In this document: positions 1 through 62,971 of the stretch, in pieces
Layout of the letters: each line of letters opens with the position of its first letter
Numbering within the stretch: position 1 is the first letter of the stretch
DNA from: an uncultured Actinomycetes bacterium
GTDB taxonomy: Bacteria > Actinomycetota > Acidimicrobiia > Acidimicrobiales > Microtrichaceae
Direction of reading: 5' to 3'
DNA length: 62,971 nt
Assembly: GCA_903868545.1 (NCBI GenBank)
Contig: CAIPVR010000293.1
Coordinates: 1-62,971, forward strand
Made by a program: the position numbers and the translations under genes
Notes under the pieces: model-generated
Database searches by the model: none
What the model saw: only the letters and a program-made list of their open reading frames with translations
What the model was told of the DNA's origin: nothing

Positions 1-1307
1 GGCCCACGGGAGCCCGCGACCGCCACCGGCCCGGCGGGGTGGTCCCCGTCGACCGCCGCCGCAGCGGCGAGGGCGTCCGCGGCCACCTCGGGCTGGCCGA
101 CCCGCACCAGACCCGGGGCCACGGCCCGCAACGCCGCGGCGGCGCTCGTCGGGGCCACCCCGTCGCCGGGACCGCGCGTCCGGACCCGGCGCACCGCGAC
201 CGCCGCAGGAGCCACCAGTTCCTCGGCGGCCGCCTCGGCCCGTGGTCCCGAGAACACCCCCGCCACGGCCCACAGCAGTGCCACCGACCCGTCGGAACGA
301 TCGCCGAGCCGGCACCGGCCGCGCAGGCCCTGCGCAGCGGCAAGGCCACGGGCGACGGGGAGCAGTGCGTCGTCGGCACCGGAGCGGGCCAGGACCTCGG
401 CGACCGCCGCGGCCCGCACCGCGGCGGTGCCGTCCCGGCCCTCCAGCTCCCGATCGAGTGCCGCACCCACCTCGTCGGGACCGGCCAGGGAGAGCAGCGA
501 ACCGGCCCATGCTGCGGCGTCGGTCCAACCCGGCTCACCGAGCGTGAGGCGGGGAGCGTCGTCCCGGTGACGCCCCCACCCCGCGACCACCGCGTCCACC
601 CCCGGCGCCTCCCACGAGGCGTCGCCGTCGACCGGCCCGACGGGCAGCAGCACCCGGACCGTGGCGGTGTGGGCGAGCGGCACCACCACCGCCAACTCGG
701 CGCGACCGTCACGGTCCTCCCGCGAGAGCGGCGGCACTGCGTCCTCGCCGGCCACGAGCCGCTCGGCCACCGTGCCGCCCTCGGCACCGGCCCGGCAGGT
801 CCCGGCGACCGCCCGCGAGGCGGGCCGGTCGAGGAGCACCGCCGGCCGGCCGTCCACGGTGACCACCGGGCCGGCCACGCCGGCCGACACCACACGCCCC
901 GGACCGTCGAGCACGAGCGGCCGGACCACCAGGGCGAGCGCCACCGGCACGGCCGTGCGGTTCTCCACCTCGACGAGCACGGCCGGGCCTCGTCGGCCGC
1001 CGACGGTGGCCTGCACGCCGGCCACCCGCTGCACCACGTCGCCGCCCGGTACGCGCATGGCGGTCTCCCGCACGGGCGCGGCGGCGAGTGCCTGCTGGCG
1101 CACCGCGGCCTCCACCCCGGGGTGGTGCCACCGGTCCTCGGCACCGATCCACCAGTCGAGCACCCAGTCCGCGCCGCGGGGCCGCACCGTCCCGGCGTCG
1201 TCCACCGTGGCGAGCACCCCGGCGTCGACGGTCCCCACCGGACACCCCGACGCAGGACCTCCACGTGCGAGGGCTCGGGTGGGCGGGGCAGCGGGGGCGG
1301 AGCTCAT
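1..1307 (-). CDS. unrecognised protein, 3' end cut by window edge
   Basis: About 435 codons are visible reading leftward from an ATG at 1305-1307, open to the window edge, so the C-terminus is missing. I do not recognise the family. The N-terminal third contains WVLDWWIGAEDRW and a run of conserved-looking Val/Arg residues; the rest is Ala/Val rich with no signal peptide, no membrane segment and no obvious catalytic motif. WW-rich segments of this kind occur in carbohydrate-active proteins, but that is only a guess. The start is supported by a -10 like TAGCCT (minus strand) nine bases before the ATG. It lies 108 bases downstream of gpsA on the same strand but probably has its own promoter. 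Third-position GC is as high as in its neighbours, and the antisense frames are poor in recognisable sequence, so I consider the minus frame real. Confidence 0.7.
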   Translation of the reverse strand, partial: MSSAPAAPPTRALARGGPASGCPVGTVDAGVLATVDDAGTVRPRGADWVLDWWIGAEDRWHHPGVEAAVRQQALAAAPVRETAMRVPGGDVVQRVAGVQATVGGRRGPAVLVEVENRTAVPVALALVVRPLVLDGPGRVVSAGVAGPVVTVDGRPAVLLDRPASRAVAGTCRAGAEGGTVAERLVAGEDAVPPLSREDRDGRAELAVVVPLAHTATVRVLLPVGPVDGDASWEAPGVDAVVAGWGRHRDDAPRLTLGEPGWTDAAAWAGSLLSLAGPDEVGAALDRELEGRDGTAAVRAAAVAEVLARSGADDALLPVARGLAAAQGLRGRCRLGDRSDGSVALLWAVAGVFSGPRAEAAAEELVAPAAVAVRRVRTRGPGDGVAPTSAAAALRAVAPGLVRVGQPEVAADALAAAAAVDGDHPAGPVAVAGSRG

Positions 1308-1415
1308 CGGCCGCCGAGGCTACGGGGACCGGCGGGCGGCACCCCAACCGGCCACCGGCCACAGCGCCCGGGAGGACAGCGGCGTCGCAGGACCGGGCCC
1401 TCGGGGGAGGCGGTC

Positions 1416-2426
1416 CTAGTAGGACAGGGCGCTGAACTCCACGCCGCCGGCCTGACGCCGGATCAGGCCGCGGTAGGCCTCCTCCGCCGTGGCGCCCTCA
1501 TGGCAGACCGAGAACACCTCGGAGGCGATCGGCATCTCCACGCCGTACTCGTCGGCGAGTTCCATGACCACCCGTGAGGTCTTCACGCCCTCGGCGACCA
1601 TGTCCATGTCGGCGATGACCTCCTCGATGGTGCGACCACGGCCGAGCTGCTCACCCACGTGACGGTTGCGGCTCTGGGGCGACATGCAGGTGGCGATCAG
1701 GTCGCCCATGCCCGCGAGCCCGGAGAAGGTGGCGAACTTCCCACCCATGGCCTCACCGAGGCGACACAACTCGGCGAGGCCGCGGGTGATCACCGCCGCC
1801 TTCGTGTTGTCGCCGGCACCGAGACCGTCGGCCATGCCGGCCGCGATCGCCACCACGTTCTTCAGCGCGCCGGCCACCTCGCAGCCGACCACGTCGGGGT
1901 TCACGTAGACGCGGAACAGGTTCTGGTGGAAGATCCGCTGCAGGTGCTGGGCCACCACCTGGTCGGGCGTGGCCACCACCGACGCCGCGGCGTCGCCGGC
2001 GAGGATCTCCTTGGCGAGGTTCGGCCCCGTGAGCACCGCGGCGGGGTGGCCGGGCAACACCTCGTTGATGATCTGCGTCATGCGCAGCCGCGTGCCCTGT
2101 TCGAGGCCCTTGGTCAGCGACATCACCGGGACCCAGGCCCGCACGTGGTCCGCGCACGCCTCGAGGGCGGCCCGGAACCCCTGCGAGGGCACCCCCATCA
2201 CGAGCACGTCGGCGTGCGACACCGCATCGGCGAGGTCGGAGGTGGCCCGGAGGTCCTCGCACAACCGGTAACCGGGCAGGTACCGCTCGTTGGTGCCGTG
2301 GGTGTTGATCTCCTCGGCCTGGTCCGGCCGTCGGACCCAGAGCGTGGTGGGGACCTGCTGGGCCGCGAGGTGGGCGACCGTGCTCCCCCACGACCCGCCC
2401 CCCACGACGGCGACTCGGATGCGCAT
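1416..2426 (-). CDS. gpsA: glycerol-3-phosphate dehydrogenase [NAD(P)+]
   Basis: This cytosolic enzyme reduces dihydroxyacetone phosphate to sn-glycerol 3-phosphate, the backbone precursor of phospholipids. The 336-residue product has the usual family length. The N-terminal Rossmann loop VGGGSWGSTVA is at residues 8-18, GPNLAKEI near 134-141, and the catalytic lysine in GALKNVVAIAAG is Lys189. An upstream in-frame extension (to 2915) exists but lacks family similarity. The ATG at 2424-2426 gives the canonical MRIRVAVVGGG start, and a TAGGGT -10 box ends seven bases before it, suggesting a leaderless transcript. It is divergent from cofC with only 25 bases between the two starts. The assignment is firm. 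Confidence 0.95.
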   Translation of the reverse strand: MRIRVAVVGGGSWGSTVAHLAAQQVPTTLWVRRPDQAEEINTHGTNERYLPGYRLCEDLRATSDLADAVSHADVLVMGVPSQGFRAALEACADHVRAWVPVMSLTKGLEQGTRLRMTQIINEVLPGHPAAVLTGPNLAKEILAGDAAASVVATPDQVVAQHLQRIFHQNLFRVYVNPDVVGCEVAGALKNVVAIAAGMADGLGAGDNTKAAVITRGLAELCRLGEAMGGKFATFSGLAGMGDLIATCMSPQSRNRHVGEQLGRGRTIEEVIADMDMVAEGVKTSRVVMELADEYGVEMPIASEVFSVCHEGATAEEAYRGLIRRQAGGVEFSALSY

Positions 2427-2433
2427 GGCCGAC

Positions 2434-2443
2434 ACCCTACGCT
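2434..2443. promoter_or_regulatory. overlapping divergent -10 elements, gpsA / cofC
   Basis: The 25-base gap between the two start codons contains ACCCTACGCT. Read on the minus strand, TAGGGT (2434-2439) sits seven bases before the gpsA ATG. Read on the plus strand, TACGCT (2438-2443) sits eight bases before the cofC ATG. The two hexamers share two bases. Both spacings would put transcription starts at or next to the ATGs, so both mRNAs are predicted to be leaderless. No TTGACA-like -35 can be placed without lying inside the opposite gene. Confidence 0.55.
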
Positions 2444-2451
2444 GCGGCGCC

Positions 2452-3108
2452 ATGACCACGACCGGGACCGGCGGCGCGGCCGCCACCACGGCCACGGACC
2501 GCTCCACGGGCACGGTGGCGGTGGTACCCGTGAAGGCGTTCGACCGGGCCAAGGGTCGGCTCGCGGGCCACCTGTCGGACGCCGAGCGGGCCCGGCTCGC
2601 CCGGTCGATGGCCGACGGCGTGCTCCGCGCCGCGGCGCCGATGCCGGTCACGGTGGTGTGCGACGACGACGCCGTCGCCGACTGGGCCCGCGACGCCGGG
2701 GCGGCAGTGGTCTGGGCGCCCGGCACGGACCTGAACGCCGCGGTGGAGCTCGCCGTGGGCCGGCTCGCCGGCGCGGGCGTCCCCCGCGCCGTGGTGGTGC
2801 ACGCGGACCTCCCGTTCGCCCGGGACCTCTCGGCACTTGCCACGACCGACGGGAGCGAGGTGGTGCTGGTGGCGGACCGGCACGGCGACGGCACCAACGT
2901 GCTGTCGGTCCCCACCGACGCCCGCTTCCGGTTCCGCTACGGCCCGGCGTCGAGGGCGGCGCACCGGGAGGAGGCCGCACGCTGCGGACTCACCGTGCGG
3001 GAAGTGACCGACGAACGCCTGGCGTGGGACGTCGACGGGCCCGACGACCTCCGGCCACCACCCGGTTGGGGACCGGTCCCGGGCCTGCCGGGCGGGGACG
3101 GGCCGTGA
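2452..3108 (+). CDS. cofC: 2-phospho-L-lactate / phosphoenolpyruvate guanylyltransferase (CofC/FbiD type)
   Basis: The product activates phospholactate or phosphoenolpyruvate with GTP for assembly of coenzyme F420. The 218-residue protein begins, after a short Thr/Ala-rich tail, with VAVVPVKAFDRAKGRLAGHL, the nucleotide-binding opening of this family. It continues with VVHADLPFARDL (metal/nucleotide-binding Asp) and VLVADRHGDGTNVL. The ATG at 2452 lies eight bases after a TACGCT -10 box. Its stop overlaps the GTG of the next gene by four bases (GTGA), so translation of the two is probably coupled. An F420-dependent LLM oxidoreductase at 22897 agrees with F420 use. Whether the substrate is phospholactate or PEP cannot be told from sequence alone. 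Confidence 0.88.
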   Translation: MTTTGTGGAAATTATDRSTGTVAVVPVKAFDRAKGRLAGHLSDAERARLARSMADGVLRAAAPMPVTVVCDDDAVADWARDAGAAVVWAPGTDLNAAVELAVGRLAGAGVPRAVVVHADLPFARDLSALATTDGSEVVLVADRHGDGTNVLSVPTDARFRFRYGPASRAAHREEAARCGLTVREVTDERLAWDVDGPDDLRPPPGWGPVPGLPGGDGP

Positions 3109-3851
3109 CCGGACCCCGCACCGCCGACCTGCCCACGCCCGCGTCCGCACTGGCGGTGGTGGCGCACCCCGACGATGCCGAGTTCCAGTGCGGCGCGACG
3201 CTCGCCAAGTGGGCACGGGCCGGCTGCGTCGTGCACCACCTGGTGCTCACCGACGGCTCCAAGGGCACGTGGGACCCCACCGTGGACCAGTCCGACCTGG
3301 TCGAACGTCGCAAGGCCGAGCAGCGCGAGGCCGCCACCCTCCTGGGCGGCACCGGCGTGGTGTTCCTCGGCCACGTCGACGGGGAGCTCGAGTCCGACCG
3401 GCTCACGCGGGCCCGCGTGTGCGCGGTCATCCGGCGGCTGCGGCCCGCAGTGGTGCTCGGCCACGACCCGTGGAAGCGCTACCGGCTCCATCCCGACCAC
3501 GCCGCTGCCGGCCGGCTCGTCGTGGACGGCATCGTGGCGGCACGCGATCCGTTCTTCCATCCCGAGCAGCTCGTGGACGGCGTGACGGTGCACCGCCCTG
3601 ACGCCCTCCTGCTGTTCGAGGCCGACGAGGCGAACCACGCGGAGACGCTGGGCGAGGAGGACCTCGCCGCGCAGCTCGCCGCCCTCGAGGCCCACGAGAG
3701 CCAGATGGAGACCACCCACTTCTACCGGGCGGGTGACGGCGACCCCCTCGAGGAGTTCCGCCGGCGCCAGCGTGAGCGACTCGCCGGCACCGGGGAGTGG
3801 GCCGGTGCGCCCCTCGCCCAGGCGTACCACCTCATCGTCGATCAGCTCTGA
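3105..3851 (+). CDS. PIG-L/LmbE family deacetylase
   Basis: This is a zinc-dependent N-acetyl hydrolase of the PIG-L family (248 residues), which in actinobacteria includes MshB, Mca and many natural-product deacetylases. The zinc/catalytic motif AHPDDAEF is at about residues 17-24. A second metal-site motif, HPDHAAAG, occurs mid-protein, and TDGSKGTWDP follows the first strand. The GTG start at 3105 overlaps the cofC stop, which fixes the start and indicates coupling. The substrate is unknown: it is shorter than typical MshB, and mycothiol or a glycan remain possible. The gene ends before a strong hairpin that separates it from a convergent gene. Confidence 0.85.
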   Translation: MTGPRTADLPTPASALAVVAHPDDAEFQCGATLAKWARAGCVVHHLVLTDGSKGTWDPTVDQSDLVERRKAEQREAATLLGGTGVVFLGHVDGELESDRLTRARVCAVIRRLRPAVVLGHDPWKRYRLHPDHAAAGRLVVDGIVAARDPFFHPEQLVDGVTVHRPDALLLFEADEANHAETLGEEDLAAQLAALEAHESQMETTHFYRAGDGDPLEEFRRRQRERLAGTGEWAGAPLAQAYHLIVDQL

Positions 3852-3868
3852 GCGGTCGAGCAGCTCGA

Positions 3869-3974
3869 GTCGTCGTCATGCGACTCCACGCCGGGCAGAA
3901 CCACCAGGGGTGACCCCCACCCGACGTGCGTCGTCATGCGACTTCGTTCCGTCGGGAGTCGCACGACGACGCAC
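3869..3974. terminator. bidirectional hairpin with repeated arm sequence
   Basis: Between the convergent PIG-L and DinB-like genes, an 18-base arm at 3926-3943 (GTGCGTCGTCATGCGACT) pairs with 3957-3974 with a single A/C mismatch around a 13-base loop. A further direct copy of the core CGTCGTCATGCGACT occurs at 3871-3885, so the same 15-mer is present twice forward and once inverted. There is no T-tract on either side. I interpret it as an I-shaped terminator or a small intergenic repeat; no protein-coding signal is seen in 3852-4048. Confidence 0.55.
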
Positions 3975-4048
3975 CGACGACACCTCCGGACAGGTCCTGG
4001 TGCTTCCGTGGAGGCACCCGACCGCCCAGCCGCCACGCGCACGACGGG

Positions 4049-4858
4049 TCAGCCGGCAGGCGCCCGACCGGGACCGGCGCCACCGGCGAAGGCCTGGGCG
4101 ATCGGCACCCAGGCGTGCGCGACCGGCCCCCGGACCTCGAGCGCGAGGTCGTCGCGGTGGCGGCGCTGGGTCACCAGCAGGCAGAAGTCGAGGGCGCTCC
4201 CCCGCACCAGGTCCGCGGCGCCCTCCGGACCCCACACCCACGCGGCGCCGTCGGGGGCCACGAGCTCGACGCGGATCGGTGCCGCCGGGAGCTCGAGCCC
4301 GCGCACCGCGAAACTGTACGGACGCGCTCGGACACCGATGTCGGCCACGTGGCGCAACCGCGGCGACACCTCCGGCGGGGCACCCACACCGTCGCGGACG
4401 TCCTGACCGTGGGCCCACGTCTCCATGAGCCGGGCCGTGACGAAGCTCATCGCGCCCATGTCGGGCCCGTACCAGGGCAGGCGGACCGAGCGGTCGAGGT
4501 CGGCAGCGGCCGCGGCCAGGCCGGCGGAGGCCCGGTGCCACCAGTCCCTGCACCCCTCGGGCCCGAACGACCGACCGCGGGCGGTGGCCTCGGCGATGGG
4601 GTCCAGGGAACCGTCGAGCACGGGGGCGACGGCGGCCCGGAACGCGTCCGGGTCCGTCATGGCCTGGGCACCGTGGTCGTCGAAGGCGGCGAGGTGGGCG
4701 AGGGTGTCGGCCACGTCCCACCCCTCCGCCGGGGTCGGCGTGCGCAACCCTGCGGCACCCAGCGGATCGACCACCGCCGCCAACGCCGCCACCTCCGCGG
4801 CGAGGTCGACCCGGAGCGCGTCGAACGAGTCGGACGAGTCGGACACGCCGGGGTTCAC
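4049..4858 (-). CDS. maleylpyruvate isomerase / DinB-like metal-binding protein (TIGR03084 type)
   Basis: This 269-residue protein belongs to the actinobacterial DinB-fold group annotated as mycothiol-dependent maleylpyruvate isomerase-like or TIGR03084. The N-terminal four-helix metal-binding region shows TPAEGWDVADTLAHLAAFD and, further on, ETWAHGQDV, which supply the expected metal-ligand histidines. The C-terminal half is the smaller wHTH-like/MDMPI_C-type domain. The GTG start at 4856-4858 overlaps the stop of the upstream membrane-protein gene as GTGA, which favours it over the later GTG at 4846. The true reaction is not known. It is the last gene of the metG-led unit and converges on the PIG-L gene. 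Confidence 0.78.
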   Translation of the reverse strand: MNPGVSDSSDSFDALRVDLAAEVAALAAVVDPLGAAGLRTPTPAEGWDVADTLAHLAAFDDHGAQAMTDPDAFRAAVAPVLDGSLDPIAEATARGRSFGPEGCRDWWHRASAGLAAAAADLDRSVRLPWYGPDMGAMSFVTARLMETWAHGQDVRDGVGAPPEVSPRLRHVADIGVRARPYSFAVRGLELPAAPIRVELVAPDGAAWVWGPEGAADLVRGSALDFCLLVTQRRHRDDLALEVRGPVAHAWVPIAQAFAGGAGPGRAPAG

Positions 4859-5748
4859 GGTCCGCCCGATCCGCCCGACTCGTCGGCCGGGCCGCCCGCC
4901 GGCGGCGCCGTGGTGGCCGGCGTGCCGCCCCCGCCGGGAGCGGTGGTGGCACCCGGGACGCTGGTGGTGGAGCCGACGCCCTCCGGAGCGAAGTTCGACG
5001 GGTCCAGACGGGCGAGGATACGGGCCTCGAGCTGGTTCAGGAAGGTGCGGCTCGTGCGGGACGGACCTGCGTAGGTGATCGCCACGATGAGGTCGCCCAC
5101 GGCCATCATCGACCACTCCGACACCGAGCGACCCTCCTTGGCCACGTAGGCCGCCGAGGCGTAGTCGGTGATGGGCGGACTGCCCGAGCCCGCCTCCACC
5201 GAGGACTTCACCCTGCCGAGCGGGCTGGTCTGGAAGAACTCCGAGCACTGGCCGCGGGCGTCGTCCACGGCGGCGACGTAGTCCCGCGCCGCCTGCCATC
5301 GGTCGGTGCGCAACACCTGGGCGATCACGGTGCTCCCCGAGTCCGGGTTGGTGAACACGGCGGCCTTCTGGTTCGACAGCGGCGACGGGAGCTCCACCTG
5401 GTCACCGCAGAACTCGGAGCCCAGCACGCCGAAGACCTTCAGGTTGGGGTCGCCGGGCACCCAGCCGGGCGGGAGGTCCGCAATCTGCACGAGCCCGGCG
5501 TCGGCCTCGGTCTGGCCCGCGAGCGCGGCCTGGTCCAGTCGGACGGCGCCACCACCGCCGAACTTGATCAGGCTCACCGGGTAGGCGAACACCAGACCGA
5601 TGGCGATGCCGCTCACCAGCAACAGCAGCAGCAGCATCACGATCCGCGTGAGTTGGTCGCCGGCGCGCCGCATGCCCCTGCGGAGTGGGCCGGGATCGGG
5701 CGCGCGCCCCGGGCCGGGCCCGGCGGGTCGGACGTCGGTCGCGCTCAC
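4855..5748 (-). CDS. single-pass membrane protein with extracytoplasmic domain, unknown function
   Basis: The 297-residue product has a charged N-terminus, then one strongly hydrophobic helix (TRIVMLLLLLLVSGIAIGLV, roughly residues 33-52), then an outside domain of about 190 residues, then a low-complexity Thr/Pro/Gly tail ending in GGP. The outside domain contains two cysteines (EFCGDQVE, RGQCSEFF) that could form a disulfide. I do not recognise the family. The GTG start at 5746-5748 overlaps the metG stop as GTGA, and its own stop overlaps the next GTG in the same way, so it is translationally wedged between metG and the DinB-like gene. A role in the envelope is inferred only from topology. 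Confidence 0.75.
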   Translation of the reverse strand: MSATDVRPAGPGPGRAPDPGPLRRGMRRAGDQLTRIVMLLLLLLVSGIAIGLVFAYPVSLIKFGGGGAVRLDQAALAGQTEADAGLVQIADLPPGWVPGDPNLKVFGVLGSEFCGDQVELPSPLSNQKAAVFTNPDSGSTVIAQVLRTDRWQAARDYVAAVDDARGQCSEFFQTSPLGRVKSSVEAGSGSPPITDYASAAYVAKEGRSVSEWSMMAVGDLIVAITYAGPSRTSRTFLNQLEARILARLDPSNFAPEGVGSTTSVPGATTAPGGGGTPATTAPPAGGPADESGGSGGP

Positions 5749-7472
5749 GCCACCCCCCCGAACCGCTCGACCCAGGCGTCGAGCTCCTCCGGGGCGAGCT
5801 TCCGGAACAACAGACCCGGCGGGGTGACGGGGTCGCCGGGTCGCACCAGTGCCTCGCAGGCCGCACGGGCCGAACCGTCGAGGACCGGGACCTCCTCGAG
5901 CCCCCGGTCGAACGCGGCGGCGAGCCGCCGCGCCGAGTCGGGCAGGAACGGTTCCGAGGCGAGCGCGAAGAGGCGGGCGAGCACCAGCGCCGTGCGCAAC
6001 GTGCACGCCGTGCGGTCGGTGTCGACCTTGACGGTCTTCCACGGCTCGCGCTGCTCGAGGTACACGTTGCCCTCCGCCCACAACGCCCGCAGCGCCCCGG
6101 CGGCCTTTCGGAACTCGAGGTCGGACAGGAACCCGAGGTACTGCGCGAGTCGTTCGTCGACGCGGGCGGCGAGCTCCGCCTCGGGCCCCTCCGGCTCACC
6201 GCCCGCCGGGACCACCTCACCGAAGTGACGGACCACCTGGGTGGTCGTGCGGTTCACGAAGTTCCCGAGCGTGCCCACCAGTTCCTTGTTGACCGCGTCG
6301 CCGAACAACTCCCACGTGAAGCTCGTGTCGTCGGACTCCGGGGCGTTGGCCATGAGGTACCAGCGCCAGTAGTCGGCAGGGAGGAGCTCGAGCGCCTCAC
6401 CCATGAACACGCCACGCCGATCGGTGGTCGAGAACTTGCCGCCGTAGTAGGTGAGCCAGTTGAACGACTTCAGCCGGTCGACCAGCTTCCAGTCCTCCCC
6501 GGAGCCGAGAATGGTCGCCGGGAAGCTCAGCGTGTGGAACGGCACGTTGTCCTTGCCCATGAACTGGGTGTAGGTCACGTCCTCGGCCCCACGTCCGGTG
6601 CGCCACCAGCTGTCGAACAGCTCCTCGGCCCCGGCGTCGTCGGCGGACCGCTCGTCGGCCCACTCGCGGGTGGCACCCAGGTAGCCGATCGGGGCGTCGA
6701 ACCAGACGTACCAGACCTTGCCCGCCGCCGCGGGGAAGTCGTCGGGGTCCACCGGGATGCCCCATGACAGGTCGCGGGTGATGCCCCGGTCCTGCAGGCC
6801 CTCGTCGAGCCACTTGTAGGCGATCGACCGCGTGAGGTGCGGCCAGTCGTCCTTGGTGTCGACCCAGGAGCGGATCCGCTCCGCGAGCGCCGACTGGCGC
6901 AGGAACACGTGGGCGGAGTCGCGCACCTCGAGGTCGGTCGCGCCCGACACCGCCGAACGCGGATCGACCAGCTCGGTCGGGTCGAGCTGCTTGCCGCAGT
7001 TCTCGCACTGGTCGCCCCGGGCCCGGTCGTAGCCGCAGTTCGGACAGGTGCCGATGACGTAGCGGTCGGGTAGGAACCGGCCGTCGGTCGGCGAGAACAC
7101 CTGCTCGGTGGTGCGGATCTCGGTGAACCCCTCGTCACGCAACCGGCGGGCGAAGTGGTCGGTGAGGTGGTGGTTCTGCGGGCGTGAGGTGCGGCCGAAC
7201 CAGTCCCAGGACAGTCCGAACCGCTCGCCGAGGTCCTTCTGCACCTCGTGCTGCGCCGCGCAGTACTCGGCCACCGGCATTCCCGCTCCGGCCGCGGCCA
7301 GTTCCGCCGGCGTACCGTGCTCGTCGGTGGCGCAGATCGCGAGCACGTCGTGGCCGGCGGAGCGCAGGTACCGGGCGTAGACGTCCGCCGGGAGCATCGA
7401 CCCCACGAGGTTGCCCAGGTGCTTCACACCGTTGATGTACGGCAGGGCGCTGGTGATGAGGTGACGGGCCAC
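5745..7472 (-). CDS. metG: methionyl-tRNA synthetase
   Basis: This is a class I aminoacyl-tRNA synthetase charging tRNA-Met (575 residues). The N-terminal Rossmann fold opens with RHLITSALPYINGVKHLGN, containing the HIGH-equivalent HLGN. A four-cysteine zinc knuckle (CPNCGYDRARGDQCENC) follows. The second catalytic loop reads GGKFSTTDRRG instead of KMSKS. The anticodon-binding helical domain forms the C-terminus; no C-terminal EMAP-type dimerisation domain is present. The GTG at 7472 is preceded nine bases upstream by TACGAT, a good -10, and the upstream in-frame extension is not metG-like. Divergent from the DUF429 gene; coupled by GTGA to the downstream membrane protein. Confidence 0.95.
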   Translation of the reverse strand: MARHLITSALPYINGVKHLGNLVGSMLPADVYARYLRSAGHDVLAICATDEHGTPAELAAAGAGMPVAEYCAAQHEVQKDLGERFGLSWDWFGRTSRPQNHHLTDHFARRLRDEGFTEIRTTEQVFSPTDGRFLPDRYVIGTCPNCGYDRARGDQCENCGKQLDPTELVDPRSAVSGATDLEVRDSAHVFLRQSALAERIRSWVDTKDDWPHLTRSIAYKWLDEGLQDRGITRDLSWGIPVDPDDFPAAAGKVWYVWFDAPIGYLGATREWADERSADDAGAEELFDSWWRTGRGAEDVTYTQFMGKDNVPFHTLSFPATILGSGEDWKLVDRLKSFNWLTYYGGKFSTTDRRGVFMGEALELLPADYWRWYLMANAPESDDTSFTWELFGDAVNKELVGTLGNFVNRTTTQVVRHFGEVVPAGGEPEGPEAELAARVDERLAQYLGFLSDLEFRKAAGALRALWAEGNVYLEQREPWKTVKVDTDRTACTLRTALVLARLFALASEPFLPDSARRLAAAFDRGLEEVPVLDGSARAACEALVRPGDPVTPPGLLFRKLAPEELDAWVERFGGVA

Positions 7473-7565
7473 GGCAGGGCGATCGTACCGGGGCGCGTCC
7501 ACCCGGTTCGCGCACCGGCCGATCCGGGTACCGGCCCCGGCGGCGCACCGGCGACGGGCCCGCCG

Positions 7566-7571
7566 TAGGGT
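7566..7571 (+). promoter_or_regulatory. -10 box of the DUF429 gene (leaderless)
   Basis: TAGGGT ends six bases before the GTG at 7578, a spacing that places the transcription start on the start codon. The same hexamer at the same distance precedes the small gene at 61048. Confidence 0.45.
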
Positions 7572-7577
7572 GCGGCG

Positions 7578-8288
7578 GTGCTGCGGGTCGCGGGCGTCGA
7601 CGGCTGCCGGGGCGGCTGGCTGGTGGTGGAGGCCGCGGTCCGGCCGTTCCGCGCCGATCCGCCGCGCGTGCTGCCGCGGCTCGACGAGCTCGTCGGCGCG
7701 CTCTCCGGCGGCGCGCTGGCCGGGGTGGCCGTGGACATGCCGATCGGCCTGCCCGACACGGCACCGCGCTCGTCGGACCGCGACGCCCGGGCGTTGCTCG
7801 GCGCCCGGCGTTCCTCGGTGTTCCCCACCCCGGCCCGGGCCGTGCTCGGGGCCACCGACCACGCCGATGCCGGGCGCCGGTCCCGGGCCGCGCTGGGTGT
7901 GGGGCTGCCGTTGCAGGCATGGCACCTCGTGCCACGCATTGCGGAACTGGACCGCCTGGCGCGGGCCGCCGGGCCCGGCGTGCACGACCGACTGTGGGAG
8001 ACCCACCCGGAGCTGGCCTTCACCGTGCTGGCCGGCGCCCCGCCCGCGCACCCGAAGCGCACACGGGCCGGCCGGCGTGAACGGCTCGCGCTGCTGCGGC
8101 CGTGGGTGCCGCCCCGGAGGACCGCGCCGTCGGCCACACCCCGGGGCGCCGCCCCCGACGACGTGCTCGACGCGCTGGTGCTGGCCCTGCGGGCCGCGCA
8201 GTGGGTGGGGGGCTGGGGCCCGCCTCCCGTCGAGGTGGGCGGCGGTGAGCGGGACCGCCACGGCCTCCCGATGCGAGTCCGGGGCTGA
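7578..8288 (+). CDS. DUF429 family protein (predicted RNase H-like fold)
   Basis: The 236-residue protein opens with LRVAGVDGCRGGWLVV, the Asp-containing first strand of the RNase H-like fold. It continues with GVAVDMPIGLPD, SSVFPTPARAVL and WETHPELAF, all hallmarks of DUF429 proteins. Toward the end, APDDVLDALVLALRA supplies the conserved acidic Asp pair. The family is predicted to be a nuclease by fold but has no established substrate. GTG is the start, supported by the TAGGGT box immediately upstream. It stands alone between divergent metG and the next unknown gene. Confidence 0.85.
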   Translation: MLRVAGVDGCRGGWLVVEAAVRPFRADPPRVLPRLDELVGALSGGALAGVAVDMPIGLPDTAPRSSDRDARALLGARRSSVFPTPARAVLGATDHADAGRRSRAALGVGLPLQAWHLVPRIAELDRLARAAGPGVHDRLWETHPELAFTVLAGAPPAHPKRTRAGRRERLALLRPWVPPRRTAPSATPRGAAPDDVLDALVLALRAAQWVGGWGPPPVEVGGGERDRHGLPMRVRG

Positions 8289-8442
8289 GCGGCGCGTCCG
8301 GACGTCACCCCTCGCCGGGGAGGCCTCCCCCGTGACCCCCGGGGGGAACGGCGCGACGCTGGGCGGCGGGATCGGACCCGCCCGCGGCACGGGTCCCGGA
8401 CGTCGGGGCGCGTCCACCACGCGCCCACACCCGGGAGACGCC

Positions 8443-9321
8443 ATGACCCCCGACCGACGCGCCGACGCGCCGACCGCGCTCGGCATCGTCCGTGACCTCG
8501 ACCCGTACGTGCTGCTCGCGCTCACCTCGCTCGGCGACGAGGTGGAGGTGGCCGTGCGCCCACTCCCCCACGACCACCGCTGCGGTGCCGCCATGCTCCT
8601 CCGGCTCGACGCGCCGCCCGGCGCCTCCACGGTGGCGGCGTCGTTCGTCGGTGCCACGACGTCCGGCCGCGACCACCACGACGCCCGCGAGGGTGATCAG
8701 GAGGGCGACCGCAAGGGCGACCCGGACCACCGCATCGACGTGGCGGTCGACCGCTGGGGCACCATCACCTCCGCGGTCCGGCCACTCGGCGACGACGGCA
8801 CGACCGGCGACGTGGAACCGGGCTCCGGCGCGGCGCCGGAGGGCCTCGTCATCGACGCGCTCCACCGCACGCTCGGCCTGCCGTCCCCCGGCGGGCCACC
8901 GGCCCTGACCGAACTGGTCACGGCGATGTGGATGACGTGCGTGGGCACCCGCCTTCTCGGGCGGCCGGCGCCCACCTGGGCGAGCGTGGCGGAGCTGCAC
9001 CCCGCGGTGGACCCGCCCCCGCTCGGCCGGCCCGGCGGGAGGTCGGGGATCCCGCCGTCGCCCGAGGCGCTCGCCGCGGCCACCCGCCGCGTCGCCGCCG
9101 ACGGCACCACCTGGGAGCGCCTCCGGCTCGCCACGGTGGCCGGGCGGTTCCCGGCGCCGGACCTCACCCCCGAGGAGGCCGAATGGATGGACCACACGAT
9201 GTACGCCCGCTGGTACGTGCAGTCCTGTCCGACGGCCGCCTCCGTGGCCCGCCGCCTCCGGGCCGCCGGCGCCGGCGAGGCGGCGTCGAGGGTGGAGCAT
9301 GTCGCGCGGCTGCTCGCCTAG
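8443..9321 (+). CDS. unrecognised actinobacterial protein
   Basis: I do not recognise this 292-residue product. The ATG at 8443 follows CGGGAGACGCC, which contains a reasonable ribosome-binding site. It has no signal peptide or membrane helix. A charged, His/Asp-rich linker (about residues 75-100) separates an N-terminal part (DPYVLLALTSLGDEVEVAVR) from a C-terminal helical part with WMDHTMYARWYVQS. The 154 bases before it hold only GC-rich inverted repeats and no gene. The opposite strand also has a long open frame, but that frame lacks any sensible protein. It ends 38 bases before the ABC importer operon, so co-transcription is possible; no functional link is evident. Confidence 0.65.
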   Translation: MTPDRRADAPTALGIVRDLDPYVLLALTSLGDEVEVAVRPLPHDHRCGAAMLLRLDAPPGASTVAASFVGATTSGRDHHDAREGDQEGDRKGDPDHRIDVAVDRWGTITSAVRPLGDDGTTGDVEPGSGAAPEGLVIDALHRTLGLPSPGGPPALTELVTAMWMTCVGTRLLGRPAPTWASVAELHPAVDPPPLGRPGGRSGIPPSPEALAAATRRVAADGTTWERLRLATVAGRFPAPDLTPEEAEWMDHTMYARWYVQSCPTAASVARRLRAAGAGEAASRVEHVARLLA

Positions 9322-9359
9322 CCTCCCGGGCACAGGTCGTCTCACGAGTCCGGAGTGCC

Positions 9360-10442
9360 ATGAGCGGCGTCACGTTCCAGCAGGTCACGAAGCGCTTCGG
9401 GGACGTGGTCGCGGTCGACCAACTCACCCTCGACGTGCTCGACGGGGAGTTCATGGTGCTCCTCGGCCCGTCGGGCTGCGGCAAGTCCACGGCCCTGCGG
9501 ATGATCGCCGGGCTGGAGGAGGTGAGCGACGGCCTGCTGACGATCGGCGATCGGGTGGTCAACCACGTCCCGCCCCAGGACCGCGACATCGCCATGGTGT
9601 TCCAGAGCTACGCGCTCTACCCCCACATGACCGTGGCCCGGAACATCGAGTCGCCGCTGGTCGCCAACAAGCGGGCCCGCGTCGATGCCGACGAGCGGGA
9701 GCGGCGGGTCAAGGAGGCCGCTGCGACCCTGGGCCTCGAGGAGTACCTCGGCCGCAAGCCCGGCGAGCTCTCCGGCGGCCAGCGCCAGCGGGTGGCGCTG
9801 GCCCGAGCCATCGTTCGGCGTCCCGAGGTGTTCCTCATGGACGAGCCGCTGTCCAACCTCGACGCCAAGCTCCGCACCCAGACCCGCCTCGAGCTCGTCG
9901 AGCTGCACCGGCGTCTCGGCACCACCTTCGTGTACGTCACCCACGACCAGGTCGAGGCGATGACGATGGCCGACCGCATCGCCGTGATCGCCGACGGACG
10001 ACTCCAGCAGGTGGGCGCCCCCCAGGCGGTGTACGAGCGCCCGGCCAACCTGTTCGTGGCCGGCTTCATCGGCAGCCCGCCGATGAACACGCTGCGCGGG
10101 GTGGTCTCGCCCGGCACCCCGGCAGCGGTCACCACACCGTCCGGCACCGTCCGGGTGGCCGACCGGGGCACCGCCGCCGACGACACCGAGGTGGTCGCGG
10201 GGATCCGACCCGAGGACCTCTCCGTGGTCCCGCCCGGTGGCGAGGGTGTGGTGGGCAGGGTGGAGAACGTGGAGCTCCTCGGCCACGAGCGGCACCTGGT
10301 GGTGTCCTGCGACGGACACGTGCTCGTGGTGCGTCAGGACAACGGAGAACCCACCCCGGCGGTGGGCGAGACCGTCACGCTGGCCGCACGGCCCGAGCAC
10401 GTGCACCTCTTCGACCCGGCCGGTTCGGGCCGGCTGAACTGA
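9360..10442 (+). CDS. ABC transporter ATP-binding protein, UgpC/MsmK/MalK type
   Basis: This 360-residue cytosolic ATPase energises a carbohydrate-type importer. Walker A GPSGCGKST, the Q-loop in MVFQSYALYPHM, signature LSGGQRQRVALARAI, Walker B VFLMDEPLSNLDAK and the switch histidine in VTHDQVEAM are all intact. A C-terminal TOBE/OB extension of about 120 residues (GIRPEDL and ARPEHVHLFD) is typical of sugar and glycerol-3-phosphate importers. ATG at 9360. The permease gene starts seven bases after the stop, forming an operon with two permeases and a binding lipoprotein. Such ATPases are often shared among several importers. Confidence 0.93.
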   Translation: MSGVTFQQVTKRFGDVVAVDQLTLDVLDGEFMVLLGPSGCGKSTALRMIAGLEEVSDGLLTIGDRVVNHVPPQDRDIAMVFQSYALYPHMTVARNIESPLVANKRARVDADERERRVKEAAATLGLEEYLGRKPGELSGGQRQRVALARAIVRRPEVFLMDEPLSNLDAKLRTQTRLELVELHRRLGTTFVYVTHDQVEAMTMADRIAVIADGRLQQVGAPQAVYERPANLFVAGFIGSPPMNTLRGVVSPGTPAAVTTPSGTVRVADRGTAADDTEVVAGIRPEDLSVVPPGGEGVVGRVENVELLGHERHLVVSCDGHVLVVRQDNGEPTPAVGETVTLAARPEHVHLFDPAGSGRLN

Positions 10443-10449
10443 GGGACGG

Positions 10450-11397
10450 ATGACCGACCTGCCCGGCGCCGAGGCGGGCGCCGAGGACCTCGTGCGGGCG
10501 GCACCCACCGCGCCGCTCGGACCGCGCAGCGGTGACGGGCGCCGCCGCCTGCGCGACGCCCTCATGGCGTACCTGTTCCTGCTCCCGGCCCTCGTCACCT
10601 TCGCGGTGTTCGCCTACTACCCGCTGTACCGGTTGTTCTGGTACGCCACCCACCGCCAGCCCCGCTTCCGCAACCGGCCACCCACCTACGTGGGGTTCTC
10701 CCAGCTGTGGGACAGCCTGACCAGCCGGGACTTCGCCCAGGGCCTGCTCCACTCCGCCACCTTCATGCTCTACACGGTGCCGCTGGGCCTGGTCCTCGGC
10801 GTGGTGCTCGCGGTGGCCGCCCACCGCCGGCTCCGCGGGATCAAGGTCTTCCAGACGATCTTCTCCTCCACCGTCGCCACCTCGGTCGCCGTGGCCTCGG
10901 TGGTGTTCTTCACGCTGGTGAACCCCGAGGTCGGCTACTTCCGCAACGTCACCTGGCTCAGCCTCAACGACCCCACCTCCGCGATGTTCGCGGTGTCGCT
11001 CAGCTCCGTCTGGCAGAACCTCGGGCTCACGTTCATCGTGGTGCTCGCCGCGCTGCAGGCGGTGCCCGAGGAGCTCAACGAAGCGGCGCTCCTCGACGGG
11101 TTCGGCCCGGTGCGCCGCTTCTTCCGGGTGACGGTGCCGCTCATCTCGCCGGCGCTGTTGTTCCTCGCCATCGTCCTCGTCATCCACGCCCTGCAGGCGT
11201 ACGCCCAGATCGAGATCCTCACCGGCGGCGGCCCCGCCGGTTCCACCGAGACCCTGCTCTACAAGATCGCGGACCCGAAGAACATCCGGAGCCTCGACCT
11301 CAAGGCCGGCCTCTCCATCGGGCTCTTCGTGCTCACCGGGCTGGTGGCGTTCGTGCAGTACACGCTCCTGTCGAGGCGGGTGCACTATGGCGACTGA
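10450..11397 (+). CDS. ABC importer permease, UgpA/MalF-like
   Basis: This 315-residue inner-membrane permease has about six hydrophobic segments after a polar N-terminal tail. The first segment is LMAYLFLLPALVTFAVFAYY. The cytoplasmic EAA loop that contacts the ATPase reads EELNEAALLDGFGPVRRFF followed by VTVPLISP, a clear match to the binding-protein-dependent permease signature. It forms the heterodimeric channel with the next gene, whose ATG overlaps its 3' end by 11 bases. Confidence 0.92.
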   Translation: MTDLPGAEAGAEDLVRAAPTAPLGPRSGDGRRRLRDALMAYLFLLPALVTFAVFAYYPLYRLFWYATHRQPRFRNRPPTYVGFSQLWDSLTSRDFAQGLLHSATFMLYTVPLGLVLGVVLAVAAHRRLRGIKVFQTIFSSTVATSVAVASVVFFTLVNPEVGYFRNVTWLSLNDPTSAMFAVSLSSVWQNLGLTFIVVLAALQAVPEELNEAALLDGFGPVRRFFRVTVPLISPALLFLAIVLVIHALQAYAQIEILTGGGPAGSTETLLYKIADPKNIRSLDLKAGLSIGLFVLTGLVAFVQYTLLSRRVHYGD

Positions 11398-12223
11398 CCG
11401 ACGGAGCCCGGCCCTCGCCACCGCCGGGTGGTACGTGCTGCTGTCCGCGCTGTCACTGCTCGTGCTGTTCCCCGTCTACATGCTCGTGCTCCGGGCGTTG
11501 TCGAACCCGCTCGAGTACATCGCACAGGGCCAGCCGCTGTACCCGGTGCAGCCGGAGTGGGACGTGTTCGCCACGGCGTTCAGCGAGGCCGACCTCGGCC
11601 GGGCGCTCGGACTCTCGGCCCTGGTCACGTCGATCATCGTGGTGGTCCAGCTGCTCACCTCCGTGCTCGCCGCCTACGCGTTCGCGTTCCTGGAGTTCCC
11701 CCTCAAGCGGGTGATGTTCGTCATGGTGGTGGGCACCCTCCTGCTGCCGATCGAGGTGACGCTCATCGCCAACGTCGAGACCATGCGCACGCTGTCGTGG
11801 CTGAACTCCGTGCAGGGGCTCACCTTCCCCTTCCTCGCGACCGCCTTCGGCATCTTCCTCATCCGCCAGGGGTTCCTCGGCGTACCCGGGGAGCTGCGCG
11901 ACGCGGCCACGCTCGACGGCTACGGCCACCTCCGTTTCCTGTTCCGCGTGGCCATGCCCATGACGCGGCCCATCATCGGCAGCTTCGTGGTCATCTCCTT
12001 CCTCGGCGCCTGGAACCAGTACGTGTGGCCCCGCTTCGCCACGGACCGTCAGTCCTGGCAGACCGTGCAGGTGGCGCTGCGCAGCATCGGCTCCGACCGG
12101 GTGGACCGTCTCAACATCGGGTTCGCGGCGGCGATCGTGGCCGCGCTGCCCCTGCTGGCCCTCCTGATCTTCTTCCAGCGCCAGATGGTGCGGGGCCTCA
12201 CCGCCGGTGCGGTGAAGGGCTGA
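11387..12223 (+). CDS. ABC importer permease, UgpE/MalG-like
   Basis: The second membrane subunit of the importer has 278 residues and six predicted helices, beginning TAGWYVLLSALSLLVLFPVY. The EAA loop is GELRDAATLDGYGHLRFLF followed by VAMPMTRP. The extracytoplasmic segment between helices 1 and 2 carries NPLEYIAQGQPLYP, typical of the MalG/UgpE side. Overlap of its ATG with the upstream permease indicates coupled translation and 1:1 assembly. The 136 bases after it hold no gene but include the leader of the binding protein. Confidence 0.92.
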   Translation: MATDRRSPALATAGWYVLLSALSLLVLFPVYMLVLRALSNPLEYIAQGQPLYPVQPEWDVFATAFSEADLGRALGLSALVTSIIVVVQLLTSVLAAYAFAFLEFPLKRVMFVMVVGTLLLPIEVTLIANVETMRTLSWLNSVQGLTFPFLATAFGIFLIRQGFLGVPGELRDAATLDGYGHLRFLFRVAMPMTRPIIGSFVVISFLGAWNQYVWPRFATDRQSWQTVQVALRSIGSDRVDRLNIGFAAAIVAALPLLALLIFFQRQMVRGLTAGAVKG

Positions 12224-12359
12224 GTCACCGCCCGAGCCCACGCCCCCGGCACCGACGCCCCCACGTCACGGGGGTGGAACCACCGCGGGGCCTCCCGACA
12301 GGACAGACTGTGGCGGTCAGGGTCCCCGGCCACCGCCGTCGAAGCAGAAAGCGACCAGC

Positions 12360-13916
12360 ATGAGCGCCAACCCGGCCCCCCACCTCCAGCCCGCCCTCGC
12401 CGGCGACGCCCACGGGCGCCGTCGGCCCCGCACCCGCCTGCGGGCCCGCTGGTTGCTCGTCCCGCTCGCCGCCACGGCGCTGCTCGCCGCCGCGTGCGGC
12501 GGTGACTCCGGCGGCGGTTCCGGCTCCGGTTCCTCGGAGGGCGGCGGGCAGGTCGACGCCGCCGACTGCCCGGTGAAGGCCGTCCAGGACGCCACCGCAC
12601 CGATCGACGTGACGGTGTGGCACGCCTACGTGGGACTCCAGAAGTCCACGCTGGAGCAGCTCGCCACCTCGTTCAACGGCTCGCAGAACAAGGTGAAGGT
12701 GAGCGTCGAGGCCCAGGGCACGTACGAGGAACTCCTCAAGAAGTACGAGGACGCCCTCGGTGACCCGGGCACGCTGCCGGACATGATCCTCACCGAGGAC
12801 ACCACCACCCAGTTCATGATCGACTCCGGCGCCGTGGTGCCCGCCCAGTCCTGCATCGAGGCCGACGACACCGCGGCGAGCACCTACGACGACGTGCTGC
12901 CCTCGGTGAAGGCCGCCTACACCGTCGACGACGTGCTCTGGCCGGGCGCCTTCAGCGTGTCGAGCCCGATCTACTACGCGAACAACGCGATCCTCCGCCA
13001 GGCCGGCGTGGACACGTCCACCACCCCGAAGACCCTCGACGACGTCCGAGCGGTCGCCGAGAAGGTCAAGGCCGCGAACGTGCCCGGCGTGCAGGAGCCG
13101 CTGGTGATGAAGGTCGACGCCTGGTACCTCGAGCACTGGCTCACCGGCGTGAAGAAGCCGATCGTCAACGAGAACAACGGGCGGGCCGGTCTCGCCACGA
13201 CGTCGGAGTTCGACAACCCGACCACCCGCCAGATCATGGAGTGGTTCAAGAAGATGGTCGACGACAAGCTCCTGAAGCCGATCCCCAGCGCGAGCACCGG
13301 CATCGACGAGTACCTCGCGATCAACAACAAGACCTCCGCGATGCTCATCCAGACGTCCGCCGCCATCACCACCGTGGCGGCACTCCTCGACGGCTCCGTG
13401 AAGGCGGCCGACCTCGGCACCGTCGCCGGGGCCCCGTCGACGGTGAACACCGGGCTCGACATCGGGGTCGGGCCGGTCCCCGGCGTGAAGGAGGCAGGCA
13501 AGGGCCAGATCGGCGGGTCCGCCTGGTACCTGGTGACGACGAACCGGAAGAACGGCGTGGGCGCCGCCTGGCAGTTCATGAAGTACTTCCTGCAGACCCC
13601 GAACCAGGTGACCTGGACCGAGAAGGCCTCGTACCTCCCGGTGCTCGAGTCGGCCTCGTCGGATCCCAGCCTGCAGCAGTTCTTCACCGGCACCACCGCC
13701 GGGAAGTGGCTGAACGTGGCCTACGAGGGGCTCGGCAACCTCGACCCCGACTTCCCCGGCCCGGTGATCGGCCCCTACAAGGAGTTCCGCTCGGACGTGC
13801 GCGAGGCGCTCGACGGCGTGGCCCTCACCGGAACCCCGGTGAACACCGCGGTCAGCACCGCCGACCAGAAGTTCCAGTCAGCCCTCGACGCCTACGCCGA
13901 GGACGTCGGGGGCTGA
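12360..13916 (+). CDS. extracellular solute-binding lipoprotein, family 1 (sugar type)
   Basis: The 518-residue product is the ligand receptor of the importer. After an Arg-rich N-terminus comes a hydrophobic stretch and the lipobox LLAAAC (cysteine about residue 43), then a Gly/Ser linker. The mature part has the family-1 opening DVTVWHAYVG and long regions typical of UgpB/MalE-like binders, including EELLKKYEDALGD and GGSAWYLVTTN. Being last in the operon, after a 136-base spacer, it may be made in excess from its own promoter. The ligand cannot be deduced; sugars, glycerol 3-phosphate or glycerophosphodiesters are all plausible. Its stop codon lies inside a 13-base tandem repeat. Confidence 0.9.
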   Translation: MSANPAPHLQPALAGDAHGRRRPRTRLRARWLLVPLAATALLAAACGGDSGGGSGSGSSEGGGQVDAADCPVKAVQDATAPIDVTVWHAYVGLQKSTLEQLATSFNGSQNKVKVSVEAQGTYEELLKKYEDALGDPGTLPDMILTEDTTTQFMIDSGAVVPAQSCIEADDTAASTYDDVLPSVKAAYTVDDVLWPGAFSVSSPIYYANNAILRQAGVDTSTTPKTLDDVRAVAEKVKAANVPGVQEPLVMKVDAWYLEHWLTGVKKPIVNENNGRAGLATTSEFDNPTTRQIMEWFKKMVDDKLLKPIPSASTGIDEYLAINNKTSAMLIQTSAAITTVAALLDGSVKAADLGTVAGAPSTVNTGLDIGVGPVPGVKEAGKGQIGGSAWYLVTTNRKNGVGAAWQFMKYFLQTPNQVTWTEKASYLPVLESASSDPSLQQFFTGTTAGKWLNVAYEGLGNLDPDFPGPVIGPYKEFRSDVREALDGVALTGTPVNTAVSTADQKFQSALDAYAEDVGG

Positions 13917-13942
13917 CGTCGGGGGCCGGCGTCGGGGGCCGG
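13904..13942. repeat. 13-base tandem repeat across the binding-protein stop codon
   Basis: Three consecutive 13-base units begin at 13904, 13917 and 13930. Each starts CGTCGGGGGC; the last two units (CGTCGGGGGCCGG) are identical. The TGA of the upstream gene lies in the first unit, and the array ends eight bases before the stop of the convergent dprE1 gene. Confidence 0.75.
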
Positions 13943-13949
13943 GCCGCCG

Positions 13950-15311
13950 TCAGCAGAGGCCGAGGCGGCGGCCCAGGTCGCTGCGGAAACGACCCTCGGG
14001 ATCGACCTTGTCGCGCACGTCGCGCCACTCGGCGAGCCGCGGGTACATCGCCGGCACCAGCTCCGGCCGCACCCGGCTGTCCTTGGCCAGGTAGATCGAG
14101 CCGCCGGCCGCCACCACCACCTCGTCGAGCTCGTCGAGCAGCCGGTCGAGGCCCGGCAGCACCGGGAGGTCGAGCGCGAGCGTCCAGCCCTTGCGCGGGA
14201 AGGACAGGTACCCCGGGTCCGCTGGGCCGAACCGTTTGAGGACGGCGAGGAAGCTGGACATGCCACTCTCCGACAGGCGTTCCACCGCGGTCCGCACAAC
14301 CTCGGAGGCCTCGTCGGGCACCACGAACTGCCACTGCAGGAAGCCCCGGGGGCCGTAGATACGGTTCCACTCGGCGATCATGTCGAGCGGGTGGAAGAAC
14401 GCCTCGATCGTCTGGAGCTCACCGCGTCGACGCACGGGCGCCTTGCGGTACCAGAGCTCGTTGAAGGCCCGTACGGTGAGGTGGTTGAGCAGGCCCGAGG
14501 GCACCACGTCGGGCGGCGACGGGAGCTGGCGGGGGTGGTAGGCGTACGGGTCCTCCGCGCCGGCACCGAGCGCCTCCTCGCGGGTGGCGAACCGGCCCCG
14601 CTGCAGGATCGAACGGCCCATGTGGCGGCCCCTGGCCACGAGGTCGATCCAGGCGACGGAGTACTCGTAGCGGTCGTCGCCCTCCACCATCATCGACATC
14701 ACGTCGTCGAGATCGGTCGCTCGGTCGGTGTCGACGCTGATCAGGCTCGAGCCGATCGGGGTCATCCGGATGGTGGCGTCGAGCACGAGGCCGGTGAGGC
14801 CCATGCCGCCCACCACGGCCCAGAACACCTCGGGGTCGCTGTCGGGGGACACCTCCCGGACCTCGCCGCGGCCGTCGACGAACCGCAACGAGACCACGTG
14901 CTCGCCGAAGGACCCCTTCACGTGGTGGTTCTTGCCGTGGATGTCGGCCGCGATCGCCCCGCCGACGGTCACCATCCGGGTGCCCGGGGTGACCGGCACG
15001 AACAATCCGTGCGGGACGAGCCATCGCATCAGGTCGTCGAGGCTGGTGCCGGCCCGGGCGCGCACCACCCCGGCGGCGAGGTCGATGTCGAGGAGGCCCG
15101 ACATCGACGGGCCCCACACCACCGTGCCGCCGGCGTTCTGCGCACAGTCGCCGTAGCCCCGGCCGAGGCCCCGACCCAGGACGCCGCGTCCACCGGCGGC
15201 GAGCACCGCGTCCACCGCGTCCTGCTCCGAACCCGGACGCAGGACCGTGCTGCGGGTGGGCGCGGTGCGGCCCCACCCGCAGAGGAGTTCGTCGGTCTCG
15301 ACAGGTCCCAT
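13950..15311 (-). CDS. dprE1: decaprenylphosphoryl-beta-D-ribose 2'-oxidase homologue
   Basis: This FAD enzyme (453 residues) oxidises polyprenyl-phosphoryl ribose to the 2-keto intermediate in decaprenylphosphoryl-arabinose synthesis. The FAD-binding half contains GRGLGRGYGD and TVGGAIAADIHGKNHHVKGS. The C-terminal half aligns well with my recollection of the mycobacterial enzyme through LSFPRKGWTLALDLP and YLAKDSR to the end. The mycobacterial drug-target cysteine (Cys387, in a GWNICVD context) corresponds here to Ala379; the conserved lysine 31 residues later is kept as Lys410. It starts seven bases after the ubiA stop, so it is one operon with ubiA. No dprE2 is nearby. Confidence 0.88.
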   Translation of the reverse strand: MGPVETDELLCGWGRTAPTRSTVLRPGSEQDAVDAVLAAGGRGVLGRGLGRGYGDCAQNAGGTVVWGPSMSGLLDIDLAAGVVRARAGTSLDDLMRWLVPHGLFVPVTPGTRMVTVGGAIAADIHGKNHHVKGSFGEHVVSLRFVDGRGEVREVSPDSDPEVFWAVVGGMGLTGLVLDATIRMTPIGSSLISVDTDRATDLDDVMSMMVEGDDRYEYSVAWIDLVARGRHMGRSILQRGRFATREEALGAGAEDPYAYHPRQLPSPPDVVPSGLLNHLTVRAFNELWYRKAPVRRRGELQTIEAFFHPLDMIAEWNRIYGPRGFLQWQFVVPDEASEVVRTAVERLSESGMSSFLAVLKRFGPADPGYLSFPRKGWTLALDLPVLPGLDRLLDELDEVVVAAGGSIYLAKDSRVRPELVPAMYPRLAEWRDVRDKVDPEGRFRSDLGRRLGLC

Positions 15312-15318
15312 GTGGCCC

Positions 15319-16239
15319 TCAGGTGTACACGGCGAGGAACAGGAAGACCACCAGCAGGACGCCCATGAGTTGCATGGTGCGGTCCTCCGAGAGCACCTCC
15401 TCGGGGGCTGATCCCTTCCCCTGGTCCACCAGCAGGGCGTAGCGGAGGATGGCGATCACGAAGGGGATGATCGACAGCTGCACCCACGGCGTGGCGAAAC
15501 GGTCGGTCTTGCCGCTCTCCACCGCCCACTGGCAGAAGCTCATCATCACCGCCGCGGCAGCGGCGGCCCGCACCAGTCCGAGGTACTCGACGCTGTACGC
15601 GCCGAGGGTGGGACGCAGCGCGGCTGCCTCCTCACCCAACTCCTTCTTCTCGGCGAAGCGCTTCGCCGCCGCGATGAACAGCGAGCCGAACAGCGACACG
15701 AGGAGGAACCACTCGGACACCTCCACACCGGCCGCGTAGGCACCCCCGAGGAGCCGCAGGATGAACCCCGACGACAGGATCACCAGGTCCATCACCGGGA
15801 TCTGCTTGAGCCACATCGAGTAGGCGGTGGTGAGCACCGCGTACCCGGCCACCACGCCGGCGAGCGTGATGTTGATCGTGAGCGCGAGGCCCACGCCGCC
15901 CACGAAGAGGACCACCGCCATCACCACGGCGAGCGGGACGGGCACGGCACCGCTCGCGATCGGCCGGTTGCGCTTCGTCGGATGGCGCCGGTCGGACTCC
16001 ACGTCGAGCACGTCGTTGAGGAGGTAGGTCGCCGAGGAGACGAGACAGAAGGCCACGAAACCGAGCAGGGTGAGGCGCAGGTAGTACCAGGTGGTGAGCA
16101 CCCCGGCCGCGGCCGGGGCCACGAACACCAGCACGTTCTTCGCCCACTGCTTGGGCCGGCACGCCTTCAGCATCGCCACGGGCAGCGGGGGTCGCGCCGG
16201 GCGGTCGCTGGCCGTTGCTGGTGTGCGCTGCTCGGTCAC
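15319..16239 (-). CDS. ubiA: decaprenyl-phosphate phosphoribosyltransferase (UbiA superfamily)
   Basis: This integral-membrane prenyltransferase transfers 5-phosphoribose from PRPP to a polyprenyl phosphate, the committed step toward decaprenylphosphoryl arabinose. The 306-residue product has eight to nine hydrophobic helices. The first Asp-rich motif, NDVLDVESDRRHPTKRNRP, is the hallmark of the Rv3806c group; RPKQWAKNV precedes helix 1. The GTG at 16237-16239 gives a short polar N-terminus; the longer upstream frame is not conserved in style. A possible -10, TAGACT (minus strand, near 16308), lies about 70 bases upstream. It is followed directly by dprE1, and the pairing supports both assignments. 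Confidence 0.9.
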   Translation of the reverse strand: MTEQRTPATASDRPARPPLPVAMLKACRPKQWAKNVLVFVAPAAAGVLTTWYYLRLTLLGFVAFCLVSSATYLLNDVLDVESDRRHPTKRNRPIASGAVPVPLAVVMAVVLFVGGVGLALTINITLAGVVAGYAVLTTAYSMWLKQIPVMDLVILSSGFILRLLGGAYAAGVEVSEWFLLVSLFGSLFIAAAKRFAEKKELGEEAAALRPTLGAYSVEYLGLVRAAAAAAVMMSFCQWAVESGKTDRFATPWVQLSIIPFVIAILRYALLVDQGKGSAPEEVLSEDRTMQLMGVLLVVFLFLAVYT

Positions 16240-16343
16240 GGTCCCTGTCCAGGTCGCCCGGTTCCGGGGGCGGGGGCCACCGGGTCGCCTCCGAGGGACG
16301 ACCCGAGCGAGTCTACCGGCGCCCGCCCGGACCTCCGCGGTCC

Positions 16344-17213
16344 TCAGCCCCCGGCGAGCGAGACCAGGAACGCCGTCGTCGCCGCGTCGGGGGGCGCCCC
16401 CAGACGCGAGTACCACTGGTCGCCGACCTGCCAGTGGGCGAAGCTCTCGGCGAAGTCCCCCGCCCCGGTGGCGAAGTCGGTCACGCCGCTCCCGTCCGGG
16501 AACCACGGCGTCGACGGATCCACACCCCGGGCGGCGAGCCAGGCGGCTCGGTCGTCATCGCCCAGGAGGCTCACGTCGACCGCGTGGCCGAGCTCGTGGG
16601 CCACCACGTGGGCGATGTCGGACACGGACTGGCTGCTGCGGACGTACACCTCGACCACCCGCTCGCGTGGGAACGTCGAACCGCGCAGGCCGCTCCGGCC
16701 GGGCAGGAACCGCACCTGCCACCCCGGTAGCCGCGCCTTCCAGTCGTAGCGGATCCGACCGAGCGCCCGCGCCGCCCGGTCGCGCAGTTCCCCGGACCCG
16801 AGACGCTCCACCGCCCGGTCCGACGTGCCGGGTGCCGCGGCGGTGGTCGGTGGTGCGGCCCGGGGTGCGGCAGGACGGGGCGAGCCGTCGGGCGTGGCCA
16901 CCGCGGAGGGCACCTGCGGCTGGGGCAGCGTGGGCACCGCCCCGTCCGGCAGGGTCACCTCGGCCATGACCTGCGGTTCCGGCGCGCCAGGATCGGCCGC
17001 GGCGGACGGGTCGGCAACGAGGCCGTCGGGGCTGTCGTCCGGGCCGCCGACCGCCGCCCAGTCCGGGGCGCCGCCGGCCGACCCCGACACCTCCGCGGTG
17101 CGCGACGGACCGCAGCCGGCGCAGCACGCCGCGACCACCGTCACCGCCGCGAGGCGGCGCAGCAACCGGCCACGACCGGCCGAGGTCGGGTCCCGGTGGT
17201 GCTTCCCCGCCAT
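16344..17213 (-). CDS. putative secreted lipoprotein with zinc-protease HELGH motif
   Basis: The 289-residue product starts with a twin-Arg-flanked hydrophobic segment ending in a cysteine cluster (AACCAGCG), a probable lipoprotein signal. A Pro/Ala/Thr-rich, disordered linker of about 100 residues follows. The C-terminal domain carries IAHVVAHELGHAVDVS, a gluzincin-type HExxH motif, with a downstream acidic stretch (GAGDFAESFAHW) that may supply a third ligand. This looks like a small cell-surface peptidase or a peptidase-like fold. It sits 21 bases after sua5 and upstream of ubiA-dprE1, so it could be co-transcribed with envelope genes. The substrate is unknown. Confidence 0.7.
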   Translation of the reverse strand: MAGKHHRDPTSAGRGRLLRRLAAVTVVAACCAGCGPSRTAEVSGSAGGAPDWAAVGGPDDSPDGLVADPSAAADPGAPEPQVMAEVTLPDGAVPTLPQPQVPSAVATPDGSPRPAAPRAAPPTTAAAPGTSDRAVERLGSGELRDRAARALGRIRYDWKARLPGWQVRFLPGRSGLRGSTFPRERVVEVYVRSSQSVSDIAHVVAHELGHAVDVSLLGDDDRAAWLAARGVDPSTPWFPDGSGVTDFATGAGDFAESFAHWQVGDQWYSRLGAPPDAATTAFLVSLAGG

Positions 17214-17234
17214 CGGCCCAGCCTCGCGCCCGGT

Positions 17235-18278
17235 TCAGGGCGTCGCCAGCGCCACCAGACGGCGCACCGCGGCCTCGGAGTCGTCGTCCACCACACGGCC
17301 GTGCGCGGCCCGGAACAACCGGTCGTTGACCGCCCGGCCCACCCCGTCGGCGGGCACGGCGGTGGCCAGCAGGAGGCCGGCACCCGCCCGGTCGGCCTCA
17401 CGCAGCGCGCCGTACAACTCGGCGGCGGCCAGGGTCGGGTCGTCGGGCAGGCGCAGGACGCACACCGTCGGGCCCTCGGCCGCCACCGCGGACTCGAGCC
17501 GCCGGGCCAGGTCGCGCCCTCCCTCCACCAGCACCACCGGCGTGGCCGGCGCGTAGTGACGCAGGAAGCGTCCCGGTGCCGCGGACGGGACGTCCTCGTC
17601 CACCGCCTGCCGTCGCGGCGCCCGCACGTCCCCGAGGACGGCCCGGAGGTCCTCGACCGTGACCGCTCCCGGCCGCAGCACGGTCGGCACCTCCGCGGTG
17701 AGGTCGAGCACGGTCGACTCGATGCCGAGCGGGGCCGGGCCCGCATCGAGCACCAGGTCCACCCTGTCGGCGAGTTCCTCCACCACGTGGGCCGCGGACG
17801 TGGGGCTGACCCGGCCGAACCGGTTCGCCGAGGGTGCCGCCACCGGCGCGCCCGCCGCGGCCACCAGGGCCCGGGCCACGGGGTGGGCCGGCACCCGGAC
17901 GCCCACCGTGGGACCACCGGCCGTGACCTCGTCGGGGACCCCGGGCCCTCTGGCCAGCACGAGGGTGAGGGGACCCGGCCAGAACCGCTCGGCGAGCGCC
18001 GCCGCCGCCGGCGGCCAGGTCCGGGCCACGGCGGCGGCACCCGCCGGATCCGCGGCGTGCACGATCAGCGGGTCGGTGGGCGGCCGGCCCTTCACGGTGA
18101 AGATCCGGCCGAGCGCACCGCGGTCGGTGAGCAGCGCACCCAGCCCGTACACGGTCTCGGTGGGGAACGCGACCAGCCCGCCCCGTCGCAGCACCCGGGC
18201 CGCACCGTCGATCACCGCGGCCCCGGGCCGGACGGCGTCGACGCGCACGACGGCACCGGGGGGCGTGGGCGGGACCAT
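17235..18278 (-). CDS. sua5: L-threonylcarbamoyladenylate synthase, long (Sua5) form
   Basis: This enzyme makes threonylcarbamoyl-AMP for t6A modification of ANN-decoding tRNAs. The 347-residue protein has an N-terminal YrdC domain with GGLVAFPTETVYGLGA, VKGRPPTDPLIVH, FWPGPLTLVL and PSANRFGRVSPTSA. After a linker (GRFLRHYAP, the Sua5 hinge signature) comes a C-terminal Sua5 domain of about 130 residues. ATG at 18276-18278; a TAGCGT -10 lies nine bases upstream. It is divergent from the acyltransferase at 18324 with 45 bases between them. Confidence 0.93.
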   Translation of the reverse strand: MVPPTPPGAVVRVDAVRPGAAVIDGAARVLRRGGLVAFPTETVYGLGALLTDRGALGRIFTVKGRPPTDPLIVHAADPAGAAAVARTWPPAAAALAERFWPGPLTLVLARGPGVPDEVTAGGPTVGVRVPAHPVARALVAAAGAPVAAPSANRFGRVSPTSAAHVVEELADRVDLVLDAGPAPLGIESTVLDLTAEVPTVLRPGAVTVEDLRAVLGDVRAPRRQAVDEDVPSAAPGRFLRHYAPATPVVLVEGGRDLARRLESAVAAEGPTVCVLRLPDDPTLAAAELYGALREADRAGAGLLLATAVPADGVGRAVNDRLFRAAHGRVVDDDSEAAVRRLVALATP

Positions 18279-18323
18279 GCCCCCCGGACGCTACCGGGCC
18301 GCTCCGTGTGCCACCATCGACCC

Positions 18324-20426
18324 GTGAGTGCCCCGCACCACCGGGCCGACGTGCAGGGGCTCCGCGCCGTGGCGGTCCTCCTCGTCGTGGCGTTCCACGT
18401 GGGTGGCAGCCCCGTGGCCCAGACCCGTTCGGGCAGCACCTGGGCGCTCGCCCGCAGCGGGTTCGTGGGCGTGGACGTGTTCTTCGTCATCTCCGGGTTC
18501 GTGATCACCGCCCTCCTCCTGCGGGGCGTCGACCGCGGCGAGGGCATTCCCTTCCGCGACTTCTACGCCCGGAGGGCCCGGCGGATCATGCCCGCGCTCG
18601 CCCTCATGACGGTGCCGGTGCTCGTCGCGTGCGTCGTGGTGCTCGACCCGTTCGGGGCGCAGCAGTTCGCCGCCAGGACGGGGCTCGCGGCCAACGCGTT
18701 CGTGGCCAACGTGTACCTGTACCGCCACACCGGCTACTTCGACGCCAGCGCGGCCTCCAACCCGTTCCTCCACACCTGGTCGCTGTCGGTGGAGGAACAG
18801 ACCTACCTGGTCCTTCCCGCGGCGCTGGCGGTGACCCTGTGGTGGGACCGACGGCGACGGCGGTCCCACCACGCCCCCGGCGCCGACGGGTCGCAGCGGA
18901 CCCCGGTCCGGGCGACGGCCGCGACCGTGGCGGTGACGGCGGCGGTGGCGGTGGCGTCGTTCCTGCTCGCGATGGCGCTGCACGGCGGCCGGCAGCCGTT
19001 CGGGGTGGAGGCCCCGGAGCGGCTCGCGTTCCTGGCCGCACCCACCCGCTGGTGGGAGTTCGCGGCGGGCGCGCTCGTGGCGCTGGCCCTCCGCGCCGGG
19101 CGACGGCCGGGCCGGACGGCCTCCGCCGTGCTGGGCCTCGGCGGTCTGGGCGTGGTGGTGGCGTCCGGGATGCTCATCGACCCGGGTGGGACCTGGCCCT
19201 CGGCCTGGGCACTGGCTCCGGTGCTGGGCACGGCCGCCGTGATCCTCGCCGGCCCCGGGGGTCCGACGGCGCGGGTGCTGGCCGTGCGGCCGCTCACGTG
19301 GCTCGGGGACCGGTCCTACGCCTGGTACCTGTGGCACTGGCCGGCGATCGTCCTCGCGGTGGCCCTCTGGCCCACCACCCCCTGGGTGCCGGCGGTGGCG
19401 GCCGTGACATCGCTGCTCCCCGCGTGGGCGTCCTACCGCTGGGTCGAGCAGCCGATCCGGGTGGCGCCGGGCATCGTCGGCCGACGAGCGGTGCTGCTCG
19501 CGGGCGGGTGCGTGTCGGTGGTGGTGGTCACGGCCGGGGCCGTGCTCCTCGGTTCCCGCGGCGGGTGGGGGCTGGAGGAGGCCGACGGCTGGTACGACAT
19601 GCCGAACGGGCGGAACGTGGGGTGCCACCAGTTCAACCGGGACGCCTCCGGTGACTGGCCCGCCGGGGTGTGCACCACCCCGGCGCCGGGCGACCGGGAC
19701 CCCGGCGGTCGCGACACCGTGCTGGTCCTCGGCGACCTCCAGGCCGACGGTGTCGCCCCCGCCACGGTGCGGGCGGCGGGCTCGCTCGGGTTCCGGACCG
19801 CCCAGTGGAGCCGATCGGGGTGCCCGTTCCTCACCCGGGCCCCGGTCCACGCGGACCGTTGCGCCGAATGGCAGCAGCAGGCGTGGGACCTCGTGGAGCG
19901 ACTCCGGCCGGCGGCGGTGGTGCTGTCGGCTGACGAGGCGGCGTACACGACGGACGCCCCGCCGGAGGAGGAGTTGGCCGGGCCCGACGGCGGCCACCCC
20001 GGTTCGACCAGCGCCGCGGTGCGGTCGTGGGCCGCGTCGCTCGACGCCACGCTCGAGCGCCTCCGGCGCCTCGGCGTGGGCGCGGTGGTGGTGGGTGGCG
20101 CCCCCGACCTGGGGCCGTCGTTCCCCCGCGACCGCCAGTCACTCCTGCGGCCCGACCCCCCGCTGCCGGAGGTGGACCTCGAGGCGGCGAGGCGGCGCCG
20201 GGCCGGGGTCTGGGCCGCCCAGCAGGCGGTGGTGGGGCGGGCCGATGCCGCCGCGCTCGTGGACCCGCTCCCGCTCCTGTGCACGCCGCGCTGCGACGCC
20301 GTGGTTGACGGCCGCTGGCGGTTCCACGAACGGAACCAACTCACCAACGTGGGCAGCGACGTGCTCACCGCCGAGATCCGCCGATCCCTCGAGCAGGTGA
20401 CGACGCCGGGCGCGACCGGGGGCTGA
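18324..20426 (+). CDS. OafA-type membrane acyltransferase with degenerate SGNH domain
   Basis: The 700-residue protein has an N-terminal acyltransferase-3 domain of about ten helices that O-acylates cell-surface glycans. The conserved QGLRAVAVLLVVAFHVGG carries the catalytic His, and GFVGVDVFFVISGFVIT follows. The extracytoplasmic C-terminal domain aligns with SGNH hydrolases, but its block I reads VLVLGDLQADG where active enzymes have GDSH. The late block reads FHERNQLTNVGS where DxxHL is expected. Both the nucleophile Ser and the His are therefore missing, so the domain is probably a binding or structural module. The GTG at 18324 is preceded by a CACCAT -10-like box. Confidence 0.85.
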   Translation: MSAPHHRADVQGLRAVAVLLVVAFHVGGSPVAQTRSGSTWALARSGFVGVDVFFVISGFVITALLLRGVDRGEGIPFRDFYARRARRIMPALALMTVPVLVACVVVLDPFGAQQFAARTGLAANAFVANVYLYRHTGYFDASAASNPFLHTWSLSVEEQTYLVLPAALAVTLWWDRRRRRSHHAPGADGSQRTPVRATAATVAVTAAVAVASFLLAMALHGGRQPFGVEAPERLAFLAAPTRWWEFAAGALVALALRAGRRPGRTASAVLGLGGLGVVVASGMLIDPGGTWPSAWALAPVLGTAAVILAGPGGPTARVLAVRPLTWLGDRSYAWYLWHWPAIVLAVALWPTTPWVPAVAAVTSLLPAWASYRWVEQPIRVAPGIVGRRAVLLAGGCVSVVVVTAGAVLLGSRGGWGLEEADGWYDMPNGRNVGCHQFNRDASGDWPAGVCTTPAPGDRDPGGRDTVLVLGDLQADGVAPATVRAAGSLGFRTAQWSRSGCPFLTRAPVHADRCAEWQQQAWDLVERLRPAAVVLSADEAAYTTDAPPEEELAGPDGGHPGSTSAAVRSWAASLDATLERLRRLGVGAVVVGGAPDLGPSFPRDRQSLLRPDPPLPEVDLEAARRRRAGVWAAQQAVVGRADAAALVDPLPLLCTPRCDAVVDGRWRFHERNQLTNVGSDVLTAEIRRSLEQVTTPGATGG

Positions 20427-20448
20427 GCCGGGCCGGGCCCGGGACGCC

Positions 20449-22827
20449 TCAGTCAGGACAGCGCGGGAGCGCGGGCGCAGCGACCGACGGGTTGTTCACG
20501 AAGTACTCGTCCCTCGGGTTGGTGTCGTGGTTCAGTTCGTCGTCGGCGGGAACGGGCGCGCCGGCGTCGCAGGCGTCGGTGATGCTCGACACCACCCCCC
20601 AGAGGCGGGCACGGTCGGCCTCCGGGATCGACGCCGCGTCGAAGCGCGCCCGGAGCCGGGCCGGGTCGAGGTCGAGGGGCCGCATCGAGGCCACGGCGAA
20701 CCGCGACCCGTTGTAGGCGTCCACCGTGACGATCGCGATGTGGGGGAAGACCGCGCGGAGCGAGTTGAGGACGCGGCCGGTGGGGATCCACGTGGCGACC
20801 ACGCCGTCGGGCGCGAGCCGGTCGCGGATGAGCCGGTAGTACTCCACGGAGAACGTGTTGCCGCTCGCCGCGGACGTGGTGCGCATGGTGTCGGTGACGA
20901 CCACGTCGAGGTCGCCCTTCCCGCCGGACTGGAGTGCGGTCCGGCCATCACCGGTGCGGAGCTCCGAGCGCGGGTCGGCGAGCATCGAGGCCAGCTCCGG
21001 TCGGCCGGGGGCCAGCCGCCGGAGGAGCCGCTCGATGCCACCGCACAGCTCCACGGTGCTCACACTGCGCACCTGTGGGTCAGCGAGCAGCCCGGCGGTG
21101 GTGGAACCGGCACCCAGCCCCACGACCATCGCCCGCGACGGGTCCTCGGCCACCAGCGCGGGGGTCAGTCCCACCAGCACGTGGAAGTCGTCGAAGGGAT
21201 AACCGTTCTGGCTCGCGCCGTTGATGTGGAGCTGGGCGGAGCGGTCGCCGAAGACCTTCACCACCGTGCCGCAGCTCCGGTCGTCCTCCACCAGCAGCTC
21301 CGGCGCCTCCGCCCCGTCGTGGAGGAACGACCAGAGGCCCTGCGTACCGGGCATCGCGAGCACCAGCAGCGCGACGAGCCCGACCCCGACGACACCGGCG
21401 GCCCGACGCGCCCGCCCCGGCCCGGCCGCACCGGACAGGTCGGGCACGGCACCCGCCGGCCGGGTGGCGAGCGCCGCGACCACCACGGCGAGGAGCAACG
21501 CCCCGACGAGGAGCTGCGCCGTGCCACCCGTGCCGAGGCGGTCGAGCAGCACCAGCCCGGTGAGCAGCGTCCCGCCCACGTTGCCCGCGAACTGCGCGGC
21601 GCCCAGCAGGCCCGTCCGTCGTCCGAGCGACCGGAGGTCGCGGGTGACCAACGCCTGCGCGAAGGGCAACGCGAAGCCCATCAGGAGCACGGGGAGCGCC
21701 ATGAGGAGGACGGGTACCACCACCGCGGCCACGAACACCGGGCCGGCCGTCACCCCGCCGAAGCCGCCGGCGAGGCCGTCGCTGTTGAACCACTGGCGCA
21801 GCGGCCCCCACAGCGGGGTCGACGGGACGAGCCGCACCAGCACCGTCCAGCAGAGCGCCGTGGCCCCGGCCACCGCGAGCTGCGTCCCGAGGAACCAGCG
21901 GCGCGGCGGGCCCACCCGGCGGACCGCCCGGCTCCCGGCCGCTGCACCGGCGGCCCAGAGCACCAGGTAGCCGGCCAGCACGTACGGGAACGAGTAGGCG
22001 TTGGAGCGCATGGCCGCGTCCACCACGCGGAAGAACACCGTCTGCAGGCCCAGCGCCACGGCACCGGTCACGGCCACCACGACGAGCCACGGCCACACCC
22101 GTCGTGGGGCCCCGTCGGGAGCGGCGTCATCCGCCGGCACCGTGGCCCCTCCGTCCCCGTCGGGGACGTCGGCGGCGCCCGGGGCGTCGGGGGCCACCCC
22201 CGCCGAACCGGCGCGGACCCGGGGGACCGCCCACCACGCGAGCAACCCGGCGGCGAGGTAGCCGACCGCCGCGAGCCGGGTGGCGGCCACCAGGCCGAGC
22301 GTGCCGATCACGTACCACCCGGCCACCAGCGCACCGACGGCGCCGCCGAGGGTGTTGACCGCCACGAGCCGCCCGACCACCGCGCCGGCGTCCTCGGGTC
22401 GCGGCACCACGGCGCGGGCCAGCAGCGGGAGGGTCGCGCCCATGAGCAGCGTGGGTGCGGCGACGGCGGCGAAGGTCGCCGCGAACTGCACGGCGGGTGA
22501 GGCGCCCGCGGGCACCAGGCCGCTCAGGAGCGGCACGCTCACCGCCGCCGCGGCCGCCACCGCGAGATTGAGCACCGCGAACCACCGGGCGGACGCCGCG
22601 GCGCCGATCCGGTCCGCCAGGCGGCCGCCGACCGCGCTGCCCACCCCGAGCCCGAACAGGAACGCCGCCACCGTCACCGTCATCGACAGCAGGTCCACCC
22701 CGGACCGCAGGGCGAGCACCCGCTGCCACGCCACCTGCAGCGCCAGCGCCGAGGCGCCCGTGGTGGCCACGGTCAACCACAGCGCGCCGCGCACCCGGCC
22801 ACCGACGCGCGGCTCGCCCCCGTCCAT
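20449..22827 (-). CDS. membrane-fused spermidine synthase-like protein
   Basis: The 792-residue product joins an MFS-like hydrophobic domain (about 12-14 helices, residues 1-500) to a C-terminal Rossmann methyltransferase/aminopropyltransferase-like domain. The latter shows MVVGLGAGSTTAGLL (nucleotide loop), VELCGGIERLL (acidic end of strand 2) and VVVTDTMRTTSAASG at the active-site position. Similar fusions are annotated as fused MFS/spermidine synthase, but polyamine synthesis has not been shown for most of them. The ATG at 22825-22827 lies eight bases after a TATCCT -10. Divergent from the LLM oxidoreductase; convergent with the acyltransferase gene. Confidence 0.8.
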   Translation of the reverse strand: MDGGEPRVGGRVRGALWLTVATTGASALALQVAWQRVLALRSGVDLLSMTVTVAAFLFGLGVGSAVGGRLADRIGAAASARWFAVLNLAVAAAAAVSVPLLSGLVPAGASPAVQFAATFAAVAAPTLLMGATLPLLARAVVPRPEDAGAVVGRLVAVNTLGGAVGALVAGWYVIGTLGLVAATRLAAVGYLAAGLLAWWAVPRVRAGSAGVAPDAPGAADVPDGDGGATVPADDAAPDGAPRRVWPWLVVVAVTGAVALGLQTVFFRVVDAAMRSNAYSFPYVLAGYLVLWAAGAAAGSRAVRRVGPPRRWFLGTQLAVAGATALCWTVLVRLVPSTPLWGPLRQWFNSDGLAGGFGGVTAGPVFVAAVVVPVLLMALPVLLMGFALPFAQALVTRDLRSLGRRTGLLGAAQFAGNVGGTLLTGLVLLDRLGTGGTAQLLVGALLLAVVVAALATRPAGAVPDLSGAAGPGRARRAAGVVGVGLVALLVLAMPGTQGLWSFLHDGAEAPELLVEDDRSCGTVVKVFGDRSAQLHINGASQNGYPFDDFHVLVGLTPALVAEDPSRAMVVGLGAGSTTAGLLADPQVRSVSTVELCGGIERLLRRLAPGRPELASMLADPRSELRTGDGRTALQSGGKGDLDVVVTDTMRTTSAASGNTFSVEYYRLIRDRLAPDGVVATWIPTGRVLNSLRAVFPHIAIVTVDAYNGSRFAVASMRPLDLDPARLRARFDAASIPEADRARLWGVVSSITDACDAGAPVPADDELNHDTNPRDEYFVNNPSVAAPALPRCPD

Positions 22828-22896
22828 CCACGTCGAGGATACGGGCTGTCCGTGCGGGCGGTGCCGCGCCGGGCGGGCCCCGCTACCGTCGCCCCG

Positions 22897-23832
22897 ATGA
22901 GCCATCCACGACGCCTCCGGTTCGCCGTCGAACTGCACCACCCGTTCCCGGGGCGGAACTGGGCCGACACCGCCCGGGAGGCCGAGCAGCTCGGCTATTC
23001 CACGGCCTTCTTCCCCGACCACTTCGACGAGGGACCCGGCCCGCTGGTGGGGATGGCGCTGTGCGCGGCGGCCACCACCGAGATGCGGGTGGGCGCCCTC
23101 GTGCTCGACTGCGACTACCGCCACCCGGTGGTGGTGGCGCGGGAGCTCGCGACGCTGGACGCCGAGTTCCCCGGCCGCATCGAGGTGGGTCTCGGCGCCG
23201 GCTGGAAGGCGTGGGACTACGCGGCCTCGGGCATCCCGATGGACCGGCCGGGCGTGCGGGTGTCGCGGATGATGGAGCACCTGCAGGTGCTCCGGGGGCT
23301 GTGGTCCGAGGGCCCGTTCTCCTTCGAGGGCGAGCACTACCGGATCGAGGAGCTCGACGGAACCCCCGCACCCGGTCGTCCCGGCGGTCCCCCGGTGCTC
23401 ATCGGCGGGGGCGCGCCGCGCCTGCTGCGGTTCGCCGGCGCGCACGCCGACATCGTCGGGGTGAACGCCTCGATCCACTCCGGGGAGATCGACACCGAGG
23501 CCGCCCACGACGGGCTGCCGACCCGCATCGACGAGAAGGTCGGCTGGGTGCGCGAGGGCGCCGGGAACCGCTTCGACGACCTCGAGCTCAACGCCTGGCT
23601 CGCCGTCGCCCAGCTCACCGACGACCCGGCCGTGCCCGCGATGGTGGCCGAGCTGTTCGCGACCGACGAGGCGTCGCTGCGGTCGTCCCCGCTCGCGCTG
23701 GTGGGCACCGAGGGCGAGGTGGAGGAGCAGTTGCTCGCCCGCAGGGAGCGCTGGGGCTACTCGTACCACGTGGTCCCGGGCGACTCGGCCCACGAGTTCG
23801 CCCCGGTCGTCGGGCGCCTCACCGGCACCTGA
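22897..23832 (+). CDS. F420-dependent LLM-class oxidoreductase (TIGR03621 type)
   Basis: This 311-residue luciferase-like TIM-barrel protein probably uses reduced F420 or flavin as hydride carrier. The family features seen are REAEQLGYSTAFFPDHF (first helix/strand), TTEMRVGALVLDCDYRHPV, ELATLDAEFPGRIEVGLGAGW and PPVLIGGGAPRLLRFAGAHAD. The ATG at 22897 is preferred over the upstream 22852 start because of the TACCGT -10 seven bases before it and because the family begins here. The substrate is unknown. Presence of cofC in the same window supports F420 rather than FMN. Confidence 0.85.
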   Translation: MSHPRRLRFAVELHHPFPGRNWADTAREAEQLGYSTAFFPDHFDEGPGPLVGMALCAAATTEMRVGALVLDCDYRHPVVVARELATLDAEFPGRIEVGLGAGWKAWDYAASGIPMDRPGVRVSRMMEHLQVLRGLWSEGPFSFEGEHYRIEELDGTPAPGRPGGPPVLIGGGAPRLLRFAGAHADIVGVNASIHSGEIDTEAAHDGLPTRIDEKVGWVREGAGNRFDDLELNAWLAVAQLTDDPAVPAMVAELFATDEASLRSSPLALVGTEGEVEEQLLARRERWGYSYHVVPGDSAHEFAPVVGRLTGT

Positions 23833-23870
23833 AGCCTGCTGGTACCCTGCGCGCCGAAGGGGGTTCGGCG

Positions 23871-25322
23871 ATGCGAACGGCTCGGCGGGGGAACGGACGG
23901 CGCGTGGCGGTGGCCGCGGCCCTGGTACTCACGATGGCGACGGTGGCCTCGGCGTGTTCGTCACCGCCGCTGGCGACCTTCCCGGCCGGCCCGGGCGTGG
24001 TCACCACCGAGCGGCCCGACGTGGTGGGCCCGCTCACCCTGCGCGGCCGCGACCTGGTCGACGGCGAGGGCAGGGTGGTGATCATCCACGGTACGAACGT
24101 GGTGACGAAGTCGCCCCCGTTCCACGCCACCACGAGCGGTGCCCTCTCCCCCGCCCAGCTGGCCGCGATGCAGCGGGACGGCCTGAACGGCGTGCGCCTG
24201 GGCGTGTGGCCCGCGTCGCTGATGCCGGCGCCGGGCGTGGTCGACACGGCCTACCTCGAGGAGATCGCGGCCAACGTGCGGACGCTGTCGGACGCCGGCA
24301 TGTGGGTGCTGCTCGACCTCCACCAGGACGTCTTCACGGGCATGCCCGACTGGGCCACCACGCCCGCCGCCGCCGCCCTGCCCGACCTGGTGCCGGGCGC
24401 CGAGGGCGCGTCCTGGGCGCTCGCCTACGCATCGCCCCGCTCGCTGCGCCAGTGGGACGACTGGTGGGCGCAGGTCCCGATCGCCGGTGGCCGCAGCGCC
24501 ATCGACTGGTTCGGCGACGGGGTGGCCGCGCTGGCGGCCCGCTTCCGCGACGAGCCCGGCGTGATCGGCATCGACCCGCTCAACGAGCCGTTCGCCGGCA
24601 GCGCCTTCCTCGACTGCCTGGGCACCTGCGGCGACCGCTACCGCGCGGTCGAGGCGATGCACCGCTCGTTCACCGACAAGGTCCGCGCCGTGGCCCCGGA
24701 CATGAACATGTGGTGGGAGCCGTTCACCATCGGCACCCCGTTCCCCGGCACGCCCGACCCGGGCCCGGGGGTGGGCCACAACTTCCACGCCTACTGCCTG
24801 GGCACCGACTCCGGGAAGCCGGAGCAGCCCGCGCCCGAGGCGTCGGCCCTCTGCGACGGCATCTTCACCTCGATCTTCGACGCCGCCGACGACCTCCGTA
24901 CCCGCTGGGACGCGCCGGCGATGCTCACCGAGTTCGGGGCGTCCGGCAGCCCACTCAACAGCACCCGGACCACACAGCTCGCCGACGAGCGACTCATGTC
25001 GTGGTTCCACTGGGCGTGGGGCACCTACCCCGAGGTGGTCCGCACGAACCTCGTGCGGACCTCCGCACAGGCGACCGCCGGCCGCCCGACCCTGCAGCGA
25101 TTCGACCCGACGACCGGGTCGTACGAGCTGCGATTCGTGCCTGACCCGTCGGTCACCGCCCCCACCTCCGTGGTGGCACCCACCGAGGTGTACCCGGCCG
25201 GCTACACCGTCGACGTCACCGGCGGTGCCGTGACCTCGGCGCCGGACGCGGGGCGCATCACCGTGGTCGCCGACCCGGGCGCCGGCGAGGTCGTGGTGCG
25301 GGTGGCACGGCGCACCACCTAG
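23871..25322 (+). CDS. GH5 endoglycoceramidase-like secreted lipoprotein
   Basis: The 483-residue protein has an N-terminal signal ending in a lipobox-like ASAC (cysteine about residue 29), then a GH5 TIM barrel. Motifs typical of endoglycoceramidases and related beta-glycosidases are FHGTN-like IIHGTNVV, LLDLHQDVF, PLNEPFAGS (acid/base Glu) and AMLTEFGASG (nucleophile Glu). A small C-terminal beta domain of about 100 residues ends the protein. The predicted role is extracellular hydrolysis of a beta-glycosidic bond, possibly to a lipid aglycone. ATG at 23871 follows GAAGGGGG. A TACCCT -10 lies 23 bases before the ATG. Confidence 0.83.
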   Translation: MRTARRGNGRRVAVAAALVLTMATVASACSSPPLATFPAGPGVVTTERPDVVGPLTLRGRDLVDGEGRVVIIHGTNVVTKSPPFHATTSGALSPAQLAAMQRDGLNGVRLGVWPASLMPAPGVVDTAYLEEIAANVRTLSDAGMWVLLDLHQDVFTGMPDWATTPAAAALPDLVPGAEGASWALAYASPRSLRQWDDWWAQVPIAGGRSAIDWFGDGVAALAARFRDEPGVIGIDPLNEPFAGSAFLDCLGTCGDRYRAVEAMHRSFTDKVRAVAPDMNMWWEPFTIGTPFPGTPDPGPGVGHNFHAYCLGTDSGKPEQPAPEASALCDGIFTSIFDAADDLRTRWDAPAMLTEFGASGSPLNSTRTTQLADERLMSWFHWAWGTYPEVVRTNLVRTSAQATAGRPTLQRFDPTTGSYELRFVPDPSVTAPTSVVAPTEVYPAGYTVDVTGGAVTSAPDAGRITVVADPGAGEVVVRVARRTT

Positions 25323-25332
25323 CGTCGCCGGG

Positions 25333-26145
25333 GTGAGCCTCCCCACCCCCTCCCCCACCAGCACCGCCCTCGTCACCGGCGCCTCGTCCGGGATCGGCGT
25401 GGAGCTCGCACGGGGCCTGGTCCGGCGAGGCCACGGCGTCACTCTCCTGGCCCGGCGGGCCGACCGGCTCGAGGACCTCGCCGGGGAGCTCCGCCGCAGC
25501 GGGGTGCGGGTGGAGGTGCTCGCCCGCGACCTGGCCGACCCCGCCGGACGCGGCGGGATCGCGGAGGAGTTGGCCGAGCGCGGCCTCGAGGTGTCGGTCC
25601 TCGTGAACAACGCCGGGCTGTCCACCCTCGGCCCGGTGCACCGCGGCGACACCGAGGCCGAACTGCGGATGGTGGAGGTGGACGTGATGGCGGTGGTGGA
25701 GCTGTGCAGCCGGCTCGTGCCACCGATGGTCGAGCGGGGCGCCGGTGCGGTGCTCAACGTGGCCTCCACCGCGTCGTTCCAGCCGCTGCCCGGCCAGGCC
25801 GGCTACGGCGCGTCGAAGGCGTTCGTCCGCTCCTACACCGAGGCGCTGGCCGCCGAGCTCCGGGGGACCGGGGTGCACGCCACCGTCCTGTGCCCCGGGC
25901 CCGTGGAGACCGAGTTCGGCGACGTGGCGGGCTTCGACGCCGACGCCACCAAGGAGACCCTCCCGTCCTTCATGTGGGAGACCCCGCAAGCGGTGGCCGA
26001 CGTGGGGCTGCACGCCCTTGCCGCCGGGCGGACCGTGGCCATCCCGGGCCCGGCCAACCGGGCGCTGGCCATGGTCTCCTACCTCACGCCGAAGCGCCTG
26101 CTGCTGCCACTGCTCGCCCGCCAGCACCCGGGCCTGCGGGACTGA
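25333..26145 (+). CDS. short-chain dehydrogenase/reductase
   Basis: This 270-residue classical SDR has an N-terminal NAD(P) loop TGASSGIGVELA, NNAGLSTLG, a catalytic Ser in VASTASF and the YGASKAF (YxxxK) motif. An Arg-rich sequence after the glycine loop (LARRADRLEDL) favours NADP(H). GTG start 10 bases after the upstream stop implies an operon with the GH5 gene. The substrate is unknown; the C-terminal VSYLTPKRLLLPLLARQ resembles SDRs that act near membranes or on lipids. Confidence 0.87.
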   Translation: MSLPTPSPTSTALVTGASSGIGVELARGLVRRGHGVTLLARRADRLEDLAGELRRSGVRVEVLARDLADPAGRGGIAEELAERGLEVSVLVNNAGLSTLGPVHRGDTEAELRMVEVDVMAVVELCSRLVPPMVERGAGAVLNVASTASFQPLPGQAGYGASKAFVRSYTEALAAELRGTGVHATVLCPGPVETEFGDVAGFDADATKETLPSFMWETPQAVADVGLHALAAGRTVAIPGPANRALAMVSYLTPKRLLLPLLARQHPGLRD

Positions 26146-26191
26146 CACGGAGCCGGGCGCGAGTCGACACCGGCGTCGGCAGCGGGTCCGC

Positions 26192-28753
26192 TCACGTCGC
26201 CGGGGCCACCGCGACGGACGACCACGGCACCGGGAACCGCTGCACGGCCAGGTCGTGGAACTCGTCGAGATCGACCGCTGGCGCGAACAGGAAGCCCTGG
26301 GCGGTGCGACAGCCCATCGCCACCAGCGACGCGGCCTGGGCCTCTGACTCCACCCCTTCGGCGGTCACGGCCAGCCCGAGTGACCGGCTCAGCGAGACGA
26401 TCCCCGCCACCAGTCCCCGGCCCGACGCCCCGTCGGTGACGTCACCGACGAAGCTGCGGTCGATCTTCACGAGGTCCACCGGGTAGTCGCGGAGGTGCGA
26501 CAGCGATGCGTAGCCGGTCCCGAAGTCGTCGCTCGCGATCGTCACGCCGCGGGAACGCAGGCCGGCCAGGTTGTCGAGCACGGTGCGCGTGCCCTGGAGG
26601 AACACGCTCTCGGTGATCTCCACGCACAGCCGGGCCGGGTCGAGGCCCGAGGCCGCGAGCACCTCGTCCACCCCGTCGAGCAGGCCGGCGTCGCCGAGCT
26701 GGTGGGCGGAGAGGTTCACCCGGACCGTCAGCACACCGGCACCCGACTCCGGCCAGCTCGCGGCCGCCTCGCACGCCCGGCGGAGGATCAGCTCGCCGAG
26801 GCCGACGATCAGCCCGGTCTCCTCCGCGACCTCGATGAACCGGCCGGCGGGCCACACCTCCCCGTCGTGGCGGCGCCACCGGAGCAGCGCTTCCGCGGCC
26901 ACCACGCAACCACTCGTCAGGTCCACCTCCGGCTGGAACCACACCTCGAGCTCGCCCCGCTCGATGGCGCTGCGCAGGTCGGACTCGAGCCGGACGCGCT
27001 CGCGGACCTCGGAGCGGAGCTCCTCGTTGAACACGGCGAGGCGGTCGCCGCCCTCGGCCTTGGCGACGTACATGGCGGTGTCGGCCTCGCGCACCAGGTC
27101 ATGCGGATCGTTGCCGTCCACCGAGATCGCCACCCCGAGGCTGGCAGTGGCGTAGAAGTCGGCCCCGATCGTGGCGAACGGCGCACGGAACGCCTCCACG
27201 ATCCGCCAGCCCACGTGGAGCGCCTCGGCCGGGTCGTGGAGGTCCCGCATGACCACCACGAACTCGTCGCCGCCGGGGCGAACCACCAGGTCGCCGACCC
27301 GCACGATCGACTCGAGCCGGCGGGCCGCACCCCGGATGAGCTCGTCCCCCACGGCGTGACCGAGCGAGTCGTTCACGAACTTGAACCGGTCGAGGTCCAT
27401 CATCAGCACCGCGGTGCTCGTGCCGGCCCGCCGGTCGACGGCCAGCGCATGACCGATCTCCTCGATCATCTGGGCCCGGTTGGCGAGCCCGGTGAGGGCG
27501 TCGCGGGTGGCCAGCCGCTCCAGTTCCTCCTCGGCGAGCACCCGTTCGGTCACGTCCCGTGCGGTCATCACCACGCTGCTGACCCGGCCGTCCGCCTCCA
27601 GCACCGGCGCCAGGCTGGCCTCGTAACTCGACCAGCGGCCGTCGCGCTCGATCTGGAACTCGTAGGTGAGCGGCTCCCCGCTCTGCACCGCGGCCTGCGT
27701 GTGGCCGTCCCACTCCGCCACCTGGGCCGGGTCGTAGCCGATCTCGGCGAGGGTCCGACCGAGCCAGTCCGCGACCGGGATCCCCGACAGTTCCGCCGTG
27801 CGCTGGTTCGCATAGGTGACGCGGCCGTCACGGTCGAAACGGACGGTGACGTCCCGCGACGCGTCGAGCACGGTGCGCAACAGGCGCTCCGAATCCGCGA
27901 GGGCCGCGGCCGCCTCGACCTGCGCCGTCACGTCGCGGACGGTGAAGCTCATGGCGTCGCCGACCTTCGCTCCCCGGAAGTAGTAGCGGCGGGTGCGGCC
28001 GAGGAGCTCCTGGGCGTACTCGAAGTCGTCGAGCACCAGGGGCCGGCCCGTGTCGACCACCTCGGCGAACGCCGCCAGGAGGCCGGTGTCGACGATGCCG
28101 GGCATGAGCCCCACCAAGGACGCACCGACCAGCTCGGCACGGGGACGCCGGAGGTACTGGCACACGGCGTCGTTCACCTCCTCGAGCTCGAAGTCGACGA
28201 TCCGGCCGCCGTCGTCACGGACGGCGCGCAGGAGGGCGTGCTGGTCGATGAGGGAGTCGAGCGTCGCCCGGAGGCGCTCGCGCTGGTCGGCCACCTCCTG
28301 CGTCAGCGCCACCTGCTCGTGGGCGGGACGCCACGACGACACGTTGCGCCCGCTGAAGCCGCCACCCTCGTCGGCGATCGGGCGGGAGCGCATGTCGAAC
28401 CAGCGCCATCTCCCGTCGGCGGACCGGACCCGGACGCGCGCCTCCACGTCCTCACCCTGCCGCAGCCGCACCCGCCGTTGGTCGATCGCCTCCCGGTCGT
28501 CCGGGTGGACCAGGTCGAGGGGTTCGTCCATCGCCAGCAGTTCCTGCTGGGTCAGGCCGGTGGCCTCGAGCACCGACGGGGAGACCCATTCCTGGTGGCC
28601 CCGACGACCCAACAGGATCACGTCGCGGGAGGCGCCGGCGACCAGACGGAGGACGTCCTCGGACGGCTCCACCGCCACCTCCGCGCGGCCGGGTCCAGTC
28701 CTGGCCCCGGCCGGCCCCGCGACACCAGCCTCATCGTGCGCGTCGTGCATCAT
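26192..28753 (-). CDS. PAS-GGDEF-EAL cyclic-di-GMP signalling protein
   Basis: The 853-residue cytosolic protein has three PAS-type sensor regions (about residues 30-150, 165-285 and 290-420). A GGDEF domain follows with intact RPGGDEFVVVM and DRFKFVNDSLGH. The EAL domain has intact AEALLRW, EITESVF, DDFGTGYASLSHL, KIDRSF and AEGVE motifs. Both synthesis and degradation of cyclic di-GMP are therefore possible on sequence, with the PAS array setting the balance. No transmembrane helix is seen. Two ATGs stand in tandem at the start. A possible TAGGGT -10 lies about 70 bases upstream, after the tRNA terminator, so it is likely transcribed separately. Confidence 0.92.
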   Translation of the reverse strand: MMHDAHDEAGVAGPAGARTGPGRAEVAVEPSEDVLRLVAGASRDVILLGRRGHQEWVSPSVLEATGLTQQELLAMDEPLDLVHPDDREAIDQRRVRLRQGEDVEARVRVRSADGRWRWFDMRSRPIADEGGGFSGRNVSSWRPAHEQVALTQEVADQRERLRATLDSLIDQHALLRAVRDDGGRIVDFELEEVNDAVCQYLRRPRAELVGASLVGLMPGIVDTGLLAAFAEVVDTGRPLVLDDFEYAQELLGRTRRYYFRGAKVGDAMSFTVRDVTAQVEAAAALADSERLLRTVLDASRDVTVRFDRDGRVTYANQRTAELSGIPVADWLGRTLAEIGYDPAQVAEWDGHTQAAVQSGEPLTYEFQIERDGRWSSYEASLAPVLEADGRVSSVVMTARDVTERVLAEEELERLATRDALTGLANRAQMIEEIGHALAVDRRAGTSTAVLMMDLDRFKFVNDSLGHAVGDELIRGAARRLESIVRVGDLVVRPGGDEFVVVMRDLHDPAEALHVGWRIVEAFRAPFATIGADFYATASLGVAISVDGNDPHDLVREADTAMYVAKAEGGDRLAVFNEELRSEVRERVRLESDLRSAIERGELEVWFQPEVDLTSGCVVAAEALLRWRRHDGEVWPAGRFIEVAEETGLIVGLGELILRRACEAAASWPESGAGVLTVRVNLSAHQLGDAGLLDGVDEVLAASGLDPARLCVEITESVFLQGTRTVLDNLAGLRSRGVTIASDDFGTGYASLSHLRDYPVDLVKIDRSFVGDVTDGASGRGLVAGIVSLSRSLGLAVTAEGVESEAQAASLVAMGCRTAQGFLFAPAVDLDEFHDLAVQRFPVPWSSVAVAPAT

Positions 28754-28895
28754 CGCCCCGTTTCCACCTCGGACACCCGGCTCCGTTGCACCACTGCCCG
28801 TGGCGCGATCGCCACCCTAGGCGAACCCTCGATCGAGGGCCAACCGATCCGGTCCCGCAGAGCCGGGCCCACCCCGCCGCGATCCCCCGGGAACG

Positions 28896-28925
28896 ACGAA
28901 AGCCCTGCGGTCGCAGGGCTTTCGT
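28896..28925 (-). terminator. intrinsic terminator of the tRNA-Gln/tRNA-Glu unit
   Basis: A perfect 14-base inverted repeat with arms ACGAAAGCCCTGCG / CGCAGGGCTTTCGT and a two-base spacer (four-base loop after opening the end pair) lies seven bases downstream of tRNA-Glu on the minus strand. The stem ends in CTTTCGT, a short T-rich tract typical of actinobacterial tRNA terminators. Confidence 0.8.
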
Positions 28926-28931
28926 GCGGTG

Positions 28932-29004
28932 CACCCCCAACGGGATTCGAACCCGTGCCGCCACCTTGAGAGGGTGGTGTCCTAGGCCGCTAGACGATGG
29001 GGGC
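28932..29004 (-). tRNA. tRNA-Glu (anticodon CTC)
   Basis: This is a 73-base cloverleaf without encoded CCA. The acceptor 5' GCCCCCA pairs with TGGGGGT, with one G-U pair at the end. The anticodon arm is CCACC-CTCTCAA-GGTGG, and the T arm is ACGGG-TTCGAAT-CCCGT. It lies 43 bases downstream of tRNA-Gln and is followed by the intrinsic terminator. Confidence 0.95.
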
Positions 29005-29047
29005 TGGTCACGTGGCGTCTCCGCGGAAACGCCCCGATCTTGTTGAG

Positions 29048-29119
29048 CTCGGGGGGGAGGACTCGAACCCCCAATAACTGGACCAGAACCAGTTGTGTTG
29101 CCGATTACACCACCCCCGA
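29048..29119 (-). tRNA. tRNA-Gln (anticodon CTG)
   Basis: This is a 72-base cloverleaf without encoded CCA. The acceptor is TCGGGGG / CCCCCGA with discriminator G. The anticodon arm is ACTGG with loop TTCTGGT-type sequence and CCAGT, giving anticodon CTG. The T arm is GGGGGTTCGAGTCCTCC. It is the first of two tRNAs read leftward, downstream of gltX and ydcF. Confidence 0.95.
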
Positions 29120-29207
29120 AAGGCAGTGCCGCCCGGAGGGCGCCGGGAGAGACTAGCCGAGCCGCCGCGATCGGCCACAACTGCGGACCGGGCCGCCGAC
29201 GGGTCGC

Positions 29208-29888
29208 TCAGGACGGCGCGTGCCGGAGCATCCGGCCGTAGCCCACCACCTGGCCCACGGCCACCAGCCCCGTCTCCCGGAACAGGTCACCCCACGACGC
29301 CGACACGCCCGACGCCGCCACCCGGGCGTCGAGACCCAGTTCGCCGGCGACGCCCTGCAGCCGTCGTAGGTGGTAGCCGTCGGATACCAGCGTGACCGTC
29401 CGGTCGCCGTCGGCGGCCAGCACCCGGCGGGCCGCGGCCAACGACTCGTACGTGCTGGTGCCGTCATCCACGATCACCAACGCGGACCGCGGGACGCCCT
29501 GCTCGGCCAGGTACCGGTAGCCGGCATAGGCCTCGGTGAAGCGGTCGCCCGGCTGCTTCGAGCCGGTGAGCACGATGCGCGGCACCACCCCGTCGTCGTA
29601 GAGGCGGTGGGCCTCCTCGAGGCGGGCCCGCAGCACCGGCGACGGCGCACCGTCCCACTGGGCGGCACCGAGGACCACCGCGGCGTCGGTGCGGACACGG
29701 TCCTCGGCCCCGGAGGTGAGCACCACCTGGGCGAAGGTGACGGCGAGGTAGCCGAGCACCGCCACCAGGGCGAGCGCGACGATCCGGCGCCCCCACCGGC
29801 GCCGGCGGGGGGGTTCAGCCGGGACCGTCGGGCGTGGGTTCGCCGAGACGGCCCCGGGCGGATCGGAGACGGCGGAGTGTCTCGTCAC
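29208..29888 (-). CDS. YdcF/SanA/ElyC family (DUF218) membrane-anchored protein
   Basis: The 226-residue protein has an N-terminal cytoplasmic tail and one hydrophobic segment (IVALALVAVLGYLAVTFAQVV). The DUF218 domain follows: DAAVVLGAAQWDGAPS, LTGSKQPGDRFTEA, DDGTSTYESLAAARR and LVSDGYHLRRL. Members are linked to envelope integrity and polyprenyl-lipid or peptidoglycan metabolism, but the reaction is not settled. The only plausible start upstream of the helix is the GTG at 29886-29888, which gives a 74-base overlap with the end of gltX; a start inside the helix is less likely. It probably shares the gltX transcript. Confidence 0.8.
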   Translation of the reverse strand: MTRHSAVSDPPGAVSANPRPTVPAEPPRRRRWGRRIVALALVAVLGYLAVTFAQVVLTSGAEDRVRTDAAVVLGAAQWDGAPSPVLRARLEEAHRLYDDGVVPRIVLTGSKQPGDRFTEAYAGYRYLAEQGVPRSALVIVDDGTSTYESLAAARRVLAADGDRTVTLVSDGYHLRRLQGVAGELGLDARVAASGVSASWGDLFRETGLVAVGQVVGYGRMLRHAPS

Positions 29889-31230
29889 GACCCAGGATCT
29901 CCATGGACTCGAACAGCGGTGGCCCGACAGTACGCCCTGTGAGGGCCACGCGGACGGGAGCCTGGAACTTCTTCCTGCTGGTTCCTGAGGCTTCGGCCAG
30001 CGCCATGGTCCGCTCGTACAGCTCGGCGGACTCCCACGGCCACGCCTCGCAGCCCGAGATGACGGCGTCGAGCCACGGCCCGGCCTCCGGGACCATGACC
30101 TTGGCCCATGCCACCGGATCCTCCTCCGGCTCCGGGAGGAACAGGAAGTCCACGTAGCCGGGCACCTCCGAGAGGGTCTCCACCCGGGTCTGCACCTCAC
30201 CCGCGATCCGCCCGAACGTCTCCGCGTGGTAGCGGTCGGACCACGGCTCACGGTCGAACCACGGCCGGGCCCGCTCGGCGAAGTGGGCCACGCCGAGCGC
30301 CCGCAGGTGCTCGCCGTTGACGAACCGCAGCTTCTTCTGGTCGAAGAATGCCGAGCTGTCGTTCACGTCCTCCACCCGGAACATCGGGGGGAACTCGCGG
30401 AGCGGGTCGGTGCGCACCTCCACCCCGTCGGGCGGGCCCCAGCCCAGCAGCGCGAGGTAGTTGACCATGGCCTCCGGCAGGAACCCCCGTTCGCGGTAGT
30501 CGAGCAGCGAGACGTCGTCGCGTCGCTTCGAGAGCTTCTTGCGCTGCTCGTTCACGATCAGCGGCAGGTGGGCCAGCCGCAGCGGCTCGGCGCCGGCCCC
30601 GATCGCGTCCCGCAGCAGGAGCTGCTTGGGTGTGACGTTGATCAGGTCCTCGCCGCGGATCACGTCGGTGACCCCCATCGCCGCGTCGTCCACCGCGTTG
30701 GCGATGAAGAACGTGGGCGAACCGTCGGCCCGCCGGATGACGAAGTCCTCGAGGTTCGCGAGCTCGAAGGAGATCTCACCCCGGATCATGTCGGTCCAGC
30801 CGACGGCGCCCTCCTCCGGCACGCGGAAGCGGACGGCCCGCCCCGGGCCGGGGCCGAGGTCCCGGTCACGGTCGGCGGGGTCGTAGGCCCGGCCGCCCAC
30901 ACGCTCCCGGTCGGCCTCGGGCACCGGGTCCGACCAGTAGGCGAGCCCCTCGATCAGGAGCCGGTCGACCGCCTCCTGGTGGGCGTCGATGCGGTCGGAC
31001 TGCCGCACCGGGTCCTCGTCCCAGTCCAGGCCGAGCCACTCGAGCGCCTCGTAGATCACGTCGACCAGTTCCTGACGCGACCGTTCGAGGTCGGTGTCCT
31101 CCACCCGCAGCAGGAACGTGCCGCCCGCATGGCGGGCGGCCAGCCAGTTGAACAGGGCGGTCCGGGCGCTGCCGAGGTGCAGGAAACCGGTGGGGGCGGG
31201 GGCGAATCGGACCCGCATGGGAGTGCTCAC
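29815..31230 (-). CDS. gltX: glutamyl-tRNA synthetase
   Basis: This class I synthetase (471 residues) charges tRNA-Glu and, in organisms lacking GlnRS, also tRNA-Gln for later amidation. The HIGH-type motif reads APTGFLHLGSARTALFNWL, VEDTDLERS follows, and the KMSKS-type loop is KKLSKRRDDVSL. The C-terminal anticodon-binding helical domain is complete (SGTSRKKFQAPVRVALTG). The GTG at 31228-31230 is chosen; an ATG four codons later is the alternative. It lies upstream of ydcF and of both its likely tRNA substrates, all on the same strand. Confidence 0.95.
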   Translation of the reverse strand: MSTPMRVRFAPAPTGFLHLGSARTALFNWLAARHAGGTFLLRVEDTDLERSRQELVDVIYEALEWLGLDWDEDPVRQSDRIDAHQEAVDRLLIEGLAYWSDPVPEADRERVGGRAYDPADRDRDLGPGPGRAVRFRVPEEGAVGWTDMIRGEISFELANLEDFVIRRADGSPTFFIANAVDDAAMGVTDVIRGEDLINVTPKQLLLRDAIGAGAEPLRLAHLPLIVNEQRKKLSKRRDDVSLLDYRERGFLPEAMVNYLALLGWGPPDGVEVRTDPLREFPPMFRVEDVNDSSAFFDQKKLRFVNGEHLRALGVAHFAERARPWFDREPWSDRYHAETFGRIAGEVQTRVETLSEVPGYVDFLFLPEPEEDPVAWAKVMVPEAGPWLDAVISGCEAWPWESAELYERTMALAEASGTSRKKFQAPVRVALTGRTVGPPLFESMEILGRDETLRRLRSARGRLGEPTPDGPG

Positions 31231-31298
31231 GGGCCGAGAACCTACCGGCAGCCACCGCGCCGGCCCACCGACGCCCCCGACGGCCGGGCGTCGCCACC

Positions 31299-31304
31299 TA
31301 CCAT
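31299..31304 (+). promoter_or_regulatory. -10 box of the L,D-transpeptidase gene (leaderless)
   Basis: TACCAT ends eight bases before the ATG at 31313. The gap to the divergent gltX start is 82 bases. Confidence 0.4.
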
Positions 31305-31312
31305 TCGGCCCG

Positions 31313-32293
31313 ATGGACGAGCAGCCACCCACGACCGACGCCGAGCAGCCCGTGGGCGACGGGCCTGCGGAGGAGCAGCCCGACGCCGGGGAGACCGGGA
31401 GCGGCACCGGAGGCGGCCGCCGCACCGGCCTCCTGGCCGCCGCGGCCGCCGTGGTGGTGATCCTGTTGGGCCTCGGCGCGTTCATGCTCCTGCGTGGTGG
31501 CGACGAGCAGCCCGCGCCCACGTCGTCCACCACGACCACCGAGTCGTCCACCACCAGCTCGACGGCGCCGTCGCTCACGGCCACCGTGGCCCAGAGCGGC
31601 GTGGCGCTCAACGTGCTGCGCGACCCGCCGCCGGAGTGGGCCACCGGCACCCCCGTGTCCGACTACGGGCCGCCGGCACCGGAGGCCAGCCAGCCGGCCC
31701 AACCCGTCCGGGTCGACCTCCCGGCCGAGGGTGCCGACATCGACGGCCGCTACTGGGAGCCCTTCGGGTGGAAGTTCAACTCCCCCACCTCGTTCGGCTC
31801 GCCCCTCACGTTCCTCGTGACGGAGCGACGGGGCGAGTGGCTGCAGGTGCTCGTCCCGGTCCGACCCAACGGCACCGCCGGCTACGTCCCGGTGAAGGAC
31901 GTGACGCTCTCCGAGGTGGCCACCCGCATCGAACTCCGCGTCGGCGAGCGCCGCCTCCGGCTGCTGAGGAACGGCGCCGAGGTGTTCTCCACCGAGGTGG
32001 TGGTGGGCAAGCCCGAGACGCCCACGCCCACCGGCCGCTTCTTCATCACCGACAAGGTGTCGCAGGACAACCCCGACGGCGTCTACGGACCGCTGGTGCT
32101 GGCCACCTCTGCGTACAGCGAGCACCTCGACGTGTTCGACAACGGCGTGCCGGTCATCGCGCTGCACGGCACCAACCAGCCCCAGCTGATCGGACAGGAC
32201 GTGTCCAACGGTTGCGTCCGGATGGCCAACGACGTCATCACCCGGCTCGGCCGCGAGGTGCAGCTGGGCACGCCGGTCGACATCTACCCCTGA
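31313..32293 (+). CDS. L,D-transpeptidase (YkuD domain), membrane-anchored
   Basis: This is a cell-wall cross-linking or protein-anchoring enzyme of 326 residues. An acidic N-terminal tail of about 35 residues is followed by one membrane helix (LLAAAAAVVVILLGLGAFMLL) and a Ser/Thr-rich linker. An SH3-like region comes next, then the C-terminal YkuD domain. Catalytic elements are HGTNQPQLIG and SNGCVRM with nucleophile Cys301. It should act outside the membrane on peptidoglycan stem peptides. The ATG at 31313 has a TACCAT -10 eight bases upstream. Confidence 0.93.
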   Translation: MDEQPPTTDAEQPVGDGPAEEQPDAGETGSGTGGGRRTGLLAAAAAVVVILLGLGAFMLLRGGDEQPAPTSSTTTTESSTTSSTAPSLTATVAQSGVALNVLRDPPPEWATGTPVSDYGPPAPEASQPAQPVRVDLPAEGADIDGRYWEPFGWKFNSPTSFGSPLTFLVTERRGEWLQVLVPVRPNGTAGYVPVKDVTLSEVATRIELRVGERRLRLLRNGAEVFSTEVVVGKPETPTPTGRFFITDKVSQDNPDGVYGPLVLATSAYSEHLDVFDNGVPVIALHGTNQPQLIGQDVSNGCVRMANDVITRLGREVQLGTPVDIYP

Positions 32294-32319
32294 ACCTCCG
32301 AGGGAATCCGGCGCCTGCA

Positions 32320-32350
32320 CGCCCGTTCCGGGCGCGGCGGACCCCTTTTT
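32320..32350 (+). terminator. possible intrinsic terminator after the L,D-transpeptidase gene
   Basis: A perfect six-base stem CGCCCG/CGGGCG with loop TTC (32320-32334) is followed after 11 bases by five T residues (32346-32350). It lies 26 bases past the stop and before a convergent gene. The distance from stem to T-run is longer than ideal. Confidence 0.4.
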
Positions 32351-32362
32351 CCGCAGGTGGGG

Positions 32363-32890
32363 TCAGACGTCGAGGTCGAGACAGCTGCGCCAGTCGAGTG
32401 CGTGGCGCTCCGCCACCGCTGTGTGCGGCAGGCGCAGGATGTCGTCGGGCGCGGCGTCGACCAGACGGCGCAACTCCGGGTAGTGGTGCGCGAGGTGCAC
32501 CTCGTCGAACCACCCCCGACGCAGCTCCACCAGTTCGGGCGCCGGACGGTCGTCGAGGAACCCCCACAGGGTGAGGGCCACCGTGAGGTCGTGCACCACG
32601 GGCGCCCGACCGAAGAGCCCCGAGCGCTTCATCGCGATCGCCGCGGCGCCGGCGAGGGCGTCGTCCTCGTGCTCGCCGTCGCGCAGCGTCAGCCGCCCGC
32701 GGAACTGCTCGACCAGCTTCAGCGCGTAGCCCTGGTCGGGACCGGGCGTGCCGAGCCGCTCACCCTCGGGCTGACGGCCGTCGATCTCACCCGGCCGGTC
32801 GGCCAGCCACGAACCGGCCCGGCGGGGCGGCGACGTGTAGGAGCGCACGAGCTGGGTGGGCTGGGTGGGGACGAACTCGGGAGCGGCCAT
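32363..32890 (-). CDS. unrecognised actinobacterial protein
   Basis: I do not recognise this 175-residue product by name. It is soluble-looking, without signal or membrane segments, and begins MAAPEFVPTQPTQLVRSY. A conserved-looking middle (GTPGPDQGYALKLVEQFR) is followed by an alpha-helical C-terminus rich in Trp/Leu/His. The ATG at 32888-32890 is chosen; the longer upstream frame runs into cimA. A TAGGCT -10-like hexamer overlaps the end of cimA, 11 bases before the ATG. It lies directly downstream of cimA (14-base gap) on the same strand, so it may be the last gene of the leuB-ilvE-cimA unit, though no link to amino-acid synthesis is visible. Confidence 0.65.
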   Translation of the reverse strand: MAAPEFVPTQPTQLVRSYTSPPRRAGSWLADRPGEIDGRQPEGERLGTPGPDQGYALKLVEQFRGRLTLRDGEHEDDALAGAAAIAMKRSGLFGRAPVVHDLTVALTLWGFLDDRPAPELVELRRGWFDEVHLAHHYPELRRLVDAAPDDILRLPHTAVAERHALDWRSCLDLDV

Positions 32891-32904
32891 CTCGGGGGCG
32901 GAGC

Positions 32905-34557
32905 CTACCCGTCGGCGTGGAGGAGCCCGAAGACGAGGCCCTCGGTGAGGGCGTGCCACGACGCCTCGATGATGTTCGGGCTCACACCGGTGGTGGTCCA
33001 GGTGCGCTCGCCGTCGGCGAAGTCCACCAGCACCCGCACCACCGCCCCGGTGTCGGACAGGCCGGGGCCGGCCGCGGCATCGAGCACCCGCACCCGGAAA
33101 TCGGTCAGGTGGATGGACCCGAGCGCCGGGTACCGGCCGTCGAGCGCCGAGCGCAGGGCGGCGTCGAGGGCGTTGACGGGACCGTTGCCCTCTCCCACCG
33201 CGGCCAGGCGCTCACCGTCGACCCACAGCTTCACGGTGGCCTCGGTGGCCAGGTCCACCTCACCGGTGGCGGTCGCCGGCCCCTCGCGGTGGTACGAACT
33301 CACCCGGTACGCCTCCACGGTGAAGAACTCGTGCTCCCACCCGACGGCCCGGCGCATCAGCAGCTCGAGCGAGGCGTCCGCGGCCTCGAACACGTAGCCC
33401 TCGGCCTCGAGCACCTTCAGCCGTTCGGAGACCTCCGCCGCGGCCCGGGCGTCGAGTTCCACGCCGAACTCGGCCGCCTTCATGGCCATGCCCGCCCGGC
33501 CGCCCAGGTCCGACACCAGCACCCGCGTGCGGTTGCCCACGGCCGCGGGGTCGATGTGCTCGTAGCTGGCGCCACCCACCTTGCCCAGCGCGGACGTGTG
33601 GAGGCCGCCCTTGTGCGCGAACGCGGAGGACCCCACGTACGGGTCCGCCGGGTGCGGCGGCAGGTTCACGAGCTCGGCCACGTGTCGGCTCACCGCGGTG
33701 AGGCGCTCCATACGGCCCTCGGGCAGCGTGCGCACGCCCAGCTTGAGGGTCAGGTCCGGGATGACCGTCATGAGGTTGGCGTTGCCGGTGCGCTCGCCGT
33801 AGCCGTTCACCGTCCCCTGCACCTGGGTGGCACCGCCGACCACCGCGGCGACGGTGTTGGCCACCGCGCAGCCACTGTCGTTCTGAGTGTGGATGCCCAC
33901 CGAGGTGCCCTCGAAGTAGGAGACGACCTCCGCGGTGACGCGCTGCACCTGGTGCGGCAGCGACCCGCCGTTCGTGTCGCACAGCACGAGGCAGTCGGCG
34001 CCACCCACCGCCGCAGCCTCCAGCACCTTCAACGCGTACTCGGGGTTGGCCCGGTAGCCGTCGAAGAAGTGCTCGGCGTCGAAGAACACCCGCAGGCCCT
34101 CACCGACGAGGAAGCGCACCGATTCCCCCACCATCGCGAGCCCCTCCGAGAGGGTGGTGCCCAGCGCCTCGGTCACGTGGAAGTCCCAGCTCTTGCCGAC
34201 GATGCACACCGTCGACGTGCCGGCCCCCACCAGCGCTCGGAGGGTGGGGTCGTCATCCACCTTGCCGGCCGGGCGGCGGGTGGACCCGAACGCCACCAGC
34301 GTGGAGGTGGACAGCGCGAGCTCACCGGCGGCGGCCCGCCGGAAGAACTCCTGGTCCTTCGGGTTGGCCTGCGGGTACCCGCCCTCGATCCAGGCCACGC
34401 CGAGCCAGTCGAGCTGCTCCGCCACACGGAGCTTGTCCTCCACGGTGAGCGAGATGCCCTCGAACTGGGCGCCGTCGCGCAGGGTCGTGTCGAACACGTC
34501 GACGGCCTCCGGCAGCCCCGGGGAGCCGCCCACCTCGGGCAGCGGACCGGCGGTCAT
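32905..34557 (-). CDS. cimA: (R)-citramalate synthase
   Basis: The enzyme condenses pyruvate with acetyl-CoA to (R)-citramalate, the entry to the threonine-independent route to isoleucine. The 550-residue protein has the DRE-TIM barrel with VDVFDTTLRDGAQFEGISLT, ARG-type GGYPQANPKD, VGIHTQNDSGCAVANT (metal His) and GTVNGYGERTGNANL. The C-terminal LeuA-type dimer/allosteric domain includes LGSIHLTDFRVRVLD. Length and the GAQFEGISLT variant match the CimA (TIGR00977) subgroup rather than LeuA or homocitrate synthase. ATG at 34555-34557, 16 bases after ilvE, in the leuB-ilvE-cimA operon. End-product control by isoleucine is expected from the C-terminal domain. Confidence 0.9.
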   Translation of the reverse strand: MTAGPLPEVGGSPGLPEAVDVFDTTLRDGAQFEGISLTVEDKLRVAEQLDWLGVAWIEGGYPQANPKDQEFFRRAAAGELALSTSTLVAFGSTRRPAGKVDDDPTLRALVGAGTSTVCIVGKSWDFHVTEALGTTLSEGLAMVGESVRFLVGEGLRVFFDAEHFFDGYRANPEYALKVLEAAAVGGADCLVLCDTNGGSLPHQVQRVTAEVVSYFEGTSVGIHTQNDSGCAVANTVAAVVGGATQVQGTVNGYGERTGNANLMTVIPDLTLKLGVRTLPEGRMERLTAVSRHVAELVNLPPHPADPYVGSSAFAHKGGLHTSALGKVGGASYEHIDPAAVGNRTRVLVSDLGGRAGMAMKAAEFGVELDARAAAEVSERLKVLEAEGYVFEAADASLELLMRRAVGWEHEFFTVEAYRVSSYHREGPATATGEVDLATEATVKLWVDGERLAAVGEGNGPVNALDAALRSALDGRYPALGSIHLTDFRVRVLDAAAGPGLSDTGAVVRVLVDFADGERTWTTTGVSPNIIEASWHALTEGLVFGLLHADG

Positions 34558-34573
34558 GGCTGTCCCGTCGGGT

Positions 34574-35491
34574 TCATGCGACCAGCTCCACCCAGTCCTT
34601 GTGGCGCTCCACCTGGCCGCGCACCACACGCGCGTACTCGGCGGCGATGGCCGTCGTCACCGGACCGGGACACGGGATCGTGCGGTCGTCGACGGAGTTC
34701 ACCGCAGAGATCTCCGCTGCCGTGCCGCAGACGAACATCTCGTCGCAGGTGTAGAGGTCGGAGCGGGTGAGGTCGCCCTCCACGCACTCCACCCCCATCT
34801 CGGCGAGCAGGGTGGCCACGGTGTCCTGCGTGATGCCCTCGAGCGCACCGGCCGACTGCGGCGGCGTGATCGCCCTCCCGTTCCGGAGCACGAAGATGTT
34901 CTCGCCGGTGCACTCCGACACGAGCCCGGCCGGGTTCAGCATGATCCCCTCGTCGTAGCCGGCTCGCAGCGCCTCGACCTTGGCGAGCGACGAGTTGACG
35001 TAGTTGCCCGTGGTCTTCGCCGCCGGCGGCATCGCATTGTGGTCGTGACGGAGCCACGTGCTGATCTTCATGCGCACGCCCTTGGTCAGGGCGTCGTCGC
35101 CCAGGTAGGCCCCCCAGGGCCAGCAGGCGATCGCCACGTCCACCGAGCACGGCAGCGTGTTCAGGCCCATCTCGCCGTAGCCGAAGTAGGCGATCGGCCG
35201 GATGTAGCAGGACGGCAGGCCGGAGTCGCGCACCACCAGCTTGGTGGCCTCCACCAGCTCGTCGACGGAGTACGGCATCTCCATCCCCATGATCTTCGCC
35301 GACTGGTGCAGCCGGGCCATGTGCTCGGTGAGGCGGAACACGCCCGCGCCGTCGGGCGTCTCATAGGCGCGGATCCCCTCGAACACACCCATGCCGTAGT
35401 GGAGGGTGTGGGTGAGGACGTGCACGTTGGCCCGGTCCCAGGGGACGAGCTCGCCGTTCATCCAGATGTGCTCGGTCGGGGTGATGGGCAT
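34574..35491 (-). CDS. ilvE: branched-chain amino-acid aminotransferase
   Basis: This PLP fold-IV transaminase (305 residues) performs the last step of valine, leucine and isoleucine synthesis. It opens with the family signature IWMNGELVPWDRANVHVLTHTLHYG. The Schiff-base lysine is Lys159 in MPPAAKTTGNYVNS. Downstream are GYDEGIMLNPAGLVSECTGENIF and LEGITQDTV, which bind the cofactor phosphate. It follows leuB by 41 bases and precedes cimA by 16, in one operon with a regulated leader. Confidence 0.95.
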   Translation of the reverse strand: MPITPTEHIWMNGELVPWDRANVHVLTHTLHYGMGVFEGIRAYETPDGAGVFRLTEHMARLHQSAKIMGMEMPYSVDELVEATKLVVRDSGLPSCYIRPIAYFGYGEMGLNTLPCSVDVAIACWPWGAYLGDDALTKGVRMKISTWLRHDHNAMPPAAKTTGNYVNSSLAKVEALRAGYDEGIMLNPAGLVSECTGENIFVLRNGRAITPPQSAGALEGITQDTVATLLAEMGVECVEGDLTRSDLYTCDEMFVCGTAAEISAVNSVDDRTIPCPGPVTTAIAAEYARVVRGQVERHKDWVELVA

Positions 35492-35532
35492 CGGTCGGTC
35501 CTGTCTCGCGATGGGGTGGTCGTTCGGTCCGG

Positions 35533-36528
35533 TCAGCTCGCCACGGCCGCGGCGACGGCGTCGCCGATCCCGGAGGTGGACCCGGAGTAGCGCTCCGGCC
35601 GTTCACACGCGGCCGCCACGCGTGACGCGGCGTCGGACTCGCCGAGGAACTCGAGCATGAGCCCGGCCGACACGATGGCGGCGATCGGGTTGGCCTTCTG
35701 CTGACCGGCGATGTCGGGGGCGGTGCCGTGCACCGGCTCGAACATGGACGGACCGGTACGGGCCGGGTTGAGGTTGGCGGAGGCCGCGTAGCCCACGCCG
35801 CCCGCCACCGCACCGCCGAGGTCGGTGAGGATGTCACCGAAGAGGTTGTCGGTGACGATCACGTCGTAACGCTCGGGCCGCTCCACGAAGTGGATGCAGG
35901 CGGCGTCGATGTGGTCGTAGCCGGTGCTCACGTCGGGGTACTCGGCGGCCACCTCGTCGAAGGTGCGCTGCCACAGGTCGCCCGCGAACGTCAGCACGTT
36001 CTTCTTGTGGATCAGGTGCAACTGGTGGCGCTCGGAGTTGCGGGCCCGCTCGAAGGCGAACCGCACGCAGCGCTCCACCCCCATGCGGGTGTTGACCGAG
36101 CCCTGGGTGGCGATCTCGTGCGGCGTGCCCTTCCGGAGGAACCCGCCCTCGCCCGCGTAGGTGCCCTCGGTGTTCTCCCGGATCACCTCGCAGTCGATGC
36201 GGGGCGGGAGCCGGAAGGGCCGGAAGTTGATGTACTGGTCGAGCTCGAAGCGCATCCGCAGGAGGATCCCCCGCTCCACCAGCCCGGGGGGTGCGGCCAC
36301 ACCCGGGGCCGGGTCGCCCACGGCGCCGAGCAGCAGCGCGTCGAGGCCCCGCCACTCCTCGAGGACCTCGTCGGGCAGCACGGTGCCGTCCTCGAGGTAC
36401 CGGTGCGCGCCGAGGTCGTAGTCCGTGCGCTCGTAGGTCACGCCGGCGGCGTCCACCACCTTGAGGGCCTCGGCCACCACCTCGGGGCCGATCCCGTCAC
36501 CGCCGATCACGCCGATCCTGTGGGTCAT
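35533..36528 (-). CDS. leuB: 3-isopropylmalate dehydrogenase
   Basis: This NAD-dependent beta-decarboxylating dehydrogenase (331 residues) acts in leucine synthesis and, in the citramalate route, on 3-methylmalate. Visible family motifs are [31 protein letters not shown] (substrate Arg residues), [42 protein letters not shown] and [18 protein letters not shown]. It is the first structural gene after the attenuator, whose T-tract ends 19 bases before its ATG. Compact length is normal for the actinobacterial form. Confidence 0.96.
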
Positions 36529-36547
36529 CGCTCCAGTCCTGTCCGGG

Positions 36548-36578
36548 AAAAAGAAAACCGTCCACGAGGGGTGGACGG
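36548..36578 (-). terminator. intrinsic terminator in the leuB leader (attenuator)
   Basis: On the minus strand the leader transcript forms a perfect eight-base stem CCGTCCAC/GTGGACGG (36571-36578 with 36558-36565) with a five-base loop. TTTTCTTTTT (36548-36557) follows immediately. Such an A/T run is unique in this GC-rich window. It lies between the leader peptide stop and leuB, so it can only end transcription before the operon: an attenuator, not a gene-end terminator. Confidence 0.9.
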
Positions 36579-36584
36579 TGGGAC

Positions 36585-36607
36585 GCGCACGCGGGAGCCG
36601 CGTGCGC
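36585..36607 (-). promoter_or_regulatory. leader hairpin at the stop codon of the leader peptide
   Basis: A perfect nine-base inverted repeat GCGCACGCG/CGCGTGCGC with a five-base loop begins on the last base of the leader's TAG stop codon and ends six bases before the terminator stem. A ribosome near the end of the leader peptide would cover its first arm, so folding of this hairpin should report ribosome position. How it exchanges with the terminator stem is not resolved by eye. Confidence 0.75.
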
Positions 36608-36678
36608 TAGAGAATCACTACGACGTTGCCGGCGGTGCCGGGGACGTTGCCGGCGGTGCCGGTCCGATGCGTCGACAT
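36607..36678 (-). CDS. branched-chain amino-acid leader peptide
   Basis: This is a 23-codon open frame from ATG 36676-36678 to TAG 36607-36609. It begins MSTHRTGT, contains a repeated GTAGNV block and ends NVVVIL. The last codons are GTC GTA GTG ATT CTC: three Val, one Ile, one Leu. GTA and ATT are conspicuously AT-ended for this genome, so ribosomes should stall there when branched-chain aminoacyl-tRNAs run short. A hairpin starts at the stop codon and an intrinsic terminator follows 30 bases later, before leuB. A TACAGT -10 lies seven bases before the ATG, implying a leaderless transcript beginning at the peptide. Confidence 0.88.
   Translation of the reverse strand: MSTHRTGTAGNVPGTAGNVVVIL
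36622..36663. repeat. 21-base tandem duplication inside the leader peptide
   Basis: Two adjacent 21-base units (36622-36642 and 36643-36663) differ only in the last base. They encode the repeated TAGNV-P/G segment of the leader peptide, keeping the reading frame. Confidence 0.85.
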
Positions 36679-36685
36679 GGCGGCC

Positions 36686-36691
36686 ACTGTA
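36686..36691 (-). promoter_or_regulatory. -10 box of the leuB-ilvE-cimA operon
   Basis: TACAGT on the minus strand, preceded by TGG (extended -10 form TGnTACAGT), ends seven bases before the leader-peptide ATG. No strong -35 is seen. The greA promoter, TACGCT at 36739-36744, faces the other way about 50 bases off. Confidence 0.6.
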
Positions 36692-36738
36692 CCAAGCGGC
36701 ACCCCACCGCCCGCATCCTCGATCCGCGGCACCCCCGC

Positions 36739-36744
36739 TACGCT
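36739..36744 (+). promoter_or_regulatory. -10 box of greA
   Basis: TACGCT ends nine bases before the greA ATG at 36754. It is the same hexamer that precedes cofC. Confidence 0.45.
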
Positions 36745-36753
36745 GCGGACCCC

Positions 36754-37227
36754 ATGGCGAACGAGCACCACCTCTCCCAGGCCGCCCACGACCGCCTGAG
36801 CGCCGAGCTCGAGCAGCTCCGCACCGTCGGCCGTGTCGAGATGGCCGACCGGATCGAGCGGGCCCGTGAGCACGGCGATCTGAAGGAGAACGCCGAGTAC
36901 CACGCCGCCAAGGAGGAGAAGGCGAAGATGGAGGCCCGGGTCGCCAAGATCGCCGGGATCCTCGAGAACGCCGTCATCGTCGAGGGCTCGGAGTCCGGCG
37001 GCAGGGTCGCCACCGGCAGCGTGGTCACGCTCCGCTACGAGGGCGACGACGAGACCGAGGTGGAGAGATACCTGGTGGGCTCCATCGAGGAGCGCCACGA
37101 CGACCTCGAGGTGGTCTCGCCCCAGTCGCCGCTCGGTGAGGCGCTCATCGGCGCTGAGGTGGGCGCCACCGTGGAGTACGCCGGGCCGGCCGGGACGCTG
37201 CGGGTCGAGGTCGTCGACATCGAGTGA
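36754..37227 (+). CDS. greA: transcription elongation factor GreA
   Basis: GreA rescues backtracked RNA polymerase by stimulating transcript cleavage through the secondary channel. The 157-residue protein has the usual two domains. The N-terminal coiled coil is SQAAHDRLSAELEQLRT through AREHGDLKENAEYHAAKEEK, whose tip carries the conserved acidic DLKENAEY. The C-terminal FKBP-like domain has EVERYLVGSIEERHD and SPLGEALIGAEVGATVEY. It is divergent from the branched-chain leader and monocistronic, ending at a strong hairpin. Confidence 0.96.
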   Translation: MANEHHLSQAAHDRLSAELEQLRTVGRVEMADRIERAREHGDLKENAEYHAAKEEKAKMEARVAKIAGILENAVIVEGSESGGRVATGSVVTLRYEGDDETEVERYLVGSIEERHDDLEVVSPQSPLGEALIGAEVGATVEYAGPAGTLRVEVVDIE

Positions 37228-37246
37228 CCCCCGCCCCTCCCCCCCC

Positions 37247-37296
37247 GCTCTGTGTCGCGTGGAGATACCGATCAGTGCGTCGACGCGACACAGAGC
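37247..37296. terminator. bidirectional hairpin between greA and ppx
   Basis: Perfect 14-base arms GCTCTGTGTCGCGT (37247-37260) and ACGCGACACAGAGC (37283-37296) flank a 22-base loop. Outside them, C-runs face G-runs and could lengthen the stem past a one-base bulge. The two genes converge here. There is no T-tract. Confidence 0.7.
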
Positions 37297-37307
37297 TGGG
37301 GGTGGGG

Positions 37308-38897
37308 TCAGTCGGCGGTGAGCACCACCTCGGCGCCGAGCACGTCCTCGAGGAGGGCCCGGCGTTCCGAGGCCGTGTAGCGCTCGAGCGACAGGTCGGC
37401 ACCGTCGCCGAGGAGGTCCAGCGTGACGACGTCGCCCTCGTCCTTCACCCGTACGGCCTCCACCGCGGCATCGTGGTTGCGGTCGAGGCCGATGGCCAGC
37501 CGCACGATGCCGGCCATCGCCCGCACCCGGGCCCGGTCCGCCGATGAGAGCGCGGCGAACTCCGCGTGCTTCTCCTCCGACGGCGCGCTCTTGCGGTGGT
37601 ACCGGGCGACCTGGGCGATCAGTTCCACCTCCCGGTCGGTGAAGCCCATCAGGTGCTCGGAGTTCCGGATGACGTAGTAGCTGTGCTTGTGGTGCCCCGA
37701 GTGGCTCACGAACAGGCCCACGTTGGCGAGCAGGGCACCCGCCTCGAGCAGCTCCCTGTCGCGGTCGTCGAGGCCGAGGCGGGCACCGAGGCCGTCGTGG
37801 AGTTGCAGCGCGAGGCGTGACACCTGGACCGAGTGCTCGGGATCGTCGTCGCAGAGCTCCATGAGATGCAGCACCGACCGGCGCCGGAGGTCGCGCAGGT
37901 GGTGGAGGTTGCCACCGCGGAGACGGTGGAGCCCGTCGAGCAGCACCCCCTCACGCAAGGCGTACTCCGAGATCACCAGCTCCTCGATCCCGAGCGCCTC
38001 GCACACCTGCTCGAGCACCACCGCGCCGCCGGGGAGGATGTCGGCCCGATTGGCGTCGATGCCCGGCAGTGTCCGGCGTTCGGCCGGCGTGGCCGCGCCG
38101 GCGAGCGAGTCCACCACCTTGCGCAGCTGGCGGACGGGGAGCACCGCACCGTTCAGCGAGTTGGGCACCTCACCACCCTTGCGGGCGAGCGCCATGGCGG
38201 CGAGGGCCTCGGCGGTACCGGAACTGGCCACCGCCACGTCGAACGGACGATCGCCGAGTTCGTGGACCATCGGGGCCAGCCGGGCCCGCACGTCGCGGCG
38301 GCACCGGGCGAGGGCGTCGCCGCGCACCTCACCACCGGGGAAGAACTTCCGGGTCATCCGCAGCGATCCGAGCTTGACCGAGCGGGCGTAGTCCACCCGC
38401 CCCTCCGTGCCGAGGAGCACCTCGGTGGAGCCGCCGCCCACGTCGACGAGGAGGAGCCGACGGTCGAACAGCGGCAGGGCCTGCAGCACGCCGAGCTGGA
38501 TGAGGCGGGCCTCCTCGTACCCGGAGATCACCTCCACCTCGATGCCGGCCTCGGTGCGGGCCCGGTCGAGGAACTCACCCGCGTTGCGGGCCTCGCGCAC
38601 CGCGGAGGTGGCCACCGCGAACACCACGGCGTCCCAGGCGTCGGCCACGCTGCGGCAGCGGGCGAGGGCGGCCACGCCCCGGTCGATCGCGTCGGTTTCG
38701 AGCTGGCGCATCTCACCGCGCCCGGAGCCGAGGCGCACCATCTCCTTCTGGCGGGTGATCACCTCGAAGCGGTCGCCGGCGGCCACGCGGGCGACGACCA
38801 TGTGCACCGAGTTGGTGCCGATGTCGACGGCCGCCACCACGTCGGGGGTGGTGCTGCGACGGTCGATCGGGCCGCCCGGCGCGGGGGAGACGCCCAT
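37308..38897 (-). CDS. Ppx/GppA phosphatase with C-terminal HD-like domain
   Basis: This exopolyphosphatase or guanosine-pentaphosphate phosphatase has 529 residues. The N-terminal ASKHA fold shows VAAVDIGTNSVHMVVARV, ATSAVREARN, VISGYEEARLIQLGVL and LLLVDVGGGSTEVLLG. The long C-terminal region has HD-phosphohydrolase-like helices (HSGHHKHSYYVIRNSEHLMGFT), as in the long Ppx form. The ATG at 38895-38897 is chosen over the upstream in-frame ATG because TACACT (-10) ends six bases before it. Polyphosphate versus pppGpp preference cannot be told from sequence. It converges on greA and is divergent from rsgA. Confidence 0.9.
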   Translation of the reverse strand: MGVSPAPGGPIDRRSTTPDVVAAVDIGTNSVHMVVARVAAGDRFEVITRQKEMVRLGSGRGEMRQLETDAIDRGVAALARCRSVADAWDAVVFAVATSAVREARNAGEFLDRARTEAGIEVEVISGYEEARLIQLGVLQALPLFDRRLLLVDVGGGSTEVLLGTEGRVDYARSVKLGSLRMTRKFFPGGEVRGDALARCRRDVRARLAPMVHELGDRPFDVAVASSGTAEALAAMALARKGGEVPNSLNGAVLPVRQLRKVVDSLAGAATPAERRTLPGIDANRADILPGGAVVLEQVCEALGIEELVISEYALREGVLLDGLHRLRGGNLHHLRDLRRRSVLHLMELCDDDPEHSVQVSRLALQLHDGLGARLGLDDRDRELLEAGALLANVGLFVSHSGHHKHSYYVIRNSEHLMGFTDREVELIAQVARYHRKSAPSEEKHAEFAALSSADRARVRAMAGIVRLAIGLDRNHDAAVEAVRVKDEGDVVTLDLLGDGADLSLERYTASERRALLEDVLGAEVVLTAD

Positions 38898-38952
38898 GCG
38901 GCGAGTGTACGTCCACCCCATCGCAGCGCCCGCCCGTGGCAGCATGCGACGC

Positions 38953-40041
38953 GTGAGCGACCCGCCGGCCTGGGACGACGGCTGGGCCCGGGCATGGGCC
39001 GAGCACGACGAGGACCGGCACGCCGCGTCGCTCGTGCCCGCCCGGGTGGTGCGCATCGACAAGGGCGGCATCACCGTGGCCGACGGCACCGGACCGGACC
39101 GGCTGGTGGTCGCCGCGAAGTCGGCCCGGCGGGTGGTCGTGGGCGACGTCGTGGCGGTCGATCCGGAGGCCGGCCGCATCGAGTCGATCCTGCCCCGGCG
39201 CACCGTGTTCGAACGCCGCTCCCCCGGCGCGGACCGCGACGACGTGCGCCTGGCCGCCCGGCCGGTGGCCGCGAACATGGACCACGTGCTCGTGCTGCAA
39301 CCGCTCGACGCCGGCGTGAACCTCGCCCGGCTGGCCCGCGAGCTGGTGCTGGCCTGGGAGAGCGGCGCGGTGCCGGTGGTGGTGCTCACCAAGGCCGATC
39401 TGCTCGACGACGCCACGGTGGCGGGCCAGCGCGCCGAGGCCGGCCGATTCGCTCCGGGGGTGGAGGTGGTGGTGGCCTCCACCCGCACATCCGGCGGGCT
39501 CGGCGCCCTGTCGGCGCTCGCCGGACCGGGCCGTGTGGTGGCCCTGCTCGGCGCCTCGGGTGCAGGCAAGTCGTCACTGGCCAACGCGCTGGCGGGACAC
39601 CCGGTGGCACTGGTGGCCGACGTACGCGCCGGTGACCGTCGGGGCCGCCACACCACCACGGCCGGCCAGATGATCGGCCTCGCCGGCGGCGGCTGGCTGA
39701 TCGACACTCCCGGCATACGCGGGGTGGGTCTCTGGGCGGCCGACGAGGGCCTCGAACGGGCCTTCGCCGACCTCGCCCCCTACGCGGAACGCTGCCGCTT
39801 CGACGACTGCACGCACCGCAGCGAACCGGGGTGCGGGATCGCGGACGCCGTCGCCGTGGGCGAGGTGGCCGCCGACCGGCTCGAGGTCTGGCACCGCCTC
39901 GTCGAGGAGGTGGAGGACGTCGAGGAGGGCCTCGTGGGTCGGGACCGCGAGCTGGAGCGGGAGGCCGGCCGGCGGTCGCGCCGCCGGGCCCGGCGGCGCG
40001 ACGAGCGGCGGGAGGAGGACGACGGTCAGGACCCGTCGTAG
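38953..40041 (+). CDS. rsgA: ribosome small-subunit-dependent GTPase A
   Basis: This late 30S assembly GTPase has 362 residues. An N-terminal OB domain comes first (RVVRIDKGGITVAD). The circularly permuted GTPase follows, with G4 VLTKADLLDD before G1 LLGASGAGKSSLANAL and G3 LIDTPGIRG. The zinc-binding domain has CRFDDCTHRSEPGCGI. The GTG at 38953 is taken as start; an in-frame ATG at 38944 three codons earlier is the alternative. The Arg/Glu-rich C-terminal tail ends in DGQDPS inside a 19-base tandem duplication whose second copy encodes the end of the convergent gene. Confidence 0.93.
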   Translation: MSDPPAWDDGWARAWAEHDEDRHAASLVPARVVRIDKGGITVADGTGPDRLVVAAKSARRVVVGDVVAVDPEAGRIESILPRRTVFERRSPGADRDDVRLAARPVAANMDHVLVLQPLDAGVNLARLARELVLAWESGAVPVVVLTKADLLDDATVAGQRAEAGRFAPGVEVVVASTRTSGGLGALSALAGPGRVVALLGASGAGKSSLANALAGHPVALVADVRAGDRRGRHTTTAGQMIGLAGGGWLIDTPGIRGVGLWAADEGLERAFADLAPYAERCRFDDCTHRSEPGCGIADAVAVGEVAADRLEVWHRLVEEVEDVEEGLVGRDRELEREAGRRSRRRARRRDERREEDDGQDPS

Positions 40042-40061
40042 GGGTCAGGACCCGTCGTAGG
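40024..40061. repeat. 19-base perfect tandem duplication separating two convergent stops
   Basis: GGTCAGGACCCGTCGTAGG occurs at 40024-40042 and again at 40043-40061. The TAG of rsgA is in copy 1; the TGA of the DUF6351 gene (TCA at 40045-40047) is in copy 2. Each copy contains both potential stops. Confidence 0.9.
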
Positions 40062-42225
40062 AGAGCCAGGTGGACCGCACGGGACCCTCCCCGACCCCCG
40101 GCCGCGTCCAGTCGCACACGCCGCCGGGGAACACCGCACGCAGCCGCTCGAGCTGCTCGTCGGTGAGCGCAGTGCCGTACTCGGCCGGCTGGATCGGCCG
40201 GAGGCGACACTTGGCGGTGGTCGCCTCCAGCGGCTGGCCCGCGGCGCGACGGGGATCACCGGCGAGCGGGTAGGCACGGGTGCAGGCGTTGTCGCCGGCG
40301 TAGACGTCGTCGCCGGTGAGCTCCGTACCGTCGGGTAGCACGCAGCGGTCCTGGGCGGCCTCCGGGCGGGTCACGCGCAACTGGCGCTGGCGGTCGGAAC
40401 CGGCGGCGGTGGACCCCGCGGCGTCGAGCTCGCGGAGCCACCCGGTCACGGCGTCGAGGGCCTGGTTGCGGACCGTGGCGTCGCCACCGGCGAGCGCGGC
40501 GGCGAGCCCGCCCCCGCCGACGGTCCACACCTTCAGGTTCTCGGTCCGTCCGCCGACGGCGTCGTCGAGACGGGAACGTGCGGAGAACACCCGCCAACGG
40601 TCGTGGATGTCACCGGTCGGGTCGCTGTAGGCGTTGATAGCGATCACCGGGATCCGCGTGGCGTCGCCGGCACCGAGGAGGATCCGGCCGTCGGCGTAGA
40701 GGCGACGGAGCTCGGCCTCGGCGGCCACCGAGCGGACCGGCTGGATCCTCCCGTCGATGTCGTAGCCGCCGACCCGCTCGTTGAGCCGCACGAACTGCTC
40801 CGCGGTGATGACCTTGTCGTTCAGGGCCTGCAGTCCGTACTGCACCCCGACGTTGTCGATCGGGCGCTTCGCGAAGCCGGTGGCCGGGTCGGTCCCGAAC
40901 AGGTTCCGCGCCGAGTCCTGGAGCGTGCACCGGGCCCCGGTCGGGTTGCGGACGGGGTCGTAGACGGCCTCCGGCGGGAGGTCGCAGCCCGTGGTCGGGT
41001 CGATGGTCGAGAGGAACGACGCCTCCCACGTCCGGCAGGTGTCGTCGGTGGCGTGGCCGTTCACCGCCGTGCGCTGCTCGGCGGTGAACGCGGCGCCGTC
41101 GGAGGTGGCGTAGTAGGCGTCGAGGAGCCCGCAGTCGGTCACACCGGGGGCCATCGAGAGGGCGTCGGGGAACGGCGCCGTGATCACGGCGCCGTCGAGG
41201 AGGCCCGGGTAGTTCTGGGCGAGGAGGAACTGCTGGATCGCACCACCGGACCCGCCGTCGCCGATCGTGTGGCGGGGGGCACCGTAGGTCTCGGTGAAGT
41301 GCTCCTTCACCATCAGCGTCGTCTCCGCCGACAGCACGTCGTTGCAGTGCACCTGGAAGGTGTTGAGGGTGTCGGTGGCCACCGCGTAGCCCTCGGTGAG
41401 CAGGTCGAGGTCCACCGTGGGCCGGGTGCGGTCGCGGCCGCCCACCAGCGGCACGCCCTGCGAGTACGAGGTGCCGCAGCCGCCGCCGAAGCGGTACACG
41501 AGGTCGCCGTTCCAGCCGTCGGACGCCCCCTCCCACGCAGGAGCCGACGGGGTGGGGTCGAGCACCGAGATCCAGTAGACGCCCCGGTTGATCACCCCGG
41601 ACTCGGTGCGCACCACCAGGGGCACGTCGCGGCCCCCGACGGTGGCCCGTGCGGCGTCGGTGGGGACCTCCCGGAGATCGGGCAACGGGCGCAGCGAGCC
41701 GTCGGCGGCGACGTACTCGTGGCGGACGACGGTGGGCGCCGAGCAGTCGGCGTCGGTGGGCGGCCCGAGACCGTTGCGCTCGGTGGTGCAGACGTAGGGC
41801 TCCTGGTGCGGCCCGGAGAACAGCGGCCCGGCGAGCGGGTGGTCGGTCACGGCGAGGCGGGCGGTGCGGTCGCCGTCACGCACCCGGAGGGTGGAACGGC
41901 CGGCGGGCAGGTCACCCACCAACCCTCGCCATCCGTCGCCCTCCACCTTGGCCAGCGCCCCCGGGCGCTCCCGGCCGTCGACCTCCAGCACCGGCGTGGA
42001 GCCGGCGGCGACCCCGTCGACCTGGACCAGCACGTCACCGCCGGTGACGAACTCCGGGCGGGTGGACACGGCGCTGATGCGCAGCGGCGGCCGGATGGTG
42101 GTGACACCGCCGACCCTGGCGTCGCCCCCGCCGCCGGTGCAGGCGGCCGAGCCCACCAGCACGGTGAGGACCACCGCGAGGAGGATCGCCCGGGACCCCG
42201 TCCGCCCGCTCGGTGCCACGCCCAT
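40045..42225 (-). CDS. DUF6351 family secreted lipoprotein, probable alpha/beta hydrolase
   Basis: The 726-residue product has a signal peptide with lipobox GSAAC (cysteine about residue 29). An Ig-like N-terminal region follows (RISAVSTRPEFVTGGDVLVQV). A large domain with alpha/beta-hydrolase features comes next, including TIGDGGSGGAIQQFLLAQNYP as nucleophile elbow. Many cysteines are spaced through the mature protein, fitting an exported, disulfide-bonded enzyme. DUF6351 proteins have no established activity; some resemble tannase/feruloyl-esterase-like hydrolases. ATG at 42223-42225, close to the stop of the upstream regulator gene, on the same strand. Confidence 0.8.
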   Translation of the reverse strand: MGVAPSGRTGSRAILLAVVLTVLVGSAACTGGGGDARVGGVTTIRPPLRISAVSTRPEFVTGGDVLVQVDGVAAGSTPVLEVDGRERPGALAKVEGDGWRGLVGDLPAGRSTLRVRDGDRTARLAVTDHPLAGPLFSGPHQEPYVCTTERNGLGPPTDADCSAPTVVRHEYVAADGSLRPLPDLREVPTDAARATVGGRDVPLVVRTESGVINRGVYWISVLDPTPSAPAWEGASDGWNGDLVYRFGGGCGTSYSQGVPLVGGRDRTRPTVDLDLLTEGYAVATDTLNTFQVHCNDVLSAETTLMVKEHFTETYGAPRHTIGDGGSGGAIQQFLLAQNYPGLLDGAVITAPFPDALSMAPGVTDCGLLDAYYATSDGAAFTAEQRTAVNGHATDDTCRTWEASFLSTIDPTTGCDLPPEAVYDPVRNPTGARCTLQDSARNLFGTDPATGFAKRPIDNVGVQYGLQALNDKVITAEQFVRLNERVGGYDIDGRIQPVRSVAAEAELRRLYADGRILLGAGDATRIPVIAINAYSDPTGDIHDRWRVFSARSRLDDAVGGRTENLKVWTVGGGGLAAALAGGDATVRNQALDAVTGWLRELDAAGSTAAGSDRQRQLRVTRPEAAQDRCVLPDGTELTGDDVYAGDNACTRAYPLAGDPRRAAGQPLEATTAKCRLRPIQPAEYGTALTDEQLERLRAVFPGGVCDWTRPGVGEGPVRSTWLSYDGS

Positions 42226-42237
42226 CGGGGCCCGACA

Positions 42238-42915
42238 CTACCGGGCCGGCGACCGCGTGCCGGGTTGACCGCCGAGCGCACCACCCACGGCGACGGCCGC
42301 GTCGAGCACCGCCGACCCGTGGCGCCGCCCCGGGGCACGCCCCATCCGTTCCACCGGACCCGACACGCTCACCGCGGCCACCACGTCACCCGAGGGCCCG
42401 TGGACCGGGGCGGAGACCGACGCCACACCCGGCTCGCGCTCCTCCACGGTCTGCACCCAACCCGCCCGGCCGGTCCCCCCGAGCAGCACCCGACCGGCCG
42501 AGCCGAGGTCCATGGGGAGCTCGGCCCCCACGGCCACGATCGTGCGCAGGCCGTGGGGCGACTCGAGGGCCGCCACGCACACGCGGTGGTCGCCGTCGGC
42601 CACGTACAGCTGCACCGACTCGCCCGTCGCGTCGCGGAGGGCGGCCAGGGCGGGCGCCGCGGCCTCCGCCAACGGGAACTGGTCGGTGGCCGCGCGACCA
42701 AGGGCCACCAGGTGCAGCCCGAGGGCGAACCGGCCGTCGGGGTCGCGCCGGAGGAGGCCGTGCACCTCGAGCGCCGTGGCGAGCCGGTGGGCGGTGGCCC
42801 GGCTGAGGCCGGTGGCGGCGGTCAGCTCGCCGAGCGAGCGCGGACGCGCCGCCACGGCGCCGAGCACCGAGAGGGACTTGTCGAGCACACCCACGCCGCT
42901 TACAGTGTGTTCCAC
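42238..42915 (-). CDS. IclR-family regulator (NdgR/LtbR-like)
   Basis: The 225-residue regulator has an N-terminal winged helix ([40 protein letters not shown]) and a C-terminal effector domain ([33 protein letters not shown]). Its position divergent from leuCD is the arrangement of NdgR in Streptomyces and LtbR in corynebacteria, which control leuCD and related genes. The GTG at 42913-42915 is preceded by TAGCGT (minus) at nine bases. The palindrome TCTCAT-N3-ATGAGA lies just upstream of that -10, so autoregulation together with leuCD control is likely. Confidence 0.88.
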
Positions 42916-42930
42916 CAGCCGGGAACGCTA

Positions 42931-42945
42931 TCTCATCATATGAGA
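42931..42945. promoter_or_regulatory. candidate IclR operator between the regulator gene and leuC
   Basis: TCTCATCATATGAGA is a perfect six-base inverted repeat with a three-base spacer. It is AT-rich in a GC-rich surround and abuts the regulator's -10 (ACGCTA at 42925-42930 on the plus strand). It lies 44 bases before the leuC ATG. Size and symmetry fit an IclR-family dimer site. Confidence 0.65.
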
Positions 42946-42989
42946 CATGGCAACGGTCGGACCCGGCGGCCGGAGAACCAGGAGTGCAC

Positions 42990-44396
42990 ATGGCCGAGAG
43001 CCCGAGGACGCTGGCCCAGAAGGTGTGGGACCGCCACGTGGTGCGCTCCGCGCCCGGGGAGCCGGACCTGCTCTACATCGACCTCCACCTCGTCCACGAG
43101 GTCACCTCCCCGCAGGCCTTCGACGGCCTCCGCATGGCGGCCCGAGGCGTTCGGCGGCCCGAGCTGACCGTGGCGACCGAGGACCACAACGTCCCCACCG
43201 CCGACATCGACCGCCCGATCGCGGACCCGATCTCGCGCAAGCAGGTGGACACGCTGCGGGTGAACACCGGCGAGTTCGGCGTGGTCAACCACCCGATGGG
43301 CTCCGCCGGCCAGGGCATCGTGCACGTGATGGGCCCGGAGCAGGGCCTCACGCTGCCCGGCATGACCATCGTGTGCGGCGACAGCCACACCGCCACCCAC
43401 GGGGCCTTCGGCGCGCTGGCGTTCGGGATCGGCACCTCGGAGGTGGAGCACGTGCTCGCCACCCAGACCCTGCCGCAGCTCCCGCCCAGGTGGCTGGCCG
43501 TCACCGTCGACGGCGAACTGCGGCCCGGCGCGTCGGCGAAGGACGTGATCCTCGCCATCCTCGGGCGCATCGGCACCTCGGGCGGCATGGGCCACGTGGC
43601 CGAGTACCGCGGCTCCGCCATCCGGGCCCTCTCGATGGAGGGCCGCATGACGGTGTGCAACATGAGCATCGAGGCCGGGGCGAAGGCGGGCCTCATCGCC
43701 CCCGACGACACCACCTTCGAGTACCTGCGGGGCCGGCCCCACGCCCCGTCCGGCGACCTGTGGGACGAGGCCGTGGCCGACTGGCGCACGCTGCACACCG
43801 ACGAGGGCGCGGCCTTCGACAAGGAGGTCGTGCTCGACGCGGCGGAGATCGAGCCCTACGTCAGCTGGGGCACGAACCCCGGCCAGGTGGTGCCGATGTC
43901 GGGGCGGGTGCCCTCCCCCGACGACTTCGCGGACCCCACCGAGCGGGCCGCGGCGGAGCGCGCGCTCGAGTACATGGGCCTCACCGCCGGAACGCCGATG
44001 ACGCAGGTGCCGGTCGACACGATCTTCATCGGCTCGTGCACCAACTCGCGCATCGAGGACCTCCGCGCCGCGGCCGACGTGGTGCGCGGCCGCCGGGTCG
44101 CGTCCGGCGTGCGCACCTTCGTCGTGCCGGGCTCCCGGGCCGTGAAGGACCAGGCGGAGGCCGAGGGCCTGCACACGGTCTTCACCGAGGCCGGCTTCGA
44201 CTGGCGTGAACCGGGGTGCTCGATGTGCCTCGCGATGAACCCCGACAAGCTCGCCCCCGGCGAGCGGTCCGCCTCCACCTCGAACCGCAACTTCGAGGGC
44301 CGCCAGGGCCGCGGTGGCCGCACCCACCTGGTGTCGCCCGCCGTCGCCGCCGCCACCGCGGTCGCCGGCCACTTCGCCACCCCCGACGACCTCTGA
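42990..44396 (+). CDS. leuC: 3-isopropylmalate dehydratase large subunit
   Basis: This aconitase-family [4Fe-4S] enzyme isomerises isopropylmalate (leucine) and citramalate (isoleucine via CimA). The 468-residue subunit has [47 protein letters not shown] (first cluster Cys) and [13 protein letters not shown] (remaining two Cys). The ATG at 42990 is preferred over GTG 42984 because GGAG ends five bases before it. leuD follows after 12 bases. Confidence 0.97.
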
Positions 44397-44408
44397 GAGG
44401 GAGCACCC

Positions 44409-45002
44409 ATGGAACCCGTCAGGATCATCACCGGCAGGGGCGTCCCCCTCGACCGCTCCGACGTCGACACCGACCAGATCATCCCGTCCGACTGGCTCAA
44501 GCGTGTCGAGCGCACCGGCTTCGAGGCCGGACTGTTCTCCGAATGGCGCGACGACCGCGACTTCGTCCTCAACCGCGAGGAGTACCAGGGCGCCAACATC
44601 CTGGTGGCCGGCACCAACTTCGGCACCGGCTCCAGCCGTGAGCACGCGGTGTGGGCCATCCAGCAGTACGGGTTCGACGCCGTGGTCTCGCCCCGCTTCG
44701 GCGACATCTTCCGCAACAACGCGACCAAGAACGGGCTGGTGCCCGTGCAGGTGAGCCCCGAGGTGGGGCGCACGCTGATCGAGGCGCTGGAGGCCGACCC
44801 GACCCTGGAACTGACCGTCGACGTGGAGCGGCGCGTGCTCGAGGCCCCCGCGATCGGGCTCGTGGCCGAGTTCCCCCTCGACGACGCCATCGTGCACCGG
44901 TTCGTGAACGGCCTCGACGACATCGGCCTCACGCTGCAGCACGAGGCCGAGATCACCGCGTACGAGTCCCGCCGGCCGGCCTGGATGCCCACCTCGGCCT
45001 GA
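44409..45002 (+). CDS. leuD: 3-isopropylmalate dehydratase small subunit
   Basis: The 197-residue swivelling subunit completes the active site of LeuC. Signature segments are DVDTDQIIPSDWLKRVERTGFEAGLFSEWR, NILVAGTNFGTGSSREHAVWAI and VVSPRFGDIFRNNATKNGLVPV. A GAGGGAG ribosome-binding site precedes its ATG. It is the second and apparently last gene of the leuCD unit; the next gene begins 102 bases on with its own ribosome-binding site. Confidence 0.97.
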   Translation: MEPVRIITGRGVPLDRSDVDTDQIIPSDWLKRVERTGFEAGLFSEWRDDRDFVLNREEYQGANILVAGTNFGTGSSREHAVWAIQQYGFDAVVSPRFGDIFRNNATKNGLVPVQVSPEVGRTLIEALEADPTLELTVDVERRVLEAPAIGLVAEFPLDDAIVHRFVNGLDDIGLTLQHEAEITAYESRRPAWMPTSA

Positions 45003-45104
45003 GCCGGGGCGCCGCCACCACAGCCCCTGGCCGCGCCCCGGCGGGGGAACCGAATCGGCACCACGGTCGTCGGACCCGTCGGAGACCACTCCGAAGGGAC
45101 GACC

Positions 45105-47057
45105 ATGGCACCGGCACACCGAGACCCCACCCGCCGCGACCGCACCCCCCGCGACCGGCCCCGCCCCGACGCCCGGGGGCGCACGCTGCTCGTCGGAGTG
45201 GCCCTGTGCGCCACTGCCCTCCTCGGCGCGTGCACCGTGGACCTGCCCGCACCCGGCGGGAGCGCCGGCACCACACCGATCGGCCTCGTCCGCGCCGGCA
45301 GCTGCGGGGAGCTCCGGTCACGGGTGGCCGTCACCGGTCGGTCCGGCACGTGGGCCCTGGAGGACCGCACCGAGGACGGAGTCGCGTCCGCCGGGGCGCT
45401 GAACCGTGCCCCGGTGACAGGAGCCGCACCGAGCACGGCGACCGCAGCGGGAGAGGTGGTGGCCGGGACGAACGTGCAGGAGGTCGGCGTCGACGAGTCG
45501 GACCTCGTGGCCACCGACGGCCGGCGGATCGTCGCCGTGACCGACGGGCTGCTCAGGGTCGTGGAGCTCGACGGCACCCCGGCCGTCGACGGCCGCCTCG
45601 ACCTCACGGCGGCCGGCGCCACCGAGGTGCTGCTCGACGGCGACCGCGCCCTCGTCGTGGGCGAGAACGGCGAGGTCACCCTCACCCTGGTGGACCTCGT
45701 GGCCGACGGCGGACCCCGGGTGCTCCGCCAGCGGTCGGTGGAGGGGACCCTCGCCGCCGTGCGCCGCCACGACGGGACGACGCGGGTGGTGGTGCGCTCC
45801 TGGCCCACGCCGGAGGTCCCCATGCCCCTGGCCGAGGGCCGCCCCCTCGGACGCTGCGCCGACGTCCTCGTGCCGGCGGGCACCCCTGCGGACACCGCGG
45901 GTGCCGGAACCGGGCCGGGGGTCGCGCCGGACGTGGCGCCGCTCGGTCGCACCACCGTGCTCACCCCCGATGCCGGACTCGAGGACCTCCGGCCCGTGAC
46001 CGTGGCCGCACCTGCGGACGCGGTCTACGCCTCCCCGACCACCCTGTTCGTGGCCGGGACCACGTGGGACAGCACCTCGGTCCGCACCGCGGTGCACCGC
46101 TTCGACCTCACCGGCGACGGACCGGCCCGTTACACGGGCAGCGGGTCGGCCGAGGGTTCGCTGCTCGACCGCTACTCGCTGTCGGAGGACCGCGGCGACC
46201 TCCGGGTGGTCACCACCGTGCAGCCGACGGGCCCCACGCCGATGGCCGGCGGGGACGATCCCCGGGACGGGCCCACCGTCACCGAGGCGGTCCCCGTGTC
46301 GCGCGGCCGCCTCACCGTGCTGCGGCCCGGCGGTGACGGCACCCTGGTCGAGGTGGGCCGTCTGGACGGACTGGGACCGAACGAGTCGGTGCAGGCGGTG
46401 CGGTTCATGGGCGGGCGCGCCTACGTGGTCACCTTCCGCCGCACCGACCCGCTCTTCGCCCTGGACCTGTCGGACCCGACCGCACCACGGGTGCTGGGAG
46501 AGCTGAAGGTGCCCGGGTTCAGTGAGTACCTCCACCCCGTGGGCGACGGGCTGCTCATGGGCATCGGCTCGGACGCCGATCCCGCCACCGGGGTGGTGAC
46601 CGGAGCGAAGGTGTCGCTGTTCGACGTCCGCGACCCGGCGTCGCCCCGGGAGCTCGACACGCTGGTGGTGCCCGATGCCCGTTCCGAGGTGGCGGACGAG
46701 CCGCGGGCGTTCACGTGGGACCCCGTGCACGGCCAGGCCGTGGTGCCCCTCGAGCGCTGGGGTGCCGCACCCAGGGGTGGGCCGGTCGCGGACCCCGGAC
46801 CGGCGGTCGGACCCGGACCGGCGGTCGGACCCGGACCGCTGGTCGACGGGGACCGGTGGGCCGCCGTGCTCGGGGTGGAGGAGGACCGCCTGGTCGCCCG
46901 CGGGGAGTTGCGCCACGCCGTCGGCGGGGCGGGCACCACGGCGACGATCCGGCGATCGGTGGTGGTCGATGACGACCTGTGGACCGTGTCGTCGGCGGGT
47001 CTCGGTCGCACCGACGCCCGCACCCCCACCACCCTCACCCTCCTCCGCTGGGAATAG
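45105..47057 (+). CDS. secreted beta-propeller lipoprotein (PF09826 type)
   Basis: The 650-residue protein has a signal with lipobox LLGAC (cysteine about residue 45). It has the family hallmark TNVQEVGVDESDLVATDG at about residues 123-140, followed by repeated four-stranded blades to the C-terminus (VRFMGGRAYVVTFRRTDPLFALDLSDP, YLHPVGDGLLMGIG). The family is exported and thought to bind peptides or polysaccharide, but no activity is known. A Pro/Gly linker built from an 18-base tandem repeat (PAVGPG, near 46792-46845) interrupts the last blades. ATG at 45105 follows GAAGGGACGACC. Confidence 0.85.
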   Translation: MAPAHRDPTRRDRTPRDRPRPDARGRTLLVGVALCATALLGACTVDLPAPGGSAGTTPIGLVRAGSCGELRSRVAVTGRSGTWALEDRTEDGVASAGALNRAPVTGAAPSTATAAGEVVAGTNVQEVGVDESDLVATDGRRIVAVTDGLLRVVELDGTPAVDGRLDLTAAGATEVLLDGDRALVVGENGEVTLTLVDLVADGGPRVLRQRSVEGTLAAVRRHDGTTRVVVRSWPTPEVPMPLAEGRPLGRCADVLVPAGTPADTAGAGTGPGVAPDVAPLGRTTVLTPDAGLEDLRPVTVAAPADAVYASPTTLFVAGTTWDSTSVRTAVHRFDLTGDGPARYTGSGSAEGSLLDRYSLSEDRGDLRVVTTVQPTGPTPMAGGDDPRDGPTVTEAVPVSRGRLTVLRPGGDGTLVEVGRLDGLGPNESVQAVRFMGGRAYVVTFRRTDPLFALDLSDPTAPRVLGELKVPGFSEYLHPVGDGLLMGIGSDADPATGVVTGAKVSLFDVRDPASPRELDTLVVPDARSEVADEPRAFTWDPVHGQAVVPLERWGAAPRGGPVADPGPAVGPGPAVGPGPLVDGDRWAAVLGVEEDRLVARGELRHAVGGAGTTATIRRSVVVDDDLWTVSSAGLGRTDARTPTTLTLLRWE

Positions 47058-47120
47058 GGGTCCTCAGGGCGCTCAGGGCGCCCCGAGCCGCCGAGAACGC
47101 AGGACGGCCCGGGCGGCGGC

Positions 47121-48683
47121 TCAGGCGGTGATCGCCGTGACCGACACGATCCCGTCGACGCGGCGCAACTCGTCCTGGGCCGCCTCGGGCACGTCGCGGT
47201 CGGTGGCGCACACCATGAGGGCCTTCGCCCCGTCGGGCGAACTTCCCACCGCCATGTCGTCGATGTTCACGCCGGCCGCTCCGAGCACCGAACCGACGTG
47301 CCCGATCATCCCCGGACGGTCGTCGTTGCGCACCACGAGCAGGTGGTGCGCGGGCGGCACGTCCACGGTGTGGTCGTCGATCAGCACCAGCGTGGGCACC
47401 GAACGGAGGCCGGTCAGCGTGCCGGCCACGCTGCGGCCGCCGGAACGGACGGTCACCAAGTTCACGTAGTCACGGGTGGTGGTGGTGGCCGTGGGGCGCA
47501 CCTCGATGCCCTGCTCCTCCGCCACCGCCGGCGCGTTCACGTAGCTGACCGGCTCCCCGGACACCGCCGAGAAGAAGCCCTTGAGCACGCTGAGGGTGAG
47601 GATGCGCGTGTCGTACTCGGCGATCTGGCCCTGGTACTCGATCTCCAGCGGCTCGTCGCAGCGCCCGGCCAGCCCGGCGAACACCCGGCCGAGCTGCTCC
47701 GCGAGCGGCAGGTAGGGCCGGACCGTCTCCGACGCCTCGGCCGCGCTCACGTTCACCGCGAACGGCACGAAGTCGCCGGCCAGCGCGAGGCCGACCATCT
47801 CGGCGATCGTGTCGCCCGCCTTGTCCTGGGCCTCCGCGGTGGAGGCGCCGAGGTGCGGCGTCACGACCACGCTGTCGAGCTCGAACAGCGGCGACTCGGT
47901 GGTGGGTTCGGTGGCGAACACGTCGAGCGCGGCCCCGGCGATCCGGCCCTCCCGTATGGCGTCGGCCAGCGCCGACTCGTCCACGATGCCGCCCCGGGCC
48001 ACGTTGACGATGCGCAGCGACGGCTTGGCCCGGGCCAGCAGCTCGGCACCCACGAGGCCCACCGTCTCGGGGGTGCGGGCCAGGTGCAGCGTGATGAAGT
48101 CGGCCCGCTCCACGAGCTCCTCGATCGACACCAGCTCCACGTTGATCTGGCGCGCACGCTCCGGCGACACGAAGGGGTCGTAGGCGATCAGCTTCATGCC
48201 GAAGGCCATCGCCCGCTGGGCCACCAGCTTCCCGATCCGGCCGAGGCCGATGATGCCGAGCACCTTGTCGGACAGCTCCACGCCCTCCCACTTCGAGCGC
48301 TCCCACCGGCCCGCCTTCAGCGCGGCGTGGGCCTGGGGAACGTTGCGGGCCTGGCTGAGCAGTAGCGCCATGGTGTGCTCCGCCGCCGAGAGCGTGTTGC
48401 TCTGCGGCGCGTTCACCACCATCACACCGCGTTCGGTCGCTGCGGCGACGTCCACGTTGTCGAGCCCGATCCCCGCCCGGCCGACCACCACCAGGTCCCG
48501 GCCGGCCTCCAGCACCTCGCGGGTGACCGTGGTGGCCGAACGGATGATGAGCGCGTGGGCACCCGGCACCACCTCGAGCAGCTGCTCCGGCGTCAGGTCG
48601 AGCTGCACGTCGACCTCGTGGCCGGCGTCGCGCAGCCGGTCCAGCCCGCCCTCGGCGATCTTCTCGGTGACCAGGACTCGCAT
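47121..48683 (-). CDS. serA: D-3-phosphoglycerate dehydrogenase
   Basis: This is the first enzyme of serine synthesis, with 520 residues: the long actinobacterial form with an allosteric-substrate-binding (ASB) domain plus C-terminal ACT domain. Motifs are RAGIGLDNVDV, the NAD loop GIIGLGRIGKLVAQRA, VARGGIVDESALADA and the catalytic His in VVTPHLGASTAEAQ. The ASB domain spans about residues 315-445, and the ACT domain ends the protein (HLLVVRNDDRPGMIGHVGSVL). The ATG at 48681-48683 has AGGA eight bases upstream; an ATG three codons earlier is possible. Serine feedback through the ACT/ASB domains is expected. Confidence 0.96.
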   Translation of the reverse strand: MRVLVTEKIAEGGLDRLRDAGHEVDVQLDLTPEQLLEVVPGAHALIIRSATTVTREVLEAGRDLVVVGRAGIGLDNVDVAAATERGVMVVNAPQSNTLSAAEHTMALLLSQARNVPQAHAALKAGRWERSKWEGVELSDKVLGIIGLGRIGKLVAQRAMAFGMKLIAYDPFVSPERARQINVELVSIEELVERADFITLHLARTPETVGLVGAELLARAKPSLRIVNVARGGIVDESALADAIREGRIAGAALDVFATEPTTESPLFELDSVVVTPHLGASTAEAQDKAGDTIAEMVGLALAGDFVPFAVNVSAAEASETVRPYLPLAEQLGRVFAGLAGRCDEPLEIEYQGQIAEYDTRILTLSVLKGFFSAVSGEPVSYVNAPAVAEEQGIEVRPTATTTTRDYVNLVTVRSGGRSVAGTLTGLRSVPTLVLIDDHTVDVPPAHHLLVVRNDDRPGMIGHVGSVLGAAGVNIDDMAVGSSPDGAKALMVCATDRDVPEAAQDELRRVDGIVSVTAITA

Positions 48684-48720
48684 GGCGGCCATCCTGCCCG
48701 AGCCCGGAACGGCCCGGCCA

Positions 48721-48768
48721 GCCCGCGACCCGGCCAGCCCGCGACCCGGCCCGCCCGCGACCCGGCCC
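48721..48768. repeat. 16-base tandem repeat in the serA upstream region
   Basis: Three adjacent 16-base units of GCCCGCGACCCGGCCA/C (48721-48736, 48737-48752, 48753-48768) are flanked by partial units on both sides. It lies between the divergent starts of serA and the oxidoreductase gene at 48833. Confidence 0.85.
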
Positions 48769-48832
48769 GCCCCCGGCCACACCGCGTCCACCCCGCTGCG
48801 CCGTGCCCCCCGGGGCGTGGCAGCATCCGGGG

Positions 48833-49837
48833 GTGGACGACGTGAACGGCGGGGACGACCGCAGCGACGTGGTCGTGGTGGGTGCCGGGCTCTCGGGCCT
48901 GGCCGCAGCGCGGTCGCTCGAGGCCGACGGTATCCGGGTGACCGTGCTCGACAAGGGGCGCTCCGTCGGCGGGCGCCTCGCCACCCGGCGGATCCTCGAC
49001 GCCCGGCTCGACCACGGCGCCCAGTTCTTCACCCAGCGCGGCCAGGAGATGGCGTCGTTGGTGGACGAACTCGACCGGGCAGGTGTGCTCCGGACCTGGT
49101 GCCGGGGGTTCGGCGTCGAGGACGGCCATCCCCGCTACGTGGTGGACGGCGGGATGAACGGCCTCGCGAAGTTCCTCGCCGCCGGCCTCACCGACGTCCG
49201 CACCGGCACCGAGGTCCGGGCCGTCCGGCGGGTCGACGGCGGCTGGAGGACCGAATGGGACGACGGCGCGGTGACGGCCCCCTCGCTCCTGCTGACCGCG
49301 CCGGTGCCGCAGACCCTAGCCCTCCTCGACGCCGGGGGCGTGGCGCTGGATCCCGGCATCCGGCCGGCGCTGGAGACCATCGACTACGACGCCGCCATCG
49401 CACTGCTGGTGGTCCTCGACGGCCCGCCGGCCCTGCCCTCGCCGGGAGCGGTGAAGCCGACGGGCGGGCCGTTCGCCTTCGTGGCCGACAACGCGGCCCG
49501 GCTCGGCAACGGCCGCCACGCGCTCACCCTGCACTGCACCGCCCGCTACAGCCGGACCCACCTCGACGACGACCCGGAGCGGCTGGGCGAGGAACTCCTC
49601 CGGGCCGCGCTCACGCACACCGGCGGCGCGGGCATCGCCGAGGTGCAGCTCAAGAAGTGGCGGTACGCGGCGCCGCGGACCCTGTGGCCCGAGCCGTGCT
49701 GCGTGGGGGTCGACGGTGACGAGCCGTTGGTGCTGGCCGGTGACGCCTTCGACGGGCCCCGGGTGGAGGGCGCCTACGTGTCCGGGCTGGCGGCGGGCGT
49801 GGCGTTGCGGCGGGGCCGCCTCAGCGTCGGAGGGTGA
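48833..49837 (+). CDS. FAD-dependent oxidoreductase, renalase/amine-oxidase-like
   Basis: This 334-residue flavoprotein has an N-terminal Rossmann motif DVVVVGAGLSGLAAARSLEADG, then VLDKGRSVGGRLATRR and DHGAQFFTQRG, which are typical of bacterial renalase-like enzymes. The C-terminal FAD closure is LVLAGDAFDGPRVEGAYVSGLAAG. The probable role is oxidation of an NAD(P)H isomer or small amine. GTG 48833 follows CAGCAT at six bases. Its last 17 bases overlap the end of the convergent peptidase gene. Confidence 0.82.
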   Translation: MDDVNGGDDRSDVVVVGAGLSGLAAARSLEADGIRVTVLDKGRSVGGRLATRRILDARLDHGAQFFTQRGQEMASLVDELDRAGVLRTWCRGFGVEDGHPRYVVDGGMNGLAKFLAAGLTDVRTGTEVRAVRRVDGGWRTEWDDGAVTAPSLLLTAPVPQTLALLDAGGVALDPGIRPALETIDYDAAIALLVVLDGPPALPSPGAVKPTGGPFAFVADNAARLGNGRHALTLHCTARYSRTHLDDDPERLGEELLRAALTHTGGAGIAEVQLKKWRYAAPRTLWPEPCCVGVDGDEPLVLAGDAFDGPRVEGAYVSGLAAGVALRRGRLSVGG

Positions 49838-51968
49838 GGCGGCGGTCCACGCCGTGGGGCCGGAAACCGAGCACCTCCCCGTAGAACGCCAGCTCCGACT
49901 CGAGCGCCTCCACGATCGTGGCGGCGCGCCGGAACCCGTGGCCCTCGTCGGGGAACACCACGAGCGCGTGCGGGACCGAGCGCGCCGCGAGCGCAGCGGT
50001 CAACACCTCCGCCTGTGAGAGGGGCACCACACGGTCCTCCTCGCCCTGGAGCAGCAGGACGGGGACGCGGATGCGCGCCACGTTCGTGAGTGGCGAGCGC
50101 TCCCGGTAGCGCTCGGCCTCCTCGGGCAGCGGACCGACGAGGCCGTCGAGGTAGCGCGACTCGAACTTGTGGGTGTCCTCCGCCAGGGTCCGCAGGTCGG
50201 TCACGCCGTAGAGGCTGCAGGCCGCCGCGAACGCGTCCGGTCCGGCCGTGTCACCGGCAGCGCTGAGGTCGTCGGGCCGGCACAGCGCGGCGAGGGCCGT
50301 GAAACCCCCGGCCGACCCGCCCCGGATCACGCAGCGAGCCGGATCCACCCGACCCTCCGCCGCCAGCCACCGCACGGCGGCCACGCAGTCGGCCACGTCG
50401 ACGACGCCCCACCCGCCGCGCAGGAGGTCACGGAAGCCACGGCCGTAGCCGGTCGATCCGCGGTAGTTCACCTCGAGCACCGCCACGCCGCGGGTGGTCC
50501 AGAACTGCACCGAGGCCGACAGCTCGGCCCGGGCCGCGGCGGTGGGGCCGCCGTGGATGCGCACCACGAGGGGCGGCGCACCGCCCGCGGGACCCTCGAC
50601 CGTCGACGACGTCGGCGGGTAGAAGAGCCCGTGCGCGACGCGCCCGACCGACCCGTCGGCCCCCTCGGGACCGTCGACGGTGGGGAAGGTCACGTGCTCG
50701 GGGACGGCGACGTCCTCCGGCGGCACCGCCATCGGGGCGTCGCGCAGGTCGACCGGCTCGCCGCCGTCGAGGTCGAGCAGCCGGACCGAGGTGGGCAGGC
50801 GCACCCCACCGGCCACGAGTGCCACCCGGTGCCCCGACACCGCCACGTGCTCCACGTGGGTGAGGCCGCCCCCGTCGAGCGGTGCACTCGTCCCGTCGGC
50901 CGGATCGCCCACACGGAGCGAGTCCAGGCCGTCCGCAGCCGCCGCGAACACCACCCGCCCGTCGTCGGTGAAGCCGTACCGCGATCCGCCCGACACCCAC
51001 CGCGGCTCGCCCACCTCCTCGGCACGGTCGAACACGGGCACCGTGACGTCCCCCGCCCCCTCGGCCGGGAGGCCCCGGGTGCCGGCGCGGTGCAGGTGCC
51101 AGTGGTCCGTGGCGTCGTCGCACCACCACAGTTCGCCGTCCGGCGACCAGACGGGGAGGCATGCGGCGACGGCCCGACCCAGCGCGGTGGCCCGTGCATC
51201 CGCGTGACCGCCGGCCACCCGGCGGTCCGCCACCACCCGGGGCGGCCCACCGTCGGGGGACTCGAGCCGGCCGGCCCACAGCTCGGCGGCGTCCCACGGC
51301 AGGTCGGGATGGTCCCACTGCAGCCACGCCAGCTCCGTCCCCTCGGGTGACACCGCCGGCGCCGCCACGAAGTCCGGCCCGCCCACGAGCACGGTCGCGG
51401 CCACCGGCGCCGGGCCCTCGCCCTCGTCACCACCCTCGTCCCCGTCACCGTGCCCTGCTGCTGGCACCGGGAGCACGGCGAGTTCGTTCACCGGTTCCGC
51501 GGCGCCGGGCGCGGCTGCGCCGTGCCGCTCCCGTTCGCAGACGATCCAGCGACCGTCCGGTGTGACCACCCCTGCGGCGTGACGCACCGATCGACCGGCA
51601 CCGGGCGGGGTGAGGGCACTCGCCCGGTCGCCGAGCAGTTCCACCACCGCCTGCGTGGCGGCGTCCACACCGAAGACCCGGCTGCCGGCATGCCACCAGC
51701 TGCCGCCGCCGTATTCGTTCACCGCGCTCCTGCAGGAGCCGTCCGGCGGTCCCTCGTCCGACACGGTCGCGTCGGCGACCGGCGCCGCCCGGCACACCAC
51801 CCCTCGGCCACCCTCGTCGGGACGCACCTCCAGCCAGCGGACGACCTCCCGGCCCCGGAGGTCGACGCCGAAGCCCACACCGTCGAAGCGCACCGACCCG
51901 GCGGCCGCGGCGGCCGGCTCCAGCGGGGAGGGCCACTCCCCGTAGGGCAGGACCGCCCGATCCGTCAC
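49821..51968 (-). CDS. S9 family prolyl-oligopeptidase-like peptidase
   Basis: The 715-residue protein has an N-terminal seven-bladed beta-propeller (about residues 1-430) and a C-terminal alpha/beta-hydrolase domain. The catalytic triad is visible: Ser in [18 protein letters not shown], Asp in [11 protein letters not shown], His in [10 protein letters not shown]. The oxyanion/entry motif [15 protein letters not shown] and [15 protein letters not shown] also match acylaminoacyl-peptidase/DPP-type S9 enzymes. No signal peptide is present, so it is cytosolic. The GTG start overlaps the stop of the upstream aminotransferase as GTGA. A Gly/Asp/Glu-rich insertion lies near residues 170-190. Confidence 0.88.
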
Positions 51969-53173
51969 CCGGCGGCCAGGCGCTGGATGCGGGCGATGCC
52001 CTCCTCGAGATCGGCGTCGCCGAGGGCGAAGGAGAACCGCGCGTAGCCGGGCGAGTCGAAGGCCTCCCCCGGCACGAACGCCACCTTGGCCCGCTCCAGC
52101 ACCAGGTCGGCCAACTCGAGGGTGGTCGCCGCGGTGGCGCCGCCGAGGTCGCGGCCGAGCAGGCCCGTCATGTTCGGGTAGGCGTAGAACGCGCCCTGCG
52201 GCTCGATGCAGGTGACGCCGTCGATGTCGTTCAGCATCCCGTGGATCACCCGTCGACGGCGGTCGAAGGTGGCCCGCATCTCCTCCACGGCCGACAGGTC
52301 GCCCGACACCGCGGCCAGCGCCGCCATCTGCGACACGTTGGCCACGTTGGAGCTCAGGTGGCTCTGGAGGTTCGACACCGCGGCCACCACGTCGGCGGGC
52401 GCGATCATCCAGCCGACCCGCCACCCGGTCATGGCGTAGGTCTTCGCGACGCCGTTGAGGATCACGCACTGGTCCGCGAGCTCGGGGACCAGTGCGAGGA
52501 TCGAGTGGTGCTCGTGGCCGCCGTAGGTGAGGTGCTCGTAGATCTCGTCGGTGAGGACCATCACGCCGTGCTCGAGCGCCCAGCGACCGATGGCCGTCAT
52601 CTCCTCGGCCGGGTAGACGCTGCCCGTGGGGTTCGACGGCGACACGAACACGAGCGCCTTGGTGCGCGGGGTGCGGGCCGCCTCGAGTTGCTCCACGGTC
52701 ACCCGGAAGTCGGTGGCCTCCGTGGTGGGCAGCACCACCGGCACGCCACCGGCGAGGCGGATCGGCTCGGGGTACGTGGTCCAGTAGGGGGCGGGCAGGA
52801 GGACCTCGTCGCCGTCGTCGACCACGGCCAGGATCGCTTCGTACACGGCCTGCTTGCCGCCGTTGGTGACCACCACCTGCGAGGGCGCCACCTCCACGCC
52901 GGAGTCGCGGAGGGTCTTCGCCGCCACCGCCTCCCGCAGCTCGGGCAGTCCGGGCGCCGGGGTGTAACGGTGGTTGCGGGGGTCGTGGCAGGCCGCCACC
53001 GCGGCCTCCACGATGTAGTCGGGCGTGGCGAAGTCGGGTTCGCCGGCACCGAAGCCGATCACCGGCTCCCCCGCCGCCTTCAGCGCCTTGGCCTTCGCGT
53101 CCACCGCCAGGGTGGCGGACGGGGCGATGGCGGCGACTCGTCGGGCGATGCGGCCCGTGGCGGGTGTGCTCAT
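51965..53173 (-). CDS. aspartate/aromatic-type aminotransferase, class I fold
   Basis: This PLP enzyme of 402 residues is probably aspartate transaminase of the Igamma/Ib type. Features are [62 protein letters not shown] and the Schiff-base Lys in [18 protein letters not shown]. The substrate Arg is in [13 protein letters not shown] at 53171-53173 has a TAGCGT -10 seven bases upstream, so a leaderless transcript is likely. It is divergent from serC, another transaminase. Confidence 0.9.
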
Positions 53174-53180
53174 GGGCCGA

Positions 53181-53186
53181 ACGCTA
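53181..53186 (-). promoter_or_regulatory. -10 box of the aminotransferase gene (leaderless)
   Basis: TAGCGT on the minus strand ends seven bases before the ATG at 53173. The remaining 150 bases to serC hold no gene. Confidence 0.45.
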
Positions 53187-53337
53187 GCGGCGCCGCCCCG
53201 GGGCGCCGGAACCGGATTCCCGACCGGTCCCGGGCCGCGACCCCGGCCGACGGCTCCGCCCGGCCCACCGGTCGGGCGCGCCGCACTCCCGGTCAACCGG
53301 TTCGCCGTCGCCGCCGACGGCCGCGACACTTGTGGCC

Positions 53338-54468
53338 GTGAGCAGCACCCCCGACATCGCCCTGCCCGACGACCTCCTGCCCCGCGACGGACGCTTCGGC
53401 TGCGGCCCGTCGAAGGTGCGCGCCGAGGCCATCGACATGCTCTCCGGCTCCGCCGGGCACTTCCTCGGGACCAGCCATCGGCAGGCGGCGGTTCGCTTCA
53501 AGGTGGGTGAACTCCGCAACGGCCTCGCCGAGCTGCTGTCGCTGCCCGACGGCTACGAGGTGGTCCTCGGCAACGGCGGCACCACCGTCTTCTGGGACGT
53601 GGCCACCTTCGGGCTCGTGGAGGAACGCAGCCAGCACCTCGCCTTCGGCGAGTTCTCCTCCAAGTTCGCCACCGCGGTTCGCGCCGCTCCGCACCTCGGC
53701 GAGCCCGAGGTGATCAGTGCCGAGCCGGGTGACCATCCGCTCCCGGTCGCCTCCCCCGGTGTCGACGCCTACTGCCTCACGCACAACGAGACCTCCACCG
53801 GCGTGGCGATGACCCCGGTTCGACCCGACGGCGCGGACCCGGGCGCGCTCGTGCTGGTCGACGCCACCTCGGCCGCCGGCGGCCTCCGCCTCGACGCATC
53901 GCAGGTCGACGCGTACTACTTCGCCCCCCAGAAGTGCCTGGCCTCCGACGGCGGTCTGTGGATCGCGGCACTGTCACCCGCCGCGATCGAACGCGTCGAG
54001 CGCATCGGTGCCGCCGGCCGCTGGACCCCGGCCTCGCTCGACCTCGGGATCGCACTGGAGAACTCCCGCAAGGACCAGACCTACAACACGCCCGCGCTCG
54101 CCACGCTGTTCCTCGCCGTGGAGCAGGTGGGATGGGTCCTGGAAAACGGCGGGCTCGAGTTCGCTGCCGGGCGCTGCGACCGCTCGGCGGCCACGATCTA
54201 CGACTGGGCCGACGCCCACGAACTGGCCACCCCGTTCGTGACGGACCCGGCCAAGCGGTCCCACGTGGTGGCCACCATCGACTTCGACGACCGGGTGGAC
54301 GCGGCGCAGCTCGCGGCGGTGCTGCGCGACAACGGCATCCTCGACGTGGAGCCGTACCGCAAGCTCGGCCGCAACCAGCTGCGGGTCGCGCTGTTCCCGG
54401 CCATCGACCCCGACGACGTGGCGGCCCTCACCCGTTGCGTCGACCACGTCCTCGGGCTGCTCGTCTGA
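53338..54468 (+). CDS. serC: phosphoserine aminotransferase
   Basis: The second step of serine synthesis, converting 3-phosphohydroxypyruvate to phosphoserine. The 376-residue protein is the actinobacterial SerC form: [52 protein letters not shown] and the PLP lysine Lys199 in [18 protein letters not shown] 53338 is chosen because GACACT ends seven bases before it; a GTG at 53332 is also in frame. SerA lies 5 kb away on the other strand; no serB is in the window. Confidence 0.94.
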
Positions 54469-54506
54469 GCGACCCACGGGGCGAGCGACCACGACGGGAC
54501 GGTGCC

Positions 54507-55001
54507 GTGGACGGACGGACCGAGCGCACGGTGACACTCCGCCGGGCCCGGGCGTCCGACGCCCCGTGGCTGCTCGCCGTCGGCCTCGATCCCGAGAAGG
54601 TGGGCCGCCAGTACCACCGGCTGGAGGCACCGCTGCAGCTCGTCGTCGCCCCGGCCCGGGCCCTCGCCGCACCCCGGGCCCCCGCGGCGCTGGTGGAGGT
54701 GGACGGCCGGCGCGCTGGCTACGTGGGACCGAACCCCCTGTCGCGGAACCTCGAGTACTTCCTCCAGCCGTGGGCCCGCGGCGGCACCGGGACGACGGCG
54801 GTCACCGACTACCTCCGCCGCTTCCGGGCCGGTGACCGGGCCCGGAGGTTCTTCGTGGCGACCTCCAACGAGCGGTCGATGACCGTGCTGCTGCGGGCGT
54901 GCGCCGCGGTGGGCTGGGAGGAGGGCCGGGAGGTGCGGGTGGAGCCGGCCCGCCACGGCCGGTGGGTGTGGATCCCCGCCGGGTCACCGGAAGAGGGCTG
55001 A
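54507..55001 (+). CDS. GNAT-like acetyltransferase, tentative
   Basis: The 164-residue protein opens VTLRRARASDAPWLLAV, the usual GNAT entry. Later it has LVEVDGRRAGYVG and an acetyl-CoA-loop-like region WARGGTGTTAVTDYLRRF in place of the common QxxGxG/A pattern. It ends with VAWEEG-like VGWEEGREVRVEP, as in other small acetyltransferases. The substrate is unknown. The start is uncertain: GTG 54507 is 36 bases after serC, while GTG 54531 is also possible. Its end overlaps the convergent gene by 18 bases. Confidence 0.65.
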   Translation: MDGRTERTVTLRRARASDAPWLLAVGLDPEKVGRQYHRLEAPLQLVVAPARALAAPRAPAALVEVDGRRAGYVGPNPLSRNLEYFLQPWARGGTGTTAVTDYLRRFRAGDRARRFFVATSNERSMTVLLRACAAVGWEEGREVRVEPARHGRWVWIPAGSPEEG

Positions 55002-56108
55002 CAGGTCCACCTCGACGGCGGTGATCGCGGTCGGGCGCACCTGGGCCAGCGCCCACGGCCACCATGTCCGCACCGGGGGACTCGTGTAGTTGGCGACCAG
55101 CCACCGGTGCCCCCCGAGCGGGACCGCCGCCGCGAACGCGGTGTCGCCGGCGGACGGCAGGTCGGCCAGCCAGGTGAGCCGTCCTTCCTCGGGATGCACC
55201 TCGTAGAGCGCCGTGCACTTCGGGGTGGCGGAGTAGGCCACCTGGTACAGCCGCGTCCGCAGCGCGTCGGAACCCCGGCGGAACCCCAGGTCGAACCGGC
55301 CGCCCAGCGCCCGCTGGCGGCGCGTCACCAGGAAGGTCCGGTCACCGTCCCGGAACAGGAACGGGGAGTCGAGCTTCCGGGGGTCCCCGTGCAGCCGCCA
55401 CTCGGTCGGTCGACCCGCCGGCGCCACCCCGATGTCGGAGCCCCATCCGCCGGCCGGGCCCTCCTTGCGGACCACCACCGCCAGCGACCCGTCCGAGCGC
55501 TCGACGAACTCCGACTCGGATCCGCCGTGGTGCACCTCGGGCGAGGCCGGGTCCGCGGGTTCCCAGTGGAGGCCGTCGTCGGAGGTCCAGAGCTCCACCG
55601 ACAGCGGTACCGGGTGCGCAGTGAAGAGCCGGCCGGCATGGCGGTACACCGACATCAGCAGGCATCCGCCCACCGGACGCACGCGCCACACCACGTGGTC
55701 CTCTCCGGAGATCGCGAGCGGCTCGGTCCAGTCGCCCTCCGCCCGGCGCTCCGACACCCAGATCCGGTCCGGCTCGAACCGCAGCGGAGCGGTGCCGGCG
55801 GTGAACCAGTACATGAGGAGCCGGCCCCGCCACTCCACGAGACGGGGCTCACGGACGTCGCGACCCACGGCCACGGTGAGTTCGTGGCGCCATGCGCCGG
55901 GGCGACCGCGCACCACGTGGAGCCGGGCCCGGTCCGAGGCGAAGTGGCTCGGCGCCGTGCGCCAGGCGAGGACGAGCTCGTCGTCGTGACGACACAGGTC
56001 GAGGTTGTTGTTGGCGCGGTCGGGCACCAGCCAGGGCGGCAGTCCCGGCCCCGGCACCCAGGCGTCGGGCGGGCCCACGTCCACGAGGGCGTCGGGAGTT
56101 CGGCTCAC
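54984..56108 (-). CDS. unrecognised protein, probable beta-propeller
   Basis: I cannot name the family of this 374-residue product. It has many short beta-strand-like repeats with W and D/G turns (WVSERRAEGDWTEPL, LWTSDDGLHWEPADP, FLFRDGDRTFLVTRR), resembling five-bladed glycosidase or sialidase/BNR propellers. SDDGLHW is close to an Asp-box. There is no signal peptide. GTG 56106-56108 is preferred over the earlier GTG 56124-56126 because CACTGT ends six bases before it. Convergent with the GNAT-like gene and divergent from the acyl-CoA ligase gene. A glycan-related role is a guess. Confidence 0.65.
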   Translation of the reverse strand: MSRTPDALVDVGPPDAWVPGPGLPPWLVPDRANNNLDLCRHDDELVLAWRTAPSHFASDRARLHVVRGRPGAWRHELTVAVGRDVREPRLVEWRGRLLMYWFTAGTAPLRFEPDRIWVSERRAEGDWTEPLAISGEDHVVWRVRPVGGCLLMSVYRHAGRLFTAHPVPLSVELWTSDDGLHWEPADPASPEVHHGGSESEFVERSDGSLAVVVRKEGPAGGWGSDIGVAPAGRPTEWRLHGDPRKLDSPFLFRDGDRTFLVTRRQRALGGRFDLGFRRGSDALRTRLYQVAYSATPKCTALYEVHPEEGRLTWLADLPSAGDTAFAAAVPLGGHRWLVANYTSPPVRTWWPWALAQVRPTAITAVEVDLSALFR

Positions 56109-56197
56109 GGGCCCACAGTGCAGCACACGACGGCGGCCACCGGCGCGAGACTCTGCCCCGGCACGGGAGTGGTCCCCGGGCCGAGGGGGAACCGCAC

Positions 56198-57958
56198 ATG
56201 AGCACCGTCGACGACGTCCGCGCCCTGCTCACCGGGCCGGGTGGTCCGTTCGAGGTGGTCGAGACCGACGAGGTCGACGGCCACCCGATGAAGGTCTACA
56301 AGGACCGGTTCGCCGACCTGCGGACGGTGGCCACGTTCGGCCCCGCCCACGGCGACAAGGAGTTCCTCGTCCACGGCGACCGGCGGATCACCTTCGCCGA
56401 CTTCACCGAACTGTCCAACGCCACCTCCGCGGGCCTCGCCGCCGCCGGTGTGCGCCCGGGCGACCGCGTGGCCGTACTGAGCCAGAACAACCCCGAGTGG
56501 TGCATCACGTTCTGGGCCACGGTGAACCTCGGCGCGGTGCTCGTGGGCCTGAACGGATGGTGGAACGAGGACGAGATCGTGTACGGGCTGGAGGATTCCG
56601 GCGCGAAGGTGCTCGTGGCCGACCGCAAGCGCTTCGAACGGGTGGCCGACCGGGTGGAGGGGATCGACACCCTCGAGCGGGTCCACCTCGTGGACGCGGA
56701 CCCCGCTGCGTACGCGGGCACCAAGCTGCACCGCTTCGACGAGTTGACCACCACACCGCACGACGGCTTCCCCACCGTCCCCATCGCGGAGGACGACCCG
56801 GCGGTGATCTTCTACACGTCGGGCACCACGGGGCGACCCAAGGGCGCGATCTCCACCCACCGCAACATGGTGGCCAACCTCCAGAACACGATCTTCCTCC
56901 TCACCCTCGGCGCGATGACCACACCCGCCGGGCCCGGCGACGACGGCGACGACACAGCGGACGACGACGACACGGCGGGCGGCGGGAGCGGCCGGAGCGG
57001 CGGCCAACCGGTCAGCCTGTTCACGTCCCCGCTGTTCCACGTCTCGGGCTGCCACTCCGGCCTGGTGGTCGGGATGATGGCCGGCATGAAGATGGTCATG
57101 ATCGACGGCCGCTTCACCCCGGAGGCCGCCTTCGAACTGATCGAGCGGGAACGGGTGATGATCTGGGCCACGGTGCCCACGATGATCTGGCGGGCGTGCG
57201 AGCACCCCGACCGCCACACCTACGACACGTCCTCGGTGATCTCGGTGAGCTTCGGCGGGTCGCCGTCGGCCGACGAGCTCCAGCGTCGCATCCGCGAGAC
57301 CTTCCCCAACGTGAAGGCCACCACCAATGCGTACGGCCTGACCGAGTCGTCGTCGGTGGCGACCACGCTCACGGGGGCCGACTCGCTCCGCAAGCCCGAC
57401 TCGGTGGGCCTGCCGGTGCCGGTGGTCGACGTGGCCGTCGCCGGGCCCGACGGCACCCACCTGGGGACCGGCGCCACCGGCGAGGTGCTGCTGCGGGGCC
57501 CGATCATCATGCCGGGCTACTGGAACAAGCCGGAGGCCACGGCGTCCACCGTCATCGACGGCTGGCTGCACACCGGCGACGTGGGCCACCTCGACGACGA
57601 GGGCTACCTGTTCATCACGGACCGGGCCAAGGACATGCTGATCCGGGGCGGCGAGAACGTCTACTGCGTGGAGATCGAGAACCGCTTGGTGGAACACCCC
57701 GACATCGCCGACGCCGCGGTGGTGGGTGTGCCGCACCCGGAGCTCGGCGAGGAGGTCAAGGCGGTGATCGAGGTGGCACCGGACGTGGAGCTGTCCGACG
57801 CGGCGGTGCGGGAGTGGGTGGCCGCCACGTTGGCCTCGTTCAAGGTGCCCGCCTACGTGGAGCGCTGGGACGGCAAGCTGCCGCGGAACGCGAGCGGGAA
57901 ACTCCTCAAGAACGTGATCCGCGGCGAGGGTCACGTGAGCTTCGCGGAGACGATGTGA
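56198..57958 (+). CDS. acyl-CoA synthetase (class I adenylate-forming)
   Basis: This 586-residue ligase activates a carboxylic acid with ATP and joins it to CoA. Core motifs are AVIFYTSGTTGRPKGAI (P-loop), NAYGLTESSS, GWLHTGDVGHLDDEGYLFITDRAKD and the C-terminal catalytic lysine in LPRNASGKLLKN. The chain-length class is unclear; it resembles medium- to long-chain fatty-acid or aryl-CoA ligases. A Gly/Asp-rich acidic insertion (about residues 242-270) lies between the P-loop helix and the SPLFHVSG motif, an unusual spot. ATG 56198 follows GAGGGGGAACCGCAC. Confidence 0.9.
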   Translation: MSTVDDVRALLTGPGGPFEVVETDEVDGHPMKVYKDRFADLRTVATFGPAHGDKEFLVHGDRRITFADFTELSNATSAGLAAAGVRPGDRVAVLSQNNPEWCITFWATVNLGAVLVGLNGWWNEDEIVYGLEDSGAKVLVADRKRFERVADRVEGIDTLERVHLVDADPAAYAGTKLHRFDELTTTPHDGFPTVPIAEDDPAVIFYTSGTTGRPKGAISTHRNMVANLQNTIFLLTLGAMTTPAGPGDDGDDTADDDDTAGGGSGRSGGQPVSLFTSPLFHVSGCHSGLVVGMMAGMKMVMIDGRFTPEAAFELIERERVMIWATVPTMIWRACEHPDRHTYDTSSVISVSFGGSPSADELQRRIRETFPNVKATTNAYGLTESSSVATTLTGADSLRKPDSVGLPVPVVDVAVAGPDGTHLGTGATGEVLLRGPIIMPGYWNKPEATASTVIDGWLHTGDVGHLDDEGYLFITDRAKDMLIRGGENVYCVEIENRLVEHPDIADAAVVGVPHPELGEEVKAVIEVAPDVELSDAAVREWVAATLASFKVPAYVERWDGKLPRNASGKLLKNVIRGEGHVSFAETM

Positions 57959-57997
57959 CCCTCCGCCGGGCCGGCTGAGCGGTACCTTCACCCGTCC

Positions 57998-59152
57998 ATG
58001 GGCCGCACCACGTGGTGGCACGACCAGTTGGAGCTGGGCCGGGGCGGGCCGTCCCGGCTCGCGTCCATGGAGGGGCTCCGGGGCCTCGCGGTCCTGCTCG
58101 TGTTCTTCGTCCACTACGCCGACCGCATCCGGCCGTGGATCACCGACGCCTCCGTCACGGGTCCGCTGGCGGTCCGTATCGGCGACGCCGGCAACATCGG
58201 CGTCGACCTCTTCTTCGTGCTCTCCGGGTTCCTGATCTACGGGAACCTGATGGACCGGGAGCAGGCCTACCGACCGTTCATGAGACGGCGCCTCCGGCGC
58301 CTCTACCCCACGTTCCTCGTGGTGCTCGGCGCCTACGTGCTGCTCGCACTCGCCATGCCCTCGGCCAGCCCCGAGTTCCCGCGCCAGCCGGTCCAGATGG
58401 CCGTCTACCTCGGCTTCCAGGCCCTGTTCCTCCCGGGCATCCTCCCGGTCGAGGCGTTCATCACGGTGGCGTGGTCCCTCAGCTACGAGGTGTTCTTCTA
58501 CCTGACCGTCCCCGTGTTCATCTCCAGGCTGCACCTCCGGGAGCGCACGTCGCCCGAACGGGTGCGGCTGCTGCGGCGGTTCGCCCTCGGCACGCTCCTC
58601 CTCGGCGGCTTCATCTCGGGAACCCACCCGCGGCTCTGCATGTTCTTCGGCGGGATGCTGGTGTGGGAGTGGCTCCGGTTCCGCTGGCCCTCCGAACAGG
58701 ACGACCCCGACCGGATCCGTCGGCTCGACCGCCTCTCGAGCGCCGCGCTGCCCACCGCCCTGGTGCTGGCCCCGATCCTGGCCGGCACCCTCCTCCAGGG
58801 CCTCCCCCGGGTGGCCGCCATGCTGGTGCTCTGGCCGGTGCTGTGCGCAGGGTGTTTCGCCGTCGACGGACGCATGCGGCAGTGGTTCTCGTGGACGCCG
58901 CTGCGCTACCTCGGCAACATCAGCTACTCGTACTACCTGATCCACTCGCTGGTGCTGCAGGGCTTCTTCCTCGGCCTCGAGCAGGTGTGGGCACCCGACG
59001 GCGAGGCGGGCTGGGCGTTCTGGGTGCTGATGGTCCCGGTGTTCGCCCTCACCGTGGCGGGCGCGCTCGTGCTGTTCCTGCTGGTGGAGAAGCCGTTCTC
59101 GCTCGACCGCAGGAGCCTGAACCCCCGCACGCTGGGCCGCCGGCCGGCGTGA
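57998..59152 (+). CDS. acyltransferase-3 family membrane protein (OafA/YrhL-like)
   Basis: The 384-residue protein has about ten hydrophobic helices and no SGNH extension. It starts SMEGLRGLAVLLVFFVHYADR, carrying the conserved GLRG and catalytic His, then NIGVDLFFVLSGFLIYGNL, RRRLRRLYPTF and AWSLSYEVFFYL. It should transfer an acyl group across the membrane to a surface polysaccharide or lipid. TACCTT ends nine bases before the ATG. The donor and acceptor are unknown. It is the second such acyltransferase in this window. Confidence 0.88.
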   Translation: MGRTTWWHDQLELGRGGPSRLASMEGLRGLAVLLVFFVHYADRIRPWITDASVTGPLAVRIGDAGNIGVDLFFVLSGFLIYGNLMDREQAYRPFMRRRLRRLYPTFLVVLGAYVLLALAMPSASPEFPRQPVQMAVYLGFQALFLPGILPVEAFITVAWSLSYEVFFYLTVPVFISRLHLRERTSPERVRLLRRFALGTLLLGGFISGTHPRLCMFFGGMLVWEWLRFRWPSEQDDPDRIRRLDRLSSAALPTALVLAPILAGTLLQGLPRVAAMLVLWPVLCAGCFAVDGRMRQWFSWTPLRYLGNISYSYYLIHSLVLQGFFLGLEQVWAPDGEAGWAFWVLMVPVFALTVAGALVLFLLVEKPFSLDRRSLNPRTLGRRPA

Positions 59153-59203
59153 ACGAGCGGCCGGCGGGCCCCGGACCGGGACCACCGACGGCGTTCACAG
59201 CCG

Positions 59204-59231
59204 GTTACGTCGACGGAAACACCGGCGAAAC
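59204..59231 (+). promoter_or_regulatory. candidate GlnR-type site upstream of amt
   Basis: GTTAC (59204) is followed by GAAAC (59216-59220), six bases, and GAAAC again (59227-59231). The last two boxes show the GAAAC-N6-GAAAC periodicity and the AC-N9-AC core of actinobacterial GlnR sites. A -10-like TACGTT is at 59242-59247. The first spacer is seven rather than six bases. Position upstream of an ammonium transporter fits. Confidence 0.4.
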
Positions 59232-59361
59232 AGTCGCTTCCTACGTTGCCCGCATCCCGGGGGCCCCGACGGGCGCCCAGGTGGCCGTGCCGACCGTGGT
59301 GCGGTCTCGGGCCGAAGCCGCGCGCTGCGTCGGGTTCGTCGGACGACTGGAGGACTCCCTG

Positions 59362-60954
59362 GTGTTCAGGACACGAAAGGCCAAGCTGCTGACCGGCCTG
59401 GCCATCGCAGGCACGCTGCTGGCCATGCCGGCCGTGGCGATGGCACAGGATGCACCCGAGCCGGTGTTCCCGGCCGGGGCCATCCCCGCGGCGTCGGACA
59501 TCGGCATCAGCCTCAACCTGTTGTGGATCGTCATCGGCGCCGCGCTGGTGATCTTCATGCAGGCCGGCTTCGCACTGGTGGAGACCGGCTTCTGCCGCTC
59601 CAAGCACGCCGCCCACGTGGTCACCACGAACCTGGCCATCTTCGGCCTCGGGTTCGTCGGGTTCTTCTTCATCGGCTTCCCGCTGATGTTCGGCGGCTAC
59701 AGCTACCCCGGCTACTTCGGCTTCGAGGAAGCCCTCGGCGGCCCGCTGCTCGGCAGCGGCAGCTGGGTGTTCCTGTGGACCGCGGGTGACGCCTTCGCCC
59801 TCAACAACATCCCGTCCGAGCTGCTCGTCCCGATCGCCGCGTTCTTCCTGTACATGGTGGCGTTCATGGACACCGTGGCGACGATCCCCACGGGCTCCAT
59901 GGCCGAGCGCTGGAAGTTCAAGAGCTTCATCGTCTGGGGCCTGTTCTGCGGCGCCATCTACTACCCGATCTTCGGTGCATGGACCTGGGGCGGCGGCTGG
60001 CTCAGCCAGCTGGGCAACAGCATGGGCCTCGGTTTCGGCTACGTGGACTTCGCCGGCTCCGGCGTGGTGCACGCCGTGGGTGGCGTGGCCGCCCTGGCCG
60101 GCGCGCTGGTGATCGGTCCCCGGATCGGGAAGTTCGGCAAGGACGGCAAGGCCCGTGCGCTGCCCGGCCACAACATCCCCATGGCCATCCTCGGCGCCAT
60201 GATCCTGCTGTTCGGCTGGTTCGGCTTCAACGCCGCCTCCACCTTCGCCGGCACCGACGTGCGCTTCACCGTGGCCGCGGTCAACACCGGCATCGCCGGG
60301 GCCTTCGGCCTGGTGGCCTCCATGTTCTGGATCATGAAGCGGACGGGCAAGCCCGATCCCGGCATGATCGCCAACGGCCTCCTCGCCGGCCTGGTGGCCA
60401 TCACCGCCCCCTGCGCCTTCGTCGACCCGTGGGCGGCCGCCCTCATCGGGCTGCTCGCCGGCCTCCTCGTGGTCGAGGCGGTGTTCTTCGTCGAGCGCCG
60501 CGGCATCGACGACCCGGTCGGGGCCGTGGCCGTGCACGGTATCTGCGGCTCCTTCGGCGTCCTCGCCCTCGGCATCTTCTCCACCGGCGACTACGGCGCC
60601 CAGTGGAACCTCACCGACAACGGCGACGCCGGGGTCACGGGGATCCTCTACGACGTCTCGCTCGGCGGGAAGCAGCTGATCGCCCAGGCCATCGGCGTGG
60701 CGGTCATCTGGACCGTGATCTTCGGGGTGGCCTTCGCCTTCTTCAAGATCCAGAACGCCGTCACCAAGGGCGGCATCCGCTCCTCGGTCGAGGACGAGCT
60801 GGTGGGCCTCGACTACCCGGAGATGGGCGTCACCGCCTACCCCGGCGACGTCAGCTACTCGCTGCAGGACATCGTGGTGGAGCAGCTCCCCAAGGCGCAG
60901 CAGGACGAGGTCGCCAAGGGCGAGATCGACCTGTCGAAGTCGCCGGTCGGCTGA
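59362..60954 (+). CDS. amt: ammonium transporter, Amt family, with signal peptide
   Basis: This membrane channel/transporter for NH4+/NH3 has 530 residues. The GTG at 59362 follows GGAGGA at seven bases and gives a clear signal peptide ending AVAMAQDAP, as in AmtB. Eleven helices follow. The pore twin histidines are His237 (GVVHAVGGVAAL) and His392 (AVAVHGICGSFG). MQAGFALVETGFCRSKHAAHV and MDTVATIPTGSMAERWKFKSF are conserved. The C-terminal cytoplasmic tail of about 65 residues includes YPEMGVTAYPGD, the PII/GlnK contact region. No glnK is adjacent. Confidence 0.95.
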   Translation: MFRTRKAKLLTGLAIAGTLLAMPAVAMAQDAPEPVFPAGAIPAASDIGISLNLLWIVIGAALVIFMQAGFALVETGFCRSKHAAHVVTTNLAIFGLGFVGFFFIGFPLMFGGYSYPGYFGFEEALGGPLLGSGSWVFLWTAGDAFALNNIPSELLVPIAAFFLYMVAFMDTVATIPTGSMAERWKFKSFIVWGLFCGAIYYPIFGAWTWGGGWLSQLGNSMGLGFGYVDFAGSGVVHAVGGVAALAGALVIGPRIGKFGKDGKARALPGHNIPMAILGAMILLFGWFGFNAASTFAGTDVRFTVAAVNTGIAGAFGLVASMFWIMKRTGKPDPGMIANGLLAGLVAITAPCAFVDPWAAALIGLLAGLLVVEAVFFVERRGIDDPVGAVAVHGICGSFGVLALGIFSTGDYGAQWNLTDNGDAGVTGILYDVSLGGKQLIAQAIGVAVIWTVIFGVAFAFFKIQNAVTKGGIRSSVEDELVGLDYPEMGVTAYPGDVSYSLQDIVVEQLPKAQQDEVAKGEIDLSKSPVG

Positions 60955-60975
60955 CCGACCGCCCGCCGCGACGCC

Positions 60976-61005
60976 ACGGGCCCGCCCCTCCGGGGGCGGG
61001 CCCGT
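60976..61005 (+). terminator. hairpin terminator after amt
   Basis: Perfect 13-base arms ACGGGCCCGCCCC and GGGGCGGGCCCGT flank a TCCG loop, 22 bases after the amt stop. No T-tract follows. Confidence 0.7.
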
Positions 61006-61047
61006 CCGCGTCGGGGCCCACCTCCGTGCGCTGCGTAGGGTGGGGCC

Positions 61048-61290
61048 GTGGACCCCGCCGACGAACCCGCCCCGCTCCTCCCCGACGGCGACTACGACGC
61101 GGTCGTGGTCGATGCGGGAGCCGGAGATGCGGGCGCCACGATCGAGCTCGCCATCAGCACCGGCGAGTTCAAGGGGCAGGTGCTCGCGCTCGGGTCGGCC
61201 GAACCGCTCGGCGATCCGGTCGACCTGCTCGGCATGCCCGCGACCCTCACGGTGGCGTTCGGGGTGCCGTCGGTCCGCATCGACCACTAG
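61048..61290 (+). CDS. small unrecognised protein
   Basis: This 80-residue acidic protein begins MDPADEPAPLLPDGDYDAVVVDA and ends with VAFGVPSVRIDH. It is probably a small all-beta domain: alternating hydrophobic strands DAVVVDAG, TIELAIST, GQVLALG and LTVAFGV suggest this. I do not recognise the family. GTG start; TAGGGT ends six bases before it, the same promoter geometry as the DUF429 gene. It stands alone between the amt terminator and a long hairpin. Confidence 0.7.
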   Translation: MDPADEPAPLLPDGDYDAVVVDAGAGDAGATIELAISTGEFKGQVLALGSAEPLGDPVDLLGMPATLTVAFGVPSVRIDH

Positions 61291-61341
61291 CGCAGCGGGA
61301 CGCCCGGGCAGCGCGGCGGGAGCTCCCACCCCCGCAAGGCT

Positions 61342-61381
61342 GTGGTGCGGAACGGCACCCGGAGGTGCCGTACCGCACCAC
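61342..61381. terminator. long bidirectional hairpin between the small gene and metY
   Basis: Arms of 18 bases (61342-61359 and 61364-61381), GTGGTGCGGAACGGCACC with its complement, have one A/A mismatch and a CGGA loop. Convergent genes flank it. No T-tract. Confidence 0.7.
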
Positions 61382-61407
61382 GGAGGCGGCGGATGCAGCG
61401 GTCGGGT

Positions 61408-62718
61408 TCAGCCGCGGGCGGCGGCGAAGCCCTTGTCGAGATCCTCGATGATGTCCTCGACCGTCTCGAGGCCGACCGAGAGCCGGATGAGGCCGGGGTC
61501 CACGCCCGTGGTCACCTGCTCGGCCTCGGTGAGCTGGCTGTGCGTGGTCGACGCCGGGTGGATCACCAGGCTGCGCACGTCACCGATGTTGGCGAGGTGG
61601 CTGTGCAGCTCGAGGGCCTCCACGAACTTCTTCCCGGCCTCCCGGCCGCCCTTGATGACGAACGCCGGCACCGAACCGGCGCCCTTCGGCGTGTAGCGCT
61701 GCGCCCGGGCGTGGTACGGACTGGAGGGCAGGCCGGCGTACGCCACCGACTCCACCTGGTCGTGCGCCGCGAGGTACTCGGCCACCACCTGGGCGTTGGC
61801 CACGTGGCGCTCCATCCGCAGCGACAGGGTCTCGATGCCCTGGATCAGCAGGAACGCGTTGAAGGGGCTGCTCGAGGCGCCGATGTCGCGCAGCAACTGC
61901 ACCCGGGCCTTGATGATGTAGGACCCGGCACCCAGGGCGGGCCAGTAGGCGAGGCCGTGGTAGCTCGGGTCGGGCTCGGTGAACTGCGGGAACTTGTCGT
62001 TCTGGGAGAAGTCGAAGCTGCCGCCGTCGACGATCGCACCGGCGATCGCCGTGCCGTGGCCGCCGAGGAACTTCGTGGCGGAGTGCACCACGATGTCGGC
62101 GCCGTGGTCGAGCGGGTTCAGCAGGTACGGCGTGGCGACGGTGTTGTCGACGATGAGCGGCACCCCGTGGGCGTGCGCCACCTCCGACACCGCGGCGATG
62201 TCGAGGATGTCGTTCTTCGGGTTGCCGATGCCCTCGCCGTAGAAGGCCTTCGTGTTCGGCTGCACCGCCTCGGCCCAGGCGTCGAGGTCGTCGGGGTCCT
62301 CGACGAACGACACGTCGATACCGAGCTTGGGCAATGTGTAGTGGAACAGGTTGTAGGTGCCCCCGTAGAGCGCCGCCGAGCTCACGATGTGACTGCCGGC
62401 CTCGGCGAGGTTGAGGATGGCGAAGGTCTCCGCCGCCTGACCCGAGCTCACCACGAGTGCGCCCGGCAGGCCCACGGCGGTCGAGGTGGCGTTCTCCAGG
62501 CTCGCCACCCGGGCCTCCACCACACCCTGGGTCGGGTTCATGATGCGGGTGTAGATGTTGCCGATCTCGGCCAGGGCGAAGAGGTTCGCCGCGTGCTCCG
62601 AGTCACGGAACTGGTAGGCCGTGGTCTGGTAGATCGGCGTGGCCCGGGAACCGGTGGCGGGGTCGGGCTCGGCCCCGGCGTGGATCTGGCGGGTGTCGAA
62701 GCCCCACTGCTCGCTCAT
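61408..62718 (-). CDS. metY: O-acetylhomoserine sulfhydrylase / aminocarboxypropyltransferase
   Basis: This PLP enzyme makes homocysteine from O-acetylhomoserine and sulfide. The 436-residue protein has the Cys/Met-metabolism fold: [65 protein letters not shown] and the PLP lysine in [18 protein letters not shown]. Length and GGTYNLF favour MetY over MetB/MetZ. ATG 62716-62718 follows AGGAG at seven bases. The promoter region holds TATGCT (-10) and an inverted repeat over the -35. Confidence 0.94.
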
Positions 62719-62774
62719 GTCGCTGCTCCTGTGCTGGGTTCCGCGGCGTCGACACGCCGGTGGCGGACCGGCGC

Positions 62775-62810
62775 AGCATAGGGCCCGATTCCCGACCGCT
62801 CTAGTCGGGA
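62775..62810 (-). promoter_or_regulatory. metY promoter with inverted-repeat operator
   Basis: TATGCT (minus strand, 62775-62780) is a good -10, about 57 bases before the ATG. The perfect inverted repeat TCCCGAC-N7-GTCGGGA (62790-62810) covers the place of the -35, where a repressor would block polymerase. The regulator is unknown; sulfur-responsive Rrf2/CymR-like or TetR-type proteins are candidates. Confidence 0.5.
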
Positions 62811-62871
62811 TTTCGGCGTGGCCGCCGACGTGGCGGGTGGGCACCGGGGATGACCGCCCGGCGACGGCCGG

Positions 62872-62971
62872 TCAGGCGGCGGCCGGCCCGACGCCGGAGG
62901 CGTCCACCGGGAGCACCCGCACGGCGTCACCCTCGGGCAGTCCCGCGGCGACGAGCTCGGCACCGTCCGCC
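62872..62971 (-). CDS. C-terminal fragment of an unidentified protein, cut by window edge
   Basis: The last 32 codons of a minus-strand gene are visible, ending in VGPAAA and TGA at 62872-62874. The visible tail (ADGAELVAAGLPEGDAVRVL) resembles the small C-terminal beta domain of MoeA-type molybdopterin enzymes, but the fragment is too short to be sure. It lies upstream of metY on the same strand, with 153 bases between its stop and the metY ATG. Confidence 0.5.
   Translation of the reverse strand, partial: ADGAELVAAGLPEGDAVRVLPVDASGVGPAAA

Follow-up and report, generated by a model that had tools for sequence, protein, structure and literature searches.

DprE1 serves as a target for drugs in the clinic, and those that bind it covalently depend on one cysteine. 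The Acidimicrobiia are wastewater, marine and soil bacteria whose envelopes are little known. In the benzothiazinone literature, this residue, Cys387, is said to show high conservation among orthologues from various Actinobacteria (PMC3206020), natural resistance is attributed to alanine in M. avium and to serine in M. aurum (PMC3206020, PMC3937683), and Nocardia brasiliensis is credited with a second DprE1 having serine at the site (PMC4608729). Three-component extracytoplasmic pentofuranose systems, which decorate Gram-negative O-antigen, were described in 2024; according to that report, DprE1/E2 homologues occur wherever arabinofuranose side chains and genome are both known, and its authors name further candidates in Gram-positive bacteria whose glycan is not known (PMC11127046).

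We analysed a stretch of 62,971 nucleotides (contig CAIPVR010000293.1, hereafter the window) from an uncultured member of the Microtrichaceae, whose genome comprises 3.69 Mb in 335 contigs and is 97% complete. Like the systems of PMC11127046, this genome has a UbiA-type phosphoribosyltransferase, DprE1/E2 for arabinofuranose and a GT-C enzyme with a carbohydrate-binding module; unlike in those systems, which modify O-antigen, its genes are dispersed. The window pair is predicted to follow the same chemistry as the mycobacterial pathway and the three-component pentofuranose systems. The pair thus appears to join the known decaprenylphosphoryl-arabinose (DPA) / three-component arabinofuranose kind; the contrast with mycobacteria lies in the smaller set of enzymes, with donor synthesis and AftD in the window's genome and no match to Emb, AftA or GlfT2.

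The ubiA-dprE1 pair and its surroundings

The pair and the two codons of interest are located as follows.

13950-15311, minus strand: dprE1, decaprenylphosphoryl-beta-D-ribose 2'-oxidase homologue, 453 aa (NF053785, phmmer, AlphaFold2 superposition)
15319-16239, minus strand: ubiA, decaprenyl-phosphate phosphoribosyltransferase (DPPR synthase) homologue (NF008978, PF01040)
14177-14175, minus strand: GCG codon of Ala379, equivalent to M. tuberculosis Cys387 (sequence alignments; bases read)
14084-14082, minus strand: AAG codon of Lys410, equivalent to M. tuberculosis Lys418 (sequence alignments; bases read)

The first gene of the pair, ubiA, lies just upstream of dprE1 and scored 359.3 bits against NF008978 (cut-off 207), with PF01040 at E 5.6e-30. 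Its start at 16239 is a choice, as the frame stays open to a GTG at 16506; the family match covers 15322-16230. The dprE1 ORF reached 602.5 bits against the NCBIfam DprE1 model NF053785 (cut-off 500) in a near full-length match (residues 9-452 against profile positions 4-449 of 449), and E-values of about 1e-128 to 1e-130 against solved mycobacterial DprE1 (phmmer). An AlphaFold2 model built with 27 relatives in the alignment had a mean pLDDT of 89.1. When it was superposed on crystal structures, the top 31 ranks all went to DprE1 entries, of which the best gave Z 50.6 and an rmsd of 1.7 Å over 413 residues (range 413-418), and Foldseek agreed. Residue-level equivalences were taken from sequence alignment and not from the superposition. 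They place H125, K127 and K410 of the window protein on His132, Lys134 and Lys418, and the equivalents of Gln334/336 and Lys367 are also conserved; these residues have active-site roles in DprE1. Compared with M. tuberculosis/M. smegmatis DprE1 (Rv3790; PDB 4fdn, 4aut, 4f4q), the window protein is about 44-47% identical and has the same fold over its full length (Z 50), with the catalytic-site residues and Lys418 kept; it differs by alanine for Cys387, by threonine for Asn385 and by a dprE2 that does not adjoin. A pseudogene or assembly artefact was ruled out by the open dprE1 frame and by a local gene order that recurs in relatives. Judged by these matches, 13950-15311 encodes a DprE1-type oxidase with an intact frame, and the preliminary description, which had predicted a functional oxidase with alanine at the covalent benzothiazinone site, was right about the family, the kept active-site residues and the alanine.

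Among the best 80 of 582 named loci, the nearest DprE1 sequences come from MAGs titled uncultured actinobacterium (78%). A record titled Microthrixaceae bacterium FR_25 falls within the window's clade of eight (support 100), further close records bear the names Acidimicrobiia or Acidimicrobiales, and DprE1 is present in 27 of the 30 sampled genomes of the window's order. The pair is flanked by the following genes.

10450-13916, plus strand: sugar ABC transporter, two BPD_transp_1 permeases and an SBP_bac_8 binding protein, converging on dprE1
16344-17213, minus strand: lipoprotein-like ORF with a HVVAHELGHAVD zinc-peptidase-like motif, upstream of ubiA

The local order is Sua5, the peptidase-like ORF (where found), ubiA, dprE1 and then the convergent transporter. 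Sua5-ubiA-dprE1-transporter recurs in loci L031, L066, L121 and L124 and partly in L122, L123 and L152, several of these loci being short. The ORF at 16344-17213 gave no Pfam or NCBIfam match, and its homologues were seen at the same place only in L066, L121, L123 and L124. In each of the seven relatives examined from the window's clade, the SBP_bac_8 gene adjoins dprE1. The titles of the MAG records L123, L125 (Bifidobacterium breve), L145 (Chloroflexi) and L183 (Acidobacteria) are at odds with actinobacterial DprE1 loci and may reflect mislabelled bins, contamination or transfer.

Alanine at the benzothiazinone site

The alignment with M. tuberculosis DprE1 (phmmer, E 5e-128) was ungapped from GW(N/T) to KDSR and set A379 on Cys387 and K410 on Lys418, at a spacing of 31 residues in each protein. 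A misaligned residue as the source of Ala379 was ruled out, there being no gap between the two landmarks. The preliminary description, which had put the YLAKDSR lysine 31 residues past the Cys387 position and read alanine there, was borne out by this alignment and by the GCG and AAG codons; no cysteine occupies the equivalent position.

The distribution of the alanine was surveyed in two sets. Among 396 genomes of the phylum, 63 contained DprE1 and yielded 65 sequences, G123 and G353 contributing two each; all copies in these two genomes (L045/L062 and L064/L065) lie in ubiA-dprE1-dprE2 cassettes. The raw tally of the phylum alignment (52 Ala, 11 Cys and 8 Thr of 71) had counted five loci and the window twice, and the 65 sequences hold 47 Ala, 10 Cys and 8 Thr in the Cys387 column. 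Family f37 (14 of the 63 DprE1-positive genomes) was taken as mycobacteria, being alone among them with Emb, and these 14 Mycobacterium-like genomes have 9 Cys and 5 Ala; the 51 sequences left when they are set aside have 42 Ala, 8 Thr and 1 Cys. The second set, the best 80 of 582 named relatives' loci and so a sample biased towards the window's side, gave 69 Ala, 9 Thr, 1 Cys and 1 Ser. Together, the 145 sequences comprise 116 Ala, 17 Thr, 11 Cys and 1 Ser, and because alanine is found in 116 of them, Cys387 has no family-defining value. The equivalents of His132, Lys134 and Lys418 are kept in 145, 143 and 144 of the 145, respectively. The sole departure at Lys418 is a glutamine in L055 (G107, 8995-10329), an enzyme whose activity is possibly changed or lost.

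Fitch parsimony on a DprE1 tree (FastTree, computed with the Cys387 column left out and midpoint-rooted without an outgroup) gave 14 changes, with alanine at the root, cysteine at the f37 node and a reversion to alanine in a clade of five. The likely direction of change is thus from alanine at the root to a cysteine gained near the mycobacteria, and alanine is probably the older form at the drug-binding position. M. avium-type DprE1, with its natural Ala387, has the same residue as the window, but on this tree the mycobacterial Ala387 would be a reversal from cysteine within a single clade (5 of the 14), whereas the alanine of the window's lineage would be an inherited state. By analogy with M. 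avium, we infer that the Ala379 enzyme is active but escapes covalent capture by nitro-benzothiazinones. The preliminary description had treated the alanine as a special feature, which was overstated: outside mycobacteria most sequences (42 of 51) have it, and to judge from the alignments Ala379 is the usual, ordinary form of DprE1 there.

In the sequences surveyed the DprE1 cysteine is a minority state and, given the likely direction of change, a derived one, so that most non-mycolic actinobacteria should escape covalent DprE1 inhibitors because of their target site. Conservation of Cys387 is limited to the mycolic-acid side in the present sample, as aligned, and the published wording on its high conservation in various Actinobacteria should be narrowed to 'mycolic-acid bacteria'; no statement restricting the conservation of Cys387 in this way was found in the open-licence literature.

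DprE2 and candidate arabinosyltransferases

The preliminary description had called for a search of the genome for dprE2 and for emb-type and aft arabinosyltransferase genes. DprE2 was found at G000:C141:2240-2986 (292 bits, cut-off 250), and in the window's family it matched in 30 of 33 genomes at E<=1e-35, in 27 of them above the cut-off. The window's own SDR at 25333-26145 was ruled out as DprE2: its best NCBIfam model, mycolate_SDR, stayed below cut-off, and NF053786 is absent from its 25 listed families. Many genomes of the window's family (f1) have a second DprE2-like SDR, for example G294:C32:173872-174597, and the window's genome has one only. In relatives, ubiA-dprE1-dprE2 is one cassette: less than 3 kb separates dprE2 from dprE1 at 59 of the 64 loci of the phylum sample and at 71 of the 80 named ones (best 80 of 582). 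No member of the window's clade of eight has the two genes this close within the sequence available, some of its loci being only 3.5-6 kb long. Next to dprE2 in the window's genome are genes that, named by eye, encode a lipoamide dehydrogenase and a sugar-epimerase-like protein; gene calls here and in the aftD regions come from a simple GC-codon caller, with some starts over-extended.

The arabinogalactan enzymes were sought with profiles that each matched their C. glutamicum control and, where included, Mycobacterium-like genomes. Emb (PF04602) gave no match in the window's genome at E<=0.01, with all eight candidates scored, and among the 396 genomes its N-domain matched 18, of which the DprE1-positive ones are exactly the 14 of f37. 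AftA (PF12250) was not found in the window's genome and matched in 5 of 51 chosen genomes, all Mycobacterium-like (f37). Nor was GlfT2 (PF17994), which matched in six of the 51, five from f37 and, weakly, G145. An Emb-like N-domain (104 bits, E 3.7e-30) was also seen in L245 (G340:C7:115737-116966), from a class member without a match to DprE1, UbiA or DprE2.

The search for an arabinosyltransferase succeeded in part: Emb and AftA were not found, and an AftD-family candidate was. AftD (PF11847) occurs in 58 of the 396 genomes, the window's genome included, where it is present in a single copy.

G000:C199:16511-20926: AftD-family GT-C protein, 1471 aa

Its domains above cut-off are PF11847 (316.5 bits), PF00754 (F5/8C, 43.7 bits) and PF24607 (CBM_AftD, 33.5 bits). 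It aligns over residues 21-1389 to the solved M. abscessus AftD (PDB 6w98/6wbx) with E 4e-43, and is thus a full-length homologue with the same GT-C, F5/8C and CBM_AftD arrangement. The DTK motif is unchanged across all 14 homologues aligned (sixteen regions were tried, two without a gene call). The mycobacterial setting differs, as no Emb, AftA or GlfT2 was found in the window's genome and as AftD proteins are also encoded in genomes lacking every DPA gene. The aftD gene lies in a cluster of glycosyltransferase genes, and its contig further holds homologues of a PMT-like GT-C, a GT4 and a DPM1-like GT2, together with an acyltransferase-SGNH gene. A GT4 homologue was seen in 14 of the 15 AftD regions from this class and in 6 of 8 from outside it; the outside identities are 30-37%, and GT4 is a common fold. 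The genome also encodes a GT87 protein (142.8 bits), of what we take to be the AftC/PimE superfamily, whose match does not discriminate between AftC and PimE. The GT87 family mixes arabinosyl- and mannosyltransferases, and this protein could be an alternative transferase; the AftD-family protein is the most likely candidate for the arabinose transferase of the window's genome.

AftD was found in 42 of 63 DprE1-positive and 16 of 333 DprE1-negative genomes (Fisher p 9e-28, a value inflated by uncorrected kinship). Without the 14 Mycobacterium-like genomes the counts are 28 of 49 and 16 of 333 (p 3e-18), and within the window's class 22 of 28 and 1 of 10 (p 2.5e-4), kinship being uncorrected in both. 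The dprE1 and aftD genes lie less than 25 kb apart in 7 of the 42 genomes with both (G156, 4.9 kb; G353, 6.9; G031, 10.5; G188, 10.8; G252, 11.8; G091, 14.0; G113, 23.5). Six of the seven belong to family f2, presumably Ilumatobacter-like, where eight genomes hold both genes. The linked regions, chosen for examination of gene order by their closeness, run ubiA, dprE1, dprE2, GT-C, GT4, DPM1-like GT2 and AftD, sometimes with two AftD. For the window's own family, where each of dprE1, dprE2 and aftD has a contig to itself among the three, the evidence of linkage is borrowed from relatives.

The two distributions do not coincide. DprE1, UbiA and DprE2 were each found in none of 16 of the 58 AftD-positive genomes on renewed search, so AftD-family enzymes need not use arabinose; one of these, G263 (window's order, 98% complete), has an AftD 44% identical to that of the window's genome with the same GT4 adjoining. 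Conversely, 21 of the 63 DprE1-positive genomes gave no AftD, and another transferase must serve there. False negatives as the source of the mismatch were rejected after protein re-searches of 25 DprE1-negative genomes, which gave only two partial DprE1 matches of 28-32%, and of the 21 AftD-negative genomes, which gave none in a search without a positive control.

A proposed pathway and its alternatives

In the pathway that we propose, UbiA would join PRPP-derived phosphoribose to polyprenyl phosphate and a phosphatase would then strip the 5'-phosphate from the lipid-linked ribose. The window's DprE1 would oxidise the ribose 2'-OH using FAD, and the unlinked DprE2 would reduce the keto intermediate to arabinose. 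The arabinofuranose, still lipid-linked, would be flipped, and a GT-C enzyme, putatively the AftD-family protein, would transfer the arabinose to an envelope glycan. Substrates, reaction direction, transferase and polymer are all deduced from sequence. The pathway is supported by DprE1 and UbiA scoring above curated cut-offs, by the conserved active-site residues, by DprE2 and AftD in the same genome, and by the co-occurrence of DprE1 with AftD and their linkage in relatives; it is probably present and feeding such a glycan, and we hold with moderate confidence that these genes form a three-component system for D-arabinofuranosylation in Acidimicrobiia, whose product is an arabinosylated envelope glycan made without Emb. 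A literature search that took in a review of the phylum found no cell-wall sugar analysis or arabinose report for Acidimicrobiia, Ilumatobacter or Microthrix, and no publication on Acidimicrobiia with donor genes and AftD but without Emb, AftA and GlfT2.

The identity of the transferase is where the main alternative arises. DPA could be made and its arabinose transferred by another GT-C, either the GT87 protein or the PMT-like enzyme beside aftD, with AftD using some other lipid-linked sugar supplied by the DPM1-like GT2. The 16 AftD-positive genomes devoid of DPA genes and the 21 DprE1-positive genomes devoid of AftD speak for it, as do the GT87 score and the PMT-like GT-C and DPM1-like GT2 next to aftD, whose homologues stand in the dprE1-aftD clusters of relatives; the strong co-occurrence of DprE1 and AftD, their tight linkage in f2 and the AftD-specific CBM of the window genome's protein make us consider it rather unlikely. 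The cassette might instead make ribofuranose or a soluble or lipid product in place of an arabinosylated polymer, or be a vestige. Such an outcome would suit a dprE2 that is unlinked throughout the window's clade, but is improbable given the retention of DprE2 across nearly all of the family, the conserved active-site residues and the prevalence of DprE1 in the order. Least credible is a mycobacterial-type arabinogalactan, to which we give hardly any weight: DPA genes and AftD are indeed shared with mycobacteria, but Emb, AftA and GlfT2 were not found in the window's genome by searches whose controls matched. Because these three were not found, an arabinose polymer, if made, would differ from mycobacterial-type arabinogalactan, which agrees with the earlier suggestion of another arabinose-containing polymer in this lineage.

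A wider evolutionary version of the proposed arabinofuranosylation pathway can be put forward tentatively, as possible rather than probable. Polyprenyl-P-arabinofuranose and AftD would form an old actinobacterial system without Emb, AftA and GlfT2, kept by the Acidimicrobiia for an undescribed envelope glycan. Mycobacterial arabinogalactan would have arisen later through the addition of Emb, AftA and galactan synthesis, and the DprE1 cysteine would be a late gain on the mycobacterial side. If the pathway reading is true, Acidimicrobiia arabinosylate a glycan with far fewer enzymes than mycobacteria use, and would offer a simpler setting for the study of AftD, whose role is hard to isolate alongside the Emb enzymes.

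Two other genes of the window encode membrane acyltransferases.

18306-20426, plus strand: Acyl_transf_3 membrane acyltransferase fused to an SGNH domain
57998-59152, plus strand: second Acyl_transf_3 membrane acyltransferase

Both proteins are of the same kind as the acyltransferase beside aftD in the same genome.

Follow-up and report, generated by a model that had tools for sequence, protein, structure and literature searches.

A probable ribosome-mediated attenuator before leuB-ilvE-cimA in an acidimicrobial genome, and a recurrent actinobacterial layout with a hairpin opening in the leader stop codon

The window analysed here, a contiguous stretch of 62,971 nucleotides, carries on its minus strand an operon consisting of leuB (3-isopropylmalate dehydrogenase family, 35533..36528), ilvE (branched-chain amino acid transaminase, 34574..35491) and cimA (citramalate synthase, 32905..34563, with an uncertain start codon), which score above the cut-offs of the NCBIfam models NF002898, TIGR01122 and TIGR00977, respectively. 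Upstream of leuB on the same strand lies a leader element with a -10 box, a leader frame, a hairpin (hp1), a linker and an intrinsic terminator in that order. The box, TACAGT (36686..36691), stands seven bases upstream of the ATG at 36678, from which a leader peptide frame of 23 codons runs to a TAG stop (36607..36678). The frame ends in GTC GTA GTG ATT CTC TAG (36624-36607), with Val Val Val Ile at codons -5 to -2, counted back from the stop (36613..36624), and Leu at codon -1 (36610..36612). The hp1 hairpin, GCGCACGCGG-CTC-CCGCGTGCGC (36585..36607), has ten pairs, and its first base is the G of the leader TAG. It is separated by a linker of five bases (36580..36584) from the terminator (36548..36579), which comprises a stem of nine pairs, ACCGTCCAC-CCCTC-GTGGACGGT, at 36579-36557 and then TTTTCTTTTT ending at 36548. 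The leuB start, at 36528, lies 19 bases past the end of the T run. The box, its gap, the 23-codon frame, the VVVIL ending and the distance to leuB are just as an earlier note on this DNA had described them, and the two stems that it had seen at the stop codon and before the T run are also present, but with ten and nine pairs rather than nine and eight.

Folding of this stretch of the window, as the earlier note had proposed, returns exactly two hairpins there, hp1 and the terminator; in the fold of the 150-nt leader these are accompanied by small upstream hairpins, with a z of -2.9 relative to 200 dinucleotide shuffles. A covariance model built from leuB elements, the window element being in its training set, recovers the site in its own genome with E = 2e-15 and has no other match below E = 0.1 in that genome. 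The leader frame contains an 18-base direct repeat with a period of 21 (36660-36643 and 36639-36622, minus strand; GTAGNVP), which accounts for a leader longer than the 12-codon median of its relatives. A greA-like frame at 36754-37227 on the plus strand is divergent from the leuB operon, and several relatives have upstream regions resembling this divergent layout. The reading frame past the leader TAG stays open and in register with leuB (36609-36528, minus strand). Stop-codon read-through into leuB was considered and rejected, as the stop-leuB distance in one relative (L004) is 130 nt, no multiple of three; since this spacing is not kept in relatives, the open frame is probably a chance occurrence.

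Among 54 leuB upstream regions (window included) drawn from 61 genomes, the element is found before leuB in 38. It is missing in the remaining 16, which counts against the attenuator reading; among these is the closest LeuB (L003, 89% identical), which yet lacks the element and has just a promoter-like TACGAT ahead of leuB. The named contigs with the element belong to Acidimicrobiales, Microthrixaceae, Candidatus Microthrix, Ferrithrix and the marine MedAcidi lineages, by which the window's genome is placed among the Acidimicrobiia. A DNA pattern specifying the stop codon, the hp1 base and the 5' arm of the terminator, with no reference to any sense codon or gene, matched 65 genome stretches, 60 of which have leuB no more than 1.6 kb downstream; of the other five, four (with Pontibacter, Dyella and Actinomyces represented) look like chance matches, and the fifth is a truncated contig. 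The covariance model of leuB elements has matches in 191 of 296 genomes of the class. Across 34 aligned elements, 94.9% of the cells in hp1 and the terminator are paired, a fraction that none of 500 shuffles reached and that falls to 55% or less in slid versions of the alignment. Changes on both sides of a pair occur in 11 of the 19 pairs, including seven of the eight in the main helix of hp1, and this covariation supports hp1 as predicted from sequence. The terminator stem is conserved in sequence beyond the need for pairing, down to a U-G wobble. The earlier note had held that a lack of conservation of the leader frame or terminator in relatives would speak against an attenuator; in the leuB upstream regions both are conserved and hp1 covaries. 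One genome (G038, family f7; loci L042 and L076) has a cimA with its own Ile-only attenuator and a leuB without one, as if the switch there followed the operon layout.

The start of the leader frame was characterised from the statistics of the box. A TANNNT motif lies 5-9 nt upstream of 68 of 295 in-frame ATG or GTG codons (23%) as against 4 of 350 out-of-frame ones (1.1%), and its spacing to the start peaks at seven bases. In its strict form the box occurs in 60 of the 96 leuB elements, and few of those at ilvB or cimA have it; the leaders with a strict box have a median length of 12 codons, many being of 10-12 codons. A leaderless start is supported by these statistics, and translation of the leader is inferred from the conservation of its frame. 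The earlier note's view of such a start as unusual fares less well, as leaderless leader peptides are already known in attenuators of Corynebacterium glutamicum (PMC11857589) and Streptomyces (PMC8079986).

We tallied the codons at positions -5 to -2 before the stop in 145 elements grouped by the downstream gene. In leuB elements these positions are Ile in 50%, Val in 27% and Leu in 2% of cases; in cimA elements Ile makes up 83%; in ilvB elements Val accounts for 51%, Leu for 34% and Ile for 13%. The single examples at leuA and leuS, viewed apart from this tally, have Leu control codons. Codon identity at -5 to -2 tracks the downstream pathway. A branched-chain codon stands at -2 in 139 of the 145 elements and at -1 in 14, with -1 being free to vary, such that the CTC of the window is likely incidental and probably no sensor; of the Val, Ile and Leu stalling codons proposed earlier, the Val and Ile positions hence stand on their conservation, while the final Leu does not. 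The leader stop is TAG in 141 of the 145. The control codons are dominated by GTA and ATT, which are absent from the 117 Val and 41 Ile codons, respectively, of leuB, ilvE and cimA, bearing out the rarity remarked on in the earlier note. The comparison strongly supports codon sensing by a stalled ribosome.

The architecture is not confined to leuB. When run on 396 genomes of the phylum, the leuB-element model also finds elements upstream of ilvB and cimA, and a model of the ilvB elements matches in 100 of these 396 genomes, its weaker matches including leuA-like genes of two types and leuS, as recognised from sequence. The window's own genome has three elements. Besides that of the leuB operon with its Val Val Val Ile, there is one before ilvB (L215, G000:C118:529-613, plus strand, leader from about 511) in which a leaderless MRELNVLLVVP, with sensors Leu Leu Val Val and a TGA stop, is followed by a hairpin and a terminator. 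The third (L220, G000:C298) precedes a yeast-type leuA-like frame and consists of MTAANGLLLT, with sensors Leu Leu Leu, a TAG at the hairpin and then a terminator. Within the phylum, one genome shows a Leu-codon version ahead of a leuS-like gene (L267, G250:C96, and L266, the latter at a contig end), and a Trp-codon version before trpE was found in none of 30 relatives. Weak matches of the models, for the most part with E above 0.005, resembled ordinary terminators and were set aside.

The sensing of amino acids by attenuation through translation of a leader is a textbook principle. With a probability of about 0.83, we read the element as a ribosome-mediated transcription attenuator before leuB-ilvE-cimA, as the earlier note had suggested; this reading gains support from the conservation of the leader frame, control codons, hp1 and terminator and from the way the codons follow the downstream pathway. 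Transcription would begin with the A of the leader's start codon, the leaderless frame then being translated by a 70S ribosome, as suggested by the box spacing and known actinobacterial cases. Given enough charged tRNA, the ribosome would reach the TAG and cover the 5' arm of hp1; the terminator, some 30 nt away, would then form and transcription would stop. When Ile or Val runs short, the ribosome would stall on the rare codons at -5 to -2, presumably with read-through into leuB-ilvE-cimA. In this scheme the operon is most likely read only when isoleucine or valine is scarce.

Pairing of the terminator 5' arm with upstream RNA was predicted for nine ribosome positions, the first well ahead of the stop and the last past it, in three gene contexts and with a shuffled-arm control. 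It never rose clearly above the control at any of these positions in any context. The 3' arm hardly paired upstream, the exceptions being some leuB sequences in which hp1 was masked. The terminator is predicted to form over all ribosome positions with a mean probability of 0.80-0.98; the low value, which counts against the scheme above, arises in leuB elements with hp1 masked to stop+9, where the mean drops to 0.80. The predicted folds are thus alike for the stalled and unstalled states and offer no pairing that would explain the ON state. The antiterminator pairing, which the earlier note had left unresolved, is therefore absent as far as pairing predictions go. Further, since leaders are often of 10-12 codons, a stall leaves hardly any RNA free behind the ribosome, and with no arm pairing above control, hp1 is the only structure that depends on the ribosome position. 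The linear distance from the stop to the terminator averages 30.9 nt (sd 1.5) in leuB, 30.6 in cimA and 34.4 in ilvB elements, with a range of 27-45, and shrinks to about 3-5 nt across a folded hp1. Data from E. coli show a terminator being repressed by a ribosome that stands at a stop codon a few bp away, with maximal termination once the distance exceeds 30 bp (PMC4824070).

Together, these distances and the E. coli proximity data suggest a further step in which hp1 serves as a ruler. A folded hp1 would shorten the path such that the stalled ribosome adjoins the terminator and interferes with it. A ribosome at the stop, by contrast, would melt hp1 and thereby leave the terminator far enough away to form; with a stall at -5 to -2, hp1 would stay folded in whole or in part. 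Sensor codons are rare at -1, a position at which a stalled ribosome would melt hp1, in keeping with an ON state that needs hp1. Against this stands a distance, roughly 16 nt by a hand count, between the terminator and the A site of the stalled ribosome when hp1 is folded, which is at the margin of the 10-15 nt considered enough for free folding of a terminator (PMC4824070). We regard this step as tentative, at clearly less than even odds. The wider proposal of a phylum-wide class of attenuators without an antiterminator, wherein the hairpin nested in the stop codon is a folding ruler, the stalled ribosome is itself the antiterminator and the ribosome at the stop melts the ruler to free the terminator, is one that we regard as doubtful.

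One alternative is that hp1 itself is the antiterminator, in the position that the M. tuberculosis ilvB1 model gives to its own: a free hp1 would block the terminator without a ribosome, either through crowding or because it folds fast, and would be masked once a ribosome stood at the stop. By the footprint in PMC13236596, hp1 would be intact with the ribosome at -4 or further upstream and masked with it at the stop, which, along with the avoidance of codon -1 for sensors, agrees with this idea, but hp1 and the terminator share no bases, are joined by linkers of 0-7 nt and fold together in prediction, making it unlikely on balance. Another is that a conventional antiterminator was missed, be it a pseudoknot, a tertiary contact, a protein factor (NusA or NusG, for example), or a pairing outside the modelled segment. 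The conservation of the terminator stem beyond its pairing need could be read this way, and C. glutamicum ilvB has a short antiterminator overlapping its terminator (PMC11857589); however, upstream pairing of both arms is at, below or trivially above the shuffled control in all three gene contexts, and short leaders leave little RNA for it, so that we find this improbable too. That hp1 instead helps the terminator as the first of tandem hairpins, with a stalled ribosome opening its base and weakening termination, is suggested by its position 0-7 nt ahead of the terminator and by the opening of its base that a stall at -2 would cause; nevertheless, hp1 would be opened further by a stall at -1, a position where branched-chain codons are rare, and also by a ribosome that has reached the stop codon, rendering this decidedly unlikely. 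Finally, the readings without an attenuator, either a simple terminator (or the end of a small RNA) next to a frame that arose by chance or a riboswitch sensing a free amino acid, are very hard to reconcile with a conserved frame that starts leaderless and has codons tracking the pathway, with loops free to vary around no conserved aptamer core, and with an Rfam search that gave no family above threshold.

Returning to the ribosome-mediated attenuator, the leader shares with the trp/his/ilv type a short frame with codons for the pathway product and an intrinsic terminator between the leader and the first gene, but lacks a mutually exclusive antiterminator, as neither terminator arm pairs above control. 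It hence appears to work like a ribosome-mediated attenuator, with the classical two-state type not being supported by the modelled pairing. In the Rfam comparison, which covered the T-box, the ppGpp riboswitch and the ilv/leu leaders, the best hit was an unrelated sRNA family with 20.2 bits against a threshold of 52. Branched-chain leader peptides with terminators were described before ilvB in Corynebacterium, Mycobacterium and Streptomyces, their mode of regulation being left unclear there (Seliverstov 2005, PMC1262725). Like these, the window has an actinobacterial short frame with Ile, Val or Leu codons near a terminator; unlike them, as described, it has a separate hairpin opening in the stop codon, and one design is seen at the leuB operon, cimA, ilvB, leuA and leuS, where that account has one design for ilvB and others for leuA and leuS, though the two ilvB sets may overlap in part. 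In the LEU element, as presented there, a run of Leu codons pairs with the leuA Shine-Dalgarno in a pseudoknot (PMC1262725); the window has no Leu codon run and has an intrinsic terminator instead.

The Corynebacterium ilvB-II and C. glutamicum ilvBNC leaders likewise have a branched-chain leader peptide (leaderless in C. glutamicum), an upstream hairpin and an intrinsic terminator, but their P1 hairpin spans the leader frame, and the antiterminator involves the P1 loop or overlaps the terminator base (PMC10272879, PMC11857589). By that published description the window is set apart: hp1 starts at the stop codon, no such pairing or overlap is found, and the gene is leuB. The M. tuberculosis ilvB1NC leader resembles it in having Leu, Val and Ile control codons, including GUA, and in that a ribosome at the stop versus the control codons decides the outcome, but differs in its gene and, by the published model, in a proposed mutually exclusive antiterminator and terminator (PMC13236596). 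There, the change of LVVI to AAAA abolishes induction, which is experimental support for such sensor codons in an actinobacterial leader. The IlvL and LeuL leaders of Streptomyces lividans, found before ilvB, leuA and leuS, are also leaderless with branched-chain codons, but IlvL (MRTRILVLGKRVG) has five codons between the control codons and the stop, as opposed to one here (PMC8079986). In E. coli tR2 constructs, discussed with reference to pyrBI, a nearby ribosome suppresses a terminator without an antiterminator; there the ribosome closely trails the RNA polymerase to the terminator, whereas here it would stall upstream with a hairpin in between (PMC4824070). Our literature search found no publication joining leader peptide, Acidimicrobiia and attenuation.

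The layout described here thus recurs across actinobacteria without the usual opposing RNA fold, and the sets recovered by the leuB and ilvB models bear on a gap noted since 2005, that of leaders in actinobacteria which have control codons and a terminator yet show no antiterminator. Should the ruler step be true, attenuation could do without competing RNA folds and manage with leaders about ten codons long. The arrangement is, moreover, a simple signature by which switches of this kind could be sought in GC-rich genomes, and it shows the rare codons GTA and ATT chosen as sensors. At its margins are two loci of family f45 (L262, G154:C101, and L264, G082:C2), which match the ilvB model with E of about 0.001-0.002 and have a similar leader, hairpin and terminator, their leaders being without a run of branched-chain codons; the frame downstream of L262 is presumably an isocitrate lyase-like one.
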